Origin: Methylocella sp.
GTDB lineage: Bacteria > Pseudomonadota > Alphaproteobacteria > Rhizobiales > Beijerinckiaceae
NCBI GenBank assembly: GCA_037200525.1
Contig: JBBCGG010000001.1
Location: 1,406,501 to 1,470,500, forward strand
Direction of reading: 5' to 3'
DNA: 64,000 nucleotides
In this document: in pieces, positions 1 through 64,000 of the stretch
Position numbering within the stretch: the stretch's first letter is position 1
How the letters are laid out: each line of letters starts with the position of its first letter
Position numbers and translations under genes: made by a program
Notes under the pieces: model-generated
What the model saw: only the letters and a program-made list of their open reading frames with translations
The model's database searches: none
Told to the model about the DNA's origin: nothing

Positions 1-305
1 GGATCGCGGGGCCGTTCGACGGAAGCCGGCCTGCCACGGAATGAAAATCGCGGGCGCGAGATCGCGGCGAAGCGCGTGGCGAGCTTTCGCCCGGATTCGC
101 GAGCGGCTTCTGGCGTTGCGGCGGCTTTCGGGTCAGTTGACGTCTTAGCGGCTACTTTTGCCGGTTCATCACTCGACGCGACAAGACGCAACGCGCTGCT
201 TAGAGGACGCTCGGGATGCTCATTGGCGTAGTCAACAGCGTCTTGGCGTTTCCGATTGAGATAGGATGCTAAATCTGTCTGCGGTATCGATCGATGCGCG
301 ATCAT
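1..305 (-). CDS. Partial phage-element gene, unrecognised
   Basis: The frame is open from an ATG at 303-305 to the window edge, giving 101 visible codons with the 3' end missing. The start overlaps the stop of the preceding gene (ATGA), which supports translational coupling and membership of the packaging/tail operon. The first 35 or so residues are mixed (MIAHRSIPQTDLASYL...), followed by an Ala/Lys/Arg-rich stretch that looks like a linker. I recognise no domain. From its position after a Z-like tail gene it is probably another virion protein, but that is inference. Confidence 0.5.
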   Translation of the reverse strand, partial: MIAHRSIPQTDLASYLNRKRQDAVDYANEHPERPLSSALRLVASSDEPAKVAAKTSTDPKAAATPEAARESGRKLATRFAAISRPRFSFRGRPASVERPRD

Positions 306-901
306 GACGACGGCTCCGATGGTTCGGTAGGCTCGACAAGGGGCATGGATTCAACGCCCAACCGCCGCGTGAGTTGCCGACGAATCTCGGGCATGAACGT
401 TTTTTCTATGCTATCGTTGAATGCGGCGATGCATTCTTTGTGCGCCATTTCGCGCGCCAGATCGGGGCCGTACGAAAAGTCGATTGGCTCCCTCGCGCCG
501 CCCGGTCCACGATGCATCACGAAACCGGCAAGCGGACCTGATCCGCCGACTTGGAATGTGCGCGGGAATTGACGCCTCTCGCCCCAAGGAGCCGCTGAGA
601 AGCTTGATGCGCCAGAATAAGGTTTGTAATCCCGCAAATTTGTCGGGCCGCCTGTTCCTACGATGCGGTACGTTAAATTGACGAGCGACGATTTGTGTTC
701 AACGACGCTCTTGCTTATTGCGTTGTAGGCGATGCCAGTTGTCTGTGCGAGATAGCGCTTGACGGCAGTGAGAGCGATTCTACCTTGGTGATTCAGCACC
801 ATCGATATTAATTTGCGACTTCCCTGCTCGCCCATTTCGTTTAGCGAGGCTTGGAAATTGTCGACTAATTTCTTATGGAATTCTACCGAAAGTTCGATCA
901 T
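302..901 (-). CDS. Phage minor tail protein, Z-like
   Basis: A 199-residue protein resembling the lambda gpZ/tail-completion type in size, in its basic helical N-terminal half, and in the segment WGERRQFPRTF followed by FVMHRGPGGAREPI. The helical C-terminus ends in EIRRQLTRRLG. gpZ-type proteins help complete tails and join them to heads. Start and stop overlap both neighbours by 4 bp (ATGA), so it is co-translated with the genes on either side. In lambda, portal, protease and capsid genes lie between terminase and Z; here only one small gene does, so the module is compressed or deleted. The assignment rests on pattern recognition. Confidence 0.55.
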   Translation of the reverse strand: MIELSVEFHKKLVDNFQASLNEMGEQGSRKLISMVLNHQGRIALTAVKRYLAQTTGIAYNAISKSVVEHKSSLVNLTYRIVGTGGPTNLRDYKPYSGASSFSAAPWGERRQFPRTFQVGGSGPLAGFVMHRGPGGAREPIDFSYGPDLAREMAHKECIAAFNDSIEKTFMPEIRRQLTRRLGVESMPLVEPTEPSEPSS

Positions 902-1173
902 AAGATCGCCTCCCGCTGCATGCGCTCGATGCGAATCGCGTCAATGCGATGAAGGCCTACGCGCCAACCCTCGATATAAAGCGGCTCGCCAACGGCGCAC
1001 TGGCATAAGGCGTTCGCCGCTAAGTCAAATGCGCGCAGCCTGCGCGGTGACTCTCTCGGCTCGCCTTTGTAAATCGCGCGTTGCAGGCGGCCATAGGCGA
1101 TAGGCCTTTCGTCAAGATTAACGCCACGCGTGGGCGGCGCAATGAGTGTTCCAAACAAAATTTCAGTGGCCAT
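898..1173 (-). CDS. Small phage protein after the large terminase
   Basis: A 91-residue protein. The start chosen is ATG 1171-1173 (MATEILFGTLIAPP...), which overlaps the end of the large terminase by 11 bp; an upstream start would lie far inside the terminase. It is basic, with several Arg-rich stretches (PRESPRRLRAF, RIERMQREAIL). The position directly after the large terminase is where head-tail joining proteins often sit, but I cannot match it to a family. Its stop overlaps the start of the Z-like gene. Confidence 0.5.
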   Translation of the reverse strand: MATEILFGTLIAPPTRGVNLDERPIAYGRLQRAIYKGEPRESPRRLRAFDLAANALCQCAVGEPLYIEGWRVGLHRIDAIRIERMQREAIL

Positions 1174-3049
1174 GGGGATGCCTCGAAAAATTGCCAAAGT
1201 CGGCCATACTGCGCGTGCGAACGGGAACAAATTTGGGATTTGGAGGCGCACGGCGGGCGTCACGCTCCCTCATATTGACATAGGTGCAACTACCCTTCGC
1301 GACAATGTAGGCATAGTTCAACGCATCAAGAGCCTCATTACGCGCGCCTTGCTCAATTGGTCTAAATTCGACGATCGGGCGATTGTGCAAGTAGCGAACG
1401 TATCGGCGTTCAGATGCGACCTGTTCGAAAAATTGCTCGGGCAATGAATTGCTAAACCGAAATGGGAAAGGATTGCGCGGGCCGGGCGTATGTGTTGGCT
1501 CGCCTGCTGTATCAAGATACGGCAATGCAGCCAATCGCTCCAAAACCTCGACCTTGCCCCTATTGACATCAATCGAGAAGAATTTCGCCGCGCCTGATTT
1601 AGCGCTGAACGATTGTTGCCACATGGGACGTGGCGCTTGGCCGCCGATGCCCTTCACAGCGTAAATGTGTCTATGACCGCGCGGGGCGGTGAAATTCAAC
1701 ACGGCTTGCGGTCGCGATTCAGTTCCGGTTCCAGTGCCGCCATAATCGATCGCCGTGGCCTCAATCGGCAAAGGATACCCATAGACGGAATGCTGAAATT
1801 TCCGAGCGAGAATGTGATCTAGTTCCATCCATGTTTTTTGTTCGATCGTCGATCCGTGCAAGACGACGTGGGCCAAAACAAATGGTTGCCAAAATTTGGA
1901 CCAGCCTAAGAAACACGCTTCCAAACGATCATTCTGAACATCAACGCCGCATGTGATCATTAAGACTTCGGGAGGCAAGTCATCAAGGCTGAAATCTTCG
2001 ACGCGAGCCTGAAGGCTAAAAGGATCGATGTTATCGATCGACTGCTTGCTGCACTTACCTAAACTCGTGTTTTCAAAAACCATAAGTCGCGATGGATTGT
2101 TTTTCGCATCGGTAAATTTTTTCGCTAAATGGCCCCAGCGCTCGTTTCTAAACATGCTGATAAGAGAATTCAGACGGAAGCCGGCGTGGCCTTTCACCTC
2201 TGGAGCCGTGGCGCGCCATTCGCCCGCTTCGATCATTTTCGGTTTTTCGGATTCGTCGATCGCGCAACCGCAATGCGGACAAACCACATAGGCGTCGGCT
2301 GGATTGCCGGGCGTCCACGTCACATGCTCCCATAAAATTTCAAATGGGGTAAAACAGTGTGGGCATGGAACCTCGAAAATGCGGCGATCAGATTCGTTAT
2401 AAAGTTTTTGAATATTGGATAGCCCGTCAATTGTCGGCGTGCTGCCCATAATAATTTTGCGATCATCGTGGGCGATGGTGCGCTTAATCGCCAATTCGAT
2501 AGGGTCGCCCTCCTCAGTCACAACCATGGCGTCGATCTCATCGCCGAGCAAAATTTTCACGTCATGGCTGCGCAGATTGCGCGGAGATCTGGCGGCGACG
2601 ATTTTAAGGGAGCCACCTTTCGCAAAAAATTTTGTGGTGAGGGTTTCACGATCGCCAAATGCGGTATTTAAAAGCAAGCCTTGCAGAGTCGGACTCTCCG
2701 CGAACATAGGACTAACTTCATCGCGCGAGACTCGGGCGCAATCGTCTTCCGTAGGCATCAAAAGCAAGGTTGCTGATGGTCTTTCCGACGCCCAAAATCC
2801 AAGGGCTGAAATTATGCACTTCGTAAATCCGAGGCGCACTGCTTTGATGATGCTTACTTGCGGGAAGTCATGTGACCCGATGGCGTCGAGAATGCCGCGT
2901 TGGTACTTCCAAAGTCGCATTCGACCGGGGACCGGCGCGGCGCGGGCTGAAAGAACAATGTTGCTTTCAACCCAATCTGGGAGCGCTTGCCGATGCGATG
3001 GCCGGAAACCTTGCCAAAAATCACGGTCAAATTTGGATTTAGGCTCCAT
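1163..3049 (-). CDS. Phage terminase large subunit, GpA family
   Basis: This 628-residue protein matches the lambda GpA-type large terminase (Terminase_GpA), which cuts concatemeric phage DNA and drives it into proheads. The N-terminal ATPase has the family's unusual P-loop (KAVRLGFTK, about 69-77) in place of a classical Walker A, and a Walker B LLGDE (167-171). A zinc-binding pair of CPHC motifs follows at about 229-261, and the C-terminal half is the nuclease region. Length is normal for the family. It overlaps the small subunit gene by 11 bp. This is strong evidence that the element packages DNA or descends from one that did. Confidence 0.9.
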   Translation of the reverse strand: MEPKSKFDRDFWQGFRPSHRQALPDWVESNIVLSARAAPVPGRMRLWKYQRGILDAIGSHDFPQVSIIKAVRLGFTKCIISALGFWASERPSATLLLMPTEDDCARVSRDEVSPMFAESPTLQGLLLNTAFGDRETLTTKFFAKGGSLKIVAARSPRNLRSHDVKILLGDEIDAMVVTEEGDPIELAIKRTIAHDDRKIIMGSTPTIDGLSNIQKLYNESDRRIFEVPCPHCFTPFEILWEHVTWTPGNPADAYVVCPHCGCAIDESEKPKMIEAGEWRATAPEVKGHAGFRLNSLISMFRNERWGHLAKKFTDAKNNPSRLMVFENTSLGKCSKQSIDNIDPFSLQARVEDFSLDDLPPEVLMITCGVDVQNDRLEACFLGWSKFWQPFVLAHVVLHGSTIEQKTWMELDHILARKFQHSVYGYPLPIEATAIDYGGTGTGTESRPQAVLNFTAPRGHRHIYAVKGIGGQAPRPMWQQSFSAKSGAAKFFSIDVNRGKVEVLERLAALPYLDTAGEPTHTPGPRNPFPFRFSNSLPEQFFEQVASERRYVRYLHNRPIVEFRPIEQGARNEALDALNYAYIVAKGSCTYVNMRERDARRAPPNPKFVPVRTRSMADFGNFSRHPHGH

Positions 3050-3449
3050 GCGCCGCCACCTTGTTCGATGATGGTTTGCGTTTGGAGCTTAAGCGAGGCC
3101 CAGGCTTTGAAGTATATGGCCCTTTCGGCGTCACTTTGACGGGCTGAAGTTCAGTGAGCTTCGATACAACAGCGTCGATAGAATCGTTGGCGTGTTTTTC
3201 GAAAATATCGAAGAGCTGATCTTCGATCTTTGCATCGATCAAATCAGGCATGTTGCGTCGTGCGACGCCGGGCAATTCCATCAGGACGGCGCGGGCGCTG
3301 GCCGACAATCGCGTAATTAAAGCCTGGACGTCTTCAGCCCTAATGAAGTTGTCTTCGAGGTGTTTGCGGCGCAGATCGGTTAAGCGCGATTGCGCCCGCT
3401 TTAGCTGAACCGTGGCTTTGATGACCGATGGATCGAGCGTGGTGGGCAT
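3039..3449 (-). CDS. Putative terminase small subunit
   Basis: A 136-residue, mostly helical protein directly upstream of and overlapping the large terminase. An N-terminal coiled segment rich in Arg/Lys/Leu (about 13-30) is followed by a helical region and a basic, Pro/Ser/Lys-rich tail. In GpA-type systems this position holds the DNA-recognition (Nu1-like) subunit. No helix-turn-helix is obvious by eye, so the call rests on position and size. It is the first gene of the packaging operon; about 770 bp without a gene lie upstream. Confidence 0.55.
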   Translation of the reverse strand: MPTTLDPSVIKATVQLKRAQSRLTDLRRKHLEDNFIRAEDVQALITRLSASARAVLMELPGVARRNMPDLIDAKIEDQLFDIFEKHANDSIDAVVSKLTELQPVKVTPKGPYTSKPGPRLSSKRKPSSNKVAAHGA

Positions 3450-4220
3450 GATTTACCAATAATTTCGCGACATATTGACGCGACAATATCATGAAAATAC
3501 CCGCATGGCGAGAAAATCGATTTGAGAGGCTGCTGGCAGGCAAGAGCGCCGTTGCGCTACTCACATAGCCGCGAGTGCAAAGATGAGCGTCTAGGAGGGG
3601 TTTCTGTGGCGCGGCGGCCCGAGCGGAGCGGCGTTGCTCGCTGATTCAGCGGGTAAAACAAAACAATTGCTTACGCTCCCGGATATTCAGCGGCGGCGCT
3701 GCCGCATTTGGTGAGGCCTCGAGAAAGGACCCGCGCCAACTTAGACGGGACCTACACAGCGGCTAAGGTCTGGTTTTGCGCCTTGCCAACTGACGCGCGC
3801 TGGCGCTTACGTTTCAAACCGCTGGCTGCTTAGAGTTGGGGCCATGGCTGTCGAACCCCATTATATTGTTGCTTCGCTTTAGGCTGCCAGCGCCGAAGCC
3901 CACATGTGACAGCGTAGCCCAAGGCTGCCGCAAAGCGGCGGCGGCGTTGCCGCCCTGGCGGGAAGCCATAGAAATGCCTCCTGGGCGCGAATCGGGCGCT
4001 TTTGCGCAGTGTCAGTGCCCTAAAACGGCTCCGGAGCGTCCAGCCCCCCCTCCGCAAACGATTTATATAATCCAACGTTCATGTTTCGGAGGATAGCTCA
4101 ACAGCGGAGGCGGCGCTTGTTGACTTAAGAGTCAACGCGGCCAGGCTCAGGCATAGCAACGACCACCTGGCCACGCAGGATCGTTTTTCGACGCCTGCGC
4201 GTCAGCTTGGTACAGAGATG
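3450..4220. other. Gene-poor stretch upstream of the packaging operon
   Basis: I see no convincing gene in these 770 bases. They must hold the promoter for the terminase operon reading left. A perfect 7-bp hairpin (GTTGACT, TAAG loop, AGTCAAC) lies at 4119-4136 inside a sequence that superficially recalls a tRNA (see rejected items). The possible reading frames here have no recognisable domain and are treated as chance. Confidence 0.4.
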
Positions 4221-4559
4221 TCACTTCTGTTGTCGATTGTTCTGATATCCTTGGCACACCTTGAACCAGCCTGCCGTTTTGTCATCGCTTTCCTCCCAGC
4301 CCGGCAGGCATAAAACAATCCGATGAAATTTTTCATTGCACAAACCATGATTGGCCAGCAATCGAGGTTCGCCGTAATAATAAGGCCTTAGTGATTTGGC
4401 CCGAGCCCATACAGGAATTTCGGCCCAGCTAATTTCATCAGTCTGAATTCCAGTATCGCATGGCTTCCAATTCGCGATTATTATTTTGCCCGTCTCGTGC
4501 GCGTGCGCTGCTACTGTCGACAGCGCGAGAGGGAGCGCGATAATTGACGCCAATTTCAT
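4221..4559 (-). CDS. Small secreted protein, unrecognised
   Basis: A 112-residue protein with a clear Sec signal peptide (MKLASIIALPLALSTVAAHA, cleavage near residue 20). The mature part has four cysteines (CDTG, LCNE, LCLPG, VCQG) that could form two disulfides, and is rich in Trp and Tyr. The start overlaps the stop of the small upstream gene by 4 bp (ATGA), so the two form a unit. I recognise no family. A periplasmic or exported role is inferred from the signal peptide only. Confidence 0.55.
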   Translation of the reverse strand: MKLASIIALPLALSTVAAHAHETGKIIIANWKPCDTGIQTDEISWAEIPVWARAKSLRPYYYGEPRLLANHGLCNEKFHRIVLCLPGWEESDDKTAGWFKVCQGYQNNRQQK

Positions 4560-4720
4560 TTGCGACTGTCCTTCCGCGCGGCCATCGCCACAACGGCGAC
4601 GGGCGGCCCGCGCATAGTGATTTTGCGATAAACGGCGTCATCCGTCGCGCCTGCGGCGCGCATGTCGTGCGCAAGCTGCAAGATTTCCTGGCGCATTCGG
4701 GATGGCTTAGCTTTCGTCAT
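4556..4720 (-). CDS. Small basic helical protein
   Basis: About 54 residues from the ATG at 4718-4720 (MTKAKPSRMRQEILQLAHDM...). It is predicted to be helical and basic, with an AGATDDAVYRKI segment. A longer reading (start 4789) adds 23 residues of less protein-like sequence, so the shorter start is preferred. It is coupled to the secreted protein through an ATGA overlap and diverges from the HicB/HicA pair on the other strand. Function unknown. Confidence 0.4.
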   Translation of the reverse strand: MTKAKPSRMRQEILQLAHDMRAAGATDDAVYRKITMRGPPVAVVAMAARKDSRK

Positions 4721-4839
4721 GTTTTGCCTCCAGAGACGGCCTGCCAACGCGCGACGCTCGGAAGCCTTTTCCGTTCCATCGCAAGTCATTCCGTGCGATG
4801 CTTAATACGCGCCGTTTTTGCCAAAGGTCGGCCTTCCCG

Positions 4840-5037
4840 ATGATCTACAACGTCAAAATCCACTATGATGACGAAAAACGCATTTACTTCGTGTCGTCGT
4901 CGGATATTCCTGGCTTGCACGTGGAATCGGAAACATTCGACCAATTAATTGAAATCGTTCGCGATCTTGCGAGCGACTTATTGCCGGGCGACCGCGCGCT
5001 GGAAGCGATTGAGTTTCGCTTTCTTGTTCCGGCCTAG
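4840..5037 (+). CDS. HicB-like antitoxin (DUF1902 type)
   Basis: 65 residues starting at ATG 4840 (MIYNVKIHYDDEKRIYF). The pattern of a short beta strand, an acidic turn, YFVSSSDIPGLHVESE and a final helix is that of the HicB/DUF1902 partial RNase-H-like fold that binds and blocks HicA. The HicA gene begins on the very next base after its stop. The order antitoxin then toxin is common for the DUF1902 version. The pair sits between the putative origin repeats and the packaging genes, typical of cargo that stabilises a mobile element. Confidence 0.75.
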   Translation: MIYNVKIHYDDEKRIYFVSSSDIPGLHVESETFDQLIEIVRDLASDLLPGDRALEAIEFRFLVPA

Positions 5038-5235
5038 GTGGGCTCCTCCCTTTACCGCAAGCTGCGCAGCCTACTGACCGAGGCAGGATGCACCTTCGTT
5101 CGCCAAGGCAAAGGCTCACACGAAGTCTGGCATAGTCCGACCACCAAAATAAACTTCGCGGTCCCGAGCAATGTCGCCTTGGTTCACACCGCAAACGAAA
5201 TCCTGAAAAGCGCTGGCCTCCCCAAAGCGTTCTAA
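5038..5235 (+). CDS. hicA: HicA-type mRNA interferase toxin
   Basis: 65 residues, GTG start at 5038 immediately after the antitoxin stop. It has the compact double-stranded-RNA-binding-like HicA fold signature: a first helix (LYRKLRSLLTEAGC), the strand FVRQGKGSHEVWHSP with the catalytic His in GSHEVW, then a VPSN strand and a final helix ending EILKSAGL. HicA enzymes cut mRNA without ribosome dependence and are held by HicB. All core elements are present, so it is probably functional. Confidence 0.8.
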   Translation: MGSSLYRKLRSLLTEAGCTFVRQGKGSHEVWHSPTTKINFAVPSNVALVHTANEILKSAGLPKAF

Positions 5236-5347
5236 CCCGCTCGCCGATTCCAGCCCAACGGAGCCTGGCGGCTTTTGCGGCCATCGACGAGAGGCGGGTG
5301 TCGATCGACGCACGTCTGTGGCCTAAAAAACTCAACCCCAACCATTC

Positions 5348-5650
5348 AGACCAGTAGACCAGATGACCAGGTAAATTCGCATCTCTACGGTGGATTTTTC
5401 AGCAAAATTATATGAGACAGCCCAACAAGCTTAGCGTAGCAGCACCAAACATCGCCAAACGTACATCCTGTTCGTTTTTGTAGCTCAAATGCTGCAAAAT
5501 CCGGTCTATCCGGTCTATCCGGTCTGCTTCCCTCTATAGACCAGATAACTGACTGGAAATCTATCCAGTCTATCTGGTCTAGGTCTCCTGTTTCAGACCG
5601 GATAGACCAGATAACAAAAAGCAGGGTTTGGTCTGGGCTTTATCCGGTCT
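5348..5650. repeat. Cluster of GGTCTAT / ATAGACC repeats, putative origin
   Basis: About ten copies of a 7-9 bp unit, CC(G/A)GTCTAT or its complement ATAGACC(G/A)G, lie in 300 bp. Three are in direct tandem at 5501-5525, others are at 5348-5363, 5536-5544, 5565-5582, 5595-5610 and 5642-5650. The last touches the stop codon of the primase gene. Copies occur in both orientations. Repeats of this kind beside a primase/helicase gene are typical of replication origins of phages, plasmids and phage satellites. Repressor operators are an alternative. Confidence 0.65.
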
Positions 5651-8100
5651 CAAAAAGGCACGCTGTCAGGCCCCATTTGCCCTGGCGCGGAGGCCTTTGT
5701 CTGTTCTTCACGCGCTTTAGCCTCGAGGTTGGCTTTGGTGAGTTGTGCGCCCGGTACATCGTCACTATCGCCGCGCTCGTAATACCAACAACCGACCCGA
5801 GACCCGTTCACGCCGCCAAGGTGCTTATCGGTTTTGCTCTTGATCTGAATCCGTTCGAATTTAAGGTCGCGCTGCATTACTTGACCGACGCGCTTGGCCT
5901 GTCTGTCGCGCTCCACTCCAAGCGGAATATTAAGAACGTCCCAAAGGTCGCTGGCCAAGATCCATCCATTCACGCCGCCGTCCTTTTGTCCAAAACGGCG
6001 CGTCAGCTCCTCGGCGATGGGGTTTGGCTCTTGATGTTTTTTCTGCGCTTCCTCGGCATCGCCCCATAACTCTTTGCGCAGAGCAATCGACTCGCCCTGC
6101 GCCTCACGAAATGCTGCCTCGGCCCAGAGCTGATCGCGATCGGCCCGCAACGCGATGAGATCAAATACTTTGATCGGCACAACCCACCAGCGGCGGTTTT
6201 TTCCCGGCTTGAGAAACTGGCCTTCGTTGATCGTCCCGATGCAAACAAACTGCCGCTTGGCCGTGACGCGGCGGTGGCCATAGGCGGGACGCGCTTTATC
6301 TTCCTGCCTCGACAAAAAACTTTTGACCGTATCGTCTTCGCGCTTGCCGAGGGTCGCAAGCTCGCCAAACTCGATGATCCAGTGACCAACAGATTGCTCA
6401 ATAACCTCTTTGACGCTGGACCCAATCGTAAGCGAATCGGAAAACCATTCATCACGAACGGCCATCACGCGGCAAGCCGAGCTTTTGACCATTCCCTCCT
6501 CGCCCTGTAGGACAATCATCTCATCATGCTTGACGCCGGGTTGCCGAACGCGCCGAACCGCAGAGATCAGAAAAATAGAGCCGGTGGCGCGATTTAACGG
6601 CGTATCTTGCGCGCCGGCATAATCAATCAACCATTTATCAATGCGCGGGACGCCATCCCACGTCAGCCCGTCTAAATATTCGCGAACCGGATGGTATCGA
6701 TTAGTCTGCGCAAGATCGTTAATGACGCGGTTGAATTCATCCATTTTTGAGAGAAAGTGAAACTCATCCTCAATCCGAAAGCGCAGGCGCACCGCGCCAT
6801 CATCGGTGAGTTCGCCATCAAAATCAGGACCAAGCCCCTCCATCTCAGTCTGATAGGAAAATTGATTATAACGAAACTCGATCTTGAGTCTTGAAATCGC
6901 GAGACGGATATTCGATGAGCAGGCTGAGATTGCGCCTTTGTCGGTTTGCGCAAAGCCATCTGTCCTTGGACTATATTTGGTCTCTTGAGCCTGCGCTTTT
7001 TCAACCGCCTTCCGAGCCTTGGCAACTTGCGTCCGAGCCATTTCGGTTTGTGCACGCATCCCGCGTCTTTCGAGGAACGCTTCCGAAATTTTGTAGGCCG
7101 GATTGAGGAGCACATCGATAATGTCCTCATCCTTCATGCGATCTCGCACAAGCCCACATGCGACAGCAAAATAAGCTTCTGATCTCGACGGGTCGCGCTC
7201 TAATGGACCGTCTTTAATGCGATCCTGCAGATCCTTTGACAGTTTATTGAAATCGAATTTGCGAAAGGCCGGTTCTTTCTCTGCGTTTGTCGACGGGTCC
7301 CGAGTCGGAGATTGGGAGAACTGTTTTTCGAGCTTCTCTTTATCAAGCCGTTCGACGGTCCGGTCCATCAGCTCGTCGATGTTGGCAAACTCGACGTTAT
7401 AGCCTTCGAGCGCAGCGCCGGTGACGGTGATGTAACGCCCGGTATGCCTGTAGGTTTCGAGAGATCCGCCGTCCTCTAAATCATTAAACTTTCGTCCGCA
7501 TTTTTCGTCCTTTGCGCATAGTCCGATGATGCGTAAGCCGGTGCCGCTTGGCGTGACTTCGGCATAGGAGTGGGCCTGCTGCAAAAGTCGTATGGCCCAT
7601 GGTGAAATTGCGCCGGTTTGGGGATTGCGGCATTGATCAAGATCGAACGCAGCGAAGGGGCCCTCATACAGCATGAAGCCAATGCCTGCGGCCATATGCG
7701 CACTGGAACTCGCGGCATCGAATGAAGCCCATGTTCTCTTGTTTGTTGAGCTGGCCGGGGACTCTGGATCCCGCGCCTTAAAAGGTATTTTGGTTAGCTT
7801 GCCGCCATTCGACTCCCATCGCCAAATGACCCATTGCTTTTGAGCAAGCAACGGAGCCAGCGGCGTCGACGCTCTAATTCGCGATTCTGCCTGCGGGCAC
7901 CACGGCTCAAACCCACCAGGTCCGTGCGGATTGGCGGCCTGATAATCACGAATAGATTGACGCATCTCTGCGCAATTTTTGAGGGCTGGCGCAAATAGCG
8001 CGCGCTCGGCCTCGGTCAGATCCGCGTTTCGTAAATCTCCAAGAGTCGGGCGACGGGAGGCATTGATTTTTTCGCCCGAACAGGTTACAATTTCCACCAT
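5650..8100 (-). CDS. Primase / VapE-type replicative helicase
   Basis: 816 residues from ATG 8098-8100 (MVEIVTCSGEKI...). The N-terminal part (about 75-260) looks like a prim-pol domain, with acidic AAFDLDQC at 150-157 and SGTGLRI at 185-191. A linker follows, then a VirE/VapE-type helicase domain: EYLDGLTWDGVPRID (474-488), P-loop GEEGMVKSS (533-541), and a C-terminal region with GTINEGQFLKPGKNRRWW. Proteins of this design start replication of phage satellites and some prophages, usually at an origin beside the gene; the GGTCTAT cluster is exactly at its 3' end. In-frame sequence upstream of the chosen start has no domain character. Confidence 0.8.
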   Translation of the reverse strand: MVEIVTCSGEKINASRRPTLGDLRNADLTEAERALFAPALKNCAEMRQSIRDYQAANPHGPGGFEPWCPQAESRIRASTPLAPLLAQKQWVIWRWESNGGKLTKIPFKARDPESPASSTNKRTWASFDAASSSAHMAAGIGFMLYEGPFAAFDLDQCRNPQTGAISPWAIRLLQQAHSYAEVTPSGTGLRIIGLCAKDEKCGRKFNDLEDGGSLETYRHTGRYITVTGAALEGYNVEFANIDELMDRTVERLDKEKLEKQFSQSPTRDPSTNAEKEPAFRKFDFNKLSKDLQDRIKDGPLERDPSRSEAYFAVACGLVRDRMKDEDIIDVLLNPAYKISEAFLERRGMRAQTEMARTQVAKARKAVEKAQAQETKYSPRTDGFAQTDKGAISACSSNIRLAISRLKIEFRYNQFSYQTEMEGLGPDFDGELTDDGAVRLRFRIEDEFHFLSKMDEFNRVINDLAQTNRYHPVREYLDGLTWDGVPRIDKWLIDYAGAQDTPLNRATGSIFLISAVRRVRQPGVKHDEMIVLQGEEGMVKSSACRVMAVRDEWFSDSLTIGSSVKEVIEQSVGHWIIEFGELATLGKREDDTVKSFLSRQEDKARPAYGHRRVTAKRQFVCIGTINEGQFLKPGKNRRWWVVPIKVFDLIALRADRDQLWAEAAFREAQGESIALRKELWGDAEEAQKKHQEPNPIAEELTRRFGQKDGGVNGWILASDLWDVLNIPLGVERDRQAKRVGQVMQRDLKFERIQIKSKTDKHLGGVNGSRVGCWYYERGDSDDVPGAQLTKANLEAKAREEQTKASAPGQMGPDSVPF

Positions 8101-8954
8101 AGCTTGAGTCTCCCAACCGTGGGATTTTTGAGTTATGAAGCCAGCGCCCGCAAGCTTCAATGAATTGAATCGAGAAAGCCGCCAGGTCGCAATCCTTGGC
8201 GGCTTTTTCCATATTAGCACCTAATCGATGCATCCCCCAAAAGGATTCTCTCAACTTCACTCAAAGGCGTCGCATCCCAAGCGAGAGTCGCCTTCCAATT
8301 CGCGAGTTTTGGCGCGGGCTACGAGGCGATCGTAGAGAATGCCCCGCGATCGATCAGCGCCGGGCAGTGGACCATCGTCGAGCGTTACCCGGCTGGATGG
8401 ACGCGGCAACCGTCGAGCGGCCTTCAACGCTCGGCTAATTATAATCGTCGATCAGCTTGTTTTCGATCGCGTCAAGGCGATCAAGTTCGGGGGGCTAATC
8501 GATTAAGCCGGGCTCGCAACGGCATTCGAAGCCGGTTTCGCCTCTTTCGCTCATTGGAATGCATGCGAATCTGCTTCCGCAATTTCTAATCTCGATATCG
8601 AGAATGTGAGATGACGCAGCCTCTCCGTGTATGCAATTTTGTTGATGGCATGTTTTTGCTCTCCAGTTCCGATGTGCAACTGTCCGTGCATTCAGGGTTG
8701 CAGGACCTATGCATGGAATGGGGCGGCTCGCGTTCGCAGGCGAGCCGTTTAATCAAGCGCGGGGCCTTGGGCTCGAGTCTCTGGTTCTCATGCCATCGAT
8801 GCCCGGCTATGGTTCCAAGGCTCTCAGCGGGCCGCGCTGTCCAACGCCTTCCATGCCGCCAAGGGTGCTTTATCGTTCCTCCAGTTCCCCTGCTTTTGTA
8901 CAAACTGACGGGTCGAATAAACGGAATAGCGCGCCTCCCGATTTGTACAAGTCG
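8101..8954. other. Gene-poor stretch between primase and topoisomerase
   Basis: About 850 bases with no reading frame I can support on either strand. It separates the topoisomerase from the primase although both read left, so the primase probably has its own promoter here. It contains a perfect 8-bp inverted repeat CGGCTCGC/GCGAGCCG (8724-8747, followed by TTT) and the TTGTACAA palindromes listed separately. It may also be the scar of lost genes. Confidence 0.4.
8896..8950. promoter_or_regulatory. Paired TTGTACAA palindromes
   Basis: The 8-bp palindrome TTGTACAA occurs at 8896-8903 and 8943-8950, 47 bp apart, next to the 3' end of the topoisomerase gene. A third copy is inside that gene at 10974-10981, and a near copy (TTGTATAA) at 10905-10912. 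A regulator or structural protein of the element could bind here, but the function is unknown and three copies could be chance. Confidence 0.3.
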
Positions 8955-11489
8955 TCACCCCCTCGCGATCGACTGCACCGCGTCCTCCCACGACTCGTCC
9001 GGGTGTCTCTTGAGGTAGGCCTTGACGCGCTTGGTGAGGTCGGCGGGGACGGCGGCGTCATCTTCGCCAGCCATTTCGACAATGGCATCCTCGACGATGA
9101 CTTTGAGTTTGGCGGCGCGAAGGTTCATGCGGTAGGCGGCGTCGAGCAAACTCTTGGCTGGGGCGACCTTTTTGATTCCATGATAGTCTAACTTGCGCTC
9201 GACGAAGTCGATGAACTCCCGCGATGTCATCGCATTCAACTCGACTCGCTCGCCGCCGAGAAGAAATTCGATTTCTTCGTGTTTCGCGTCGTACTTTTCC
9301 AGCGTCGCTGCTAGCTTGTGCGGATCGTTCGCGATTGCGACCGCTTCTGACTCCAAACCCATCTCGTCTACGTCACGCAATCTTAAACCAAGACCGATCA
9401 CATTCGGCTTAGTGGCGAATTTGTATCGAGCCGTGTCGGCGTGCAATGTGCCGAAGATGCTGAACCCTGCGATGTCGAAATCATGCAGCACAAGCAGCGG
9501 GATCTTAAAGCGGCAACAGGTCCGATCAACGAGAAGCCGCGCCGCCGTGACAGACATGCCCTTGCTCGACATGACAGCAATGTCGTACCGCTCCGGCAGT
9601 TTCATCCGCTCCAAGAGCGGCATGAAGCCTTCCTTTTCGATGTAAAGAATGGCGGCGTAGCGATCAGCCGGGCCGAATGTTTTGACCTTGGCGTCGGCAA
9701 AACCAGCTTCAACCAGTTGCGTGGTGCTGAGATAGCCTTCAATATATTCTTTGGTCGCCAACGTGCCTAAGCCGAACGTCTTGCCAGTGTGCGGCTCCGT
9801 GAAGTGACCACGATCATCGTAGACGATATCCCAATCGGCTGTCTCGTCTGGGTGCGCGTTCGTGTAATCAGGCACCAATTTTTGCGTGAAGTAATTGGCT
9901 TCAATTTTGTCAAGGCCGGTGAGCCTCAACATTTCAGGCCGAGCCTGATAATAAATCTGTCGCGCATGGGCGGGCAATGTCCCGCCGTCCGACGCCTTCA
10001 TGTAGGCGTCCCGCATGACTCTGCGCGAGGCCTCCGTCAGCTTCATTGGCTTATCGCGCTTGGTCATGCGATCGTCGCGGCGCGCAAGAGCGCTCGGGTC
10101 GCGTTCTTCTTGCTTGCGCTGTTTGGTCCAGGTCTTTGTCACAAGCTCAAGCGCATCGAGGATCGCACTGCCAACTTCCGCAGGAAGATCGACGCGCGAC
10201 TTGCCGCGATCGCGATAGTCGATGCGCGGGCTGGCGACATGAACGAACAGCGCCACTGGTTCTTCGTCGGTAACGCGCATCTCAGTTAATTCGGCGTCGA
10301 GATCTTCGAAAGGGTTATCAATGCCGACCGACCAGTTAACGCCCGTCAGGAGTTCGCGCTCGAACGCCTTGTGCGGGCAGTAACCAAAGGCAATTTCCAC
10401 GAGATACGGAATGCCATAAAAAATGATAGGCGTCATTGTATATTTGAACGAACTTTGATCGACGCCGATCTCCTCGAATTTCGCAAGGATGTGCTCGGAA
10501 CCAATGACGCCGAGAAGCGCCGGTTTGACGGTGGCGCTTTCAGTCTGCATTGCGTCAAGCAACTTAGGAATGCGACCGGCATGGAAAAGCTCGGCGAGCG
10601 TTTGCCGTGACGCGCCCAGACTGTCGCAAATGGCCGCTGCTTTAGCCGATTGTTTCAAGCCGCGAAAGTCTGTGATGAACGCCCGCACGGTGCGCGGCGG
10701 AAGCTCGGAATCTTCGTCGAGGGCGATGCAATCAGCGGCCAGATTCCTAAGGCTTTCGGCGTTGTACCAATGAGGCGAGGTAGGGTCGCGCGGAAGCCAT
10801 TTTTTCCAATCGAGATTCGAGGGAGAGACCCTCATGATCAGTTTGCGGCCCCAGGTCAGCTTTATTTCCGCGTGCGGGTTCGACCAGCCATAAAGCCTGA
10901 CCATTTGTATAAATCGAGCCTGCATGTCGGGCGAAATTGAGCTTGCCCAATTCACCGTCATGCGGGTTCCGATTTGTACAAGACTGGCGGTTCCGGCGCG
11001 TCTAGTGACCGGCGTTTTCCGAACCGGGTCCACGTCGAAGGTGATGCGGCTGGCGACGCCACGGCTTTCTATGAGGGTGACGCCCTGATTGCCGTCCATC
11101 ACTCGGCCCATGGCCAAGATGGTCTTGAGCGCGTTGCCTTGCGCGCCGCGCGTCGGGGACACATAGGCCGCGCGTGACGATGTGCGGGTTTCATAGTCAC
11201 GGATGCGGTCGGTCATTTCCGTGCTGATGCCGGGGCCGTTGTCGGTAACGGTTATGGCAACGCCATCGGTTACAGCGATCGAGATTTTTGGCGCGACGCC
11301 AGCTTCCTCGCAGGCGTCAAGCGCGTTATCGACAAGCTCTTTCAGCACGACAAGCGGCCATTCCTCTTTCGCATGGCCGGTTTGGTTGATCAGCTCTTTT
11401 TCAGAAGTGAACTCAGCTAGCCGAGATGTCGTAAATGCGGAGCGAGTTAGCACATGTGCGATTGCGATTTTGCCGCCGACTATGTTCAC
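8955..11489 (-). CDS. Fused type IIB topoisomerase, Topo VIII-like
   Basis: 844 residues joining a Topo VI B-like half to a Topo VI A/Spo11-like half. B half: GHKL ATPase with N box ELVDNALDA (51-59), DNGPGI (83-88) and a Gly-rich lid TRGAQGNALKTI (113-124), then a transducer-like region to about 470. A half: winged-helix catalytic domain with RQIYY (510-514), Tyr514 matching the DNA-cleaving tyrosine, then a Toprim domain with Glu618 in IEKE and the acidic pair in LHDFDIAG (Asp670, Asp672). All key residues are present. Such B-A fusions are the Topo VIII subfamily, known from plasmids and integrated elements; they cut both strands and pass DNA. It overlaps the HTH gene by 4 bp. It may serve replication, resolution or conflict; which is not shown. 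Confidence 0.88.
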   Translation of the reverse strand: MNIVGGKIAIAHVLTRSAFTTSRLAEFTSEKELINQTGHAKEEWPLVVLKELVDNALDACEEAGVAPKISIAVTDGVAITVTDNGPGISTEMTDRIRDYETRTSSRAAYVSPTRGAQGNALKTILAMGRVMDGNQGVTLIESRGVASRITFDVDPVRKTPVTRRAGTASLVQIGTRMTVNWASSISPDMQARFIQMVRLYGWSNPHAEIKLTWGRKLIMRVSPSNLDWKKWLPRDPTSPHWYNAESLRNLAADCIALDEDSELPPRTVRAFITDFRGLKQSAKAAAICDSLGASRQTLAELFHAGRIPKLLDAMQTESATVKPALLGVIGSEHILAKFEEIGVDQSSFKYTMTPIIFYGIPYLVEIAFGYCPHKAFERELLTGVNWSVGIDNPFEDLDAELTEMRVTDEEPVALFVHVASPRIDYRDRGKSRVDLPAEVGSAILDALELVTKTWTKQRKQEERDPSALARRDDRMTKRDKPMKLTEASRRVMRDAYMKASDGGTLPAHARQIYYQARPEMLRLTGLDKIEANYFTQKLVPDYTNAHPDETADWDIVYDDRGHFTEPHTGKTFGLGTLATKEYIEGYLSTTQLVEAGFADAKVKTFGPADRYAAILYIEKEGFMPLLERMKLPERYDIAVMSSKGMSVTAARLLVDRTCCRFKIPLLVLHDFDIAGFSIFGTLHADTARYKFATKPNVIGLGLRLRDVDEMGLESEAVAIANDPHKLAATLEKYDAKHEEIEFLLGGERVELNAMTSREFIDFVERKLDYHGIKKVAPAKSLLDAAYRMNLRAAKLKVIVEDAIVEMAGEDDAAVPADLTKRVKAYLKRHPDESWEDAVQSIARG

Positions 11490-11746
11490 GATCGCACAGC
11501 CTTTTTACCTACGCGCGGCCGTGGCGGCGAGGAATGTTTCTCTTCGCTCTGGTGCGCCTCCAGGCGATCTAAAACATCATCGATCTGGTCCGCGAACCAA
11601 TAGTTGAGCCGCCCCCTTTTTATTGGCTGTTGAAACTTCAAATAAGCGTAAGCTGGATCATTCAACATTCTCCAAAGAGTAACATTGGAGATTTCGCCAA
11701 GGCGGCGGCATACCTCGGCCTGCTTGAGCAGAGCCCGACCAGTCAT
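11486..11746 (-). CDS. Small helix-turn-helix protein, excisionase-like
   Basis: 86 residues. The N-terminal part (ALLKQAEVCRRLGEISNVTLWRML) has the pattern of a winged or MerR/AlpA-type HTH found in excisionases and element regulators, followed by an acidic helix (DQIDDVLDRLEAH) and a basic tail. It is coupled to the topoisomerase by an ATGA overlap and is the first gene after the integrase region. Likely roles are directing excision with the integrase or controlling the promoter in the AT-rich region upstream. Which one cannot be told from sequence. Confidence 0.6.
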   Translation of the reverse strand: MTGRALLKQAEVCRRLGEISNVTLWRMLNDPAYAYLKFQQPIKRGRLNYWFADQIDDVLDRLEAHQSEEKHSSPPRPRVGKKAVRS

Positions 11747-11881
11747 AGTCTTTACCTTTGCTGTAGAGATGCCACCTTTCGCGGCCTGTCAAAGCAACGT
11801 GAGACAGCGGCGAAGTTGAGTCAAGCAGACGTGCAAAAAAAGATTCAACAGGCGCAAACGTAGCGGCTAAAAAGAAAGTAA

Positions 11882-11911
11882 ATAGAACTTTCGAAGCTTA
11901 CAAAGTTCTAT
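11882..11911. promoter_or_regulatory. 10-bp inverted repeat in the AT-rich promoter region
   Basis: Perfect arms ATAGAACTTT (11882-11891) and AAAGTTCTAT (11902-11911) around a 10-bp spacer. It lies in an AT-rich intergenic stretch (about 11,860-12,030) upstream of the HTH-topoisomerase operon and just downstream of the integrase stop. There is no T-run, so an operator is more likely than a terminator. The HTH protein is an obvious candidate binder. Confidence 0.4.
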
Positions 11912-12028
11912 CTAGTTAGCGAGTGGAAAAGTTATTACGCATTTAATTTAGAAAAAAGTGGCTTAATGAAATACAATTCGTTGAATATTAATTTCTGATT
12001 CTTATTTAAGAAAAAGTAGCTAAGCCGG

Positions 12029-13300
12029 TTATGAAATAATTATTCGAATTGCGCTTTCCAATAATTCCAGCGCGGCGCGCCGTTCCGCTGCAAAATCGTA
12101 ACGCTGATAAATTTGAACCAAGCCGCCGCTCTGGCCAACGTGATTGAGAATTTTTTCGGTCACTGCTTGATTGACGGCGAGCGAGGCGAGCTTACTTGCC
12201 GCCGTGCGTCTTAAGTCGTGAAGCGTCCAATGTGGCGCGACAAACAGTTGATCGAGTCGGCTCTTTGCTAGCCCGAAGTTGCGGGCGGGGCGGATGCCGC
12301 TCACCGTAAATACAAACGGACGATCTTCCGGCGCGCTTGCGATGATTTCATTCATCAATGGCGTCAGCGGAACGAAATGCGGTCGCCTGTTTTTTGTGCG
12401 CGACGCCGGTATATGCCATTCGCCGCCCTTTAGCTCATCGCGCCGAAGTCCGCCGACTTCATTAAGTCGCTGACCACTGATCAGAAGGAATTTAAAAATA
12501 TGTCCGTATGGATATCCAAACTGATCGCAGGCGGTCCAAAAGCGTTTGATCTCTTCGTCGCTGAGAATCCGATCGCGCGATGGGTTGATCTTCGGGCGCG
12601 ATAGGCCCTCCATCGGCGAGCGCTCTAAAAGGCCCCGCCCTATACACCATTTAAAAAACGTCGAAAGCCGCGCGAACATGGCTCGCGAAACTCCGTCCGA
12701 AATCTCGCCTTCCTTTCGTCGCCTTTTTGCTCCCGGAACGGTTCTATTTCTGATTTCATCGAGCAAGGCCACGATGTCGCGCTTTGTGACGTCGGCGACG
12801 GCCTTGGTTGCCCAACGATCGGCGAGGCCATCGGGGATGATTGCAAGGTCGCGAGTGAACCCAAAAAAGTGCGCCGTTTCTACCCAACGTCTTGTCCGGG
12901 GCTTTGCATGTTGCAAAACAAAATCCACCGCGAGTGCGCCAAAGGCTTTTTGAGAGCGCTCCGACGCTTCCGACGCAGCCGCCTCTATCTTCGCCGCCGC
13001 CGGATCTTGACCGCTCAGCCGGTCGAGAACCGCCGCCGCCGCAAATTTCCGGGCGATGGCCAGCGTCATCGGTCGCCCGATCGCTGGATCAGCGATGCCA
13101 GAGCCATCATCGAACGGCCCGAGAGTCAGTTTCGCCGAGCGACCATCCGGGCGGCGAAAACGCATGATCCAAGATTTTCGCCCGGTCGGGAAAACGACGA
13201 GCCGCAAGCCGGGGCAACCGCCGTCAGAAATCTCGGCGCTCTTCGCCTCGGGCTTCAGACTGAGAATGAGCTTCGTGGATAAAGTCTGTCGCTGCGTCAT
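12029..13300 (-). CDS. Tyrosine integrase (P4-like)
   Basis: 423 residues. A DUF4102-type N-terminal arm-binding domain (about 1-100: LVVFPTGRKSWIMRFRR, LTLGPF), a core-binding domain (about 115-235) and a C-terminal catalytic domain follow in order. The catalytic residues are visible: Arg278 in SGQRLNEV, Lys303, His361 and Arg364 in HDLRRTAAS, His387, and Tyr398 in IYQRY. Length is normal for P4-type integrases. It sits at the right end of element A. The attachment site should lie between its start and the 3' end of the TerC-like gene (about 13,300-13,430), but the partner end is outside the window. Confidence 0.92.
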   Translation of the reverse strand: MTQRQTLSTKLILSLKPEAKSAEISDGGCPGLRLVVFPTGRKSWIMRFRRPDGRSAKLTLGPFDDGSGIADPAIGRPMTLAIARKFAAAAVLDRLSGQDPAAAKIEAAASEASERSQKAFGALAVDFVLQHAKPRTRRWVETAHFFGFTRDLAIIPDGLADRWATKAVADVTKRDIVALLDEIRNRTVPGAKRRRKEGEISDGVSRAMFARLSTFFKWCIGRGLLERSPMEGLSRPKINPSRDRILSDEEIKRFWTACDQFGYPYGHIFKFLLISGQRLNEVGGLRRDELKGGEWHIPASRTKNRRPHFVPLTPLMNEIIASAPEDRPFVFTVSGIRPARNFGLAKSRLDQLFVAPHWTLHDLRRTAASKLASLAVNQAVTEKILNHVGQSGGLVQIYQRYDFAAERRAALELLESAIRIIIS

Positions 13301-13407
13301 AGCAAGGTAACGAGGTAAACAAAATCGCCTTTAACCCATGAAAGGCAACGAAAGTTCATGATAGGCTCGATGAGCAAAAATGTAAATCATTTCATGAGTT
13401 TGAAGAG

Positions 13408-14088
13408 TTACGACGAAGGTGGCGAAAGGCGCTGAAGCAGCCAAGCGGCTATCAGCACGAACGCCGCGCCCGCCGGCGCAAACCACCATGTCGCCAAGCC
13501 CGGCGCGTGCGTGCGCAAAAAGGCGGCGAGAGCGGGATCGGACCCGATGAGGTCGCCGGCGATCCAGCCGAGCAGGGCGGCCCCCGCCCAGACCAGAGCC
13601 GGAAAGCGGTCCAGCAGCCTAATCAGCAGGGTCGAGCCGAAGACGATCAGCGGAATCGACAAAACGAGGCCAAAGATGATCAGCAGGTGGGAGCCCTTCG
13701 CCGCCGCGGCGACGGCGAGGACATTGTCGACCGACATGATCGCATCGGCGAGGACAATGATGCGGATGCAAGCCCAGATCGTAGTGGGGGGCGCGACGTC
13801 CGGCGCGTATTCGTTCTCCCTTGCGAGGCGAATGGCGATTATGAGCAAAAGCGCGCCGCCGGCGATTTTGATGAAAGGCGTCGCCAGAAATTGCACGACT
13901 GAAAGCGTCAAGACGATGCGCAGGAGCACTGCTGCGCCGGCCCCGAGCGCGATGGCCCATCGGCGCTGCCGTTCAGGTAGAGAACGGGCCGCAAGAGCGA
14001 TGACCACAGCATTATCGTCCGAAAGAACAATATCGATCCAGATGATCTGGAGCAGAGCAATGAGAAAAGTAGTATCGGGAGGGTCCAT
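13408..14088 (-). CDS. TerC/YjbE-family integral membrane protein
   Basis: 226 residues with about seven membrane helices and the TerC family signatures: IDIVLSDDNAVVIALAARSL near the N-terminus and ADAIMSVDNVLAVAAAAKG in the middle, both with intramembrane aspartate pairs. YjbE-type members are linked to metal efflux and protection, notably of manganese. It is followed after 9 bp by pyroglutamyl peptidase, suggesting an operon. The C-terminal end abuts element A, so the 3' end of this gene may be the attachment site; the protein looks complete. Confidence 0.85.
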   Translation of the reverse strand: MDPPDTTFLIALLQIIWIDIVLSDDNAVVIALAARSLPERQRRWAIALGAGAAVLLRIVLTLSVVQFLATPFIKIAGGALLLIIAIRLARENEYAPDVAPPTTIWACIRIIVLADAIMSVDNVLAVAAAAKGSHLLIIFGLVLSIPLIVFGSTLLIRLLDRFPALVWAGAALLGWIAGDLIGSDPALAAFLRTHAPGLATWWFAPAGAAFVLIAAWLLQRLSPPSS

Positions 14089-14097
14089 CAGCTGGAG

Positions 14098-14871
14098 CTA
14101 GGCCAGCAGGAGAGCAGGGTCAAGCGTTGCAGTTGAAGAGTTTTTCGGAGCGCAAGGATCAGAGACGGTCTTGGCCTCGCGGCGAGGCAGCTTTGGCGCA
14201 AGGGCGAGAATGGCGATGACGGCGGCGCGGGTCGCATCTTCGAGGCTAAGGCGCGGTTTTGGCGCGAAATTGGACGAAGCCGAGCTTATTCCGCCGCCCT
14301 GCCGTAAGCGTCGCGCGGAATTGGGCGCGGAGGATCGACGATGCCCAAGGCGAGGCACGTGGATGAAGCCGACCAAGGGCGCATGGTTTTGGCTAAGCGA
14401 CAGAAAGAGGGTCTGGTTGCAGACATAATCGCCGGCGTCGATCGATAAATCGGCGCCGAGCCCAGCGCGTCGCAGCGCCGTCGCTACCAGGGCGCATGGC
14501 AGGGTCGATCTTGCGACAGGCGGCGCTCCCAAAGCGATCGTGCGGCGCTCCGCCTGCGCTCCGGCGGCGTCATAATGGAGCTGGCTCACCCGGTTCAGGG
14601 CTCTTGTCTCGACGCACAGCGTTTTTCGGCGAGCGGCGAGCCCGAAATGCAAAATGGCGTCGGGTTTTATCTCCTGCGCCAGACGCGAAAGACGGGGTGC
14701 GATTTGCGCATAGACGACCGGCAAGGTGACGAGATCAATGCTGATGCCGGCGCGGAACAATCGCGAGCGATGTTTGGCGAGCGCGGCGATCATCTGAGCG
14801 GTTGGGTTTTTTGCCGCGCCGGGAAAGCCGCTAAAGCCGGTGACGAGGATGCGGATCGGCCGGGTCGTCAC
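14098..14871 (-). CDS. pcp: Pyroglutamyl peptidase I (C15 family)
   Basis: 257 residues. Removes N-terminal pyroglutamate from peptides in the cytoplasm. The C15 catalytic triad is visible: Glu88 (ETRALN), Cys151 in GDYVCN, His171 in FIHVP. The N-terminal TGFSGFPGAAKNPT substrate loop is also present. The C-terminus is about 40 residues longer than usual and low in complexity. The start at 14871 gives the expected MTTRPIRILVTGF opening. Confidence 0.85.
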   Translation of the reverse strand: MTTRPIRILVTGFSGFPGAAKNPTAQMIAALAKHRSRLFRAGISIDLVTLPVVYAQIAPRLSRLAQEIKPDAILHFGLAARRKTLCVETRALNRVSQLHYDAAGAQAERRTIALGAPPVARSTLPCALVATALRRAGLGADLSIDAGDYVCNQTLFLSLSQNHAPLVGFIHVPRLGHRRSSAPNSARRLRQGGGISSASSNFAPKPRLSLEDATRAAVIAILALAPKLPRREAKTVSDPCAPKNSSTATLDPALLLA

Positions 14872-15120
14872 GCTGATGTCTCCAAAATATTCACGCGATC
14901 AATGCGTAAAACAAGGATCCACGCGCCGTGGTCGCATTCCCGACATGATCGGAGATCATTCCAACACAAGCAGGATGGCTCCTTGTCGATCTTTCAGCAA
15001 GGCCGATGCGTCCATAGAGCTTCGGGATCAGAGCGGCCCGCTCCAACGCATTGATTGATAAGTTGTTGCGGCCTGTCCCGAAAGCTTGGGACCATGTTCG
15101 TTCGCTAACAAAGAAGGCAC

Positions 15121-16329
15121 ATGCGGTTGACCGATTTATGCGCACCTGCGCGGCGGAAAAATATCGGCGCATCATTGGCTTTGCTGATCGCCTGTCTTGC
15201 CGCGCTCATGGTTTCGGGCTGCGGCTCCACCGGAATGACGGAGATCAGCGATTCAGGCCCGCAAGCCCGCCCGCTCTCGATGTTTGTCGTTTCAACCCGA
15301 AAGGGCGAGAGCGGGGCTGCGAGCGAGGCCGCCGCCGAGGGGCCGCCGCGGGACTCTCTGCAGATGGTTGGCGTGCCGCCGGGACACCAGGTTGGGCAAC
15401 TGGAGCGGCCTTCTCTGGGCGCTCCCGATCCTTTGAAGCATTTTTCCCAAATAAGCCGGCGCGGGCTCGACGAGAAGACGTTCCTCGCCGAACTCGCGAC
15501 TCATCTCTCCGGGCGCATCGGCTCGAACCGAGACGTCCTGCTCTATGTGCATGGATTTAACACGAGCTATGACGAAGCTCGCTTCCGGCTCGCCCAGATC
15601 GTCGAAGACGGGCGCTTTGGCGGCGTGCCGGTGTTGTTCACATGGCCCGCGACGAGCAGCCTGCTCGACTACGGCGCGGCCAAGGAAAACGCCACCATAT
15701 CGCGCGATGCTTTGGCGAAACTGATCCGTCAATTGTCTGACACGCCGGGCGTTGGCCGCGTGCATATTCTCGCCCATTCCATGGGCGCCTGGATGACCAT
15801 GGAGGCCCTGCGCGAAAACGCCATCGCCGGCAGCCCGGATCTCAATGGCAGGCTCGGCGACGTCATGCTGGCCGCCCCCGACATTGATCTGAACGTCTTC
15901 CGGCAGCAATTGGCGCGGATCGATCCGTCGCATGTCTTCGTTCTCGTCGCGGCGAACGACCGCGCTCTGTCGATTTCGCGAACGCTTGCCGGAGATCGCC
16001 AGCGTCTTGGCGCGCTCGACCCGAAGAATCCGGCCGATCGCTCGGCGCTCGAGGCGCTCGGCGTCAAGGTCTATGATCTGTCGCGGGAGGCGGACATTTT
16101 TATCGGGCACGGCGCCTACGCCAACGCGCCCGAGGCGTTGCGCACGATCGGCGCGCAGATCGCCGAACCAAGGCCTCAAGACGCCAACGTTCAGTCCGTG
16201 CTTGGCGAGAGGCCCGTCGATGACCGGATTATCGCCGAACCCCTCGCTCCCCCCGCGAGCGTTGCCCCGGTCTCTTCAGTCCCCGCAGCCGCCGCGCCGC
16301 TCGCGCCCGCCGCGCCGCCTCTCAATTGA
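15121..16329 (+). CDS. DUF900 alpha/beta hydrolase lipoprotein
   Basis: 402 residues. A signal region ends in a lipobox-like LMVSGC (Cys about 35), so it is probably membrane-anchored in the periplasm. The hydrolase core has the oxyanion strand YVHGFNTSYDEA, the nucleophile elbow ILAHSMGAW (Ser), and a late His in FIGHGAY, as in the DUF900 group of esterase-like proteins. The C-terminal 60 residues are Ala/Pro-rich and probably unstructured. Substrate unknown. It stands alone on the plus strand. Confidence 0.8.
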   Translation: MRLTDLCAPARRKNIGASLALLIACLAALMVSGCGSTGMTEISDSGPQARPLSMFVVSTRKGESGAASEAAAEGPPRDSLQMVGVPPGHQVGQLERPSLGAPDPLKHFSQISRRGLDEKTFLAELATHLSGRIGSNRDVLLYVHGFNTSYDEARFRLAQIVEDGRFGGVPVLFTWPATSSLLDYGAAKENATISRDALAKLIRQLSDTPGVGRVHILAHSMGAWMTMEALRENAIAGSPDLNGRLGDVMLAAPDIDLNVFRQQLARIDPSHVFVLVAANDRALSISRTLAGDRQRLGALDPKNPADRSALEALGVKVYDLSREADIFIGHGAYANAPEALRTIGAQIAEPRPQDANVQSVLGERPVDDRIIAEPLAPPASVAPVSSVPAAAAPLAPAAPPLN

Positions 16330-17045
16330 TAAGATTCCAAGGTATAGAAACTATCTCGCGCAGATTTTGGCGGCGAATGCCGCGTTGAGGCGGAGCATCG
16401 CCTGGAAAAGCTTCAGACCTTCATCAGAGGATTAGTCGCTAAAAACAGCGAGACTTTCGCCTTTGGGCGTTATTTCGCTGGATGAGGCCGGCCCGGATAT
16501 CGACCCGCAACACGATGATTGCCGTCGCGACGACGAGCGGGGCATCAGGATTTCGTGAAACGGCGCGGCGATCGGCCGAGAGCCGTCTAATTATGACGCG
16601 TTCGGCTCTCCAACCCCAAAAATTACGGCGCGACGGAACTTTTGGCTTCGACCGAAGTTCTTCGTAACGGATTCGCGCTGACCGAGATAAGTGCGTCCCC
16701 TTCATCGATAGCATTGTCTCTGCTGGCGTGGCCCCTGTTGGCGCTGCGGCAAGCGTTTCGTTAGTAATATGTCTTAATTCCGTAATCTAAAGCACATTTT
16801 TTTGATTCTATTTTCAATCTAGACTGGCAGCAGACAACTCTATGTGGTTTGTAACGCCATTGCACACAGCTCCTGATGGTCTTGCTGCAAGGCACCATAA
16901 ATTATCCATATTGACGCCACAATACTATTGGTATTAGTGTCCTAGATACATAGCGTATTGGATGGCAGCGCTCTAGGTCTATTCGCGCCCATGCCCTGTG
17001 CTGTTTCTTGCGCCCAGGTCTCAGTTAGTACAAAGCGAGGGTGTC
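16330..17045. other. Intergenic stretch without supported genes
   Basis: About 715 bases. The first 400 are GC-rich and give only weak reading frames with no domain; the last 250 (about 16,760-17,020) are AT-rich and likely carry the promoter of the small plus-strand gene that follows. Confidence 0.4.
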
Positions 17046-17342
17046 ATGTGTTTAATCGCTGAAGTCGTGCATTCGTGCTCAAATGAGAAAGTTGCTCATG
17101 CGGCGGTCGCTTCGATCGGCTCTGAATTTGCCGGTAAAGTGAGGGCCACCGCCAGCACCCATGGCATGTCCGTCGGCGCGTTTACGGCTCAAGCCGTTCT
17201 CCAATTCCACCGCAACAGCGGCGGCGAGGAGAAGCAGGCGCTGCGGCGGAAGATGAAGGGGACCGATCAACCGATTCTGATTGCCCTTGAGCACATCCTC
17301 AAGCCGGTGGTTGATCCCGTCGCTTGCGATCGCGTGATCTGA
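17046..17342 (+). CDS. Small conserved-looking protein, unknown function
   Basis: 98 residues from ATG 17046 (MCLIAEVVHSCSNEKVAHAA...). There is no signal peptide. It has two Cys near the N-terminus and an Arg/Lys-rich middle (KQALRRKMKG). The segment FAGKVRATASTHGMSVGAFTAQAVLQF resembles a short ribbon or helix DNA-binding unit, but no family can be assigned. The upstream AT-rich region suggests its own promoter. Confidence 0.5.
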   Translation: MCLIAEVVHSCSNEKVAHAAVASIGSEFAGKVRATASTHGMSVGAFTAQAVLQFHRNSGGEEKQALRRKMKGTDQPILIALEHILKPVVDPVACDRVI

Positions 17343-17384
17343 GGGGGCCGGACGCGTCGCGGCCGGGAGGGCCGCGGGCGCGCT

Positions 17385-17789
17385 TTACAGGCGATCTTTC
17401 TCGAAGTCCTCACAGGATAAATCAAAAAGAGACAGGCCTTCCTCTAATTGATCGGACAAATTCGGCATGCCGAGGAGGAAGGCTGCCGTCGATGGCTCTG
17501 GGTGTGCTGACGCCGCCGCCAGCGCATCCGGCCATTCTTCGACCGAATAATCCTCGCCGCCGATCAGATAAAGAGCGATGAGCTCACGCTGCTCGTCCTC
17601 GTCCATCGCTTCGATAAACTCAATCAGCTCCTTGCGCACAGACGAATGCGGAACTTCCGTATAGACGGAGGCAAATCCATCATCCGTATCGTTGGACGAA
17701 TCCCCCATTGGCTCTTCCGCCTGGACGTCAAGTTCGCGCGCCTTGATGATCACAAAACATACTTTTTCAGGGTTGAGTTCGGACAGCAT
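17385..17789 (-). CDS. DUF3775 family protein
   Basis: 134 residues, very acidic. It matches the alphaproteobacterial DUF3775 pattern: an opening LNPEKVCFVIIKARELDV, an acidic loop (SSNDTDDGFASV), then helices LIEFIEAMDEDEQRELIALYLIG and a C-terminal LLGMPNLSDQLEEGLSLF. Function unknown; soluble and cytoplasmic by sequence. It is downstream of and co-directional with the DJ-1/PfpI gene, 27 bp apart. Confidence 0.75.
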   Translation of the reverse strand: MLSELNPEKVCFVIIKARELDVQAEEPMGDSSNDTDDGFASVYTEVPHSSVRKELIEFIEAMDEDEQRELIALYLIGGEDYSVEEWPDALAAASAHPEPSTAAFLLGMPNLSDQLEEGLSLFDLSCEDFEKDRL

Positions 17790-17816
17790 GGCGCATTTCC
17801 TGCTTTTTGCCCGCGA

Positions 17817-18392
17817 TCAGGCGTTTTGACGGAACGGTTCGCCTTCGAGATGCTCGCGCGCCTCGATTTCCGCGATGATCCTGGTCACGAAGGGCTCAAG
17901 GTCTTTGGGCGAGCGGCTGGTGATAATGCAGTCGTCGACGACCACAGGCTCATCGACCCAATTGCCGCCGGCGTTCTCTACGTCGGTCCTGATCGAGATC
18001 CAAGAGGTCAATTTAAGCCCCTCGACGACGCCCGCATCGATCAGCAGCCAGGGCGCGTGACAGATCGCGGCGACGATCTTTCCCGCATGCAAAAAATCAA
18101 GGATCAGGTCGATTGCATCCTCATTGGTCCGCAGTTGATCTGGATTCATGACGCCGCCTGGAAGGACGAGGCAATGGAATTCGGAAGGGTCAACCGAAGC
18201 GAGGTCAAGATCGACTGGAACGCTATCGCCCCATTCCGTCTGGTTCCATCCTTTGATTGTCGGACCTTTTGGCGCCGCTACCTGTACTGACGCGCCGGCT
18301 TCTTTCAATTTTTGCAGCGGGACCATGAGTTCGGATTGTTCGAATCCGTCGGTCGCCATGATCAAAATCTTTGCTGCGCCGATTGTCGGCAT
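17817..18392 (-). CDS. DJ-1/PfpI family protein
   Basis: 191 residues from the second ATG (18390-18392, MPTIGAAKILIM...), which has a GGAGG ribosome-binding site at good spacing; an ATG 6 bp earlier is too close to it. The Rossmann-like fold carries the nucleophile elbow AAICHAPW (Cys-His), and the Glu of DGFEQSEL completes the usual site. Members include general stress protein 18 and protein deglycases/chaperones. A cytoplasmic stress role is likely. Confidence 0.85.
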   Translation of the reverse strand: MPTIGAAKILIMATDGFEQSELMVPLQKLKEAGASVQVAAPKGPTIKGWNQTEWGDSVPVDLDLASVDPSEFHCLVLPGGVMNPDQLRTNEDAIDLILDFLHAGKIVAAICHAPWLLIDAGVVEGLKLTSWISIRTDVENAGGNWVDEPVVVDDCIITSRSPKDLEPFVTRIIAEIEAREHLEGEPFRQNA

Positions 18393-18476
18393 GTTCATTC
18401 CTCCGTGATAGTTGGTTAAGAGGAAAACCCGACGGAGGAATGCAAGTTCCACCGGCTTAGATGCCGGAAATGCGAC

Positions 18477-18995
18477 TCAGGCCCTCGCCGGCTTCATAAG
18501 ATTGCGCGCCCAGGATCGCGTGTTCTCCGGGATCTCCGGCCCAAGGCCCGGCTGGTAGAATCGGCTCAAGTCCGGGCGGCGGCCAGACTTTAAGAGTTTG
18601 AGCGTCGCTGGATCCGCAATGTCAAAACTATCAAAACCGCAGCGAGACAAAAGCTGCAGCTGATCGAACAAGACATCGCCGACCGCGCGCAACTCGCCTG
18701 TAAAACCATAGGTCGCGCGAAGTTGATGCGCGAGCGAATAGCCTCGTCCATCGGTATATTTGGGAAAGTTTACGGCGATAAAGGCAAAGCGCGACAGATC
18801 GCTCGCGATCGACGCAAGCGAGACGTCCGGCTCGAGCCGCAACCCGAGCGGAATATTGGTCCCGCGCAGCTCGCCGCTTCCATCCCGCCATTGCTGGAGC
18901 GACAAAATGGTCTTTCCCGCGAGCGCAAGACTTTCCCCTTCTTCGAGATAGCGCCAATCATCGGGAGGGAAAGAATCGTTCCTGAACAGCGCCAT
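18477..18995 (-). CDS. DUF934 sulfur-assimilation protein
   Basis: 172 residues of the DUF934 family, which in proteobacteria almost always follows cysI/cysH. It shows LGLRLEPDVSLASIASDLSRFAFIAVNFPKYTDGRGYS and LRAVGDVLFDQLQLLSRCGFDSF, the family's characteristic segments. The biochemical role is uncertain; it is thought to assist sulfite reduction. It starts 3 bp after cysH, so the two are in one operon. Confidence 0.85.
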   Translation of the reverse strand: MALFRNDSFPPDDWRYLEEGESLALAGKTILSLQQWRDGSGELRGTNIPLGLRLEPDVSLASIASDLSRFAFIAVNFPKYTDGRGYSLAHQLRATYGFTGELRAVGDVLFDQLQLLSRCGFDSFDIADPATLKLLKSGRRPDLSRFYQPGLGPEIPENTRSWARNLMKPARA

Positions 18996-18998
18996 GAT

Positions 18999-19784
18999 CT
19001 AAATTTCCGAAGCGGTTTTAGCCGTTTGAGCTTGCGCCGGCCGGGCGAGCAATTGCGCCGCGGGCTGGGCCAGCGGCTGCGTATGAAGCCCGCACTCGAT
19101 CTTGCCCTTCCCCCGCCAGCGTCCGGCTCGGGCATCTTCGCCGGGTTTTATGGGCGAGGTGCATGGGATGCAGCCGATCGAAGGATAACCCTTGGCGACG
19201 AGCTCATGCCGGGGCAAAGCGTGGGCGTCGAAATAGGCGAGAATCTTCGACGCCGACCATCCGGCCAGCGGATTGATTTTGATCCGATTCTCCTCGGTCT
19301 CAAATAAGGGCAGCGCCGTGCGGGTCTGCGCCTGGAACCGCTTGCGCCCGGTGATCCAGGCGTCAAATCCCTCCAGCGCTTCGGCCAGCGGAATGACCTT
19401 GCGGATTTCGCAGCAGCGATCCGGATCGCTCGACCAAAGGAAGGTCTCGGGATCTTCCTCCGCTAGCAGCTCCGCCCTGGGGGCGATGCCGTTCACATTG
19501 CGCAGACCAAGATGCGCGACCAGCCTGTCGCGATAGGCGAGGGTTTCAGGAAACAGCACGCCGGTTTCGAGAAAAAGCACCGGCGTCGTCGGATCGATCG
19601 CCGCCACCATGTGCAGTAAAACAGCGGAATCGGCCCCAAAACTCGATACGAGAGCGATTTTGCCCGGGAAGAGATCGTCGATGGCGAGGCGCAGAAATTT
19701 TGGCGTATCCATTGCGGCGATCTTGGCAGAAAGCTGCTTTGCAGCCTCGCCGTCGCCGAACAGAGCCAAATCATTTCCGCTCAT
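18999..19784 (-). CDS. cysH: Adenylylsulfate (APS) reductase, CysH
   Basis: 261 residues from ATG 19782-19784, preceded by AAGGAGG. Reduces APS to sulfite with thioredoxin as donor. The PP-loop SSFGADSAVLL is at about 47-57. The iron-sulfur cysteines Cys124-Cys125 (RCCEIRKV) and Cys205/Cys208 (GCIPC) show the 4Fe-4S APS-type rather than the PAPS-type enzyme. The catalytic ECGLH with Cys231 is near the C-terminus. The start overlaps the end of cysI by 14 bp. Confidence 0.92.
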   Translation of the reverse strand: MSGNDLALFGDGEAAKQLSAKIAAMDTPKFLRLAIDDLFPGKIALVSSFGADSAVLLHMVAAIDPTTPVLFLETGVLFPETLAYRDRLVAHLGLRNVNGIAPRAELLAEEDPETFLWSSDPDRCCEIRKVIPLAEALEGFDAWITGRKRFQAQTRTALPLFETEENRIKINPLAGWSASKILAYFDAHALPRHELVAKGYPSIGCIPCTSPIKPGEDARAGRWRGKGKIECGLHTQPLAQPAAQLLARPAQAQTAKTASEI

Positions 19785-21423
19785 AAAGGGCCTCCTTGAA
19801 CGGCGCCATTCCAACGCGCCGGAAGGCTGCGAGGAAGTCTTCGCCGCGATCATGGCGAACCTTGATATAGGTATCGACTATGGTTTCCACCGCATCGACG
19901 ACTTCCTCGGACGAAAAGCCGCGCCCGGTGAGAGATCCCACCGCGCAGCTTTCATCGGCCGATCCCCCAAGGGTGATCTGATAGGCTTCCGCTCCGCTTT
20001 TCTCGAGGCCTAGAATGCCGATGTGGCCGACATGATGGTGCCCGCAGGCGTTGATGCAGCCGGAAATATTGATCCTGAGCGCGCCTATGTCGGCAGCTCG
20101 GGCGCCCTCGCCAAAGCGCTCGGAAATGCGTTGTGCGACTGGAATGGAGCGTGCGGTCGCAAGAGCGCAATAATCAAGGCCGGGGCAGGAGATTATGTCG
20201 GTCACTAGCCCATTATTGGCGGTTGCGAGACCGTGAATTGCGAGCGCATCGTAAACTTCGCCCAAATCGTCCAGCGCGACATGCGGCAAGACGAGGTTTT
20301 GCTCATGCGCGACGCGGATTTCGCCCTTGGAGAATTGGTCCGCGAGATCGGCGACCGCCTCCATCGACTCTGCGCTGGCGTCGCCTGGAATGCCGCCGAT
20401 CGGCTTTAGTGAAATTGTGACGATGCCATAGCCCGGCGTCTTATGGGGCTCGACATTTTGCGCGGCGAAGCGGGCGAAAGCCGCATCCGCAGCCTTGCGC
20501 GCCTCAAAGTAGGTCGATGCGCGCGGAGACAGCGCCGGGGGCGCGAAATAAGCCTTGATGCGCTCGATCTCCGCCGCTGGCAGCGTCAGCGCATCGTCGC
20601 GGTGATTGGCGAACTCGGCTTCGACCTCGGCGGCGATCGCCTCAGCGCCCTTTTCATGCACCAGGATTTTTATGCGCGCCCGATATTTATTGTCGCGGCG
20701 GCCTTCGAGATTGTAGATGCGCAAAATAGCATTGGTATAGGCCAAAAGATCGGCCTTGGGCAGAAACTCGCGGATTTTGTGCGCGATCAAAGGCGTGCGG
20801 CCAAGACCGCCGCCAATATAGACGGCAAAGCCGATTTCGCCTTCGGCGTTCTTGACGATCTGATAGCCAATGTCATGCACCTGAATGGCGGCGCGATCCT
20901 TGGCGGCGCCGTTCACGGCGATCTTGAACTTGCGCGGCAGAAACGAATATTCCGGATGCAGCGAAGACCATTGCCGCAGAATTTCCGCATAAGGGCGCGG
21001 ATCTTCGATCTCATCGGCCGCGGCCCCTGCAAATTGATCGGCTGTCACGTTGCGAATGCAATTGCCGGAAGTCTGGATCGCATGCATCTCGACCGCGGCG
21101 AGGTCGTTCAGAATGTCTGGACAATCGGCGAGCGCCGGCCAGTTGAACTGAATGTTCTGCCGCGTGGTGAAATGGCCGTAGCCCTTGTCATAGCGCCGGG
21201 CGATATAGGCCAGCTGGCGCAGTTGCCTCGAGGATAAAACGCCATAGGGTATGGCGACCCGAAGCATATAGGCGTGGAGCTGCAAGTAGACGCCGTTCAT
21301 CAGGCGCAGCGGCTTGAACTGGTCCTCGGTCAATTCGCCGGACAAGCGGCGAGCTACCTGGTCGCGAAATTGCGCAACGCGCGCCGCGACGAAGGCGTGG
21401 TCGAATTCATCATATCGATACAT
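19771..21423 (-). CDS. cysI: Sulfite reductase hemoprotein, CysI-type
   Basis: 550 residues of the nitrite/sulfite reductase family, reducing sulfite to sulfide with siroheme and a 4Fe-4S cluster. Two ferredoxin-like half domains and the cluster ligands are visible: CPGLDYC and SGCINACGHHHVGHIG near 440-490. SGNCIRNVTADQFAG near 130 lies in the siroheme-binding region. Genomic context with cysH, DUF934 and DUF2849 supports sulfite rather than nitrite as substrate. It starts one base after the DUF2849 stop. Confidence 0.92.
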   Translation of the reverse strand: MYRYDEFDHAFVAARVAQFRDQVARRLSGELTEDQFKPLRLMNGVYLQLHAYMLRVAIPYGVLSSRQLRQLAYIARRYDKGYGHFTTRQNIQFNWPALADCPDILNDLAAVEMHAIQTSGNCIRNVTADQFAGAAADEIEDPRPYAEILRQWSSLHPEYSFLPRKFKIAVNGAAKDRAAIQVHDIGYQIVKNAEGEIGFAVYIGGGLGRTPLIAHKIREFLPKADLLAYTNAILRIYNLEGRRDNKYRARIKILVHEKGAEAIAAEVEAEFANHRDDALTLPAAEIERIKAYFAPPALSPRASTYFEARKAADAAFARFAAQNVEPHKTPGYGIVTISLKPIGGIPGDASAESMEAVADLADQFSKGEIRVAHEQNLVLPHVALDDLGEVYDALAIHGLATANNGLVTDIISCPGLDYCALATARSIPVAQRISERFGEGARAADIGALRINISGCINACGHHHVGHIGILGLEKSGAEAYQITLGGSADESCAVGSLTGRGFSSEEVVDAVETIVDTYIKVRHDRGEDFLAAFRRVGMAPFKEALYERK

Positions 21424-21424
21424 C

Positions 21425-21730
21425 TCAGCTCCGCTCAGCCCCCGCCCGGGTCCCGCCGTCCGTATAATTAATTGTCGGGCCGTGCGCGCGAATTTTGTCG
21501 CGCAGGCTTACCGCGTCCACGCCGCCCTCGCCGGCAATCACCTCGACAACGAAGGGCTCGACCACGAGATTGCGCTTTGCGTCCTTTTCCGCAGCCTCAA
21601 GCCCGGCTTGCTCCTCGACGCTCGAGACAAACAGCCTCGCGTCGTCCAATGATCTGACCCAGGATCCGTCGCGTCCGAGATAAACCACGACGCCGTCAGT
21701 AAGACGGTTAGCGGAGACGACTTTAGTCAT
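21425..21730 (-). CDS. DUF2849 protein, first gene of the cys operon
   Basis: 101 residues of DUF2849, an alphaproteobacterial family nearly always upstream of cysI. It shows NRLTDGVVVYLGRDGSWV and a C-terminal VDAVSLRDKIRAHGPTINY. No catalytic motif is seen; an accessory role in sulfite reduction is inferred from context. The promoter lies in 21,731-22,006, divergent from the first DedA gene. Confidence 0.85.
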   Translation of the reverse strand: MTKVVSANRLTDGVVVYLGRDGSWVRSLDDARLFVSSVEEQAGLEAAEKDAKRNLVVEPFVVEVIAGEGGVDAVSLRDKIRAHGPTINYTDGGTRAGAERS

Positions 21731-21837
21731 GGTTCATCGCATGTCTTCAGAAAAATGGTTGATGGGAGAGCCCCGCCAAACAGAGCTTAGACGCGCATAT
21801 AGGGCAAATAACGCCGGATGGCGAGTTTTAAAATGAT

Positions 21838-21852
21838 ATACATATAATGTAT
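21838..21852. promoter_or_regulatory. Palindrome ATACAT-ATA-ATGTAT upstream of the cys operon
   Basis: Perfect 6-bp arms with a 3-bp centre in an AT-rich patch about 110 bp upstream of DUF2849 and 155 bp upstream of the divergent DedA gene. Its shape and place suit a transcription factor site for either promoter. No regulator can be named. Confidence 0.3.
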
Positions 21853-22006
21853 GTTAAAATAGCATCTGGGGTTGTTTGACGCGCCTTTGACTGTACGGCG
21901 CATTGCGTTTATCGGAGCGTGGCGGTCGCGATCGCGGCTTTGAATCTCCCAAATAGGAGTTATCCTCAACCCGCGCCGAAGCGTCCGAGCGTGGGGCAAG
22001 GATGTC

Positions 22007-22651
22007 ATGCCGTTCATCGACCATATTCCCGCTCTTATCTCGCACTATGGCTATCTGGCGATTTTCTTCGGCGTCGCTATCGAAAGCGCCGGAGTTCCTT
22101 TTCCGGGTGAGGCGATTTTGCTCTCCGCCGCGATCTTCGCCGGCCATTCCCATGGCCTTAACATTCTGGGCGTGATCGCCTCGGCGGCGACCGGCGCGAT
22201 CGTTGGCGACAATCTTGGCTTTTGGGTTGGCCGCACCTTTGGTCTCTCGCTTCTGGTCCGGCATGGGCATCTCATCCATCTCGATGAAAGCCGTCTCAAG
22301 CTCGGACAATATTTATTTCAAAGACACGGCGGAAAAATCGTCTTTTTTGGCAGATTCATTGCGGTGCTGCGAGCGTTCGCCGCCATCCTCGCCGGGGCCA
22401 ATGGGCTCGATCCCGTGCGATTCTTCGCCTTCAATGCAGCCGGGGGGATTGTCTGGGCCTCCATTTTCGGAGGCCTTGGCTTTGCATTCGGAGCGCAGGC
22501 GCATCGGATAGCAGGGCCAATCGGCCTGATCGGCCTTGCCATTGCGATCACGGTTTTGGCATTTTGCTGGCGCTTCTATAAGAAGAACGAGACGCGGTTG
22601 ACGCAGGAAGCGGAGGCAGCCCTGCCGGGACCGATACGAGTTCGGATTTAA
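22007..22651 (+). CDS. DedA family membrane protein
   Basis: 214 residues with four to five membrane helices and the DedA (SNARE-associated/VTT) core: ESAGVPFPGEAILLSAAIFAG, GDNLGFWVGR and a central FQRHGGKIVFFGRFIAVLRAF with the conserved Arg. DedA proteins are implicated in flipping polyprenyl-phosphate or phosphatidylethanolamine and in membrane-potential homeostasis. A close paralogue follows 84 bp downstream. Confidence 0.85.
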   Translation: MPFIDHIPALISHYGYLAIFFGVAIESAGVPFPGEAILLSAAIFAGHSHGLNILGVIASAATGAIVGDNLGFWVGRTFGLSLLVRHGHLIHLDESRLKLGQYLFQRHGGKIVFFGRFIAVLRAFAAILAGANGLDPVRFFAFNAAGGIVWASIFGGLGFAFGAQAHRIAGPIGLIGLAIAITVLAFCWRFYKKNETRLTQEAEAALPGPIRVRI

Positions 22652-22735
22652 TGACGCCGTCGCAAGCCGCACGCGCCATCAAATCCGACGGAAGAGCCGT
22701 CCCTTGCAGCCAAAGCCTCGCAACCTGGAGCGCTC

Positions 22736-23353
22736 GTGTTTATTGAACAGATCCAACCGCTAATCTCCCTGCATGGCTATTGGGTTGTCTTCTTTGTCGT
22801 CATGCTGGAGAGCGCGGGAGTGCCGTTGCCCGGGGAGACCGTCCTCTTGCTCGCTGCGGGCTACGCCGGAGCCACCGGGCGGCTCGATCTCCAGTGGGTT
22901 ATCGTCGCGGCCGCGGCGGGAGCGATCATCGGCGACAATATTGGTTTTTGGATCGGGCGGACATGGGGCGCCAAATTCCTGCTGCGCTATGGCAAATTCA
23001 TTCATCTTCCTGAGGCTCGGCTGAAGCTCGGGCAATATCTCTTCGAAAGACATGGCGGAAAAATCGTCTTCGTCGGACGCTTTGTCGCTTTCCTTCGGGT
23101 TCTCGCCGCGCTGCTCGCGGGCGTCAACAAGTACAGTTGGCGCAAATTTCTCTTCTTCAACGCCTCCGGGGCCATCGTCTGGGCGGTCGTAATGGGCGTT
23201 AGCGCATATTTCTTCGGGGACGCCATCCATCGCGTCAGCGGGCTGCTTGGCGTAGTAGCGCTCGTCATTGTCGTTGGCGGAGTTGTCGCGGCTATGGTTC
23301 TCGTTCGGCGCGAAGAGAAAAAGATGGAGAAAAGGATCGCCGATGTTGGTTGA
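22736..23353 (+). CDS. DedA family membrane protein, second copy
   Basis: 205 residues, GTG start at 22736. Same architecture as the preceding gene: LESAGVPLPGETVLLLAAGYAG, GDNIGFWIGRTWG, FERHGGKIVFVGRFVAFLRVLAALLAGV. The two align over their whole length with high similarity, so this is a tandem duplication. The charged C-terminal tail (VRREEKKMEKR) faces the cytoplasm. Probably co-transcribed with the first copy. Confidence 0.85.
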   Translation: MFIEQIQPLISLHGYWVVFFVVMLESAGVPLPGETVLLLAAGYAGATGRLDLQWVIVAAAAGAIIGDNIGFWIGRTWGAKFLLRYGKFIHLPEARLKLGQYLFERHGGKIVFVGRFVAFLRVLAALLAGVNKYSWRKFLFFNASGAIVWAVVMGVSAYFFGDAIHRVSGLLGVVALVIVVGGVVAAMVLVRREEKKMEKRIADVG

Positions 23354-23450
23354 AGGCAGGGAGCGGTGAACGGTCCGCGACATGCGCTTTGATCGGAACA
23401 AACCCCGGAACTGAACGTTCGGAGCGGAGGATCATCAAGGGAGATGCCAG

Positions 23451-23786
23451 ATGAAAACCGAGCTTCCGCTTGTTATTGCAGCAGTTTTCGGGTTCCACGC
23501 GACGCCTGTCTTTGCTCAGGCGACGCCCGGCGACCCTGCCGGGGTTCAGACGATTCCGGAGCAGGATCGGTCCCGGCCGGAGGAATTGCCGAGACGCGGA
23601 GCGGACGATGGCCTGATCTCGGGCCGAAGCGACAGCCTAGGCAATAGGCCAAATAACAGCGGCGTCATCAAGCCCCCTGCGGGCGTTGATCCCGGTCTCG
23701 TGAAACCTGCGCCGGAACTCAACCCGAACTCGATGCCGGTCATTCCGCCGGCGAAGCTGCCGGGCGGCGCTCCTCAAGCCAAATAG
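23451..23786 (+). CDS. Small secreted proline-rich protein
   Basis: 111 residues with a signal peptide (MKTELPLVIAAVFGFHATPVFAQA, cleavage near 22-23). The mature part is rich in Pro, Gly and Asp and probably unstructured (IKPPAGVDPGLVKPAPELNP). No domain. The upstream GGAG at about 23,425-23,428 and the ATG at 23451 fit. A periplasmic location is likely. Confidence 0.55.
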   Translation: MKTELPLVIAAVFGFHATPVFAQATPGDPAGVQTIPEQDRSRPEELPRRGADDGLISGRSDSLGNRPNNSGVIKPPAGVDPGLVKPAPELNPNSMPVIPPAKLPGGAPQAK

Positions 23787-23803
23787 AAGCATAGCCCGCG
23801 AAC

Positions 23804-23837
23804 TTGCCGGCAAGATGTCTTAAGTTCTTGCCGGCTT
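23804..23837. terminator. Hairpin between convergent genes
   Basis: Arms GCCGGCAAG (23806-23814) and CTTGCCGGC (23827-23835) form a 9-bp GC-rich stem with a 12-nt loop, extended by a further pair or two, between a plus-strand gene and a minus-strand gene facing it. There is no long T-run, so its strength as an intrinsic terminator is uncertain. Confidence 0.5.
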
Positions 23838-23885
23838 GAACTGGCCGCCCGCGCAGATCGCGGCGCGGCCACCCGGTCTTGCCCG

Positions 23886-24164
23886 TCAAAGCCGCCGGGC
23901 GGGACCGCCGATGGAATTATCCCGATTAATGAAACGCCAGACCGCCAGGACAATTACGGCTCCGACGATTGCCCCTATCAGACCAGCGCCCTGATTTGGC
24001 CCGTACCAGCCGATCGTCTGACCGAGCCATGTCGCGACAAAGGCTCCGACGATGCCGAGAACGACCGTCATGATGAAGCCGGACGGACTATAGGGTCCTG
24101 GAGCAAGAAACCGGGCAATCAGCCCGGCAATAAAGCCAATGAGGATGATATAAAGTATATGCAT
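23886..24164 (-). CDS. GlsB/YeaQ/YmgE stress-response membrane protein
   Basis: 92 residues with three membrane helices. The family pattern is clear: IGFIAGLIARFLAPG, GFIMTVVLGIVGAFVATWLG, GLIGAIVGAVIVLAVWR. Members of this transglycosylase-associated family are induced in general stress and stationary phase. Single-gene unit with its own promoter region (24,165-24,250). Confidence 0.85.
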   Translation of the reverse strand: MHILYIILIGFIAGLIARFLAPGPYSPSGFIMTVVLGIVGAFVATWLGQTIGWYGPNQGAGLIGAIVGAVIVLAVWRFINRDNSIGGPARRL

Positions 24165-24333
24165 AGCACGCCTCCCAATCCGTTCTTATTGGGAAGGTAA
24201 ACGACAATCCCGAGGTTAAGTTGCACTTTCGGCGCGCCGAGCGCCGAGATAAATCTGTTCAAGAATGCCCGTTATCTGATTTTTGCGCAGCAAGATCCCA
24301 TTGCGACCTTCGCAACCACAATGCGCGCGAAGC

Positions 24334-25203
24334 TTAGGGCCGCTCCATCCGGGCGATCAAGCTGGACGTATCCCATCTGGAGCCGCCCATGGATTGCACT
24401 TCCGCGTAGAACTGATCGACAAGAGCCACCAGGGGAAGACTAGCGCCGTTGCGGCGCGCCTCTTCGAGGCAGATCGCGAGATCCTTCCGCATCCAATCGA
24501 CCGCAAAGCCGAAATCGAACTTGCCTTCGATCATCGTCTTATAGCGGTTCTCCATCTGCCAGGACTGCGCCGCGCCTTTCGAAATCACCTCGATGACCGC
24601 TTGCGCGTCGAGGCCGGATCGCTTCGCGAAGTGAATCCCTTCGGCCAGAGCCTCGACAACCCCCGCGATGCAGATCTGATTGACCATCTTGGTGAGCTGG
24701 CCGGAGCCGACAGGCCCCATCAGACGGGAAGCTCGCGCATAAGAAGAAATGATCGGCTCAATGCGAGCATAGTCGCCGGCCTCGCCGCCGCACATGATGG
24801 TAAGCGCGCCATTCTCGGCTCCCGCCTGGCCGCCCGATACCGGCGCGTCGATAAAGCCTTGACCGGCCGCTTTAGCGCTGGCGTAAAGCTCGCGCGCAAC
24901 TTCCGCCGAGGCGGTCGTATGATCGACAAACACGGCGCCGCTCGCCAGCCCGGCAAAGGCGCCGTCTGCGCCGATTGTCACGCTGCGGAGATCATCGTCG
25001 TTGCCGACGCAGGCGAATACAAAATCCTGACCGGTTGCCGCGGCGCGCGGGGTCGGCGCAAGAACTCCGCCGAATTCGGCGACCCATTTTTCAGCCTTCC
25101 CGCGCGTGCGATTGAAGACCGTCACCGAGTGACCTTTTTTTTGTAGATGCCCAGCCATGGGATAGCCCATGACGCCGAGGCCAAGAAAAGCAAGTTTCGC
25201 CAT
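24334..25203 (-). CDS. 3-hydroxyisobutyrate dehydrogenase family NAD(P)-oxidoreductase
   Basis: 289 residues. Rossmann domain with FLGLGVMGYPMAGHLQKKGH, the dinucleotide motif; substrate segment FIDAPVSGGQAGAENGALTIMCGG; catalytic Lys in GSGQLTKMVNQI; all-helical C-terminal domain. The family reduces or oxidises beta-hydroxyacids such as 3-hydroxyisobutyrate, tartronate semialdehyde or glyoxylate/succinic semialdehyde. The exact substrate cannot be read from the sequence. Confidence 0.85.
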   Translation of the reverse strand: MAKLAFLGLGVMGYPMAGHLQKKGHSVTVFNRTRGKAEKWVAEFGGVLAPTPRAAATGQDFVFACVGNDDDLRSVTIGADGAFAGLASGAVFVDHTTASAEVARELYASAKAAGQGFIDAPVSGGQAGAENGALTIMCGGEAGDYARIEPIISSYARASRLMGPVGSGQLTKMVNQICIAGVVEALAEGIHFAKRSGLDAQAVIEVISKGAAQSWQMENRYKTMIEGKFDFGFAVDWMRKDLAICLEEARRNGASLPLVALVDQFYAEVQSMGGSRWDTSSLIARMERP

Positions 25204-25290
25204 TGCCGCCTGATCCTAGTCTTTGCCGGAAATGCCCCGTTCTAGCGCGCCCTCGCGCAGAGGTCGAGGTATAGCTTTAGCTTTAGGCTG

Positions 25291-25310
25291 ACGCGGGAAA
25301 AGTCCCGCGT
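25291..25310. terminator. Hairpin downstream of the binding-protein gene
   Basis: Perfect arms ACGCGGGA and TCCCGCGT around a 4-nt AAAG loop, 33 bp after the stop of the minus-strand binding-protein gene. No T-run follows on the minus strand, so termination is only suggested by place and shape. Confidence 0.35.
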
Positions 25311-25342
25311 TCTGTGCGCGGTCGAGGCCGCGCCCGCGCGGC

Positions 25343-26167
25343 CTAGTTGATCTTATAATCGAAATATTTTTCTCTGATCTTGGCGAACGCGCCATCGGCC
25401 ATGCTCGCGTCCAGAGCCTTATCGAACATTGCTTTCAGTTCGACGTCCTCCTGGCGGAGGCCAATCCCGATGCCATCGCCGAAATAGGCGGAATCATGCG
25501 GGGCATCGGCGATGATCGCGCAGCATTGCGCCTCCTTGCGGGATTTTAGGAAATCGACGAGGGCGTCTTTGTCGCCGATAACGACATCGAGCCGCCCTTC
25601 GGCAAGATCGAGAATGGCTTCCTCAAGGGTCGCGTAAGGGTGGATGTCGGATTGCTTGTAGAGGTCCTCAAGATAGGTTTGATGAGCGCCGCCCGCCTCT
25701 ACGCCAATGTTTTTGCCGGCGAGGCCGTTTGGGCTCGTATCCGTGATCTTGCTTTGCTGCGGGGCGATGAAAGCGGACGGCATGCGAATGTAGGGCTTCG
25801 TAAAAGCAATTTTCTCACGGGCCTCGTCGGTAATTTCCATCGCCGCCATGATCGCATCATATTGATGATTGAGCAGCCCGGGAATAAGCCCGTCCCAATC
25901 CTGCGTAACAAACCGGCAAGTGACTTTCATGCGGGCGCATAAATCACGTCCGAGGTCGATCTCAAATCCAGCGAGTTCGTTATTGTCGAGATAATTGTAG
26001 GGCGGCCGGGCGCCTTCGCTGGCGACCTTGATCTCCCGGACGCGCTCCTCCGATTTTGAAGGCGGCGACGACGCAAGCGTCAGGGCCATCAGCGCGAAGG
26101 ATCCGAGCGCGAGGGATAGCAGCGCCGGGGCCGCAGCGGCTCTGGCGCGCAAGACGCGCAAAAGCAA
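25343..26167 (-). CDS. Amino-acid type periplasmic binding protein
   Basis: 274 residues of the SBP_bac_3 family. An N-terminal hydrophobic signal (about 12-33) precedes the mature domain: GARPPYNYLDNNELAGFEIDLGRDLCARM, DWDGLIPGLLNHQYDAIMAAMEITDEAREKIAFTKPY, both typical of lysine/arginine/ornithine or histidine-binding proteins. No permease or ATPase gene is adjacent, so the transporter partners must lie elsewhere, or the protein acts as a sensor domain. Confidence 0.8.
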   Translation of the reverse strand: MLLRVLRARAAAAPALLSLALGSFALMALTLASSPPSKSEERVREIKVASEGARPPYNYLDNNELAGFEIDLGRDLCARMKVTCRFVTQDWDGLIPGLLNHQYDAIMAAMEITDEAREKIAFTKPYIRMPSAFIAPQQSKITDTSPNGLAGKNIGVEAGGAHQTYLEDLYKQSDIHPYATLEEAILDLAEGRLDVVIGDKDALVDFLKSRKEAQCCAIIADAPHDSAYFGDGIGIGLRQEDVELKAMFDKALDASMADGAFAKIREKYFDYKIN

Positions 26168-26365
26168 GCCAAGAACAAGGCCGAGAAAAGCGTTCGCCAG
26201 CAGCGTATATCTCCTCGTAGGGCAGGGCTTCGAACGCCTCTTTCTGAGGTCGACGCGTCCTGAGTCGAACTTGACTATATAAGATCGAGGTAACTGTCCA
26301 AAACAAGGCAGGCTGACGCTTACGAGGCCATCGCGCGATTGAATGAGCGGAGACTATCGCCTATA

Positions 26366-26407
26366 GCATGATCTTGGAAAAGGGTGCGGACTTTTCCAAG
26401 ATCATGC
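26366..26407. repeat. Rhizobiales GCATGATC palindromic repeat
   Basis: Perfect 17-bp arms starting GCATGATC (26366-26382) and ending GATCATGC (26391-26407) around an 8-nt loop. Intergenic palindromes with these ends are scattered through Rhizobiales genomes. It lies upstream of the Mrp gene, whose apparent reading frame extends back through it, so the real start is probably downstream. Confidence 0.7.
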
Positions 26408-26490
26408 AGCAAATGCGGATAAGGAGCGGGACCGATAAATCGGTCGCCTTCCCGGATTCGTCAGCGGCTGCGAATGGAGCGTTCACAGAA

Positions 26491-27576
26491 ATGATCAGCG
26501 AGAAAGACGTTCTCACCGCGCTTCAGGCCGTGCCCGGTCCTGATGGGAAGACGCCTCTGCCGCAGTCGGGCGCGCTCGCCGGTCTTTCGGTCAAGGAAGC
26601 CAAAATTTATCTCTCGATCGCGATCGATCCGAAGCAATCGGCGGCGATGGAGTCGATGCGAGTCGCCGCCGAGGCCGCGGTGAAAAAAATGCCCGGCGTC
26701 GCCAGCGTTCTCGTCAGTCTGACGGCGGACAAGGAGGCGGCGCCCCCTCGGGTCGCAAAGCCCGCGACCCCGCGAACCATTGCGATACCTGGCATCTCCA
26801 ACATCGTAGCCGTCGCGTCCGGCAAGGGTGGCGTCGGGAAATCGACAACCGCCGTCAACCTCGCCCTCAGCCTTGCCGCGCTAGGCTGGCGCGTCGGCAT
26901 TCTCGATGCCGATATTTATGGACCCTCGCTGCCGCGCCTGCTCGGCCTCAAGGGCAAGCCCGAGGTGCATGAGCGCATGATGCGGCCGCTCGAGGCCTAT
27001 GGCGTCAAGGCCATATCGATCGGATTCCTGGTTCCGGAGGACGACGCCATGATCTGGCGTGGGCCGATGGTGATGGCCGCCATCCAGCAATTGCTGCGCG
27101 AAGTCGCGTGGGGCGAGCTCGACTGTCTCGTCGTCGACATGCCGCCCGGAACTGGCGACGCACAATTGACCCTGGCGCAAAATGTGCCGCTCGCGGGAGC
27201 GGTCGTCGTCTCGACGCCCCAAGATCTCGCCTTGATCGATGCGCGGCGCGGCATCGCCATGTTTAACAAAGTCGCCGTGCCGGTCCTCGGCATCGTCGAA
27301 AACATGAGCTATTTTCTGTGCCCCCACTGCGGCGGTCGATCGGATATCTTTGATCATGGCGGCGCGCGGCGAGAGGCTGAACGCTATGGCGTCCCCTTTT
27401 TGGGCGAGGTGCCGCTGCATATGGGCATTCGCGAACATTCCGATTCAGGCCGGCCGATCGTCGCGGCCGATCCCGATGGCGCGCACGCCAAAGTTTATCG
27501 CGACATCGCAAGGCAGGTTAAAGCGCGGCTGGAGCAGGGCCTCGCGCGCGCCGCGCCGAAAATCGTCATCGAATAA
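26491..27576 (+). CDS. Mrp/ApbC iron-sulfur cluster carrier ATPase
   Basis: 361 residues from ATG 26491 (MISEKDVLTALQAV...); an upstream ATG at 26368 lies inside a palindromic repeat and is unlikely. An N-terminal MIP18/DUF59 domain (about 1-80) is followed by a ParA-like ATPase: P-loop SGKGGVGKST (110-119), DADIYGPSLPRLLG, VVDMPPGTGDAQL, and the cluster-binding CPHCGG (near 275). The protein holds and transfers Fe-S clusters to apo-enzymes; a nearby user is MoaA, whose gene converges on it. Confidence 0.88.
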   Translation: MISEKDVLTALQAVPGPDGKTPLPQSGALAGLSVKEAKIYLSIAIDPKQSAAMESMRVAAEAAVKKMPGVASVLVSLTADKEAAPPRVAKPATPRTIAIPGISNIVAVASGKGGVGKSTTAVNLALSLAALGWRVGILDADIYGPSLPRLLGLKGKPEVHERMMRPLEAYGVKAISIGFLVPEDDAMIWRGPMVMAAIQQLLREVAWGELDCLVVDMPPGTGDAQLTLAQNVPLAGAVVVSTPQDLALIDARRGIAMFNKVAVPVLGIVENMSYFLCPHCGGRSDIFDHGGARREAERYGVPFLGEVPLHMGIREHSDSGRPIVAADPDGAHAKVYRDIARQVKARLEQGLARAAPKIVIE

Positions 27577-27630
27577 GCAGGAAACCGGGATGCGATCGCT
27601 TCGCGCTGGGGCGATCATGCGGCTTGCCCG

Positions 27631-28680
27631 CTAGCCGCCGGTGACGTTCATGTGGCGCGCGACTGCTGGCTTCACGCCGCTGCGATCGATGATGAAATCA
27701 TGGCCCTTGGGTTTGCGGGCGATGGCGCCTTCGATGACTCTGTGCAAACCAGCGTCGGACTGCGAGGCGCGCAGCGGCGTCCGCAGATCGGCGGCGTCCT
27801 CCTGACCAAGACACATGTAGAGCGTGCCGGTGCAGGTGACGCGCACGCGATTGCAGCCTTCGCAAAAATTATGCGTATGCGGGGTGATGAAGCCAAGGCG
27901 GCCGCCGGTCTCGCCGACGCGGACGTAACGGGCCGGGCCGCCGGTTTTGTAATCGATCGGATGCAGCGCATAGCGCTCCGCCAATTGCCGCTCGACAAGG
28001 CTCAAAGGCAAGAACTGGTCGGCGCGTTCGGCTTCGATCTGCCCGAGCGGCATGACTTCGATCAGCGTAAGGTCCATGCCCCGCGCGTGCGCCCATTCAA
28101 GCATAGGCGCGATCTCGTCGCCATTGCAGCCATTCAGCGCGACCATATTGATCTTGACCGCAAGGCCGGCCCTTTGCGCCGCGTCAATGCCTTTGAGGAC
28201 TTGCGCATGATCGCCCCAGCGCGTGATCGCCCGAAACTTTTGCGGATCCAGCGTATCCAGCGAAACATTCAGACGGCGCACGCCGATCGCCGCGAGCTCC
28301 GCGGCGTGGGGAGCCAGTTGCGATCCATTGGTGGTCAGCGTCAGCTCCGATAGCGCCCCGGATTCAAGATGCCGCGCAAGGGAGCGGAAAAAGCCCATGA
28401 TATTGCGCCGCACCAACGGCTCGCCGCCGGTAATCCGCAGCTTATGAACGCCGCGGCCGATGAAGGCCGAACACAAACGGTCCAGTTCCTCCAAGGTCAG
28501 GAGGTCGCGTTTCGGCAGGAAATTCATATCCTCCGACATGCAATATACGCAGCGCATGTCGCAGCGATCAGTCACCGAGAGCCGGACATAGGTAATTAGG
28601 CGTCCAAACGGATCGACAAGGGGGGCTCCTACTGGCAGCGGATTGCCCTCAAACTCCGAGATTGCAGCGGCGATCGTCAT
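27631..28680 (-). CDS. moaA: GTP 3',8-cyclase MoaA
   Basis: 349 residues. Radical-SAM enzyme for the first step of molybdenum cofactor synthesis. N-terminal cluster [19 protein letters not shown] for SAM binding, C-terminal GTP-binding cluster [18 protein letters not shown], and the functionally required Gly-Gly end (NVTGG). Length and order are normal. It is divergent from the DUF971 gene, sharing a short promoter region. Confidence 0.95.
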
Positions 28681-28774
28681 GTTTTTTTTGCGTTTACCTA
28701 TGCCTAAGCGGGAGTCTGACGACTATACAGGTAAGATGGGGCCGTGTGAAAAAGTTTCGAGACAGGGTGAGGCG

Positions 28775-29152
28775 ATGAGCGAAATGGTGCATTGGCCGAG
28801 CGAACTGCGCCTGAAGGAAAACGGCCGGGTCCTTTACGTCCAATTCGAGGGCGCCCCGGCCTACGCCCTCGCCGCCGAATATTTGCGCGTGATGAGCCCA
28901 AGCGCGGAAGTGCAGGGGCACAGGGCGGAAGAGCGAGTGACCGTCGGCGGCAAGCGCCAATGCGCCGTGATCGGAATCGAACCGGTTGGAACCTACGCAG
29001 TGCGGCTCAGCTTCGACGATATGCACTCGACCGGCATCTACACCTGGGACTATCTCTTTGAACTCGGCTCGCGTTACGAGGAGAAATGGGCTTTTTATGA
29101 AGCCGAGCTCAAGGCCAAGGGCCTTACCCGCGACCGCGCCGGCCAGGCTTGA
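28775..29152 (+). CDS. DUF971 family protein
   Basis: 125 residues from ATG 28775 (MSEMVHWPSELRLKENGRVL); an earlier start overlaps moaA. The family is the gamma-butyrobetaine-hydroxylase N-terminal-like DUF971, marked by WPSELRL, LAAEYLRVMSPSAEVQGH and HSTGIYTWDYLFELG. Members are linked to Fe-S or cofactor assembly in many genomes. Context between moaA and Mrp fits a metal-cofactor role, but this is inference. Confidence 0.8.
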   Translation: MSEMVHWPSELRLKENGRVLYVQFEGAPAYALAAEYLRVMSPSAEVQGHRAEERVTVGGKRQCAVIGIEPVGTYAVRLSFDDMHSTGIYTWDYLFELGSRYEEKWAFYEAELKAKGLTRDRAGQA

Positions 29153-29166
29153 GCCGGAGCCCGTCC

Positions 29167-29742
29167 TTATTGGACGATGACGCGGGAGCCAACTTTGACG
29201 CGATCATAGAGGTCGACGACGTCTTCGTTGGTCATGCGGATGCAGCCTGAAGATACGGCTTGGCCGATGGTCTCCGGCTCGTTCGAACCATGGATGCGAT
29301 AGAGCGTGCCGCCGAGATACATGGCGCGGGCGCCGAGCGGATTGGACGGCCCTCCCGGCATGAATTTCGGCAGATCAGGCCGGCGGCGCAACATCTGGAG
29401 CGGCGGCGCCCACGACGGCCACTCGCGTTTCATTGCGACGGTCTCGGAGCCTGACCACGAGAACCCAGGACGTCCGACGCCAACTCCATATCGGACTGCC
29501 TGATTGCCAGGCAGGACATAGTAGAGGCGGCGCTCTTGCGTCGAGACGACGATCGTGCCCGGCGGATAATGGCCGTCATAGACGACAATTTCCCGCGGCG
29601 GCGCAATGGCGCGCGGGCGCGCCTCGAGTTCTTCGGTCTGTTGGCTGGGCGGCTGATAATCATAGGCTTCGCCGGGCGTCATTAACGAAATGAGGGCGAC
29701 CCCGGACGCTGCGCCGCTTATGGCCAGAAAGCGATGGCGCAT
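29167..29742 (-). CDS. L,D-transpeptidase (YkuD)
   Basis: 191 residues with an N-terminal signal or anchor (about 1-26). The YkuD catalytic domain has the HGSNEP and SSGCIRMTNEDV motifs containing the catalytic His and Cys. These enzymes form 3-3 cross-links in peptidoglycan or attach proteins to it, in the periplasm. Typical length for the small ErfK/YbiS group. Confidence 0.9.
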   Translation of the reverse strand: MRHRFLAISGAASGVALISLMTPGEAYDYQPPSQQTEELEARPRAIAPPREIVVYDGHYPPGTIVVSTQERRLYYVLPGNQAVRYGVGVGRPGFSWSGSETVAMKREWPSWAPPLQMLRRRPDLPKFMPGGPSNPLGARAMYLGGTLYRIHGSNEPETIGQAVSSGCIRMTNEDVVDLYDRVKVGSRVIVQ

Positions 29743-29982
29743 TCGTTAGCGTCCTCGACATCGATCAGATTAGGCTTCGAATCGCCGCCGCGGCGGCGCC
29801 TTTCCGCCATGATCAGGCCTTGGCGCCACGCTGGCAAGCGTGGGCATAACGGCGCCGCGAAGCTTTTCTGTTTGGAGGTTGACCGATAGGCAACGTCCGC
29901 TCCAGCAGTCATTTGTCTCGTGACGCCGGATAGCCTATCGGCTAGAATCATGACGAACGGCCGTGTTTCCAGGCGCTAAATC

Positions 29983-30243
29983 ATGATCATTGAGCTGAAG
30001 AACTTCATGCCTTTTTCGACGCCGATGTCATTTGCCACTTTCTTCGTGATTTGGTTCATCGTGCTGTTCGCGGTGCTGCCGTTCGGGGTCCAATCGCAGC
30101 AGGAGTCGGGCAATGTCGCCGCCGGCACGGATCCGGGCGCGCCCGTCGCGCCGCGGCTTTTCATCAAGGCGCTGTGGACGACGGCGATCTCGGTCGTCGT
30201 TTTCGCCGCGCTGGTTGTCTTCGCGCATTATGCCGAGGCCTGA
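29983..30243 (+). CDS. DUF1467 family small membrane protein
   Basis: 86 residues with two membrane helices (about 18-37 and 62-82) and the DUF1467 signature FFVIWFIVLFAVLPFGVQSQQE. It is alphaproteobacterial and of unknown function. Single gene just upstream of the tRNA-Lys. Confidence 0.85.
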   Translation: MIIELKNFMPFSTPMSFATFFVIWFIVLFAVLPFGVQSQQESGNVAAGTDPGAPVAPRLFIKALWTTAISVVVFAALVVFAHYAEA

Positions 30244-30324
30244 TATTGGAATAGCTCGATCGTTTTGACTGCGGTTCTATTGACGCTTCGCGCTGATGAG
30301 GTTACTTGACCATCTCTCCTTGGA

Positions 30325-30400
30325 GAGCGTGTAGCTCAGTTGGTAGAGCATCTGACTTTTAATCAGAGGGTCATGGGTTCGAGCCCCATCGCGCTCACCA
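30325..30400 (+). tRNA. tRNA-Lys (anticodon UUU)
   Basis: A complete 76-nt cloverleaf including the encoded CCA (30398-30400). The acceptor stem pairs GAGCGTG with CGCGCTC, the D arm is AGCTCAGTTGGTAGAGC, the anticodon loop CTTTTAA has TTT at 30358-30360, and the T arm is GGGTTCGAGCCC. It is the integration site of the island that starts right after it; the gene stays intact because the island's repeat restores the 3' half. Confidence 0.97.
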
Positions 30401-30411
30401 AAGGAAATCAA
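30355..30411 (+). repeat. attL core of the tRNA-Lys island
   Basis: 57 bp identical to 48660-48716, beginning in the anticodon arm of tRNA-Lys and ending 11 bp past its CCA. Similarity continues imperfectly for about 20 bp. This is the classic footprint of integrase-mediated insertion into a tRNA gene. Confidence 0.93.
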
Positions 30412-30456
30412 TGAGTTAGTATAATTTTTAGGGTTTACGCAGAGATCTTTTTGACC

Positions 30457-30477
30457 TTGCGGACCCCACGCGGACCC
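30457..30477. repeat. Island-end repeat, putative integrase arm site (left)
   Basis: A 21-bp sequence containing GGACCCCACGCGGACCC, 46 bp inside attL, identical to 48511-48531 near the other island end. Two GGACCC units lie in direct repeat. Position near both ends suggests arm-type binding sites for the integrase. Confidence 0.55.
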
Positions 30478-30599
30478 GGCGAACGCATTTTCGGTGTCCG
30501 GCTCGCTCGCCATCATGAATGGTAGCGCTGCGGACGGACTCCTCGGCCCAATCAGTGCTCCAAGCAGATAGAACACGCCTCGGCCGGGAATTGCCGCGC

Positions 30600-30847
30600 G
30601 GCTTTTCGGATTTCTTCCTCAGTATTTCCTTGAGCCCCTTACCGCGCTGAGCATCTACCTGAACTGCTCTTTCAGAGCGGCCAGTGGCTTCGGAGGTATC
30701 CTTTGTGAACCGATGAGCCGCATTGTTTGACTTCGCAGAATCTGCGAAGTCAGACTTGGTCCTGCCGGCGCGTCCTCCCGTTCCCCGCCCTACCCTGGTC
30801 TCCGGATATAACTCTTCGTAAATCTCCTTCTTCCGTGCCGTCGCCAT
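30600..30847 (-). pseudogene. Remnant of a ParB-like protein gene
   Basis: A reading frame starting near 30847 (MATARKKEIYEELYPETRVG) contains FTKDTSEATGRSERAVQ, the HTH-region signature of the ParB-like proteins found in phages and islands. The usual N-terminal ParB nuclease domain is missing, and downstream the sequence is no longer family-like. It is read as a decayed fragment left at the island end. Confidence 0.5.
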
Positions 30848-30905
30848 GGCGCGCTGGGGAAGCGTCAAATCTTCCCGAACGAGGTTCTCGTTTCCCCAAC
30901 TAATG

Positions 30906-30931
30906 GCCCGGCTTAGCGCCGGGCTTTTTTT
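30906..30931 (+). terminator. Intrinsic terminator, duplicated elsewhere
   Basis: Stem GCCCGGC/GCCGGGC with a 5-nt loop followed by seven T (30925-30931). An almost identical hairpin with the same flanking AACTAATG lies at 50474-50492 after a protease gene. Here no plus-strand gene precedes it, so it probably marks a deleted gene. Confidence 0.7.
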
Positions 30932-31134
30932 GTTCGTCATCTACGCCAACGAGAGGCGATATCGCTCACCAGCGGCGCCCGTGATGCCCCCTGCGGACCA
31001 CAACAGTTGTGAGTGGTGTGACCATTTGGCCACAAAGTACGAAATTCTTACTTACGCTAAGTTGAAGTCATACATCATTGTTTCTTAAGCGAAATGGGTT
31101 CAGTGGGAGGGGTGACTCTACTAAGGAGAAAATT

Positions 31135-31893
31135 ATGATCCGTCGTATTTTACTAGCTTCGGTCGGCGCAGTGACGCTGGCCGGTTCCGCTCTCGCAGCG
31201 GATCTTCCCTCGCGCGCTCCGCCGCCGGTCTATCTGCCGCCGGCGCCGATCTTCACATGGACCGGCATCTATGTCGGTGGTCAGGTCGGATATGCCTGGG
31301 GCAACCAGAATGTAAGCTCCAACAGCGGCTTCGGCTCCGACAGCTTTAGTTCAAACAATGACGGCGTCATCGGCGGCGCGCATGTCGGCTATAACCTGCA
31401 GTTGAGCCAATTCGTCATTGGCCTCGAAGGCAGCGTTGATGGATCAAGCCTGAACAAGAGCATTACCCGCGGGGGATTTGTACCGGTCACCTATAGCGCG
31501 AACCTCGGCGTTCAGGGCTCCGTCCGCGGCCGCGTCGGCTATGCCTGGGATCGCGTGTTGTTGTACGCCACCGGCGGCGTCGCCTTCGGCGGAGTCGACA
31601 GCAGCCTTTCGTCTCCATTTGGCTTCGACAGTGCTTCGGATACCCGCGTCGGCTGGACGGTCGGCGGCGGTCTCGAATATGCAATCACCAACAATTGGTC
31701 GATCCGGGCCGAATATCGCTATACCGATCTCGGTCACGCATCGATCTTCGCGGCCAATTCGTTCAACGATCCGGCTATCGGCGGCGGCGGCGGCTTCTCC
31801 AATCGCCACATCGTCGAGAACCAAGTGCAGGTCGGGTTTAGCTACAAGTTTGATACCTTCGCTCCGCCCGCGCCGATTGTCGCCAAGTACTGA
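31135..31893 (+). CDS. Outer-membrane beta-barrel protein, Omp25-like
   Basis: 252 residues from ATG 31135, with AAGGAG 7-12 bp upstream. A signal peptide (MIRRILLASVGAVTLAGSALA) is followed by the Pro-rich DLPSRAPPPVYLPPAP typical of Rhizobiales Omp25/31-like porins. An eight-stranded barrel follows (FTWTGIYVGGQVGYAWG ... YRYTDLGHASIF ... VQVGFSYKF). It ends in a C-terminal extension after the last strand. It sits in the tRNA-Lys island and could alter surface properties or phage receptors; that is inference. Confidence 0.88.
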   Translation: MIRRILLASVGAVTLAGSALAADLPSRAPPPVYLPPAPIFTWTGIYVGGQVGYAWGNQNVSSNSGFGSDSFSSNNDGVIGGAHVGYNLQLSQFVIGLEGSVDGSSLNKSITRGGFVPVTYSANLGVQGSVRGRVGYAWDRVLLYATGGVAFGGVDSSLSSPFGFDSASDTRVGWTVGGGLEYAITNNWSIRAEYRYTDLGHASIFAANSFNDPAIGGGGGFSNRHIVENQVQVGFSYKFDTFAPPAPIVAKY

Positions 31894-32049
31894 GATCTAG
31901 ATCGTTGTCTTTTCTTCAGGGGAAGCAGGAAGGCGCGGCCGAAATGGCGGGGCCTTCTCATCTGAAGCTCTTGGGCGTTTCTTCCCCGTTGGTTTGACCA
32001 GGGCGGAGTTTTCTTCGCGCTGGTCAAAAAAAGGCGGGCGTCCAAAGCC

Positions 32050-32300
32050 CCGCCGGGAACCGGGCCGTTTCGCCATCCCCTTGAGCTTCTCCTTTCAGGT
32101 TATTCGAGGCCCAACGATCGTGATCCGGTAGCTTTTATGTTGGCTGCCCCCGCCGCTCCTTAAGATCCCCGGCGGGGGTTCTCGTTCAAAGGGCTCGGTC
32201 TCACGTACCCGGCGCTGTCAGTTCCGCACCGCACCTTGTATCTGCCGAAGATTATCGCCAGCTGCCCGTTCTTTCGAGGTCATCAGTGATCCGCGGCTGG
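32050..32300 (+). repeat. Conserved intergenic block, copy 1 (possible RNA)
   Basis: About 250 bp that recur with good similarity at about 51,070-51,265. Shared parts include TTCGAGGCCCAACGATCGTG, a hairpin CCCCCGCC/GGCGGGGG (32147-32154 and 32171-32178) followed by TTCTCGTT, TGTATCTGCCGAA, and CTTTCGAGGTCATC. No protein frame is conserved between the copies by eye. It may encode a small RNA ending at the hairpin, or be a regulatory region carried with the adjoining cassette. Confidence 0.45.
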
Positions 32301-32359
32301 TTGCTCAATCGCCCCGTTCGAGTACCCTCTACTGCTCCTGTGAGTTGCGGAGCATTCCA

Positions 32360-32839
32360 ATGCCAGATTTCAAAGATATTGAAGGAAATGAAGAAGACGG
32401 ACATGCCGCTTCCGCTCGTCAAGCATTTGAAAAGCTAATAATTGAAATTCTCCGTGGGCTCGGGCAACAGAATGACGACGGCTACGGCACAACCATAGCC
32501 CTTATAGATTTGGTCAAAAAATTGGGTGAAGCACACGTGCCGCTTGGCCCCCTTATCGGCGAAACGATCGCTGAATTAAGGGATTCGGCCTTTGTCAAAA
32601 GCCAATCCGAGCGCGAAACTGAAATGAAGTCGGTGTTGGAAGCGGCATTGAAATTGACCGTCGAATATTTGGCCGAAGATGGATTGGCAAAGGGGCGGCA
32701 GTCAAAACGAGACACCGCTCTCAAACAAGCTATCGAGGAAGCACTATTATCCTCTGAGCGTAGATCGCGGGACGCGGGATGGAGCTATCTGCAAACGCTG
32801 AGCGACCGCGTCGGTAAATGGCCACCGGGAAAGAAGTGA
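32360..32839 (+). CDS. Helical acidic protein, unrecognised
   Basis: 159 residues from ATG 32360 (MPDFKDIEGNEED...). Mostly helical and charged, with a central hydrophobic segment (YGTTIALIDLVKKLG) and a long amphipathic helix (ETEMKSVLEAALKLTVEYLAEDG). No signal peptide or membrane helix. It follows the conserved intergenic block and precedes two minus-strand genes. Function unknown. Confidence 0.5.
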   Translation: MPDFKDIEGNEEDGHAASARQAFEKLIIEILRGLGQQNDDGYGTTIALIDLVKKLGEAHVPLGPLIGETIAELRDSAFVKSQSERETEMKSVLEAALKLTVEYLAEDGLAKGRQSKRDTALKQAIEEALLSSERRSRDAGWSYLQTLSDRVGKWPPGKK

Positions 32840-32920
32840 TCCTAGACCGTTCGCGTTGTTGACGCTCCATCAAGTGGCCAATTTGGCCACTTGAATACAC
32901 GATGCCGTGAAGCGACGAGG

Positions 32921-33352
32921 TCACGCAGCGCGCGGCTTTGCGAACTCCCTTTCGCGCATTTGGCTCATACGAAGAATATCGGCCTTGATAGCGTCGAGCG
33001 CCGTCAGCGCCAATAGCTCGGACCATGAGGCTTCGCCGTGCTTGGTGATGCAATAATTAACGACTTCAAGCTTGCGGAATATCATCCATTCATAAGGCAC
33101 CGGCGCGGTTAGGATGAGCTGCATCAGCTCGTCCTCTCGCCGGCAGAGCTCGGCCTGTTCGTCGTCTGGTGCCTCCTCGGCAGCAGACATGCGCAGTTGC
33201 AGCCATTCGTCGAAATCCGCCTCGAATTGAAGGCGAGTGGCATAATCCGCTTCCCAACGCTTTCCCTCGTCTTCGGTCTCTTGGAGATGGCCGGGAGTCG
33301 GATGGACTCTTCGAAACTCTCTGGCCTTGGCCATCGCTTCTTCACGTGTCAT
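32921..33352 (-). CDS. Charged helical protein of the island cassette
   Basis: 143 residues, rich in Glu, Arg and Trp (MTREEAMAKAREFRRVHPTPGHL, FDEWLQLRMSAAEEAPDDEQAE). Predicted all-helical and soluble. The start is 2 bp after the stop of the gene upstream, so the two form an operon driven from the promoter facing the XRE gene. No recognised domain. Confidence 0.5.
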   Translation of the reverse strand: MTREEAMAKAREFRRVHPTPGHLQETEDEGKRWEADYATRLQFEADFDEWLQLRMSAAEEAPDDEQAELCRREDELMQLILTAPVPYEWMIFRKLEVVNYCITKHGEASWSELLALTALDAIKADILRMSQMREREFAKPRAA

Positions 33353-33354
33353 GT

Positions 33355-34053
33355 TCAGGCCTCCTCTTTGCGATGAGCCTGACGCAGAGCCTCATAGTGG
33401 GCGGTTTCCATCCAGCCGTCCTCGTCCGCCAAATAATCAGCCTTTGCGTCCGCGTCGGTGAGAGTGGCGCAACGATGTGCGCAGACGACCATCAAGGCGT
33501 TATATTCGGCCTCGTTAGCGAGCGCCCGCGCGCGGTCTAATCCTTCCAGATCGACTGATTGTCGAACCTCCGTGGCTTTCGCAAAGGCCTCGTCAACCAG
33601 GCGAAGAGTGTCCTTCTTGGCAGCCCGGAAGGCTGCTGTGAGCTGCTTTTGGACTTTCAAGGAGAGCGCGTCCTTCACACCTGAAAAGGCAACGACCTCA
33701 TGGCTTTTGCACTGGCTTGAGATTCTTTTCTTACATGCTTCAACACCCTCGGACATCTTAATGTCGTCTAAAAAGCTGCTGAGCGTGACCGGTAGATGCT
33801 CAGGGCACGAGGCGTGGATGAGTTCCGTCGCATCCCCGTGTGCTTTTTCGGCTTCCAGGGCGGCGCCTTTCGTTACGCGATGATCCTCTATTAACCGGCG
33901 AAGGTCGGAAGAAACTGCTGCCTCACGGCATGAGGCGGGAACGGCCGCGAGCGAGGCGCCGCCAGCAATCCCCATCCCCAGTTTTGCCAGCGCTGATCTT
34001 CGGTTCAGATTTGGCAAGCCGGTATCGGCTGCCGGAACTGTGTTGTTCGGCAT
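33355..34053 (-). CDS. Putative exported helical protein (MPNNTVPAAD family)
   Basis: 232 residues. It begins MPNNTVPAADTGLPNLN and then has RRSALAKLGMGIAGGASLAAVPASC, which reads as a twin-arginine-like or lipoprotein-type export signal ending at a Cys. The rest is helical and charged, with CxxR and HRC motifs. The same first 17 residues (with changes) open a different protein at 51936-52253, so the N-terminal module is shared. Its AGGAGCAACC ribosome-binding site is also shared. Divergent from the XRE regulator. Function unknown. Confidence 0.55.
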   Translation of the reverse strand: MPNNTVPAADTGLPNLNRRSALAKLGMGIAGGASLAAVPASCREAAVSSDLRRLIEDHRVTKGAALEAEKAHGDATELIHASCPEHLPVTLSSFLDDIKMSEGVEACKKRISSQCKSHEVVAFSGVKDALSLKVQKQLTAAFRAAKKDTLRLVDEAFAKATEVRQSVDLEGLDRARALANEAEYNALMVVCAHRCATLTDADAKADYLADEDGWMETAHYEALRQAHRKEEA

Positions 34054-34111
34054 TGTGGTTGCTCCTTGATATCCTGAAACGAATTAGATACAGTGTGTCA
34101 AAATATGCATA

Positions 34112-34127
34112 TTGACTTGTTAGTCAA
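34112..34127. promoter_or_regulatory. Operator-like palindrome TTGACT-TGTT-AGTCAA
   Basis: Perfect 6-bp arms with a 4-bp centre, in the 99-bp divergent region between the exported-protein gene and the XRE gene. The adjacent ATATGCATAT (34103-34112) is also palindromic. TTGACT could also serve as a -35 box. Autoregulation by the XRE protein is the natural reading. Confidence 0.45.
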
Positions 34128-34152
34128 GAGAAATCGACACGAGGTATCAATT

Positions 34153-34440
34153 TTGACGCCGATTCAATGCAAGATGGCCCGCGTTGCGCTTGGACTCGGC
34201 GTTCGGGAATTAGCTGCGGCTGCAAAAGTGGCGCCCGGAACCGTCACCCGATTTGAAGGCGGCGAAGAATTGAAAGAACGAACTGTGGACGCCATGCGTC
34301 GCGCCCTTGAGGCCGCTGGCCTCGAATTCATCGCGGAGAACGGCGGAGGGGCTGGCGTAAGATTGAAAAGGAGAGGCGGCAAACGAACCGGCGACGTCTG
34401 TACCGTCGAGGATTTGAACAGCGAGAGTGATGAAGACTGA
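34153..34440 (+). CDS. XRE-family repressor (TTG start)
   Basis: 95 residues with a TTG start at 34153, chosen because the family normally opens xTPIQCKMARVALGLGVREL and a GAGG site lies 8 bp upstream. The HTH is ALGLGVRELAAAAKVAPGTV followed by the recognition turn TRFEGGEEL. The tail [20 protein letters not shown] is typical of short alphaproteobacterial XRE regulators. Probably represses the divergent promoter. The gene is followed by a small gene and a metallopeptidase, an arrangement reminiscent of repressor/ImmA pairs. Confidence 0.8.
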   Translation: MTPIQCKMARVALGLGVRELAAAAKVAPGTVTRFEGGEELKERTVDAMRRALEAAGLEFIAENGGGAGVRLKRRGGKRTGDVCTVEDLNSESDED

Positions 34441-34498
34441 TTTCGAGACGGTACACCAACACAAGGCGCCATCGCCCTAACCGTGATCGCGTGAGGTC

Positions 34499-34750
34499 GT
34501 GACGAGCCCGCGCGAAATTATCGAACTCAACTTAGATGCCATCGAAAACTTGGTGATCGAGCGGTATCGGCAGCGCACTTACACGATAGGACAGATGAGC
34601 GGGACCAGATATTTGCAAATTGTTTTGGAATTAGCGGATTTGAAAAATGCGAATCTCGTGCTGCCCGCGGGTGCGGCTGCAGCCGGCTTTGATGCAACAG
34701 GCGTCACCGCACCTGCGGGCGGCGCTGGAGTAAGGTCGAAGAAGGACTAA
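34499..34750 (+). CDS. Small protein between repressor and peptidase
   Basis: 83 residues, GTG start at 34499. The N-terminal half looks like a folded helical unit (REIIELNLDAIENLVIERYRQRTYTIGQMS); the C-terminal end (APAGGAGVRSKKD) resembles the tail of XRE proteins. The second copy of the cassette (52,367 onward) lacks this gene: there the repressor leads straight into the peptidase remnant. It may thus be an insertion or a recombinant leftover. Function unknown. Confidence 0.45.
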   Translation: MTSPREIIELNLDAIENLVIERYRQRTYTIGQMSGTRYLQIVLELADLKNANLVLPAGAAAAGFDATGVTAPAGGAGVRSKKD

Positions 34751-34756
34751 GCGGCG

Positions 34757-35521
34757 ATGAGCATTTCCGAACCGAGCTCATTGGCTCTGCGGCCGCAAAC
34801 GAGCCTTCATTGCAGCTATCACGACGGCATGTTCTCGCATGAACCTCGATGGGAAAGTCGCGGCGGCAAGAGCGACGGATTTTTGCGCGCCCTTGAACAC
34901 AGTTATGAGATTGAGGCGACCTGCTTTCACGAAGCTGGCCATGCCGTCATAGATTACGCGCTTGGCATGGGCTGCGCTTCTGTCTCAATCGAGGCCAACT
35001 ATGCTATTCAAGCCGACGGAAAGCTTGGCGTGAGATACGGCGGGCTCGCTATGCCTTCAGCAAGAATGGCGCAGAAGTCCGGCCGGCAAATCAAGCGAAA
35101 CGTTTGGAACGAGGCAATTCTCATCTTCGGGGTTGTCAATTGCGCGGGACCAGCGGCGGAACGGAAGTTCAGGTTTCTCCACGACATGCCGCAGCGACTC
35201 CTTTTTGCCTCGGAAGGAGACCACAGCAATGTAGATGCCGCGGGAAAACGCCTCGAAATGTCGGGCCGCTGTAGCTTCGCATATAGGAGGCTCACCTGGC
35301 GAGTTGCTCAGCGCTATCTCGATCAAGAGGCGGTTTGGGGGGCTATAGAGGTCCTCGCAGACGAGCTTAACCTCGAATGGTCCAGGGTCGATCCCGATGG
35401 GACTGAGGAACAACCGAAGGCTGGAGATCAGATCAAAGCCGTCGTCGACGGGCGTCGAGCCCGCACCTTGATGCGACGGGCGGGCGTCCGTCCAGGAATG
35501 CTCGGAATAATGTTCGGATAG
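34757..35521 (+). CDS. M41-like zinc metallopeptidase
   Basis: 254 residues without the AAA domain of FtsH. The zinc site HEAGH (His58-Glu59-His62) opens a helix, and a distal EGDHSNVDAA (155-161) with Asp160 lies where M41 enzymes have their third ligand. CAGPAAER near 129-136 matches the helix after the active site in M41. A stand-alone M41-like protease two genes after an XRE repressor suggests it cleaves that repressor, like ImmA in ICEBs1, though ImmA is another family. A decayed copy lies at 52606-52791. Confidence 0.7.
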   Translation: MSISEPSSLALRPQTSLHCSYHDGMFSHEPRWESRGGKSDGFLRALEHSYEIEATCFHEAGHAVIDYALGMGCASVSIEANYAIQADGKLGVRYGGLAMPSARMAQKSGRQIKRNVWNEAILIFGVVNCAGPAAERKFRFLHDMPQRLLFASEGDHSNVDAAGKRLEMSGRCSFAYRRLTWRVAQRYLDQEAVWGAIEVLADELNLEWSRVDPDGTEEQPKAGDQIKAVVDGRRARTLMRRAGVRPGMLGIMFG

Positions 35522-35523
35522 AC

Positions 35524-35631
35524 GCAGCCGGCGTCGAGTTCATCGCCGAGAACGGCGGTGGGGCTGGGGTCAGGCTGAGAAGAAGCAAGAAGCAGGGCAA
35601 TTCGTCTGTAGACGGCCAAAACGAATTTTAA
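35524..35631 (+). pseudogene. Fragment of an XRE gene 3' end
   Basis: Reading from 35524 gives [20 protein letters not shown], then SKKQGNSSVDGQNEF and a stop: the C-terminal tail of the XRE family without its HTH. It begins 3 bp after the peptidase stop. It shows that another repressor copy once lay here. Confidence 0.65.
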
Positions 35632-35786
35632 CAGGCGGCAGGGGCCCACATCGTGCCGCCCAAGTCGTTTCGCAACTGATCATTCGGTAAACCGACCCCG
35701 CTGCCGAACTATTTGTCTATTTGGCGGCAAAAATGTGTTATTACAACGACAATTGCGCACAGAATGCGCTAAAATGGGAGGGGAAA

Positions 35787-36239
35787 ATGTCGGCAGTAAT
35801 TCCTAATTTGACCGCAAAAGATTTAGCTGCCCATCCCGGGTCCAGACAGAAACAGATAACTGCGCCAGCGGCCTTTACGATAAACCATAGTGGAGACGGC
35901 CGTGGTCCGGGGTCATATGTGACCAATTTCACAGCATATATATCTCAGTCGGTGGATCCTATTCGAACTTACCTCTCGATTAGCTATCACATCAGCAACA
36001 TTGATTGGAACAATGATCACGGACGCCCGGTTTCAGACACTTCGATTACTGGGTTTCTTAAAAGCAATGGCGTTAATATTCCTGACCCGAGTTTTACGTG
36101 GGGAGCGGGGCGATACCACTGTTGGTACCCTAGCGGCAAAAATATTCCATATACTTGGCCTATTGAAGACTTTTACGACATTATCGACGAACTACATCTC
36201 GAAGTCTCTCCCATAACCGGGCCTATTGGCCCATGTTAA
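35787..36239 (+). CDS. Unrecognised 150-residue protein
   Basis: Start ATG 35787, with a GGGAGGGG site just upstream; an in-frame earlier start adds 22 poorly supported residues. The sequence is rich in Ser, Tyr, Trp and Pro (ISQSVDPIRTYLSISYHISN, WGAGRYHCWYPSG), looks beta-rich, and has no signal peptide. Composition is lower in GC than the surroundings, hinting at separate acquisition. No family recognised. Confidence 0.5.
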   Translation: MSAVIPNLTAKDLAAHPGSRQKQITAPAAFTINHSGDGRGPGSYVTNFTAYISQSVDPIRTYLSISYHISNIDWNNDHGRPVSDTSITGFLKSNGVNIPDPSFTWGAGRYHCWYPSGKNIPYTWPIEDFYDIIDELHLEVSPITGPIGPC

Positions 36240-36333
36240 CGTGCGGTTATCCGCGCTGCCAGTTACCTAAAACCGGACAGCCCGCTCTATAAGGCTTCCG
36301 GCGAAATAGTTAGTGAATATAGGCGAAGTTCGA

Positions 36334-37056
36334 CTATTTAACCGTAACTTTCCAGTGCCCGCCCTTATCCTCAATGTCGTAGGAGTATCTAAATCTATTG
36401 CAAATCAATGCAAATCCATGAGACATAATAAAAGGCCGCACGCCGCTAATAGAATCACAACGGTAGTCGTTTTCCTTCACGAGCGTCACGAGCTCATTCA
36501 TTAGTTCTGAATTCCCTTTAAATTCATCATATATCGTAGCGTCAGACTCAATTGGAACGATAGTAGCGGCGATTTTAGGAACGTCATCTGCGGCGGCGGT
36601 AGGCGTTTGCGGAAGTAAAGGTGTGTATCCCGCCGGTGGAACGTAGGCGGAGCGGCCGCTCTCTACGGGCACTGAGGCAACCGGCGCGGGAGCTGATGCC
36701 GTACTTTGCACCGGACGGTCGGCGCTAGCCTCAGACAGTATGCGGAAGCTCATCCAGCCTTCGTGGTCCCAAGGCTCCTGAACCGATTTAAAGCTAACCC
36801 AAGCCCAGGTGATTCCGCGAAAGTCAGACTGGCTCAGACCGCACCACTGTACGGTCGACCCCTGGCTTAGCTTCCATAGGCCATTGCCTGTTAGGCTAGG
36901 GGTCGCACGAACCCACCCGAAGTCGGCAGAGCCCATCGGTTCGACCGATTCCTGCATGCACTTCTCGTGGGCTGTGGTTGAGGCGGAGAAGGCGGGCGTT
37001 GAGCACAGCATCAGAACGGCGGTAGCGTGCGCTAAAATTGTCTTAAGCTTATCCAT
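36334..37056 (-). CDS. Secreted protein with SH3-like and C-terminal domains
   Basis: 240 residues with a Sec signal peptide (about 1-25, ending TPAFSA). The first mature part (HEKCMQES ... VRATPSLTGNGLWKLSQG ... WAWVSFKS) has the look of a bacterial SH3 repeat. A Pro/Ala linker (about 115-155) leads to a C-terminal region ending CDSISGVRPFIMSHGFALICNRFRYSYDI. Possibly periplasmic, perhaps binding the cell wall; no family certain. It lies at the end of the virion-like gene block, outside its operon. Confidence 0.45.
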   Translation of the reverse strand: MDKLKTILAHATAVLMLCSTPAFSASTTAHEKCMQESVEPMGSADFGWVRATPSLTGNGLWKLSQGSTVQWCGLSQSDFRGITWAWVSFKSVQEPWDHEGWMSFRILSEASADRPVQSTASAPAPVASVPVESGRSAYVPPAGYTPLLPQTPTAAADDVPKIAATIVPIESDATIYDEFKGNSELMNELVTLVKENDYRCDSISGVRPFIMSHGFALICNRFRYSYDIEDKGGHWKVTVK

Positions 37057-37129
37057 TGAAATTACTCGAAATAAATAAGATTAATGCGTGGAGTTTGCGC
37101 GCCGTGAAGCCCAAAGTAAAGAGGACGCC

Positions 37130-38125
37130 TCACTGGTTGGCCGCCATCGCTGCAAATTGCGCGGACCCCTGCGGATTATTGGCGTAGGCCTCGAATATAC
37201 TGACCCAGCTGGCGGCATCGGGCTGCCTGAAGTTGCCGCAGTGACGGATGCTGCTGACGGTGAAGCCGCCCTGGAATGTGAGGCCCTGATTCACCGCCTG
37301 TGAGTTATTTCCCTGAACGTTTGTGATCAGCGTTTTAGGTAACGTAATGACGCTATTAAATTTGATGTCCCCACGCATCACAGTCTTGAACTGGATCTTG
37401 AAGGCCTCAATCCACGTGGGCTGGCCGATGAGATCCTCATATGCGATTACAGGGGCGGTAACCGGCGTGGTTCCGTCCACTGCGTCGATCCCGCCGGCAG
37501 TGTTGAAGTTCAAACTGACGCCGGAATAGGACGGACCCAAAATCTCCTGGCTTATCCGCCGAAGGTACGTCCCGAACTGCTCCAGATTCCCATGATAGCC
37601 AACCTCATCCTGGGCATAGACCAGCATCGGGCTAATCTGCACATTGACCTGCGTGCCTGGGTACGCCGTCCGCAGCGCATTCTGCAGCGGCTGAGACAGC
37701 GGCGTTCCCTTCTTCCAATTCAGAACGATGTTTTTTGGCGGCGTCTTCGGATTTGGGCCGATCGATGTCGGTGCATTAAATGGCGTCGTGATTACGAAGT
37801 CCTGGGTCTGGTCCGTGCCGATCCAGTTTGCGAAACATTGCCAGACTGAGCCCGTTACCAGAACGCCCTGCTGCTGTGGTTTGGCAAGCGGGAGACCAGC
37901 GCTCATTCCTCCCCTGACCGTGATCGGTTTACCAAACAAGCTCTGCGACTGCGAAATCGCCGCTAGACCGATGCCCCAAATGCGGACATAGGAACCAGCC
38001 GCGGGAACATCTGATGCTTGTACCTGAATATCCATCTCGACATTGAGGGCGCCGGGATCGAACTTGCCATTCACCAGCGAGGTATAATGCGGGCCGCCGC
38101 CGACGTTGATGTCATAGTATCGCAT
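37130..38125 (-). CDS. Putative virion protein (331 residues)
   Basis: Beta-rich sequence (MRYYDINVGGGPHYTSLVNG..., VQASDVPAAGSYVRIWGIGL) without signal peptide or transmembrane segment. Its place is last in the minus-strand block that holds terminase, DUF2213 and the glycine-rich fibre. It resembles phage hub/baseplate-type proteins in its early IGLAAISQSQSLFGKPITVRGGMSAGLPLA segment. Assignment to the virion is by context and general character. Confidence 0.5.
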   Translation of the reverse strand: MRYYDINVGGGPHYTSLVNGKFDPGALNVEMDIQVQASDVPAAGSYVRIWGIGLAAISQSQSLFGKPITVRGGMSAGLPLAKPQQQGVLVTGSVWQCFANWIGTDQTQDFVITTPFNAPTSIGPNPKTPPKNIVLNWKKGTPLSQPLQNALRTAYPGTQVNVQISPMLVYAQDEVGYHGNLEQFGTYLRRISQEILGPSYSGVSLNFNTAGGIDAVDGTTPVTAPVIAYEDLIGQPTWIEAFKIQFKTVMRGDIKFNSVITLPKTLITNVQGNNSQAVNQGLTFQGGFTVSSIRHCGNFRQPDAASWVSIFEAYANNPQGSAQFAAMAANQ

Positions 38126-38184
38126 TCGGTTTCCTTATCGCGTGAGGAATGGCCAACGTGGACGCAAAATCTGCGGTCACGTGG

Positions 38185-38445
38185 CTATTGGACCATCCGG
38201 CTCGCTACTCGATATTCGGAGCCCGGTGAGCCACAGCGGCGAGCAAATTCGCGGTCAAACATATCCAACGCGGCGTATCGCCATTCCAAGTCGGCGCTCT
38301 GGACATCGCATTCTGGATCGTCATCCAACTGACTGTGGATGGCGTCGAGTTCAACGATGCGATTGACGATCGCCTCCTCCAGCCCCGCGATATCGAGACT
38401 GGTCGCGCGATCCCGCAAGGTTGCTATCATGTTGTCACTGAGCAT
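38185..38445 (-). CDS. Small acidic helical protein
   Basis: 86 residues (MLSDNMIATLRDRATSLDIAG...), helical and acidic, between the fibre and hub-like genes of the island's virion block. No recognised domain; chaperone-like proteins often occupy such positions. The reading frame is well separated from its neighbours (38 and 59 bp gaps). Confidence 0.45.
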   Translation of the reverse strand: MLSDNMIATLRDRATSLDIAGLEEAIVNRIVELDAIHSQLDDDPECDVQSADLEWRYAALDMFDREFARRCGSPGSEYRVASRMVQ

Positions 38446-38482
38446 TTGATCTCGTCTCCAGAGATTGAATTGGGGCGGGAGC

Positions 38483-39379
38483 CTAATTGCTGAGTTCTTG
38501 GATTAGGACGAGCCCGCCAGCTCCTGCGCCGCCAGTTCCTGGGCCAGAACCACCGTTGCCGCCGGAGCCGCCGCCCCCGGGAAAGTTACCGGGGCTGCTT
38601 AAAGTGCTGCCACCGCTACCCGTTCCGCCGTAGGCGAGAGAGGTGCCGAACGAGGCCCCTCCAATTCCCGAAAAGTTGTCATTGCCGTTAGTTGTGAATC
38701 CGATGCCGCCGCTGTTGCCGGCAAAGCCGAATCCACCCGTGCCCCCGGTTCCTCCTGGACCAGGAACGCCAGGTGACCCGCCATGACCAGGATTTGCGGT
38801 GATGAACGACCCGAACGAGCTCGACGTGCCGTTCGCTCCCGCCGCGCCGCCCGTGCCCACAGTGACGGCAATGGTTGTCCCAGGGGTTATCATAAAGACG
38901 CCCTGTCGATATTCACCGCCTCCGCCACCCGCTCCCGCTACATGGCTGCCCGCGCCTACATTCTGGCCACCGCCGCCGCCACCCCAAATCTGGACGAAGA
39001 CGCGTGTAACGCCCGCTGATGGCGTGTAAGTTCCCGAAGTCGAGAACCCGATAACCGTATTCGCGGTCGGCGTGATGATTGGATTCGGAGAGGCGATGAC
39101 AAAGGACGAGCCGTTATAGACGACAACAGCCAGATTACCGCCGACAAACTCGCCGCCGGTCAGTGTCGCCAGTCCGCTGCCCGTCACCTTATCGACAATG
39201 ACGTTGCCGAAGCTGTTGACGTTTATGGTCGTCGCGGTGGTGTTATCAGAGGCAACCGGAAACATCAGTGGGACGCCCAAGAGATCGGCGTAAGACGTGC
39301 AATTAGGAACCGTAAGAGCGATGGCGTTGCCTGTGCCAGTCGCTACGCCTACCCAGGTCTGTTGGTCAGAAAAGCTCAC
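38483..39379 (-). CDS. Glycine-rich phage tail fibre
   Basis: 298 residues with a GTG start at 39377-39379 (VSFSDQQTWVGVATGTGNAI), preceded by GGAG at 8 bp. The N-terminal half is beta-structured (NVNSFGNVIVDKVTG); the segment GTYTPSAGVTRVFVQIWGGG marks the start of a glycine-rich domain that runs to the end with runs of GGGG and GGTGGTGGFG. Phage fibres of this type use the glycine-rich part as a variable receptor-binding tip. The C-terminus GAGGLVLIQEL is a common end. Confidence 0.8.
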   Translation of the reverse strand: MSFSDQQTWVGVATGTGNAIALTVPNCTSYADLLGVPLMFPVASDNTTATTINVNSFGNVIVDKVTGSGLATLTGGEFVGGNLAVVVYNGSSFVIASPNPIITPTANTVIGFSTSGTYTPSAGVTRVFVQIWGGGGGGQNVGAGSHVAGAGGGGGEYRQGVFMITPGTTIAVTVGTGGAAGANGTSSSFGSFITANPGHGGSPGVPGPGGTGGTGGFGFAGNSGGIGFTTNGNDNFSGIGGASFGTSLAYGGTGSGGSTLSSPGNFPGGGGSGGNGGSGPGTGGAGAGGLVLIQELSN

Positions 39380-39528
39380 CTGTAAAACTCCATAATGGCA
39401 ATTAAAAAAGCGCGGCCCCCGGCTCTGGAAAGACAGCAAAGCAAGCCAGGAGCCGCGCAGTTTTCGCCGATCTACAGCTCCGGGGAAAAGAGGAAGCAGA
39501 ACCCCGAGGCGAGATCTAAGCGAACTGG

Positions 39529-40179
39529 TTAAACGCTTTCCTTCGTCATGAACCTAGTGACGCGGCGAGCTGGACGCTTCATTGACTTAATGAAGCTCGT
39601 CCCGAAAAACTCGGTGCTGCGGAAGCCGGTCACCGGGTCGATTTTGGTGCGCTCCATGAGCCGACCTTCGGGGACAATCGGGTTGTGGGACGCAGCAACA
39701 GCGTCGGCATAGATCCTGGCCTCGAAGGCATCAAAGGCACCATCGGGAATCGCCCGAATATCCTTCGGTTCCACGTCCTTGAAGGACGGGCTATATTGCA
39801 AATACGGGAACATCATGCGATTGCGGTAAGCTCGTACTGACTCGCCATCCATAGGACGTGGAGCAGACGAACCAAAGGCCTGAGCCACCGCATCAGCGCG
39901 ACCCTGGGCGTCAGCGAGCGTGGCGCGATGAGCTGCATCCGCAACGATGTTGGGCTTGTCGTCGGAGCCTTCGTCGTCTTTCTTGGCTGCGTCCTTTTTC
40001 TCGGGGGACTCGCCAAGCGCTGCAATTTTTCCTTCCAGCGCATCAAGCTTGCTCATGCAGGCGTCGAGAGCAGAGAGCACTTTCTCAGGCACAACAGCCG
40101 CTGCTTCGGCGTCCTTCTTGGCCTTGTCGGCTTTCAGGGTAGCATCGATCTCGGCGGCTTTTTTCTCTTGTTCGGTCAT
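39529..40179 (-). CDS. Putative scaffold-type virion protein
   Basis: 216 residues. The first 65 are a charged Lys/Glu/Ala-rich coiled coil (EKKAAEIDATLKADKAKKDA), the rest more globular (DGESVRAYRNRMMFPYLQY, NPIVPEGRLMERTKIDPVTG). It follows the DUF2213 gene by 3 bp. In tailed phages the protease is followed by scaffold or capsid genes, so a scaffold role is plausible. No major capsid protein is recognisable in the block. Confidence 0.5.
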   Translation of the reverse strand: MTEQEKKAAEIDATLKADKAKKDAEAAAVVPEKVLSALDACMSKLDALEGKIAALGESPEKKDAAKKDDEGSDDKPNIVADAAHRATLADAQGRADAVAQAFGSSAPRPMDGESVRAYRNRMMFPYLQYSPSFKDVEPKDIRAIPDGAFDAFEARIYADAVAASHNPIVPEGRLMERTKIDPVTGFRSTEFFGTSFIKSMKRPARRVTRFMTKESV

Positions 40180-40182
40180 AGT

Positions 40183-40764
40183 TTAAACTTCCTTGGGTTC
40201 TGTTTGAGTTTCAGTTTCGGTGATTTCAACGCCTGGACCGTTTTCACCATTGGATCGGGTCCACACGCCATGATTTCCCGCGCCCGTGTAGACAAGCGCG
40301 AGGTGGTCGATGAGCAGAGGCTCGCCTTCGACAATCATGGGAATGCCATCGATATCGACTGTTGCCGACGCTCCCGGTTCGAGCAGCACGCCGGGGCTTG
40401 TGTCGAACATACCGCCTGCAATCATTGAACAGGCAGTGCTATCCAGGACTCGAGCGACGCCCCAGAGCTCGTCATTTCGAACGAACGAATGGACCACCAT
40501 GCCGACACTGCGCTCGCCAAAAAATCGAGATGTCAGCGCGTTGTCAGCGGGGTGTTCAATAACCACAGGCAATCCGAGGACTCGCCGGCGCATTTCGTCG
40601 GATAGCCAAACGTCTGGGTCTCTGAAAACATATTCGCTGAGCGAAGGCCGATAGGCGCAACCAGTCCCAGAGAGTCTCAACGCGACATAGTCGCTGTTGG
40701 CAAAGCGCGTCGGAGAGGGCATCTCGCCCGAGGCCACGGACAATGCCACATCGAGCTCGTTCAT
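40183..40764 (-). CDS. DUF2213 prohead-protease-like protein
   Basis: 193 residues from ATG 40762-40764 (MNELDVALSVASG). DUF2213 proteins of phages and prophages carry a prohead maturation protease-like fold; visible segments are VVIEHPADNALT with the candidate catalytic His, GMVVHSFVRNDELWGVARV, and GMFDTSPG with a possible Ser. It would cleave capsid or scaffold during assembly. It overlaps the RHH gene stop by 4 bp. Confidence 0.7.
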   Translation of the reverse strand: MNELDVALSVASGEMPSPTRFANSDYVALRLSGTGCAYRPSLSEYVFRDPDVWLSDEMRRRVLGLPVVIEHPADNALTSRFFGERSVGMVVHSFVRNDELWGVARVLDSTACSMIAGGMFDTSPGVLLEPGASATVDIDGIPMIVEGEPLLIDHLALVYTGAGNHGVWTRSNGENGPGVEITETETQTEPKEV

Positions 40765-41030
40765 TCGGAGCCGTCCCAAGAGCCATCGTGGGCGCGGAGC
40801 CGGTCTTCACGCGGCTGTATTGGCCGCCCCATTGAGAATTCAGCAATCTCGTTGTCCTTATTCTCGAAGAGCCACCCCTCAAGCACGCGCCCGACAAGCC
40901 AGCTCCGCGACACCCCCAACCGCTTCGCAAAAGCGTCGAGCTGCAAGGTCAGGTCTGAATCGAGGTAAATCGAAGCGATCTTCTTTCCGCTCGATTTGAT
41001 ATCTCTGTGAGTAGTTAATTCATTTTCCAT
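40761..41030 (-). CDS. Ribbon-helix-helix DNA-binding protein
   Basis: 89 residues from ATG 41028-41030 (MENELTTHRDIKSSGKK...). The segment KKIASIYLDSDLTLQLDAFAKRLGVSRSWLVGRVLEGWL is a typical RHH/CopG-type DNA-binding unit (beta strand, helix, helix with SRSWLV). The tail is charged. It starts the structural part after the terminase and a small gene and may regulate the late genes. Confidence 0.7.
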   Translation of the reverse strand: MENELTTHRDIKSSGKKIASIYLDSDLTLQLDAFAKRLGVSRSWLVGRVLEGWLFENKDNEIAEFSMGRPIQPREDRLRAHDGSWDGSE

Positions 41031-41145
41031 CACCACTATCTAGTATAAGTATTGTTATGTGTCAATATTGACGCATGACTGCACAATACATCGCGTGTCA
41101 TGTACTGGCGCGTTCTGACGACTAGTGGCGACTTAATCTATCTAA

Positions 41146-41349
41146 TTATTTATTGTCTTTTTTGATGAAGCGGCGTGAGAGCGTCGCTGAGGACTCTTCG
41201 AGCTTCTTCTTTGCGGCCAGTTCCATCAGGTCAGCATAAGTCAGGCGCTCGACCGCTACATCAATCATCGCCTGCTCAATCCGCCGTAGTCGCGTTTCAT
41301 GATTATCAAAACGCGCGGCGATGAACACCGCGTCGGCATCATTACTCAT
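41146..41349 (-). CDS. Small protein after the large terminase
   Basis: 67 residues from ATG 41347-41349 (MSNDADAVFIAARFDNHETR), helical and charged. It overlaps the terminase end slightly. No recognised family. Its position between terminase and RHH gene suits a small phage accessory protein. Confidence 0.4.
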   Translation of the reverse strand: MSNDADAVFIAARFDNHETRLRRIEQAMIDVAVERLTYADLMELAAKKKLEESSATLSRRFIKKDNK

Positions 41350-41375
41350 CGTTGTCTCCTTGCTTTGTTTGAATG

Positions 41376-43316
41376 TCATTGGCTATTTAATCCTAAAACG
41401 ATCGCATAGACCGACGCTGCCCGTAGCGGGTCATCAATGAGGTCTGCTCCGCCGCTGAAATCGAGCGCTCCACCGATTGGACTGGAGCGACCTTTGGTCT
41501 CGACGATTCCGGTAACCTTGACTGACCCGGCCGAAATGTGAGACGCGGCAGAGAGCTTCTGTTGGGTGACATCCTCCATGTGCAGCGGGATGGCATGCAC
41601 GGCGTTGGAATTTAGGCCACTGCGAATCGCCAAAGGCAGCAGGTCCTTTGTGGCAAAAAGACCAGGTGAGCCGCCCCTCGCTCCGCACTCTGCGATGAGC
41701 TCAAACAGCCGCTTGATCACGTCCTGAAACAACCCATGCCGAATGTGGCCAACCTCGAAGTCGACGATCACCAACGGCGTGCCAAAGTATCTCGATCGCG
41801 CGACACAGACAGTCGCAACCAGCCCCGACTTGTCGACAGCCATGACGGCGAAGACAAAATCGCATTTCGTCGGCGTCGGCGCCGGGGCTTCAGAAACGAG
41901 CAAGTCGCTCTGCCGAACCAACGCAGGCCGTCTGTCCAAATCCAAGCCAACGAGGACCCCAGCTACGACGTTTGAGATATCATCCTTGCCGCCGGGGCTG
42001 TGATCGACGCTGTCCCGGCCCGAGCGGGCTGTACGTCTCTCCAAGCCCACCAGCTGGGCTGACAAGCGTTGATGCTCCAAGAGCTCGACTCGCTTGGCGT
42101 TGAGCAATGGCAGCAAGTCCAGGTATAGGTCGCTTTTTGGGCGAGCACTTTGTTCGAAACTGATTCCGTGCTCATTGAACCTCGCTTTCGGCCAAGCGCC
42201 GGCATATCGATCGCCAACGACGCGGGTTATCCCGTAGCGCCGTAGCAGCTCGACGCATTGCTCAACGGCTTGCTCAGGGTCAAAGGGCGCACGTATCTCT
42301 AACAATGCGTCAAGGATGCAGATAGCGACGCCGACGGCACTGGTTTCGAGATGGCCCACAGCCAAAGTCATTGAATCGCCAACTCCGCCCGATGGATCGA
42401 CAAAGGCCGCGTATGTCGTGCCTGGAACGAAGGGCAGCTCACGCCTGCCGCTGATAGTCACGGCGTTAACGATTTCTAGACTAACGAAGTCCGCCAAATC
42501 ATCCCGGAACTCAGCACCGTATTCTGCGCGGGCTGCTTCCGGGTCGGATTCGTATGCCTCCGCAATAATTGCCGGATCAATGCGTGGGTTCATCGTCGAC
42601 GTATCGGCTTTCCAGACCAGCACTCGGGCGTCGTCCTTGCCGTAGTGGCGGCGATAGGCGTTGTATAGCTCGCCCTTCTTCGCGTATGGCGACGAGGCCA
42701 AGAGCAACATGGAGCCGGGCAGCGACGCCATGCCGGGGCGGAGAGCGCGCAGGATTTCGGTATCGGGATTCGCACTCGACTCTTCTAGGCGCCAGAAGGC
42801 GATTTCGTCAGCCAGAACTGCCGCAAAAGAATAACCGCGCGTTGTACGGAATGACGCCGTCGAGATCTCGATCACCACGCGATTGGACAACGTGATTGCT
42901 TCGTTGGTTTCATCCTCAACCAGCGTCGCCAGCAGCGGGACAGCTTTGAGCAGCCCTGACACGTACCGGAAGATGCTACGCGCCTGTTGCCTGTTAGCGG
43001 CGAGTACGGCGACCGTGGCCATTTCGCCCGGCGCCAAATGCGGAGTATAGTCCCGACAGGCCAGATAGACGGCGATCAATGCAAGTACCCGCGATTTGCC
43101 CCCGCGACGCCCCACGATGAGCGCAGCCTCGGAGGACGGGGACGTCGGAGCCACGGAGCGGCCCGTACAGGCCCGATAAGCCTCTAGCTGGGCCTCGGAT
43201 AGCGGCAAGCCAAACAAAGCCGCCAGGAAGGCTTTCCAACCATCCCAGCTATCGCCCTTGAAATGCGGTGCGAACAGTGCTGGGTCGTGGAGCTCGTCAA
43301 TGATGGTCCGGTTCAT
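41376..43316 (-). CDS. Phage terminase large subunit (Terminase_6-like)
   Basis: 646 residues. Walker A VGRRGGKSR (68-76), Walker B AAVLADE with Asp170-Glu171, coupling motif LLLASSPYAKKGELY, and a C-terminal nuclease domain beginning YAAFVDPSGG with Asp307. It packages DNA into proheads. It is unrelated to the GpA-type terminase of element A, so the two islands use different packaging machines. It overlaps the preceding gene by 4 bp. No portal gene follows, which is unusual for a full phage. Confidence 0.88.
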   Translation of the reverse strand: MNRTIIDELHDPALFAPHFKGDSWDGWKAFLAALFGLPLSEAQLEAYRACTGRSVAPTSPSSEAALIVGRRGGKSRVLALIAVYLACRDYTPHLAPGEMATVAVLAANRQQARSIFRYVSGLLKAVPLLATLVEDETNEAITLSNRVVIEISTASFRTTRGYSFAAVLADEIAFWRLEESSANPDTEILRALRPGMASLPGSMLLLASSPYAKKGELYNAYRRHYGKDDARVLVWKADTSTMNPRIDPAIIAEAYESDPEAARAEYGAEFRDDLADFVSLEIVNAVTISGRRELPFVPGTTYAAFVDPSGGVGDSMTLAVGHLETSAVGVAICILDALLEIRAPFDPEQAVEQCVELLRRYGITRVVGDRYAGAWPKARFNEHGISFEQSARPKSDLYLDLLPLLNAKRVELLEHQRLSAQLVGLERRTARSGRDSVDHSPGGKDDISNVVAGVLVGLDLDRRPALVRQSDLLVSEAPAPTPTKCDFVFAVMAVDKSGLVATVCVARSRYFGTPLVIVDFEVGHIRHGLFQDVIKRLFELIAECGARGGSPGLFATKDLLPLAIRSGLNSNAVHAIPLHMEDVTQQKLSAASHISAGSVKVTGIVETKGRSSPIGGALDFSGGADLIDDPLRAASVYAIVLGLNSQ

Positions 43317-43765
43317 TGGTCGCCTTCACTTTCGGCCTCAGCCTGCATTCTGCGATAGTCTAGAATCGTAAGCGGCTTGACCGTCTTGGCCACACGCTGA
43401 AGCCCCAGGCGAGACGCACAGCGGCCAAGCCTGTCCGTGAGGGAGCCCAGCAACTCAAGATCGACATCACGGCCGGCTACCGCCGCAGCCTCGATGAGCT
43501 CGCATTGGATTGATAGGATGGCTGCTCTTCGCGCCAATTGACGTTGGAGCTCGCTCAAATGGTCGGAGCCGCCGAGGTCCAAGAGAATCTGTTCAAGGAC
43601 ATCGGAGAACCGCCTGGCAGCCGCGGAACGGCCATCAACGGTGTCAGGAGCAAAGAGGCGACTGCCATTCGATATCGCGCTACGGTTCTGTGCCGATTTG
43701 CCAGCTTTCGGGGCACGAGCGGCTACCGTCTTGCTAGCGACCTTGGGTATAGTTTCGTCGGTCAT
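43313..43765 (-). CDS. Putative terminase small subunit
   Basis: 150 residues. A basic, disordered N-terminus (KTVAARAPKAGKSAQNRS) leads to a helical core (SDVLEQILLDLGGSDHLSELQRQLARRAAIL, LLGSLTDRLGRCASRLGLQ). It is directly upstream of and overlaps the large terminase, as small subunits usually do. Repeats of GGGTCCGCATGG type lie at its start (43,774-43,796). Confidence 0.55.
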   Translation of the reverse strand: MTDETIPKVASKTVAARAPKAGKSAQNRSAISNGSRLFAPDTVDGRSAAARRFSDVLEQILLDLGGSDHLSELQRQLARRAAILSIQCELIEAAAVAGRDVDLELLGSLTDRLGRCASRLGLQRVAKTVKPLTILDYRRMQAEAESEGDQ

Positions 43766-44168
43766 TTTGGTCCTTCGTGGGTCCGCATGGGGTCCGCATT
43801 CACATCAACGTCCGATGCGTATGCGCTAATAGATTGATATTGAACGTGTTTACATGTTGGCAGCCACTTATCATTGGTAAGCGGCTCTGCCGTTGGGCTG
43901 CGAGTCCTCGCAACCTTGCGGTCACGTCAAATCCAGACGAGCGCGTCACTTGTGGTGCCTCAAACGACCAGCCCCTTTGCTGTCCTGAGGTTCTCAAAAG
44001 GCTTTCCGACTGAGCATGACCTTTTGGAGGAGCCTCTACGGTCGAGATTGAGGGGAACAAAAGGGAACAATGGGAACAATGTGCCTTTGTGTTCCGGGTG
44101 CCTTGGGGCGGAACAAAAGGGAACACACCCTCTAAAAGGGTGTTCCTTGTTCCTCCCATCTGTTCCCT
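43766..44168. other. Non-coding stretch between replication and packaging genes
   Basis: About 400 bases with no supported gene. The left part (43,766-43,860) should carry the promoter of the terminase operon and has GGGTCCGCATGGGGTCCGCA-like repeats at 43,774-43,796, related to the island-end motif. The right part holds the GGAACA cluster. Confidence 0.45.
44054..44166. repeat. Cluster of GGAACA / TGTTCC repeats, putative origin
   Basis: Nine copies of GGAACA in 113 bp: direct at 44054, 44064, 44073, 44110 and 44120, inverted (TGTTCC) at 44090, 44141, 44148 and 44161. Spacing of the first three is 9-10 bp, one helical turn. The cluster ends 3 bp before the stop of the RepA-type ATPase gene. 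It closely parallels the GGTCTAT cluster at the 3' end of the primase in element A and is read as a replication origin. Confidence 0.6.
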
Positions 44169-45347
44169 TCAGGAAGTCGGCCATGCGAACGGCTCCCAAA
44201 CTGCGACGTGCCTGTCGGCAACGAGGGCTTCGTGGGCGCGCTGAAATGCTTGGCGGCGAGCGCGAGGTTCATCCGAGCCGCTGACGCCGTGGCGATAGGC
44301 GTACTCTCTCCATTGATCGGTCGTGACGCATTTGACACCGGTAGGAATGTGATTTGATGCCGGGGGAATCTCTCCGACCTCGCCGATGGCTTTCTGAAGG
44401 GCGACGAGAGCAATACTCGCTCCCTTTGTGCATTTAGGTCTGGTCTTCTTACGTGAGGGCTCAAGACCCTCGACGGCTGCGATGACACATGAGGTGATGG
44501 CTTCCCCGTCCTCGTCGAAGCCGACCTCAACGACTTCAAGCCTGCTCGCTATTTCGTCGCCCTGGGCGCCATCCTTCATAAGATCCACACTGGCGACGAT
44601 GTTGTCCGTCGCATCACGCTTGACAGAGATTTGAGCGTCGACAGCCCCCATGAGACTGCCGTGGCCGCGCGGACGGCTGGCGTCGTGGCCGCAATGATGG
44701 ACGATGATGACTGAACACTTGAAAGCGTCTCTGATGGCGTCGGCCGCTTTGACGTAGGCCGCCATATCCCGGTCATCACTTTCCGAGCCCAACAACGACC
44801 TATTTAGGGTATCGATGACGACGACGCCGGGTCCGGCTGCCCCCAGCGTACCGCGAATCGATGCGACCAGGGCCGCATGGTCTGCTACAAGGGTCATCGG
44901 CGACGCCATGAGATGGAACGGAACTTCAATTGAAGTCTCCGCTAGTCGACTCACGCGAAAGGCCTCCACACGAGCTCTGAAGCCGTCCGCACCCTCAAGG
45001 GCGCAATAGACAACATGCCCTTGCCTGACGCGCCTGCCGCGATACTCCCAACCGAGCGCGACGTGCATGACGAGGTCAAAGACAAAGAATGATTTCCCGC
45101 ACTTCGGTGGTCCCCATACGACTGTGAGACCGACGCGGGGAACCAAGCCTTTGATGAGATAAGTAGGCGTGGTATCGATCGCGATCTTCTCGAACGGAAC
45201 AAGTCGGAATCGCGGCACCGATTGAGCGGCGACTCCGCTGTTGCCTGTTGAGCTCGCCCACCAAGCGTTTTTCCTTTCTTGCGTCCAGTCTTCATATCCA
45301 ACCGGCGCGACATTCATGGGGGATGGATCTTGAGTGGACTCCATCAT
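44169..45347 (-). CDS. RepA-type AAA/RecA-like ATPase
   Basis: 392 residues from ATG 45345-45347, overlapping the upstream gene by 4 bp. The RecA-fold core has Walker A GPPKCGKS (79-86), YCALEGADGFRARVEAF, Walker B VVVIDT (175-180), and the HHCGHDASRPRGHGSL segment typical of the AAA_25/RepA hexameric helicases of plasmids and phages. The C-terminal 110 residues look like a separate DNA-binding or accessory domain. It is the likely replication initiator or helicase of the island. The origin-like repeats lie at its 3' end. Confidence 0.82.
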   Translation of the reverse strand: MMESTQDPSPMNVAPVGYEDWTQERKNAWWASSTGNSGVAAQSVPRFRLVPFEKIAIDTTPTYLIKGLVPRVGLTVVWGPPKCGKSFFVFDLVMHVALGWEYRGRRVRQGHVVYCALEGADGFRARVEAFRVSRLAETSIEVPFHLMASPMTLVADHAALVASIRGTLGAAGPGVVVIDTLNRSLLGSESDDRDMAAYVKAADAIRDAFKCSVIIVHHCGHDASRPRGHGSLMGAVDAQISVKRDATDNIVASVDLMKDGAQGDEIASRLEVVEVGFDEDGEAITSCVIAAVEGLEPSRKKTRPKCTKGASIALVALQKAIGEVGEIPPASNHIPTGVKCVTTDQWREYAYRHGVSGSDEPRARRQAFQRAHEALVADRHVAVWEPFAWPTS

Positions 45348-45814
45348 TGCGCCCACCCATTTTCGTTCTCCGTCCATACAGCAATGCGGATGCCGTCTCC
45401 GTGTCGGCTGCGGACGAGCTTGACCCATTCATTCACACGCGACTGCCTCGTAGAAATGACGATCGAATGCCGGCGCAGTTCTCTCGCAACCCTCACAGCC
45501 TCCTGGTACGCCTGTGGGGATTTCCGAGCGATGATCGTGACCAAGGCGGCTATGTCGAAGAGTTTGGCCAAAGAGTCCGCATCAAATCCGGCCGGCCCTG
45601 CGTGGTCGGCATCGGTATCGAATATTTTGACGACAGTCGGCTTTACGAGCGATGCCGGAGTAAAGGGTTGGCCGCTCAACCAATCCTGCAGAACAGGTAT
45701 GAATCCGCATTGATCATCGCGGACTGCGGCAAGGATCAAGTGACTCGTCTTGCTGCCTTTCGCGATCATCTTGGCGGCGGTAGCCTCTGAGCAGGTAGGA
45801 AGGCGTACGGTCAT
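45344..45814 (-). CDS. Unrecognised protein in the replication operon
   Basis: 156 residues. Alternating beta and helical segments (IFDTDADHAGPAGFDADSLAKLFDIAALVTIIARKSP) with an acidic DTDAD motif that resembles a Toprim-like or primase acidic pair. Near the N-terminus FIPVLQDWLSG, at the C-terminus KLVRSRHGDGIRIAVWTEN. Coupled through 4-bp overlaps to the genes on both sides. It could be a small primase-like partner of the ATPase; this is speculative. Confidence 0.45.
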   Translation of the reverse strand: MTVRLPTCSEATAAKMIAKGSKTSHLILAAVRDDQCGFIPVLQDWLSGQPFTPASLVKPTVVKIFDTDADHAGPAGFDADSLAKLFDIAALVTIIARKSPQAYQEAVRVARELRRHSIVISTRQSRVNEWVKLVRSRHGDGIRIAVWTENENGWAQ

Positions 45815-46062
45815 TCGGCGCCTCCATTTCGGAGTTCGCCGATACGCTGACTCACGAGCACCGCCGAGGTCACGTGCGCGGACAGGAATTTCAGCTGGCG
45901 CGCAATGCCTGCTGTGTCGTTAATTGTCGCGAAGGTCTTGATCAGCGTTACCTGATGGTCGACGTGGTTCATCCGCTCGTAGATGCGATCGAGCAGGGCA
46001 TCGATAGTATCGATGCTGTTTGCATCAACAGGTGGCGAAGTTTCGTTGCCAGCGACGCTCAT
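45811..46062 (-). CDS. Small helical protein in the replication operon
   Basis: 83 residues (MSVAGNETSPPVDANSIDTI...), helical, with an ATINDTAGIARQLKFLSAHV segment. It overlaps both neighbours by 4 bp. No recognised family; accessory to replication by position only. Confidence 0.45.
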   Translation of the reverse strand: MSVAGNETSPPVDANSIDTIDALLDRIYERMNHVDHQVTLIKTFATINDTAGIARQLKFLSAHVTSAVLVSQRIGELRNGGAE

Positions 46063-46226
46063 GCGTCACCGCCCAATTTGGCAACGTGGCCGCGCAAGGC
46101 GCCGATTAACGCTTGCAGATCGTGGTGCGAGGGTGTAAAAACAGGAGCTGGAGATGCCGCCAAGCAATCCATTCCGAAGCCGGTTCCCGTAGCAAGCGGG
46201 GCCGGCTTCTCTCTTTTATCGGCCAT
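46059..46226 (-). CDS. Very small protein in the replication operon
   Basis: 55 residues from ATG 46224-46226 (MADKREKPAPLATGTGFGMD), Pro/Ala-rich first half and a helical end (HHDLQALIGALRGHVAKLGGD). The stop overlaps the next start (ATGA), continuing the chain of coupled genes, which is the main support. Function unknown. Confidence 0.45.
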   Translation of the reverse strand: MADKREKPAPLATGTGFGMDCLAASPAPVFTPSHHDLQALIGALRGHVAKLGGDA

Positions 46227-46229
46227 CGG

Positions 46230-46451
46230 TCAAACAGCCTCCCGCGCGAGTTCGTCAGCGCGATGCGCGAAAGTGCTGGCTTGAGCCCAAGCCTCTGAAT
46301 CGCTCAGGCGATAGCAGATGCGTCTAGGCCCAATTCGGACCCACTTCGGTCCGGCGCCCGTTATCCGCCACCGCTGCGCGGTTCGCGGCGCAATATGATA
46401 TCGCGCGCAGAATTCATCTTCAGTCAGGTAGCGATCGTCTTCGGTAGTCAT
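46230..46451 (-). CDS. Excisionase-like helix-turn-helix protein
   Basis: 73 residues from ATG 46449-46451 (MTTEDDRYLTEDEFCARYHI). DRYLTEDEFCARYHIAPRTAQRWR followed by GPKWVRIGPRRICYRLSDSEAW is the AlpA/MerR-like winged HTH of excisionases. It lies close to the integrase end and probably guides excision or controls the operon. Its counterpart in element A is the protein at 11486-11746. Confidence 0.75.
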   Translation of the reverse strand: MTTEDDRYLTEDEFCARYHIAPRTAQRWRITGAGPKWVRIGPRRICYRLSDSEAWAQASTFAHRADELAREAV

Positions 46452-46562
46452 TCGTACTCCGTCAGTTCCGCGGCTCGCCAAGGGCCGCCACTGACAGAAT
46501 AGATAGCAAAGAGCTTCCTAGATTAGAAACGGTATAAAAGTAATATTGGACATCTCTCCATA

Positions 46563-47216
46563 TTACCTTTTCTGCAAGTTCTTGAGTTGAGTGGTCACAC
46601 TGCCGATGCGCGGGCTCTCGCCGGTAAGAAAGGGCGCAATGGCAGTGATGAATAGTGGAAGGGGTGCCTTATCGCTTAGCCTTGTCTTGTAACCGGGATT
46701 CGTCGATCGCATTGCGTTGTGAAAATCAACCTGGAGAGCCGCCGCCAGCCACTTCCAACCGCGAGGTTGAATGGAATAGTCTTCAAGGAACGACGATCCT
46801 GCAATTCTTTGAATGGCCGATTTAGCTTCTTCAATTTCCGCCAATCTTGTCTCTAAAATGGATTTCTCAAAGGTGGTCGCTGACTCCTCCACGGCTTTCG
46901 CGTGGAACGCTCCATTTCTTTCTTTTAGGCTGCCGATAATATCGATCAGCTTATCGATGGCCGCGTGAGCCTCATTTTGCATCTCTCGAATAGGCAAAGA
47001 TATATTTTGTTCGATGAGGTAATGCTGTCGCCACCCCTCCAAAAGGTCTGCAAGTTTTACGAGCGCCTCATCGCTTGGCGGCTTCAGTCTCGGGTTCAGC
47101 TTTAACTGGTTTATCAGTGTCCGAAGCGATTCGGCTGTAATGGGTGCCTCCTCCTCCAGCGGTTTGCGGGGAGTGCGTGGGCGTTTCTCAGGGGCGATCG
47201 GGCATTCCTTTGTCAT
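46563..47216 (-). CDS. Unrecognised helical protein next to the integrase
   Basis: 217 residues; long helices, with coiled-coil character at about 60-140 (QNEAHAAIDKLIDIIGSLKERN, RLAEIEEAKSAIQRI). Basic N-terminus (RPRTPRKPLEEE). Its start coincides with the last base of the integrase stop region (47216), so it is co-transcribed. It has lower GC than its neighbours. No family recognised; such genes next to integrases are often cargo. Confidence 0.5.
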   Translation of the reverse strand: MTKECPIAPEKRPRTPRKPLEEEAPITAESLRTLINQLKLNPRLKPPSDEALVKLADLLEGWRQHYLIEQNISLPIREMQNEAHAAIDKLIDIIGSLKERNGAFHAKAVEESATTFEKSILETRLAEIEEAKSAIQRIAGSSFLEDYSIQPRGWKWLAAALQVDFHNAMRSTNPGYKTRLSDKAPLPLFITAIAPFLTGESPRIGSVTTQLKNLQKR

Positions 47217-48493
47217 TATCGCCCTCTATGCAACTGCACGATATTAGAGGCGTCTGCTCCTGCCCCGGTGACATGAGCGGCCCACGCTTCGAGCGCTTTG
47301 GCTCTTTCCTCGGTAAATTGATGGCGTTGATAGACGGAGGCCACGCCGGCCAGTTTCGCGGGCTGATGCGCAAGCAACTTGTCGACAACGATGCTATCGA
47401 ATCCGAGCTTGGCAAGCGTGGTGACGCCGGTGCGTCGGAAATCATGCAGCCGCCACGGAACCAGGGCCGCGGCTTTTGCTCCGGTCTTCTCGGCGCCCTT
47501 CGCGCGGACTTTCGCTATTTCTGCATCCAGCGTGGTTTTAGCCCTTGAGAAACCAGAGATTGGCGTCGTGCCCGTGGTACTGAAAATCAGATCGCGGCCA
47601 TCAACCCGCCGGGGCAGGGTCCGCAGGATCGCACGGGCAGGCTCTGCGAGATGGACATCATGCGGTTTACCATTCTTCATGCGCGCACTTGGAATCGTCC
47701 ATGTTCCCAAATCGTCGGAAATTTCGCTCCAGCGGATGCCGGCGACTTCATCACGGCGTTGTAGCGTGAGCACTGCCATCCGGTAGAAGGGACCCCAGGG
47801 AAAAGGCATGTCCGCCGTCGCGGCCCATACGTCGGTTAGCTCCAAATCGGTCAAAACGCGATCGCGGGACTGCGATCTGGTGCCCATCGGAAGGCCCTGA
47901 AACGGGTTTTCGGGTACCTTCCCGCGTTTGTGAGCCCACCCAAACGCTGCTCGGGCATAAGCGAGAGTTCGAGCGGCCATAGACGCCTTGCTATCTCTGA
48001 CGAGGCGATCGAGGACATTTACGGCATCGGTGCGGGTAATTCGCGCCGCCGGCCGCTTTAGCATCGGCGCAAAGGCGAGCCTGATCGCGCGTTGTGCTTC
48101 ATTGCGATAATTCTCTCGACGGCCGGCGAGATGCAGTGCGGCCCATTCCGCGACCAGTGCATCAAACGTAAGCGCGGCTTCTAGTCGATCGAGCTCGGAT
48201 TTTTCTTTGCGCTGGCGCCGCTCGGCAACCATGTCGACGCCCTTCGCAACCTCGCCGAGCCTAACGCGTGTGGCGCTGCGGGCTCGCTCAATGGTCAAGT
48301 TTCCCCATGGGCCGAGGCTTTCCCGCACCTTCCGCTTTGTCGCCGGGTCAGTCCATTGGGCGATAAAGATCTTAGATCCGGCAGCGGTCACGCGTACAGC
48401 TAGTCCAGGACATGCGGTATCAAAAACCAGCCTGTCTTTCTTGCCAGGCTCAACCTTCAATCCGCTCAGCATCCGGTCTGTCAGATTTGCCAT
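47216..48493 (-). CDS. Tyrosine integrase of the tRNA-Lys island
   Basis: 425 residues from ATG 48491-48493 (MANLTDRMLSGLKVEPGKK). DUF4102 arm-binding domain (about 5-95), core-binding domain (about 105-205), catalytic domain with Arg246 in LQRRDEV, Lys273, His350 and Arg353 in HDFRRTGVT, His376 and Tyr388 in VYQRH. It begins 167 bp from the attR core and reads into the island, the standard layout for integration into a tRNA. It is distinct from the integrase of element A. Confidence 0.93.
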   Translation of the reverse strand: MANLTDRMLSGLKVEPGKKDRLVFDTACPGLAVRVTAAGSKIFIAQWTDPATKRKVRESLGPWGNLTIERARSATRVRLGEVAKGVDMVAERRQRKEKSELDRLEAALTFDALVAEWAALHLAGRRENYRNEAQRAIRLAFAPMLKRPAARITRTDAVNVLDRLVRDSKASMAARTLAYARAAFGWAHKRGKVPENPFQGLPMGTRSQSRDRVLTDLELTDVWAATADMPFPWGPFYRMAVLTLQRRDEVAGIRWSEISDDLGTWTIPSARMKNGKPHDVHLAEPARAILRTLPRRVDGRDLIFSTTGTTPISGFSRAKTTLDAEIAKVRAKGAEKTGAKAAALVPWRLHDFRRTGVTTLAKLGFDSIVVDKLLAHQPAKLAGVASVYQRHQFTEERAKALEAWAAHVTGAGADASNIVQLHRGR

Positions 48494-48510
48494 CGCCAGC
48501 CCTCTGTCGT

Positions 48511-48531
48511 TTGCGGACCCCACGCGGACCC
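48511..48531. repeat. Island-end repeat, putative integrase arm site (right)
   Basis: Identical 21-bp copy of 30457-30477 containing GGACCCCACGCGGACCC, followed 19 bp later by an inverted relative GGGTCCGCGTGG (48550-48561). It lies between the integrase start and attR, the expected place for arm-type sites, and may also affect integrase expression. Confidence 0.55.
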
Positions 48532-48659
48532 AGCTAGAGGGCGTTCTGTGGGTCCGCGTGGCAACCAATGGCTATAATATAATCAGAGGGTCAGAGAAAA
48601 TCAATGAAATTGTCGTGACTTAGCAAGATATGGCGGTTTATGGCGATAGTCGGCCGCTT

Positions 48660-48716
48660 ACTTTTAATCAGAGGGTCATGGGTTCGAGCCCCATCGCGCT
48701 CACCAAAGGAAATCAA
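48660..48716 (+). repeat. attR core of the tRNA-Lys island
   Basis: 57 bp identical to 30355-30411. It is the 3' half of tRNA-Lys without its 5' half, so it cannot form a tRNA. It fixes the right end of the island; the island between the repeats is about 18.3 kb. Confidence 0.93.
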
Positions 48717-49035
48717 AGAGTTAGTAGAGTTTTAGGCGGTGCCAGGAAGCCGAGAAACGCCTTCCGGACAACACCGCCAACATTTCGTGTAAATCACGAT
48801 TTCGTGAACCTCGACGCTGACATCTGCTTGGTCCGGATCAATGATTCTCACCGGCGTGCCTGCGCCCGGTAGCGACTGATGCCGGGCTCTCCCGTCGAGA
48901 GCCGCGATTTTGCATCAGAAAATGTTCGTCCAGCCCTCGATCTATGCTTGGGCAACGGATCTTTTAGCAACCGTTCGGCGTTGAGCATGGTTGCTTTTTC
49001 GATTTATCAAACGACCGAAATGATTGGGGGCTGCG
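48717..49035. other. Stretch between attR and the protease gene
   Basis: About 320 bases with no supported gene. Short frames here begin inside the tRNA fragment and are not credible. It should contain the promoter of the protease. Confidence 0.4.
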
Positions 49036-50460
49036 ATGAACCCACCAAAAATATCGCCTAACAATCCAGACAAGACATACGGCAAGAGGCGCCACGCTGT
49101 TGCTGCCATCTGCACCCTTGCTCTCTCTATCGTCGGTGCGTCGAGCCAAGGACGAGCGGAGGGGAGAACCCAATACATTGTCGATGGGCTTGCACTCGGT
49201 GATCCAGTGGCTCCGAATAGCGCTGTTTATCGAGAGTATCGATGCCGACCTAGCGAGCAGTTCTCGTCGTTCATTTGGTGCAGACGGCACAAGACTGAAA
49301 ATGGCAAGTTCGGTGAATTCACATCCGTTAATTCAATCCTCCATTCCCTAAACTGGACGACCGTTTATGTGTCGCGATTCATTGAGCCCGCCTTCTTCGG
49401 TCCGGGCGACGTGGATCGCGAGATTCAGCGCCTGTCGCAGCGTTTTGACGCGGGGCCGCGCACTCTACAGCCTCCGCGATGGTGGAAAGGCTCTCAGAGC
49501 ATCATCGCGTACTGGGGGGACGTCACGCTGGAGCCCCTCGATGCCGAGGGCCGCGCACGGATTGCCGCCGGTCAAAGCGCTCAAAGTGGGATACTGTTTG
49601 ACTTTCTTGGAGACTTCGGACGCTCGGAGAAGGAGAATCTGCCAATCTTCCAACTTGGCGGCGGCGAAGGGTACGTTTGGGGCGCGCGCATTGACGAAAA
49701 TGGCAAGGGCGCGTTGCGGATGACCGCGATCGACGCGACGCAATTCGTCCCGCCAACTGCTGTGGCGCGGCTTGAGACGGGGAGGTCCGTCGGCAAGGAT
49801 AGCCCCGAAACTGCCGTTCCTGCTCCAAAGCCAAAAATCTTGCTGTCGTCGGGTTCCGGATTTTTCGTTAGCAATGATGGCCACGTCCTCACCAACAATC
49901 ACGTGATCGAGGATTGCAATTCGATTCGCGTTTTCATGGACACTGCAGCGCCGGTTGAGGCTCGCGCCATTGCACGAGACTCCTCAAATGACTTGGCGCT
50001 TCTGGCCACGAGCCTGAAGCCGCCCGCTGTCGCTGCCCCGCGATCCGTTCTGCGGCTTGGCGAAGCCGTTGCAGCTTTTGGGTATCCCCATGCGGACATC
50101 CTGGCGACCAGCGGTAACTTTACGCAGGGGAGCGTGACGGCGCTCGTCGGGTTAGGCGATGATTCCCGCTATCTGCAAATGTCGGTGCCCGTGCAGGCCG
50201 GAAATAGCGGCGGCCCGCTACTCGATCAAAACGGCAACCTGGTGGGTATCGTTGCTTCGAAACTCAATGCCATCAAAGTGCTAATTGACAGCGGGGACCT
50301 TCCGCAAAACGTGAACTTTGCCTTGAAGGCCTCGGTTGTGGAAAATTTCCTCGACAGTAACCGGATCAAATATGTGATGGGGTCTGCGACCTCGGCCTTA
50401 AAATCAGAAGACCTCGCCGATCAAGCCCGCTCAATGAGCGTTTTCATATTGTGCAAATGA
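49036..50460 (+). CDS. Trypsin-like serine protease with N-terminal domain
   Basis: 474 residues from ATG 49036, with GGGGG 10 bp upstream. A signal segment (about 20-42, ICTLALSIVGASSQGRA) suggests export. The N-terminal 230 residues are of unknown type. The C-terminal S1C/DegP-like domain has the triad His289 (LTNNHVIEDC), Asp319 (SSNDLALL) and Ser391 (QAGNSGGPLL). No PDZ domain follows, unlike DegP. Probably a periplasmic protease. Followed at once by an intrinsic terminator. Confidence 0.8.
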   Translation: MNPPKISPNNPDKTYGKRRHAVAAICTLALSIVGASSQGRAEGRTQYIVDGLALGDPVAPNSAVYREYRCRPSEQFSSFIWCRRHKTENGKFGEFTSVNSILHSLNWTTVYVSRFIEPAFFGPGDVDREIQRLSQRFDAGPRTLQPPRWWKGSQSIIAYWGDVTLEPLDAEGRARIAAGQSAQSGILFDFLGDFGRSEKENLPIFQLGGGEGYVWGARIDENGKGALRMTAIDATQFVPPTAVARLETGRSVGKDSPETAVPAPKPKILLSSGSGFFVSNDGHVLTNNHVIEDCNSIRVFMDTAAPVEARAIARDSSNDLALLATSLKPPAVAAPRSVLRLGEAVAAFGYPHADILATSGNFTQGSVTALVGLGDDSRYLQMSVPVQAGNSGGPLLDQNGNLVGIVASKLNAIKVLIDSGDLPQNVNFALKASVVENFLDSNRIKYVMGSATSALKSEDLADQARSMSVFILCK

Positions 50461-50473
50461 CCTCAAACTAATG

Positions 50474-50497
50474 GCCCGGCTTAGCGCCGGGCTTATT
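50474..50497 (+). terminator. Intrinsic terminator after the protease
   Basis: Stem GCCCGGC/GCCGGGC (50474-50480, 50486-50492) followed by TTATTTTT, 14 bp after the stop. Same sequence, with the same flanks, as the terminator at 30906-30931. Confidence 0.75.
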
Positions 50498-50518
50498 TTT
50501 GAGCGCGCGCGACTGCGT

Positions 50519-50836
50519 TTATTCCGCAGGGGTGGCATTGGGAGAGGCTGCATCCGAACTACTTTTGCCGGGGAGGGCTATGAATCTAGCGAATAAAGCA
50601 GTTTTCGATTCAACAGCCTGTTCGTCCTGGCCGTTGACAGCGATTCTCTGTTCCATCTTTTCAGCGCAGAATGCCAAGAACAGGGACAGTATGCCGCTTC
50701 CGATCCAAAAGTAATCCAACCACGGCTTTGGACCGCCGCGCACCGCAGATAATTCAAGGTCGCGTAGTGCGGCCCCGATGGAAAGCACATACAGGACCGT
50801 TGATGTTATTCTGAGGCCTGTAACCGCCGGTTTCAT
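50519..50836 (-). CDS. Small membrane protein, unrecognised
   Basis: 105 residues with two probable membrane helices (about 8-28 TGLRITSTVLYVLSIGAAL; about 42-60 YFWIGSGILSLFLAFCAE), then a soluble tail. No recognised family. It converges on the protease. Confidence 0.5.
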   Translation of the reverse strand: MKPAVTGLRITSTVLYVLSIGAALRDLELSAVRGGPKPWLDYFWIGSGILSLFLAFCAEKMEQRIAVNGQDEQAVESKTALFARFIALPGKSSSDAASPNATPAE

Positions 50837-51069
50837 TGCATTCTCCCGCCTATAGGGCGCGTCCGCCGCCCTGGCCTCACTGTCGGTAATGGCCTACGTA
50901 ACGTTATATCATAACTTATGGTTAGCATTTGAAACGCGACATCTGCAACACATTTCCTTCGCGGTGAAATCTTGCCGCTACGCACGCCATGGATGCTGGC
51001 CGCATAGCAAGTTTGGCTGGGGGAGCTCACAGCAGGTCTCGCCCGGCCAAAAATCGCGGGACTCACACA

Positions 51070-51265
51070 CCCGCGGGGAGCCAGACCGTTTCGCCACCCC
51101 CTTGATGTCTTTGCATGAGACTCTCTTCGAGGCCCAACGATCGTGATCCGGTATGTTAAGTTTAACTGCCCCCGCCGCTCTCCGTGCCGGCGGGGGTTCT
51201 CGTTTGTATCTGCCGAACATCAGCGCCAGCTGCACGTCCTTTCGAGGTCATCGGTGATCCGAGCG
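51070..51265 (+). repeat. Conserved intergenic block, copy 2 (possible RNA)
   Basis: Matches 32050-32300 in order: CCGTTTCGCCA, TTCGAGGCCCAACGATCGTG, hairpin CCCCCGCC/GGCGGGGG (about 51169-51196), TGTATCTGCCGAA, CTTTCGAGGTCATC. This copy is shorter in the segment after the hairpin. As in copy 1, it precedes minus-strand genes that diverge from an XRE regulator. Confidence 0.45.
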
Positions 51266-51335
51266 GCCAGACCCAACAAGCCCATGACGACCCAAATCCG
51301 AATGCGCGCCCATAGCGTCCGGTGAAGCGGCTGGG

Positions 51336-51566
51336 TCATGCTTCGGCCCTCTCGCGGATATGATCGGCGAAATCCTCCGCCACTCTCAGAAGCGAATTAA
51401 CACGCGCAAGTGCGTGATTTCGGTTAGCACCGCTGCCGAGATCCATCTCCGCCACCAAATCATTGATTGTTCCCAACAGATTGCGAAGGTTGGTCACGTC
51501 AACGGTGGCGTCAGATAAGTCATACTCGTGCAACTCGGTTTTTGACGGCACGGTATTTTTCGTCAT
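51336..51566 (-). CDS. Small helical protein of the second cassette
   Basis: 76 residues (MTKNTVPSKTELHEYDLSDA...), helical (LRNLLGTINDLVAEMDLG, LLRVAEDFADHIRERAEA). It overlaps the preceding gene by 4 bp. The opening MTKNTVPS weakly recalls the MPNxTVPAAD start of other cassette proteins. Function unknown. Confidence 0.5.
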   Translation of the reverse strand: MTKNTVPSKTELHEYDLSDATVDVTNLRNLLGTINDLVAEMDLGSGANRNHALARVNSLLRVAEDFADHIRERAEA

Positions 51567-51934
51567 TTTAGGCCCTCCCCTTCGCGGACGCCGTCGAGCA
51601 AAGGTTTAAAAAGGTCGGTGTCGACTCCTGAATCCGGCCAGCCGTAGGCGGCAGCGGCTTCGGCCAGGTATCTGAGCCTCATGAGCTCGTCCTCGGGCTC
51701 CGCGCACCGATGCTCGCAAATAGACTTGAGGGCACTGTCATAGCCGCTGACCCCATCATTGAAGGCTTTGGTTGCCTCGTCATAGAGGGCGCGGCTTTGG
51801 GAGTCCGACATATATCCGCGGGTATTTTCGATGGCCTTCTGGCGCTCCTCTGCCTCATTGATCGAGAGGCGGGCCTTTCTGTGCTCTTCAATAAAGCCGA
51901 TGAGTTTGAATGACGCCTCGAGGTTCCTCGTCAT
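51563..51934 (-). CDS. Helical protein of the second cassette
   Basis: 123 residues from ATG 51932-51934 (MTRNLEASFKLIGFIEEHRK). Helical and charged; ALKSICEHRCAEPEDELMRLRYLAEAAAAYGW resembles VVCAHRCATLTDADAKADYLADEDGW of the exported protein at 33355-34053, so the two share a C-terminal module. An earlier in-frame start would overlap the neighbour and is not favoured. Confidence 0.5.
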   Translation of the reverse strand: MTRNLEASFKLIGFIEEHRKARLSINEAEERQKAIENTRGYMSDSQSRALYDEATKAFNDGVSGYDSALKSICEHRCAEPEDELMRLRYLAEAAAAYGWPDSGVDTDLFKPLLDGVREGEGLK

Positions 51935-51935
51935 G

Positions 51936-52253
51936 TCATAGCCCCTCCCGCTTGGCTTCGGTGATGAACTCGTGGAACCACGTCTTAACTGTCGTGATTT
52001 GGTCCAGCGCCATCGTAAACAGCTCTTCCATCGCCTCCCGCTCGCCGCCGAAAGCGGTTTCGAGGCTCCGCGCCGCAAGCCCTCCGATGAGCATGAGCGA
52101 TTGGGTGCGGTCGATGGCAAGCTCAGCGTCGATGTAATCCGGCCATTGACGCGCGAGCTGGGCGGGTTCGGCCATCGATGGCTTCTGGTCTTTCGTTCCG
52201 TGATTGAGATTTGGCAAGCCGCTATCGGCTGCCGGAACTGTGCTGTTTGGCAT
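51936..52253 (-). CDS. MPNSTVPAAD-type protein of the second cassette
   Basis: 105 residues. Starts MPNSTVPAADSGLPNLN, as in the gene at 34053, then differs: no export signal, but a helical body (YIDAELAIDRTQSLMLIGGLAA, FGGEREAMEELFTMALDQI). The ribosome-binding site AGGAGCAACC is shared with the first cassette. It is divergent from the XRE gene at 52367. Confidence 0.55.
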   Translation of the reverse strand: MPNSTVPAADSGLPNLNHGTKDQKPSMAEPAQLARQWPDYIDAELAIDRTQSLMLIGGLAARSLETAFGGEREAMEELFTMALDQITTVKTWFHEFITEAKREGL

Positions 52254-52267
52254 CGTGGTTGCTCCTA

Positions 52268-52353
52268 GCGCTATAACGATTTGCGTTATGGTGATGCTAA
52301 TTCGTTATTTGTGGACCTGTCAAACGAAAAACGTTATAGAGAACGATATTCGT
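52268..52353. promoter_or_regulatory. CGTTAT operator cluster in the divergent promoter
   Basis: The 113-bp region between the two divergent genes has ATAACG-ATTTG-CGTTAT (a 17-bp palindrome at about 52273-52289) and three further CGTTAT half-sites near 52308, 52333 and 52350. Such clusters are typical of XRE repressor operators. The first cassette's operator has a different sequence (TTGACT..AGTCAA), so the two repressors probably do not cross-regulate. Confidence 0.55.
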
Positions 52354-52366
52354 TATGAGAGGTCAT

Positions 52367-52594
52367 ATGACTCCTGCCCAATCGCGCGCTGGCCGCGGTC
52401 TTGTTGAACTGTCCCAAGCTGACCTGGCCGCTGCTGCGGGGGTGGGGTTGAGCACCGTTCGAAACTTCGAGGCGGGACGTTCAACGCCAATCGACAACAA
52501 TCTTGCTGCCATTCGAGCGGCCCTTGAGGCTGCCGGCGTCGAATTCATCGCCGAGAACGGCGGAGGGCCTGGCGTGAGGCTGCGGAAGGATTAA
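52367..52594 (+). CDS. XRE-family repressor, second copy
   Basis: 75 residues from ATG 52367, with GAGAGG 6-11 bp upstream. The HTH is [26 protein letters not shown], and the tail [21 protein letters not shown] matches the family. Shorter than the copy at 34153 and with different recognition-helix residues. It is followed directly by the remnant of the peptidase gene. Confidence 0.8.
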
Positions 52595-52605
52595 GCAGCG
52601 ACAGG

Positions 52606-52791
52606 TATTTGCGTACCAAACTCTTTGGCCGACAATCGCAGACGAGTTTAACCTCGAACGCCCCGCGGTCGACCCCGATAGAACTGAGGAAAAACCGCAG
52701 GCTGGAGATCAAATCAAAGCCGTCGACGCCGAGCGCTGTGCCTTGACGCGATGCGTGGGCGTCCGCCCAGGAATGCTCGGAGTTAAAATAA
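52606..52791 (+). pseudogene. Internally deleted M41-like peptidase
   Basis: The first 30 bases match the start of the peptidase gene at 34757 but the ATG is lost (ACAGGT). Then the sequence jumps, at a short repeat (GCAAACGAG in the intact gene, GCAGACGAG here), to the C-terminal part: DEFNLERPAVDPDRTEEKPQ, AGDQIKAV, VGVRPGMLG. About 550 bp including the HEAGH zinc site are missing. It proves an ancestral repressor-peptidase order in this cassette. Confidence 0.75.
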
Positions 52792-52802
52792 ACTCGAAAA
52801 AG

Positions 52803-53438
52803 TTAGTCTGACACTACCCGTATGAATTCCCTTCCGAACGCTGACATCGCGCTCTCGGAGGCGGTGACCTTGCCCAAAAAACCCGCCTTGGACAAGTTCT
52901 CGAAGGACACAGCGACTTCATCGCTGCTGAGGTCAAATTCACGCATTATCCCATTTCTTACCGTCACGGTCGCCGCGCCTCCGCCCTTGCCATTGACCCA
53001 CCTCAGAACAAGGGCGTCCAACGGATCCAACTGTTTCAAGCTAGAAACGAACGAAAGGCGTAGATTTTTCGATCGAGCTGGATCCAGCGCCGTAGCAATT
53101 AGTTCCGCCCACAACTCTTGAAGCTCCGGACGATTTTCGTCGTAAGCGGCCTGGAGAAGCGGGATAGCCACGGACGGGCTGACGGGCTCCGTCTTCGAAA
53201 CGTTCCGCCTTTTTAGAATAGCATCTAGTAGGACATCATATTGCGCAGCGATTACGGTTCGGACGAGACGTAGGGGATCGCCTAGGACTAAGCCCACGGC
53301 GTCCTCAGGAATTGTGCCAAGAATTCTCCCAATGAAGCGAGCCAGGTCCGCGCCTTCAGTAACTGCAATTTGGCCGAACTTCGCCGTTTCCTCGATTGCT
53401 TTCGCTTGAGCTTCTGTCGGCAATCCAGTTGTGTCCAT
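52803..53438 (-). CDS. Abi-alpha (DUF4393) family protein
   Basis: 211 residues from ATG 53436-53438 (MDTTGLPTEAQAKAIEETAKFG). It matches the Abi_alpha/DUF4393 pattern: an N-terminal hydrophobic-helical part (LARFIGRILGTIPEDAVGLVLGDPLRLVR), SPSVAIPLLQAAYDENRPELQELWAELIATAL, LSFVSSLKQLDPLDALVLRWV, and a winged C-terminus. The family is annotated as abortive infection related. It lies downstream of a dGTPase fragment on the same strand, about 90 bp apart. Confidence 0.75.
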   Translation of the reverse strand: MDTTGLPTEAQAKAIEETAKFGQIAVTEGADLARFIGRILGTIPEDAVGLVLGDPLRLVRTVIAAQYDVLLDAILKRRNVSKTEPVSPSVAIPLLQAAYDENRPELQELWAELIATALDPARSKNLRLSFVSSLKQLDPLDALVLRWVNGKGGGAATVTVRNGIMREFDLSSDEVAVSFENLSKAGFLGKVTASESAMSAFGREFIRVVSD

Positions 53439-53529
53439 TGGTTTGGGTGCCCGTGGTGCGAACTTTATAACATCGCGAGGCTTAAGATTACACGCTCGCG
53501 ACAGGGTGGCCGTCTCAGGCCTAAGTCTT

Positions 53530-54240
53530 TCAGTAGGGTTTTTGGATTGATGGTGCGTTAATCCCCACAAGCCGTGAGTAAAATTCTATGCAGTAGCGAT
53601 CTGTCATGCCCGCAATGAAGTCACAGACCGCTCGGTGACGAGACTCGCTACATTCATAAATAGTCTGCCAGTCACTTGGAAGTAGTTTCTTGCCTTGCTG
53701 CTTAATCAATGCCTGGAATATTTGACTAATAATTTCGGTTCCTCGGAACTCCGCCATTTTCAACCGGTTAGAATCTATAATAGTGGTAAAGGCTATTCGC
53801 TTAAGCACCTCGACGATTTGAAACGTGTGCGGGTGGAATTTAACAATGGACATTGCCGGCACCGTCTCATTAGGGAAGAACTGCACGCCCTGAATTAGCA
53901 AATGTACCAATTTTGACGCAAAGTCTGCGCGAAGGTAGCCGTCTTCGCAAAGCTCGGCGGATCTAGAATAGATCTGCGTTGAGTTTATCGCGCCTATTTC
54001 GTCTGGTGAACGGCCGCTAAGGTCCTCGGCGGACGCGTCGTATATTTTCCCAAAAATGTATAACAAAATATTATTTATGGTACCGGGGGTGATTTCTTCT
54101 GGCCTATCCGTTCCTACATATTGCTCGTTCATTTTCTTATTAACAGCTTCTGCGATACTGTTTTTCTTCTCGTCGCTAAGCGCCATCATCGAAATGGGAG
54201 ACAAAAATCCGGTCTTGAAAGCGTCTTCTAGGCTCAGGAC
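53530..54240 (-). pseudogene. C-terminal half of a dGTPase (HD-domain)
   Basis: The frame begins abruptly after a stop at 54241 with LSLEDAFKTGFLS and runs to the end. LEDAF matches the internal SLEDA/DLEDAV of dGTP triphosphohydrolases, and the end RAVCDFIAGMTDRYCIEFYSRL is the family's C-terminal signature. The HD metal site and N-terminal half (over 200 residues) are absent, so it cannot act. The break coincides with an IS5-like remnant. dGTPases of this kind deplete dGTP and some defend against phages. Confidence 0.8.
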
Positions 54241-54249
54241 CTATTAAAT

Positions 54250-54339
54250 TTGCCTGAGATGTGATTCCTGGTCTCCGCATGGGGAGGCTGGGATGAGTGA
54301 TTTGTTTTTGTTGGGCGAGCGGCAGATGGCGCGGCTTGC
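54250..54339 (+). mobile_element. IS5-family remnant (transposase N-terminus)
   Basis: ATG 54293 opens MSDLFLLGERQMARL, the typical start of IS5-family (IS427-type) transposases in Rhizobiales, preceded by GAGATGTGATTCC, a plausible element end. It is cut after 15 codons by the IS3-family element. It sits exactly where the dGTPase gene is broken. Confidence 0.55.
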
Positions 54340-54373
54340 TGGCCTGCCCCCATGGGGTGATCCAGTTTGAATG

Positions 54374-55240
54374 TTAGTGCATTGTCGGCCCTGGCGCTAT
54401 TGCTGGCGTGGCGGGCGAAGCTGGTCCGGATTGCGAAGCCGGCCATTGCAGGGTCTTCGGGGCTGGCGGCTTGTAGCCCAGCGATGAGTGCGGGCGCACG
54501 GTGTTGTAGTGGCGTCGCCATCGCTCAATGACGACCTTCGCCTCCTTGAGAGTGTAGAAGATTTCACCATTCAAAAGCTCGTCGCGCAGCTTCGAGTTGA
54601 AGCTCTCGCAATAGCCGTTCTCCCAGGGACTGCCCGGCATGATGTAGGCGGTCTTCGCGCCGACGGCGGCAATCCAGTCACGCAACGCCTTGGCGATGAA
54701 CTCCGGGCCGTTGTCGGAACGAATGTGGATCGGAACCCCTCGCAAGATGAAGAGGTCCGAGAGAACGTCGATGACGTCCGCTGCCTTCAGCTGCCGGTTA
54801 ATCCTGATCGCGATGCATTCGCGGGTAAATTCGTCGATGATATTCAGCATGCGATATTTCCTGCCATCATGAGTGCGGTCCTCGACGAAGTCATAGGACC
54901 AGACGTGGTTGGGGCATTGCGGGCGCAGCCGGACGCACGAGCCGTCATTGAGCCAGAGACGCCCGCGCTTGGGTTGTCTGGCCGGAACTTTCAGCCCCTC
55001 GCGTCGCCAGATCCGCTCGACCCGTTTGACGTTGACCTTCCAGCCTCGCTCCCACAACATCGCCGTGATGCGGCGGTAGCCATAGCGGCCGTACTGGATG
55101 GCGAGCGCCGTGATGTCGGCGATCAATGCCGCTTCGTCATCGGGCTTGGTCGGAACCTTGCGCTGCGTGGAGCGATGCTGACCGAGAACCCGGCAAGCGA
55201 ACCGCTCGGAAACGCCATGTTCGGCGATCACATGCTCCAC
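54374..55240 (-). CDS. IS3-family transposase orfB (integrase core)
   Basis: 288 residues from a GTG at 55238-55240. HTH_21-type N-terminus (YGYRRITAMLWERGWKVNVKRV), then the DDE core: YDFVEDRTHDGRKYRML with the first Asp, IRSDNGPEF with the second, and ENGYCESFNSKLRDELL with the Glu. Complete catalytic triad. In IS3 elements orfB is made as an orfA-orfB fusion by ribosomal frameshift; orfA ends 24 bp upstream. Confidence 0.9.
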   Translation of the reverse strand: MEHVIAEHGVSERFACRVLGQHRSTQRKVPTKPDDEAALIADITALAIQYGRYGYRRITAMLWERGWKVNVKRVERIWRREGLKVPARQPKRGRLWLNDGSCVRLRPQCPNHVWSYDFVEDRTHDGRKYRMLNIIDEFTRECIAIRINRQLKAADVIDVLSDLFILRGVPIHIRSDNGPEFIAKALRDWIAAVGAKTAYIMPGSPWENGYCESFNSKLRDELLNGEIFYTLKEAKVVIERWRRHYNTVRPHSSLGYKPPAPKTLQWPASQSGPASPATPAIAPGPTMH

Positions 55241-55263
55241 GCAGGCGCGACGACGCGCGGAGC

Positions 55264-55542
55264 TCAGAAGTTTCCCGAGGCAGCCTCTTTCAGGATCAGC
55301 TTCTCAAGCGTCAAATCGGACACCGCTCGACGGAGCCGCGTATTCTCCGCCTCCAGCTCCTTCAGCCGCTTCACCTGATCGCCCTTCAGGCCGCCGTATT
55401 CCGACCGCCATCGATAGTATGTAACTTCCGTCACCCCTATCGAGCGGATCGCCTCCGCGACCGGTCGCCCTTGCGCGCTAAGCACTTCGACTTGCCGTAG
55501 CTTCGCGACGATCTCTTCCGCCTTGTGTCTTTTCCTCGGCAT
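55264..55542 (-). CDS. IS3-family transposase orfA
   Basis: 92 residues from ATG 55540-55542 (MPRKRHKAEEIVAKLRQVEV). HTH (AIRSIGVTEVTYYRWRSEYGG) followed by a leucine-zipper-like helix (RLKELEAENTRLRRAVSDLTLEKLIL). Typical length for orfA. It provides DNA binding and dimerisation for the transposase. Confidence 0.88.
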   Translation of the reverse strand: MPRKRHKAEEIVAKLRQVEVLSAQGRPVAEAIRSIGVTEVTYYRWRSEYGGLKGDQVKRLKELEAENTRLRRAVSDLTLEKLILKEAASGNF

Positions 55543-55609
55543 TGCGCAGTCCTCCATCAGGCTCATAAGCCCATACTTCACGGAGGATCACTTTTCAGGG
55601 GGCAGACCA

Positions 55610-55727
55610 CAGTTTCCACGATCTTCTGATCATCGGTCAGCGTAGCGAAAGAGTCGCCTTGGGGCGTGACGACGTCACCTTCGGTGAACTGCCAATCATC
55701 GTATCGATAGACCCTGAGCATTGACAT
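55610..55727 (-). pseudogene. 5' fragment of an unknown gene cut by the IS3 element
   Basis: From ATG 55725-55727 the frame reads MSMLRVYRYDDWQFTEGDVV and runs without stop into the IS end (DDQKIVETV then IS sequence). It looks like a real protein N-terminus. The rest of the gene is not found on the other side of the IS. Function unknown. Confidence 0.35.
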
Positions 55728-55844
55728 CGAAACGTATGCCTTAACGGGAGCTACACGTGAGCGGCGGTCCGCTCTACTGCGTCGGCGGCATGTCCACTCC
55801 TGGCGCCGCATTGGAGACGTACTCGGCCACAAACAGCGATTTGC

Positions 55845-56525
55845 CTATTCATCAAGATCGCGGATCGCCTGGTCCACCATACGCTCCAATCGGAGAACTT
55901 GCCGCACTATCGTACGAGATCCGAGTGCTCGCGCTGAGCGGCGGGAATATTTCAAAAAATTTCGGACGCCGACCGGCTGAAATCGCCTTCGAAGTCGTTT
56001 TGTGAATATTATCGTCGCCCGACCTTGAGCAATTGCTTTCTCGCCGTGCCTTTTTGTGATGGCGATGCTGCGCTTGGCTTTGCGCCACTGCCGCGCAAGT
56101 GAGGTCGGCCTAATCGATGCGCCGCCCCAGAACAAGTTGAAGCCGAGATATTGGAAAATATTATCACCGCTTGGCCCGAACAAAGCACGTTCGGTTTTTT
56201 CTTCCTTAATCTCCAACTTGTGGAGAGTGACGGCTTCTTTGATTTTTGCGGTGATCTCGGCCTCTTTATCGGGAGGGCAAATAACCAAAATATCGTCGCA
56301 GTAACGCTGATAGAGTCCGCCGATACCCACGCATGCATCAGCCATGACCTTATCGACCTCTGTCATATAGAGATTGGAGAGGGCGCTGCTGATCGGGGTG
56401 CCTTGAGGAATACCGAATTTGTTCGGATTGATCTCAATCGGAATGCCCGCCGCTCTTGAGGCTGGCATCCCGGCATAACAAGTCACAGCAATTTCCGAGC
56501 CGCCTTCTCCTCATCTAAATGTGCT
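55845..56525 (-). pseudogene. Truncated reverse transcriptase
   Basis: About 210 residues of an RT palm and following region: GIPQGTPISSALSNLYM, the catalytic YCDD (in LYQRYCDDILVICP; YADD in most RTs), then EEKTERALFGPSGDNIFQYLGF. The fingers and N-terminus are missing: upstream, HLDEEKAARKLL is in another frame and ends in a stop, indicating a frameshift and truncation near 56,525. The YCDD form and stand-alone setting resemble antiviral (UG/DRT-type) RTs more than group II intron or retron RTs, but the class is not certain. Confidence 0.7.
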
Positions 56526-56597
56526 GGCTGATATGCTGAGCAAGTTTGCCGGGGCGCTTTCAGGCGTCATTGAATCCGTAGCACCAGCGCTGCGAAC

Positions 56598-58040
56598 CTA
56601 CTTACCTAAGCGGGGCAGGCCAAGGGACTCGGGGAAGAAGGCGGAGATAGCGGCCCCCACGAAAACCGCATGTGTGTTTGTGGGCGTCGGCTTTGCGACG
56701 CCAAATTGATCTGGATCCAAGATGTAGGTGAAGAATGGTTTGAACGTAATGCCGGGCGTCAATGCAAGCCCATAATTCACTTCGACATATGTCTCGGTTC
56801 GGCTCAGCGTCTGGTGGATGCCGCGCAGCGCCAGATTGGCGTCAAGATTTGCGCTAAATGCATTACTCAGACCGATATTTTGGACGACGAAATTCAGTGT
56901 ATCGTTCGGGCGGGATTCAAAGGGCCCTCGAATTGACGCGCCGACGAAGAATGCGTCGCTAATATTGGTTTGACCGCTTGTAGTGAAGTTTGCTGCGGCA
57001 AACAAAGTCACTCCCCGTTCTGAGGTTCGATCAGGCCGAAAGACAAGTTGCTGAGCCTGAAGCCAGACACCGCTCTTTCCATGATCGACTTTGGCCATTC
57101 CGCCGAAACGAACGCGGTTCTCGCCGGTCGTATTGAGCACCGGATCACTGTAGTCACCCGTGTCGTAGAAGCCGCCGATATCAAACGCCCTCGGGTACGG
57201 ATCGGTCGCAAAGGTCGTCCGGTAGCCGAATTGCACCGGGATCGTAGCTCCTCTTGCTTTGTCGAACGCCCAGTCTTCCCCAGGCCAATCGTTATGGTGC
57301 TGCGTCGCGAGCAAAGGCTCGTCTTCGTAAACGCCAGCATTGAAGTACAACGAATAGGGTAGCTTCAACTGCGCAACGCCGGCCGTCGACGCGGTGAGGT
57401 ACGAGGGAGATCCCTTAGTGAACGCATATCCGGACGGAACAGCGCAAAGCCCGGTGACGAATTCGCAATACAGCTCGGAGGTATCGAATTCAGTCCCAAC
57501 CGGGACGCGTCCAACTCGGATATCCAATTGATCATCGAAGAGAAGCTGTTCATAGGACAGTTCATTAAGCCGAGCCGCGGCGCTTAATGAAAAGACCTTA
57601 TTATTTGCAAATGCGCTCCCCGAGTAAGGTTGAAACGATTGGCCGTTCAGATCATTGAAGAGTAAGTGTAAAGAACCTCCGTTGATGCCTGCGATTCTGT
57701 TCATGTCGAGATCGACGCCGAATGCGGTAAATCCTTCATAGAGGGCGCCGCGCTTTATACCGCCGCTAACGTTCGCAAACCCTTCATTGAACGTTCGACC
57801 GGTGAGATAGATTCCCTGGTCAGCTAATTTCCGGCCGATATCTTCTCCGAGAGGGCGGAGGTTGAAGAAATAGCCCCGTGACAATCCCTCGTTTGGAAGC
57901 GGCAAGTCTTGAGTGGGCGGCTGTGTTAACGGCGACGCGTTTGTACCTATATCGGATCCCTCCTGGGCTTCCGCTGCAAAACCGAAGCAGAGAGAGGCTG
58001 CTGCGATCACGGCTTTGCAACATACTTTATGCATATTCAT
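56598..58040 (-). CDS. OprB-family carbohydrate-selective porin
   Basis: 480 residues with a Sec signal (about 1-26, AASLCFGFAAEAQ). The body matches the OprB beta-barrel family: YFFNLRPLGEDIGRKLADQGIYLTG, LRVGR-like LDIRVGRVPVGTEFD, WLQAQQLVFRP, ETYVEVNYGLALTPGITFKPFFTYILDPDQFG. It allows sugars or other small nutrients through the outer membrane. It opens the metabolic region after the decayed defence DNA. Confidence 0.88.
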   Translation of the reverse strand: MNMHKVCCKAVIAAASLCFGFAAEAQEGSDIGTNASPLTQPPTQDLPLPNEGLSRGYFFNLRPLGEDIGRKLADQGIYLTGRTFNEGFANVSGGIKRGALYEGFTAFGVDLDMNRIAGINGGSLHLLFNDLNGQSFQPYSGSAFANNKVFSLSAAARLNELSYEQLLFDDQLDIRVGRVPVGTEFDTSELYCEFVTGLCAVPSGYAFTKGSPSYLTASTAGVAQLKLPYSLYFNAGVYEDEPLLATQHHNDWPGEDWAFDKARGATIPVQFGYRTTFATDPYPRAFDIGGFYDTGDYSDPVLNTTGENRVRFGGMAKVDHGKSGVWLQAQQLVFRPDRTSERGVTLFAAANFTTSGQTNISDAFFVGASIRGPFESRPNDTLNFVVQNIGLSNAFSANLDANLALRGIHQTLSRTETYVEVNYGLALTPGITFKPFFTYILDPDQFGVAKPTPTNTHAVFVGAAISAFFPESLGLPRLGK

Positions 58041-58576
58041 GATAGTCCCCTCGTATGGATCTTGAGCCCTACAAACGACTGTTAGGGCGCGACTGGACGG
58101 CTACGCCTCGATGCGAGGCGAAGTCGGTTGGCTCTTGACGAGCCGATCTCAGGCGTAGTAGCCCCCAGGCGCCTGCAGGATCAGCGATGTTTTTCCGCGA
58201 CTTCGATGCTTCGGCTACGGTGCGTCACGGAATGGCCTTACGAACGCAACCGCTTCGCTACGGCAGCGAGAGCAGTGCGCCCGCGAGGCACATGCCCACG
58301 TTCGGTATGTCGGCGGCGCGCCGCCTCCCACGTCGGAGAGACCATGAAAAAGCCCATAGCCGATCGCGCCGCCGACAAGGAAGGCGATGCCGAGAACGCT
58401 TTGGCGTTGAGCGAATATGTCGCGAGCAGCGACAAAAAGGCGGCGATGCCGAATATATCGCTTGCCTTCGTTGGTCGAGCTGGCGAGAGATCGCGGAATT
58501 CGCTCGCAGCCAATGCGAAAGACCTGGGTATTGTCATGCTGGCTGGGATCCCTCGGCCGGAGGCCGGAGTTGCTGC
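58041..58576. other. Stretch without a supported gene
   Basis: About 535 bases. Minus-strand frames contain short hydrophobic stretches (for example LGIAFLVGGAIGYGLF) that could be a decayed membrane-transport gene between the binding protein and the porin, but no family can be recognised and the frames are interrupted. Confidence 0.35.
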
Positions 58577-59596
58577 TTATTTGGCGTCCGGCCTCATAGC
58601 GTCTGCCCAGTAGCTGGAATCGTAATAGCGGCCCACGTCGCTGAGTTGCTCGCCCCCATGCAGATACTGGCTGCGCAGCCTCAGGACAGTCTTCACACCG
58701 TCGGCGTCGATTTTTGCCTCGCGGAAGAAGCCGTCCTTTGGGTTAAGCAGCTCGACGTAGCTTTGTTGCGCAAGTTGCTCCGACATCGACGGAAGATTGC
58801 TGCGCAGGATGCGAATCGCCTCGTCACGATGCGCGGGCTCGTAGAGCCAATCGATCGCGGCCGCGTAGGCGCGGATGTAGCAGATGAGCTGCGGCCTGTG
58901 CGTCGCCGCCCACTCGCGCCGAGTGGCCGCGACATTGCCTTGATAAGGCCCAATCGTATCAGTCGCCCAGCCCAGCTGATGAAAACCCTCCGATTTGGCG
59001 AGGATATCGTAGGGCGTGGAGAGGAGCGTGGCGACCTGTTGGCCTTCCTTCATCGCGTTCCAGCGCTGGACCATCCCGCCCACCGCGACGACATGGTAGT
59101 CGCCCTCCTTCAAACCTTTCCTGGCCAGCATGTCGAGCAGAACGAACGCATATCCGGTGCTCAGGGCGTCGACGGAAAGTGTGCGGCCGCGCAAGTCGGC
59201 GAAGTTGGAGACGGTGGGAGCGCCGATGATGCTAAGGAAGCCGCTGTCGCTGCCCATGAAGGCGAAGAAGTCGGACTGCCGACCAACCGAGGCGTCGCCT
59301 TGACCTTCGACATAGGCGACGACATTGTCGATAGCGGTCATGGCGATGTCGAATTTACCTGTCGCAAGCCCGGACATTTGCATGACCGAACCGGTGGTCG
59401 GCAGTATTTCGATTTCAAGACCGCGAGTGGCGAAGAAGCCTTTGTCGCGAGCAACAAAGAGCGGCCAGTTAAATCCGCCTGGAAAGACATTGACGGTTAG
59501 CTTCGTCGTTGACGTCGCCGCCCCGGCGGCGGCGGTCGAAAATGAGGCAAGCGCCATCACGGACAACATACGGAAAGCTGAAAGTCGCTTTTTCAT
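58577..59596 (-). CDS. NitT/TauT-type ABC substrate-binding protein
   Basis: 339 residues with a signal peptide (about 1-26). The NMT1/THI5/SsuA-like fold is clear: KLTVNVFPGGFNWPLFVARDKGFFATRGLEIEIL, TGSVMQMSGLATGKFDIAMTAIDNVVAY, DLRGRTLSVDALSTGYAFVLLDML. Such proteins bind sulfonates, nitrate, pyrimidine precursors or aromatic acids. No permease or ATPase is beside it in the window; they may lie beyond or be lost. The context suggests uptake of the substrate of the catabolic genes to the right. Confidence 0.85.
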   Translation of the reverse strand: MKKRLSAFRMLSVMALASFSTAAAGAATSTTKLTVNVFPGGFNWPLFVARDKGFFATRGLEIEILPTTGSVMQMSGLATGKFDIAMTAIDNVVAYVEGQGDASVGRQSDFFAFMGSDSGFLSIIGAPTVSNFADLRGRTLSVDALSTGYAFVLLDMLARKGLKEGDYHVVAVGGMVQRWNAMKEGQQVATLLSTPYDILAKSEGFHQLGWATDTIGPYQGNVAATRREWAATHRPQLICYIRAYAAAIDWLYEPAHRDEAIRILRSNLPSMSEQLAQQSYVELLNPKDGFFREAKIDADGVKTVLRLRSQYLHGGEQLSDVGRYYDSSYWADAMRPDAK

Positions 59597-60083
59597 TATG
59601 AGACCGTCCGAGTGATTTTTTAGGCTAGGGCGTTAAGGCGGGGCGCTGTTCTGCTGCGAAGCCAGCCGTTGCTTACTTCCCCAGGTCGCAAGCCAAGAAT
59701 CCTACTAAGTGGGTAATTCCGGCTGGCTCGCGAAGGCTGCTTCGGACTTGCTCCCATCGAGCCGCAGATAATTGAGCCATTGACCAAGGGCTGCGCCGCA
59801 AAGCCGATGCCGCTAACGGCGGTCTCGGCGCGGCTGGCGACCGCTATCTGGACATTGCCGTGCCCGTTTCGGCCGATGGATACAGGCCCCCGATTTTTGT
59901 ACATGCTGGCTACCTAGCTCGTACGCGTATAAAGGGTGGTCACAACCACTCAAGTAACACAGTAAGGCACTTTTCGTGCCAAATTGTACACACATGTATT
60001 TAGCTAGGCTTTTCCGGAATGTCTGGCCTCTTCATCGCAACGATGGCATGAGAGAGGAAGGCTGGGGATCTGTGGAGGTGCAA
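59597..60083. promoter_or_regulatory. Divergent promoter region of the catabolic cluster
   Basis: About 490 bases between the binding protein gene (reading left) and the GntR regulator (reading right). It contains TTGTACACACATGTA near 59,983-59,997, a near-palindrome that could be an operator for the FCD-type GntR protein. No credible gene. Confidence 0.35.
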
Positions 60084-60869
60084 ATGTCAGCTGAAAATGC
60101 CGTGCTTGAAGCGCAGCTCGAGTCCGTCAGCCCAGAGCCGGTAACCCCGCAAACGAAAACGCGTGCGCTGCAAGTGACCGAAAGCGTGCGGGCTGCACTT
60201 TTGGACGGCAAATTGCCTGCGGACAGTCGGATCAACGAAGTTCGGCTCGCCCGCTCGCTGGCGGTTTCTCGCACGCCAATTCGCGCAGCTCTCCAAACCC
60301 TTGCCGGCGAAGGCCTTCTCGATCATGAGCCAAATCGAGGCTTCGTTGTCCGCGCCTTCAACATAGCGGAGATCGGAGACGCATTTGAGATGCGGGCGCT
60401 CAGCGAAGGCCTGGTCTGCAGGCTCGCCGCCGAGCGAGGGTTGAATGCGGAGCAAGATCTGGCCATCAGAGAAGCCCTGCGGCTCGGCGATGAACTCCTA
60501 GCAGAAACGCCCAGCCCTGCCGACTGCCGAAGCCGCTACTCTGCGGTCAATGTGCAGTTTCACCTTGCTTTGCAGCAAGCCGCAGATTCCCGCCTTTTGG
60601 CTGATGTCCTGAGACTATGCAATCGCATCCCACAAACGCTGGCTCATAACGTCGTCGCCTTCGAACTTCCTGACATTCGCCGGCGGCACGAAGATCATCA
60701 CAAAATTTATCACGCCGTTCTCTTCCGCGAACCCAAGGCAGCGGAGACGCTGATGCGGTCGCACATCGTCAGCCTGAAGGCCTCGTTGATGCGCATGGCC
60801 GCCTTCGCGACCCCTGCGAAAAAGAGCGATGCGGCAGGAGGCGGCGCGAACGATGACCGGACAAGATAG
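60084..60869 (+). CDS. GntR/FCD-family transcriptional regulator
   Basis: 261 residues from ATG 60084, with GGAGG at 60074-60078; an earlier in-frame start lacks a site. N-terminal winged HTH (VTESVRAALLDGKLPADSRINEVRLARSLAVSRTPIRAALQTLAGEGLL), then the all-helical FCD ligand-binding domain with its metal-binding His residues (VNVQFHLALQQAADS, RRRHEDHHKIYHAV, MRSHIVSLK). It probably controls the catabolic genes on both sides in response to an organic acid. Confidence 0.88.
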   Translation: MSAENAVLEAQLESVSPEPVTPQTKTRALQVTESVRAALLDGKLPADSRINEVRLARSLAVSRTPIRAALQTLAGEGLLDHEPNRGFVVRAFNIAEIGDAFEMRALSEGLVCRLAAERGLNAEQDLAIREALRLGDELLAETPSPADCRSRYSAVNVQFHLALQQAADSRLLADVLRLCNRIPQTLAHNVVAFELPDIRRRHEDHHKIYHAVLFREPKAAETLMRSHIVSLKASLMRMAAFATPAKKSDAAGGGANDDRTR

Positions 60870-60923
60870 CGTTCCGCGATCCGCACTGAGCGCGGATCGG
60901 GCTATGGCAATATGCAGCCTACG

Positions 60924-61817
60924 CTAGTCTCCCGTAGCCTGTGATCGATACCAATCGAGAATTTCAGCGCCGGTCCAATTCACCACGCCCTCGTGACCCA
61001 GGATGTAGTCATAGAGCATCTCGAGATATTTGATGCGGTGCGGAACGCCGGTGAGGTAGGGGTGGATCGAGATCGCCATTACGCGAGGCGTTTTGGCGCC
61101 ATCGCGGTAAAGTCGATCGAACTGGTCTCTGCCGCGCCTTAGAATTTCATCTGAGGGCTGCTGTTGTACGGCGCTGATTACGACGTCGTTGATCTCGATC
61201 GTGTAAGGGATCGAAACGATTGTCCCCGCGCGCGTTTTAAGCGGCACAGGCTGTTCGTCCAAAACCCAGTCCGCGACATATTCGATGCCCGCTTCCGCGA
61301 GGAAATCGAGGGTTTCATCTGTTTCCGTGAGACCTGGGCTTTCCCAACCTCGCGGCGGCCTTCCGGTAAAAGCCTTGATGTCTTGGATCGTCGCGGCGAT
61401 CGCCGCTTTCTGGTCGTCCACCTTGTGCATCGGTTTCTGGACATGCCCGTGCCCCATGAAGTCCCAACCCGCGTCACGTGCGGCCTCACAAGCCTCCCGG
61501 TAGACCTCGAGAGCCGAACCGTTCACTGCAAATGTCGCCTTTAAATCACGCGAACTCAACGCATCGAGAAAGCGCCAAAAGCCGACCCGCATCCCATACT
61601 CGTGCCAGGCCCAGTTTGGAATGTCGGGGAGAAGCGGCTGCCCCATCGGCGGAGGTAAGACCGCCCGCGGCATGGCGCCGGTTGGACTCCAATTCTCGAC
61701 GTTGACGATCGTCCATACGGCGACCCTTGCGTCGCCGGGCAGGCGCAGCATGGGACGCCTATGGATGGGCGCGTAATTCACGCGCCCGCGCACGCTGCAG
61801 CCGGTATCGTAAACCAT
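60924..61817 (-). CDS. Polysaccharide deacetylase-like hydrolase
   Basis: 297 residues of the NodB-type fold, PuuE/allantoinase-like group. Visible: WTIVNVENWSP near the N-terminus, KATFAVNGSALEVYREACEAARDAGWDFMGHGHVQKPMH with the HGH-type metal site, PPRGWESPGLTETDETLDFL, and a late AISIHPYLTG. In catabolic clusters members of this group cleave amides or ring bonds, not polysaccharides. It follows the amidohydrolase by 26 bp, so the genes form an operon. Confidence 0.8.
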   Translation of the reverse strand: MVYDTGCSVRGRVNYAPIHRRPMLRLPGDARVAVWTIVNVENWSPTGAMPRAVLPPPMGQPLLPDIPNWAWHEYGMRVGFWRFLDALSSRDLKATFAVNGSALEVYREACEAARDAGWDFMGHGHVQKPMHKVDDQKAAIAATIQDIKAFTGRPPRGWESPGLTETDETLDFLAEAGIEYVADWVLDEQPVPLKTRAGTIVSIPYTIEINDVVISAVQQQPSDEILRRGRDQFDRLYRDGAKTPRVMAISIHPYLTGVPHRIKYLEMLYDYILGHEGVVNWTGAEILDWYRSQATGD

Positions 61818-61842
61818 TTACTAGTTCCCTCTATTCTCGGCA

Positions 61843-62832
61843 TCATCCTTCGCGCAGCAGCTTGAGCGCGGTGCCACAGCACATGCAAGCCGTTTCGCGC
61901 GGAGTGATCCCAGGCACGTTGGCGATCGTCCCCCTTGGGTCCGTGTCGGCCATGTCGAATGGCGAGTCGGTGCCGATGCAAATATGATCTGCGCCGACGA
62001 GGTCGATCAGGTAGCGCAATGCCTTCGGGTCGAAGACAAGGCTATCGAAATAGATGCGCTTCAGGAGATCCTCCGGCGAAGATTTAGATTTGGCGTTGGT
62101 TTCGCTCCGAATCTTGTGGCCATGTACAAGGCGACCGATTTGGTATGGCGCGAAGCCGCCGCCATGGGCGATGACCAATTTCAGTTCCGGTAGCTCGTCT
62201 AAGGCTCCGGAAAACATGAGATGGGATAACATCACAGTGGTATCGAGCGGATTCCCGATGAGATTGGTCAGATAGTAATCCTCCAATCCGGCTTTCGATC
62301 CGACGTAGTAGGGATGCGCGAAGACGAATGCGCCAAGTTCGGCAGCTCGGCGCAGCAGCGGACGAAATCGTTGTTCGGCAAGCTGCGCGCCCTCGATCGA
62401 CGTGCCGATCTCCACCGCTTTAAAGCCGTACTCCCGGACCACGCGTTCCAGCTCCGCCACGGCCGCGTCGGGGTGCTGCATTGGAACGGTCGCCATGCCT
62501 CGCAGCCGGCCGGGGCTTTCGGCAGCCATGTCGGCGACCCCGTCATTGACGAGGCGCGCCGCCTCGAGAGCTAGATCGGCGTCGGCCCAATAATAAAACA
62601 TCGGAGGCGCTGGCGATATTACCGATCTGTCGATTCCCTTGCGATCCATGGACTCGAGCTTCGCCTCGGCCATGTGAAACTCCGGCGACAAGGAATAGAC
62701 GTAGCCTTGATCATGCACCACTTTGCGGGCGGTCCCCGCGCTCTCGACGCGGGCTCGGAAGCGCCGTGGATCGGCGGCCATCGCATCGACAATGCGCTTC
62801 GGGATGACGTGGCTGTGTATATCGATATTCAT
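61843..62832 (-). CDS. Amidohydrolase, ACMSD-like decarboxylase family
   Basis: 329 residues from ATG 62830-62832 (MNIDIHSHVIPKRIVDAMAA), one base after the aldehyde dehydrogenase stop. Metal-binding DIHSH (His6, His8), central FAHPYY, IAHGGG, and GTDSPF with the catalytic Asp: the Amidohydro_2 family that includes 2-amino-3-carboxymuconate-6-semialdehyde decarboxylase and gamma-resorcylate decarboxylase. Pairing with an aldehyde dehydrogenase suggests decarboxylation and semialdehyde oxidation in a ring-cleavage pathway. Confidence 0.82.
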   Translation of the reverse strand: MNIDIHSHVIPKRIVDAMAADPRRFRARVESAGTARKVVHDQGYVYSLSPEFHMAEAKLESMDRKGIDRSVISPAPPMFYYWADADLALEAARLVNDGVADMAAESPGRLRGMATVPMQHPDAAVAELERVVREYGFKAVEIGTSIEGAQLAEQRFRPLLRRAAELGAFVFAHPYYVGSKAGLEDYYLTNLIGNPLDTTVMLSHLMFSGALDELPELKLVIAHGGGFAPYQIGRLVHGHKIRSETNAKSKSSPEDLLKRIYFDSLVFDPKALRYLIDLVGADHICIGTDSPFDMADTDPRGTIANVPGITPRETACMCCGTALKLLREG

Positions 62833-62833
62833 A

Positions 62834-64000
62834 TCAGCTATAGCGCTTTTCGGTTTGGTCGTCGGCATACCAGTCGAACGGCTCGTCCGAGAGATTTACG
62901 ATGACGTTTTGGATCTGCGTGTATTCTTCGTAGGCGACGAGGCCGTTTTCGCGCCCGAGGCCGCTCATTTTAAAACCACCCCACGGCGAGCATGGATCGA
63001 TGCGGTGATGATCGTTGATCCAAGTGATGCCGCTCTGCAGACGGTGAGCTACGCGGTGAGCGCGGCTGATATCACGCGTCCAAATCGAGTTTGCTAGGCC
63101 GAATTCGGTGCCGTTGGCGTGCGCTATCGCCTCCTCTTCGGTATCGAAAGGGATCACGCAGACGAAAGGGCCAAAGATCTCCTCCTGGGCGATGCGCATC
63201 TCGTTTCGAACATCAGTGAATATGGTCGGGAGATAATAGTAGCCGCTTTCCAGAGAAGCGGCTTCTGGGCGACGGCCGCCCGCCGCGAGCGTCGCGCCTT
63301 CCTGCAAACCGATCGCGACGTAACGCTCGACGAGATCGCGTTGCTTCTCCGATACGAGCGGTCCTAGTTGCGTCGCGCGATCCTGCGGATCGCCGATGCG
63401 GATCGCATTCGTCCGGCGGACAAGTTCCGTCACCGTTTGGTCATGGATGGAGCGATGCACCAGGAGACGCGCGCCCTGTACGCAGGTTTGGCCCGTGGCG
63501 ATAAAGGAAGCAAAGAGAGTCGCAGCCACACAACGCTCGATCGGGACGTCAGGGAAAACGATCACAGATGCTTTCCCACCAAGTTCCGCAGCGATGCGGG
63601 TGAGGTTGCGTCCCGCCAGCGAGGCGACCGTCTTGCCAGTCTCGGTGCCCCCCGTAAGATCTATCTTCGCGATGCGTCGGCTTGAGCTGAGAGCAAGACC
63701 GGCTGTCGCGCCATAGCCCGGCACAACGTTGTACACGCCATCCGGCACTCCTGCTTCTTTAAAAATGTCGCCCAGCAGAAGCGAAGTGATCGGCGCAAGC
63801 TCGCTCGGCTTAACGACGATGGCGTTGCCAGCCGCCATCGCCGGCGCAACCTTCTTGGTCAGGATCAAAAGAGGATGGTTCCAAGGCGTGATATGCCCCA
63901 CAACGCCAAGCGGCACGCGACGAGTGTAGTTTAAGAAGTTGCCGCCGAAGGGAGGCGCCGTGTCCTCATGCGTTCGAGCCACAGCGCCAAAATAGCGGAA
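62834..64000 (-). CDS. Aldehyde dehydrogenase (5' end outside window)
   Basis: At least 388 residues; the frame runs on past 64,000 (FRYFGAVARTHEDTAPP...), so the N-terminus is missing. NAD(P)-aldehyde dehydrogenase superfamily: HITPWNHPLLIL, NAIVVKPSELAP, LTGGTETGK, catalytic Glu in AAELGGKAS, catalytic Cys in ATGQTCVQGAR, and EEIFGPFVCVIPF. It oxidises a semialdehyde to an acid. It is most like the hydroxymuconic or betaine-type dehydrogenases, and context with an ACMSD-like enzyme favours a muconate-type substrate. Confidence 0.88.
   Translation of the reverse strand, partial: FRYFGAVARTHEDTAPPFGGNFLNYTRRVPLGVVGHITPWNHPLLILTKKVAPAMAAGNAIVVKPSELAPITSLLLGDIFKEAGVPDGVYNVVPGYGATAGLALSSSRRIAKIDLTGGTETGKTVASLAGRNLTRIAAELGGKASVIVFPDVPIERCVAATLFASFIATGQTCVQGARLLVHRSIHDQTVTELVRRTNAIRIGDPQDRATQLGPLVSEKQRDLVERYVAIGLQEGATLAAGGRRPEAASLESGYYYLPTIFTDVRNEMRIAQEEIFGPFVCVIPFDTEEEAIAHANGTEFGLANSIWTRDISRAHRVAHRLQSGITWINDHHRIDPCSPWGGFKMSGLGRENGLVAYEEYTQIQNVIVNLSDEPFDWYADDQTEKRYS

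Follow-up and report, generated by a model that had tools for sequence, protein, structure and literature searches.

A Topo VIII-like fused topoisomerase with intact motifs in an integrated phage-derived element of Methylocella sp.

Introduction

Does a mobile element bring its own strand-passage enzyme to replicate? This question is raised by a gene in a 64,000-nucleotide stretch of the Methylocella sp. genome, referred to here as the window, in which a rare enzyme with intact motifs lies in an informative setting. Published work (PMC8185306 / PMC7614492 / PMC11302465) includes a Topo VIII of Paenibacillus polymyxa and places Topo VIII on plasmids or integrated elements. For the Topo VIII enzymes tested, these papers, among them a 2021 review, report weak or ATP-independent activity and varied inactivation states, as well as ATP-independent cleavage by one Topo VIII, and the review describes the roles in vivo as unclear. 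We propose, with a probability of roughly 0.6, that the topoisomerase of the window acts when a phage-derived integrative element replicates outside the chromosome.

Results and Discussion

An intact frame for a single-chain B-A topoisomerase

8955-11489, minus strand: Topo VIII-like fused B-A type IIB topoisomerase, 844 aa, GTG start, no internal stop

The first-pass annotation of this DNA had described an 844-residue frame with a full GHKL ATPase, Tyr514, Glu618 and Asp670/Asp672, and a motif scan found these residues to be exact. DNGPGI of the GHKL ATPase begins at residue 83, and RQIYY, from residue 510, makes Tyr514 the catalytic tyrosine. Within the Toprim, YIEKEGF from residue 616 supplies Glu618, and HDFD from residue 669 supplies Asp670 and Asp672. 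The Pfam domains followed the order B-A along one chain. HATPase_c (residues 47-108, 1.1e-8) and TOP6A-Spo11_Toprim (residues 614-759, 2.8e-12) scored above their curated cut-offs, and Topo-VIb_trans (residues 407-463, 2.9e-5) reached 24.3 bits against a cut-off of 24. Because homologues extend over most of its length and the catalytic motifs are intact in all 13 aligned relatives, the frame represents more than chance. An AlphaFold2 prediction of the full protein from a 4-row alignment failed (mean pLDDT 45.6, pTM 0.29).

Assignment to Topo VIII

By E values and cut-offs, the 844-aa protein was closer in sequence to the P. polymyxa Topo VIII than to Topo VI. A P. polymyxa plasmid protein (NC_017543.1), which we take to be the Topo VIII of this species and which may differ from the protein assayed in the literature, aligned with it at 25% identity over 793 aa (E 9.7e-42). 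The best Topo VI match of the whole protein in the PDB, Topo VI B 2q2e, reached 7.6e-10, a value obtained from a database of different size. Topo VI is recognized by separate A and B subunits that score above the NCBIfam models, whereas the window protein was a single chain and fell below the cut-off of every such model (best 99.2 bits vs 274). A profile check of the N-terminal half returned Topo VI B as the best match, and so no other GHKL family. The alignment to Topo VI B (1mx0) spanned residues 18-464, including residues 261-300, presumably the H2TH-like part. When five A halves were combined into a profile, it matched Topo VI A (1d3y) in the PDB at 9.4e-6.

The Pfam domains, the motifs and the 793-aa alignment to the P. 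polymyxa protein bore out the earlier description of a Topo VIII-like B-A fusion. These comparisons support the assignment of the protein as an additional member of the rare, known Topo VIII subfamily, and no new kind of enzyme. Like the P. polymyxa protein, it is a single B-A chain with GHKL ATPase, tyrosine and Toprim, and it shares with Topo VIII carriage by a plasmid or integrated element. It differs in that the H2TH-like stretch, shortened in the P. polymyxa clade, is kept in the window's clade, which also includes split B/A gene pairs. Topo VI, the archaeal and sporadically bacterial A2B2 enzyme, has the same domains and motifs, but the window enzyme is fused in one chain and lies far under all NCBIfam Topo VI cut-offs.

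Ends and gene content of the integrated element

The features of the element (window coordinates unless indicated otherwise) are as follows.

1-13464, no strand: window part of the integrated element (whole element G000:C1:1396252-1419964, 23.7 kb), from end repeats and congener gene order
13445-13464, no strand: right-hand 20-bp repeat, direct, forming the attachment-site core; lies where the terC-family gene 13408-14088 (TerC Pfam) has its 3' end
12029-13300, minus strand: tyrosine integrase with Arm-DNA-bind_3 (Pfam 1.2e-12, 8.1e-11; phrog_1 1.2e-50)
11486-11746, minus strand: 86-aa HTH protein, probably AlpA/Xis-like (phrog_66, weak, 5.4e-3)
5650-8220, minus strand: VapE-type primase-helicase (VapE-like_dom 1.9e-63; phrog_256 DNA helicase 1e-79; primase PHROGs over the N-terminal part)
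5356-5650, no strand: iteron-like cluster of TATCYGGTCT in both orientations, candidate replication origin, adjoining the 3' end of the primase gene
3039-3449, minus strand: terminase small subunit, TerS (phrog_57 7e-7)
1163-3049, minus strand: terminase large subunit, TerL, GpA type (PF05876 2e-67, PF20454 3e-57, phrog_15 5.1e-158)
302-901, minus strand: tail completion/neck1-like protein (phrog_27 5.4e-13; Aurantimonas phage AmM-1, 30.8%)

To the left, the element runs on for 10,249 bp beyond the start of the window. The left copy of the 20-bp repeat, at G000:C1:1396252, is identical to the right copy and lies 23.7 kb from it, and at each site the reading frame yields AFVLIAAWLL. Outside the left repeat are ORF288 and then imuB, the latter identified by Pfam IMS. 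A terC match was found in 11 of the 14 other genomes of the genus. Two of these congeners (G014 and G002; loci L069 and L070) had the uninterrupted order terC-ORF288-imuB, and two positive congeners are enough to establish this order; the other nine terC-bearing congeners had neither an ORF288 nor an imuB relative within their short loci. The end repeats, together with the uninterrupted order in 2/14 congeners, upheld the mobile-element setting claimed for the topoisomerase.

As the first-pass annotation had also claimed, Pfam and PHROGs matches placed integrase, primase-helicase and terminase genes in the same element as the topoisomerase, along with the iteron-like cluster. All on the minus strand, the order is integrase, HTH, topoisomerase, primase-helicase, iterons, TerS, TerL and neck gene, followed by defence-like genes. 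A gap of 734 bp separates the topoisomerase and primase-helicase genes. The window has 15 TATCYGGTCT sites, against an expectation of 3.29 in 64 kb, and 10 of them (7 exact and 3 that differ at one position) fall in the 295-bp iteron cluster; the pattern was picked after the repeats had been seen. TerL matched 728 phage records (best 34.3%, Acetobacter phage phiAP1), and a 216-aa ORF left of the window had weak protease/scaffold matches in PHROGs (4.7e-6).

The small HTH gene had been put forward as a partner of the topoisomerase gene. The 4-bp overlap of the two genes is real, but the idea of a special partnership did not hold. The 86-aa protein had no Pfam or NCBIfam match, and its sole match, the weak one above, is to a family annotated in PHROGs as 'excisionase and transcriptional regulator'. 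An HTH at the same place in locus L042, 25% identical over 81 aa, matched phrog_66 at 2.4e-8. A topoisomerase-specific regulator was rejected on these matches, and an AlpA/Xis-type protein is more likely.

Satellites of the P4/PICI type carry an integrase, an AlpA-like gene, a primase-helicase with iterons nearby and a small terminase. The window element resembles them in all of these and in the lack of recognized capsid or tail genes; it differs in having, in addition, TerL, a neck gene and the topoisomerase. Among 25 element ORFs scanned with PHROGs (10 + 10 + 5, with part of the small or opposite-strand ORFs included), none was recognized as a portal, major capsid or tail gene, so the element would be a satellite or a decayed prophage. 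The latter is also possible because TerS, TerL, the neck gene and the weak protease/scaffold-like ORF are present. The earlier term 'satellite-like' would fit the missing structural genes, but the genes retained may also fit a decayed prophage. No GpA-type TerL beyond that of the element was found in the genome, a result that concerns a single type of resident helper.

Two gene pairs of the element lie left of the window. At L002 14988-17954, an AAA_15 ATPase resembles PADLOC NsnB (6.2e-72), and its 360-aa neighbour matches phrog_25609 only; they are a candidate defence pair. At L002 11651-12491, an HTH gene overlaps a phrog_2523 gene; from this layout we would guess at a toxin-antitoxin pair.

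If the element were a decaying prophage, the topoisomerase might have lost its role even with its frame open. The unrecognized portal, major capsid and tail genes would fit, as would the left part of the element, where coding is sparse and a transposase-like ORF lies on the opposite strand, and the two decayed Topo VIII remnants of a congener (G007). We nevertheless consider this improbable: long open frames are present for the integrase, topoisomerase, primase-helicase and TerL, and the two end repeats agree at all 20 bp.

Gene neighbourhoods of homologues

Fourteen loci were compared (the window, L005, L023, L024, L025, L026, L028, L029, L042, L043, L044, L045, L046 and L064). A primase or replication-initiator gene adjoined the topoisomerase gene, or lay one small ORF off, on the same strand in 8/14, as a raw count. 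Besides the window, these loci and neighbours were:

L042: initiator (phrog_1032 3e-18)
L046: initiator, 76% identical to that of L042
L043: primase-like (5.5e-9), no Pfam match
L044: D5-type primase/initiator
L005: DUF3987 with PriCT
L064: Prim-Pol (1.2e-44)
L024: P4-family primase, by annotation

L043, L044 and L064 are contigs of <6 kb. The remaining six loci (L023, L025, L026, L028, L029 and L045), in five of which most ORFs were read from annotation only, had no adjacent replication gene; L023, a 15-kb plasmid, does encode CyRepA1, at a distance of about 3.5 kb from the topoisomerase. Locus L042 repeats the order integrase-HTH-topoisomerase, with the initiator behind. The topoisomerase gene overlaps the initiator gene by 4 bp in both L042 and L046, and their integrases differ; the two loci are not independent cases, since their topoisomerases are 95% identical. 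Most homologue loci carried plasmid, integrase or replication genes, and homologues were not confined to chromosomal settings, in line with the mobile setting of the window copy.

In L046 (IMG/VR, 1-7490), Topo VIII is followed by the initiator gene and then by one for a major head protein (phrog_617, 1.6e-36), with an integrase close by; this contig is perhaps a small capsid-carrying element.

An integrase was close to the topoisomerase in five loci (window, L042, L046, L005 and L028), and in L028 the two genes overlap by 4 bp. Such proximity, with the 4-bp overlap of the AlpA-like gene in the window, could point to an accessory of excision and integration that clears supercoils, knots and catenanes arising when the tyrosine recombinase acts on the att sites. 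This is unlikely to be the enzyme's main task, as replication genes were adjacent more often (8/14), the near-identical L042 and L046 topoisomerases stand beside different integrases, and the Synechococcus, Halalkalicoccus and P. polymyxa plasmid copies have no integrase annotated in the stretch examined.

In locus L045 (3390-11026, genome G955), a divergent 746-aa Topo VIII-like gene stands first in a run of genes on one strand; the others encode a ZorB-like/OmpA protein (1.4e-27) with a GmrSD_C (HNH-like) domain, a weak ZorA-like protein (1.3e-5) and two unknowns. This run is possibly a Zorya-like defence operon that includes a type IIB topoisomerase.

The earlier suggestion that the enzyme damages competing phage DNA, as a double-strand-cleaving weapon or defence factor, is very unlikely for the window copy: that distant homologue beside Zorya-like genes, the weak resemblance of the relatives' Toprim part to JetD/DUF2399, the defence-like genes of the element and the ATP-independent cleavage that the review reports for one Topo VIII would be compatible with it, but the window copy has no PADLOC match and thus no direct support, integration and replication genes flank it on both sides, and the protein has retained the whole of its strand-passage machinery, along with the GHKL ATPase and the H2TH-like stretch.

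A proposed role in replication of the element

We infer excision, co-expression, strand passage, decatenation and packaging by the element along the following lines. The integrase and the AlpA-like protein would excise a circle of about 24 kb, and the topoisomerase and the VapE-type primase-helicase would be made from the same strand. The primase-helicase would start replication at the iterons beside its own gene, and a topoisomerase dimer would relax supercoils ahead of the fork and decatenate the daughter circles. Strand passage would be ATP-gated and double-strand, through attack by Tyr514, the Toprim residues E618, D670 and D672, and the GHKL clamp. Terminase would ready the DNA to be packaged inside the capsid of a helper, or may have done so before the capsid genes were lost.

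Replication is favoured by the intact motifs, by the defined ends of the element, by the succession of integrase, HTH, topoisomerase, primase-helicase and iterons on one strand, and by the same-strand primase or initiator in 8/14 loci; the overlap with the initiator gene in L042 and L046, despite their different integrases, points the same way. Against it stand the six loci with no adjacent replication gene, the ZorA/ZorB-like company of L045, the dependence of L042 and L046 on one another, the uncontrolled adjacency count, the 734-bp gap in the window and the failed structure model, as do the weak or ATP-independent activities and inactivation states that the review gives for tested Topo VIII enzymes. 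Because the motifs are intact, the genome is one contig, the ends are defined, and a primase and candidate origin lie nearby, a direct test of whether the element replicates with its own strand-passage enzyme is possible.

More speculatively, and with the odds against it, the window's Topo VIII clade might be a replication topoisomerase dedicated to integrative elements of phage origin. Together with a primase or initiator it would form a portable cassette that moves among elements whose integrases are unrelated, and it could make a satellite independent of host gyrase and Topo IV. The B and A halves would be exchangeable (fused, split or possibly mixed with those of a second clade), and a Zorya-like operon would have recruited a distant version.

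Rarity and family structure

The topoisomerase family is rare. Homologues over most of its length were found in Paenibacillus, Halalkalicoccus, an Acidobacteria MAG (as two genes) and further genomes. No match was found in 50,697 phage records. Among 72,556 plasmid records 8 had matches, and in 3 the match covered at least 80% of the query; six of the eight were examined as loci, all but another P. polymyxa record and one from Salinibaculum (20% cover). A scan of genome contigs with the topoisomerase gave one relative (L005, the Acidobacteria MAG), as did the viral contig collection (L046, in one of six single-protein scans). Eleven of 149 relatives matched at E 1e-3, mostly through short N-terminal (GHKL) matches.

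With a 4-row profile at E 1e-15, and in genome sets that overlap, holders numbered 4/397 in the order (G000, G462 and Topo VI-like B frames in G031 and G464), 2/385 in the class (G000, G543) and 4/398 in the phylum (G000, G920, G955, G031). An A-half profile at E 1e-20 was run on the phylum to which the Acidobacteria MAG belongs and found 2/247, namely this MAG and G1228; it gave no additional holder in 150 relatives of G920 or 142 relatives of G543. One named alphaproteobacterial homologue was found, on an M. fujisawaense plasmid. The literature searched, apart from the primary Topo VIII papers Gadelle 2014 and Takahashi 2020, contained no paper joining topoisomerase VIII with an integrase or satellite; such papers may exist. 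The decayed Topo VIII remnants of congener G007 lie on two contigs (L030 9521-10865 and L031 1524-1875).

Two groups were firm in trees: group I (window, G543, L005, G1228, G920, Synechococcus) and group II (P. polymyxa, two Pseudomonas megaplasmids, M. fujisawaense). For these groups and for the half-wise, AU and fusion/fission tests, the Topo VI (G464) and Halalkalicoccus rows were dropped because of their long branches; with both kept, most inner branches were weak, and the single Topo VI row, on very long branches, sided with P. polymyxa when the A half was used and with the window when the B half was used. An alignment of 13 proteins showed the H2TH-like stretch kept in group I, which contains both fused forms and split B/A pairs (L005, G543, G1228). 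Fused and split relatives that keep this stretch bear on the origin of single-chain type IIB enzymes. Fusion or fission required two changes on each of the A and B trees, and a single clade of the three split rows was not rejected (p = 0.21 for A, p = 0.0503 for B).

The proteins of G462 (L042 9275-11659) and G955 (L045 8786-11026) grouped with group I in the A half and with group II in the B half, with splits of 100/100. AU tests, each run twice as complementary sets, did not reject an intermediate position of both proteins (p = 0.32 for the A half, p = 0.35 for the B half). The half-wise trees suggest that both may be mixed (chimeric) Topo VIII proteins.

Topo VI-like B genes were also observed in related bacteria, at L032 (G031) and L066 4307-7131 (G464). 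The G464 gene adjoins a 378-aa gene, which may encode an A subunit.
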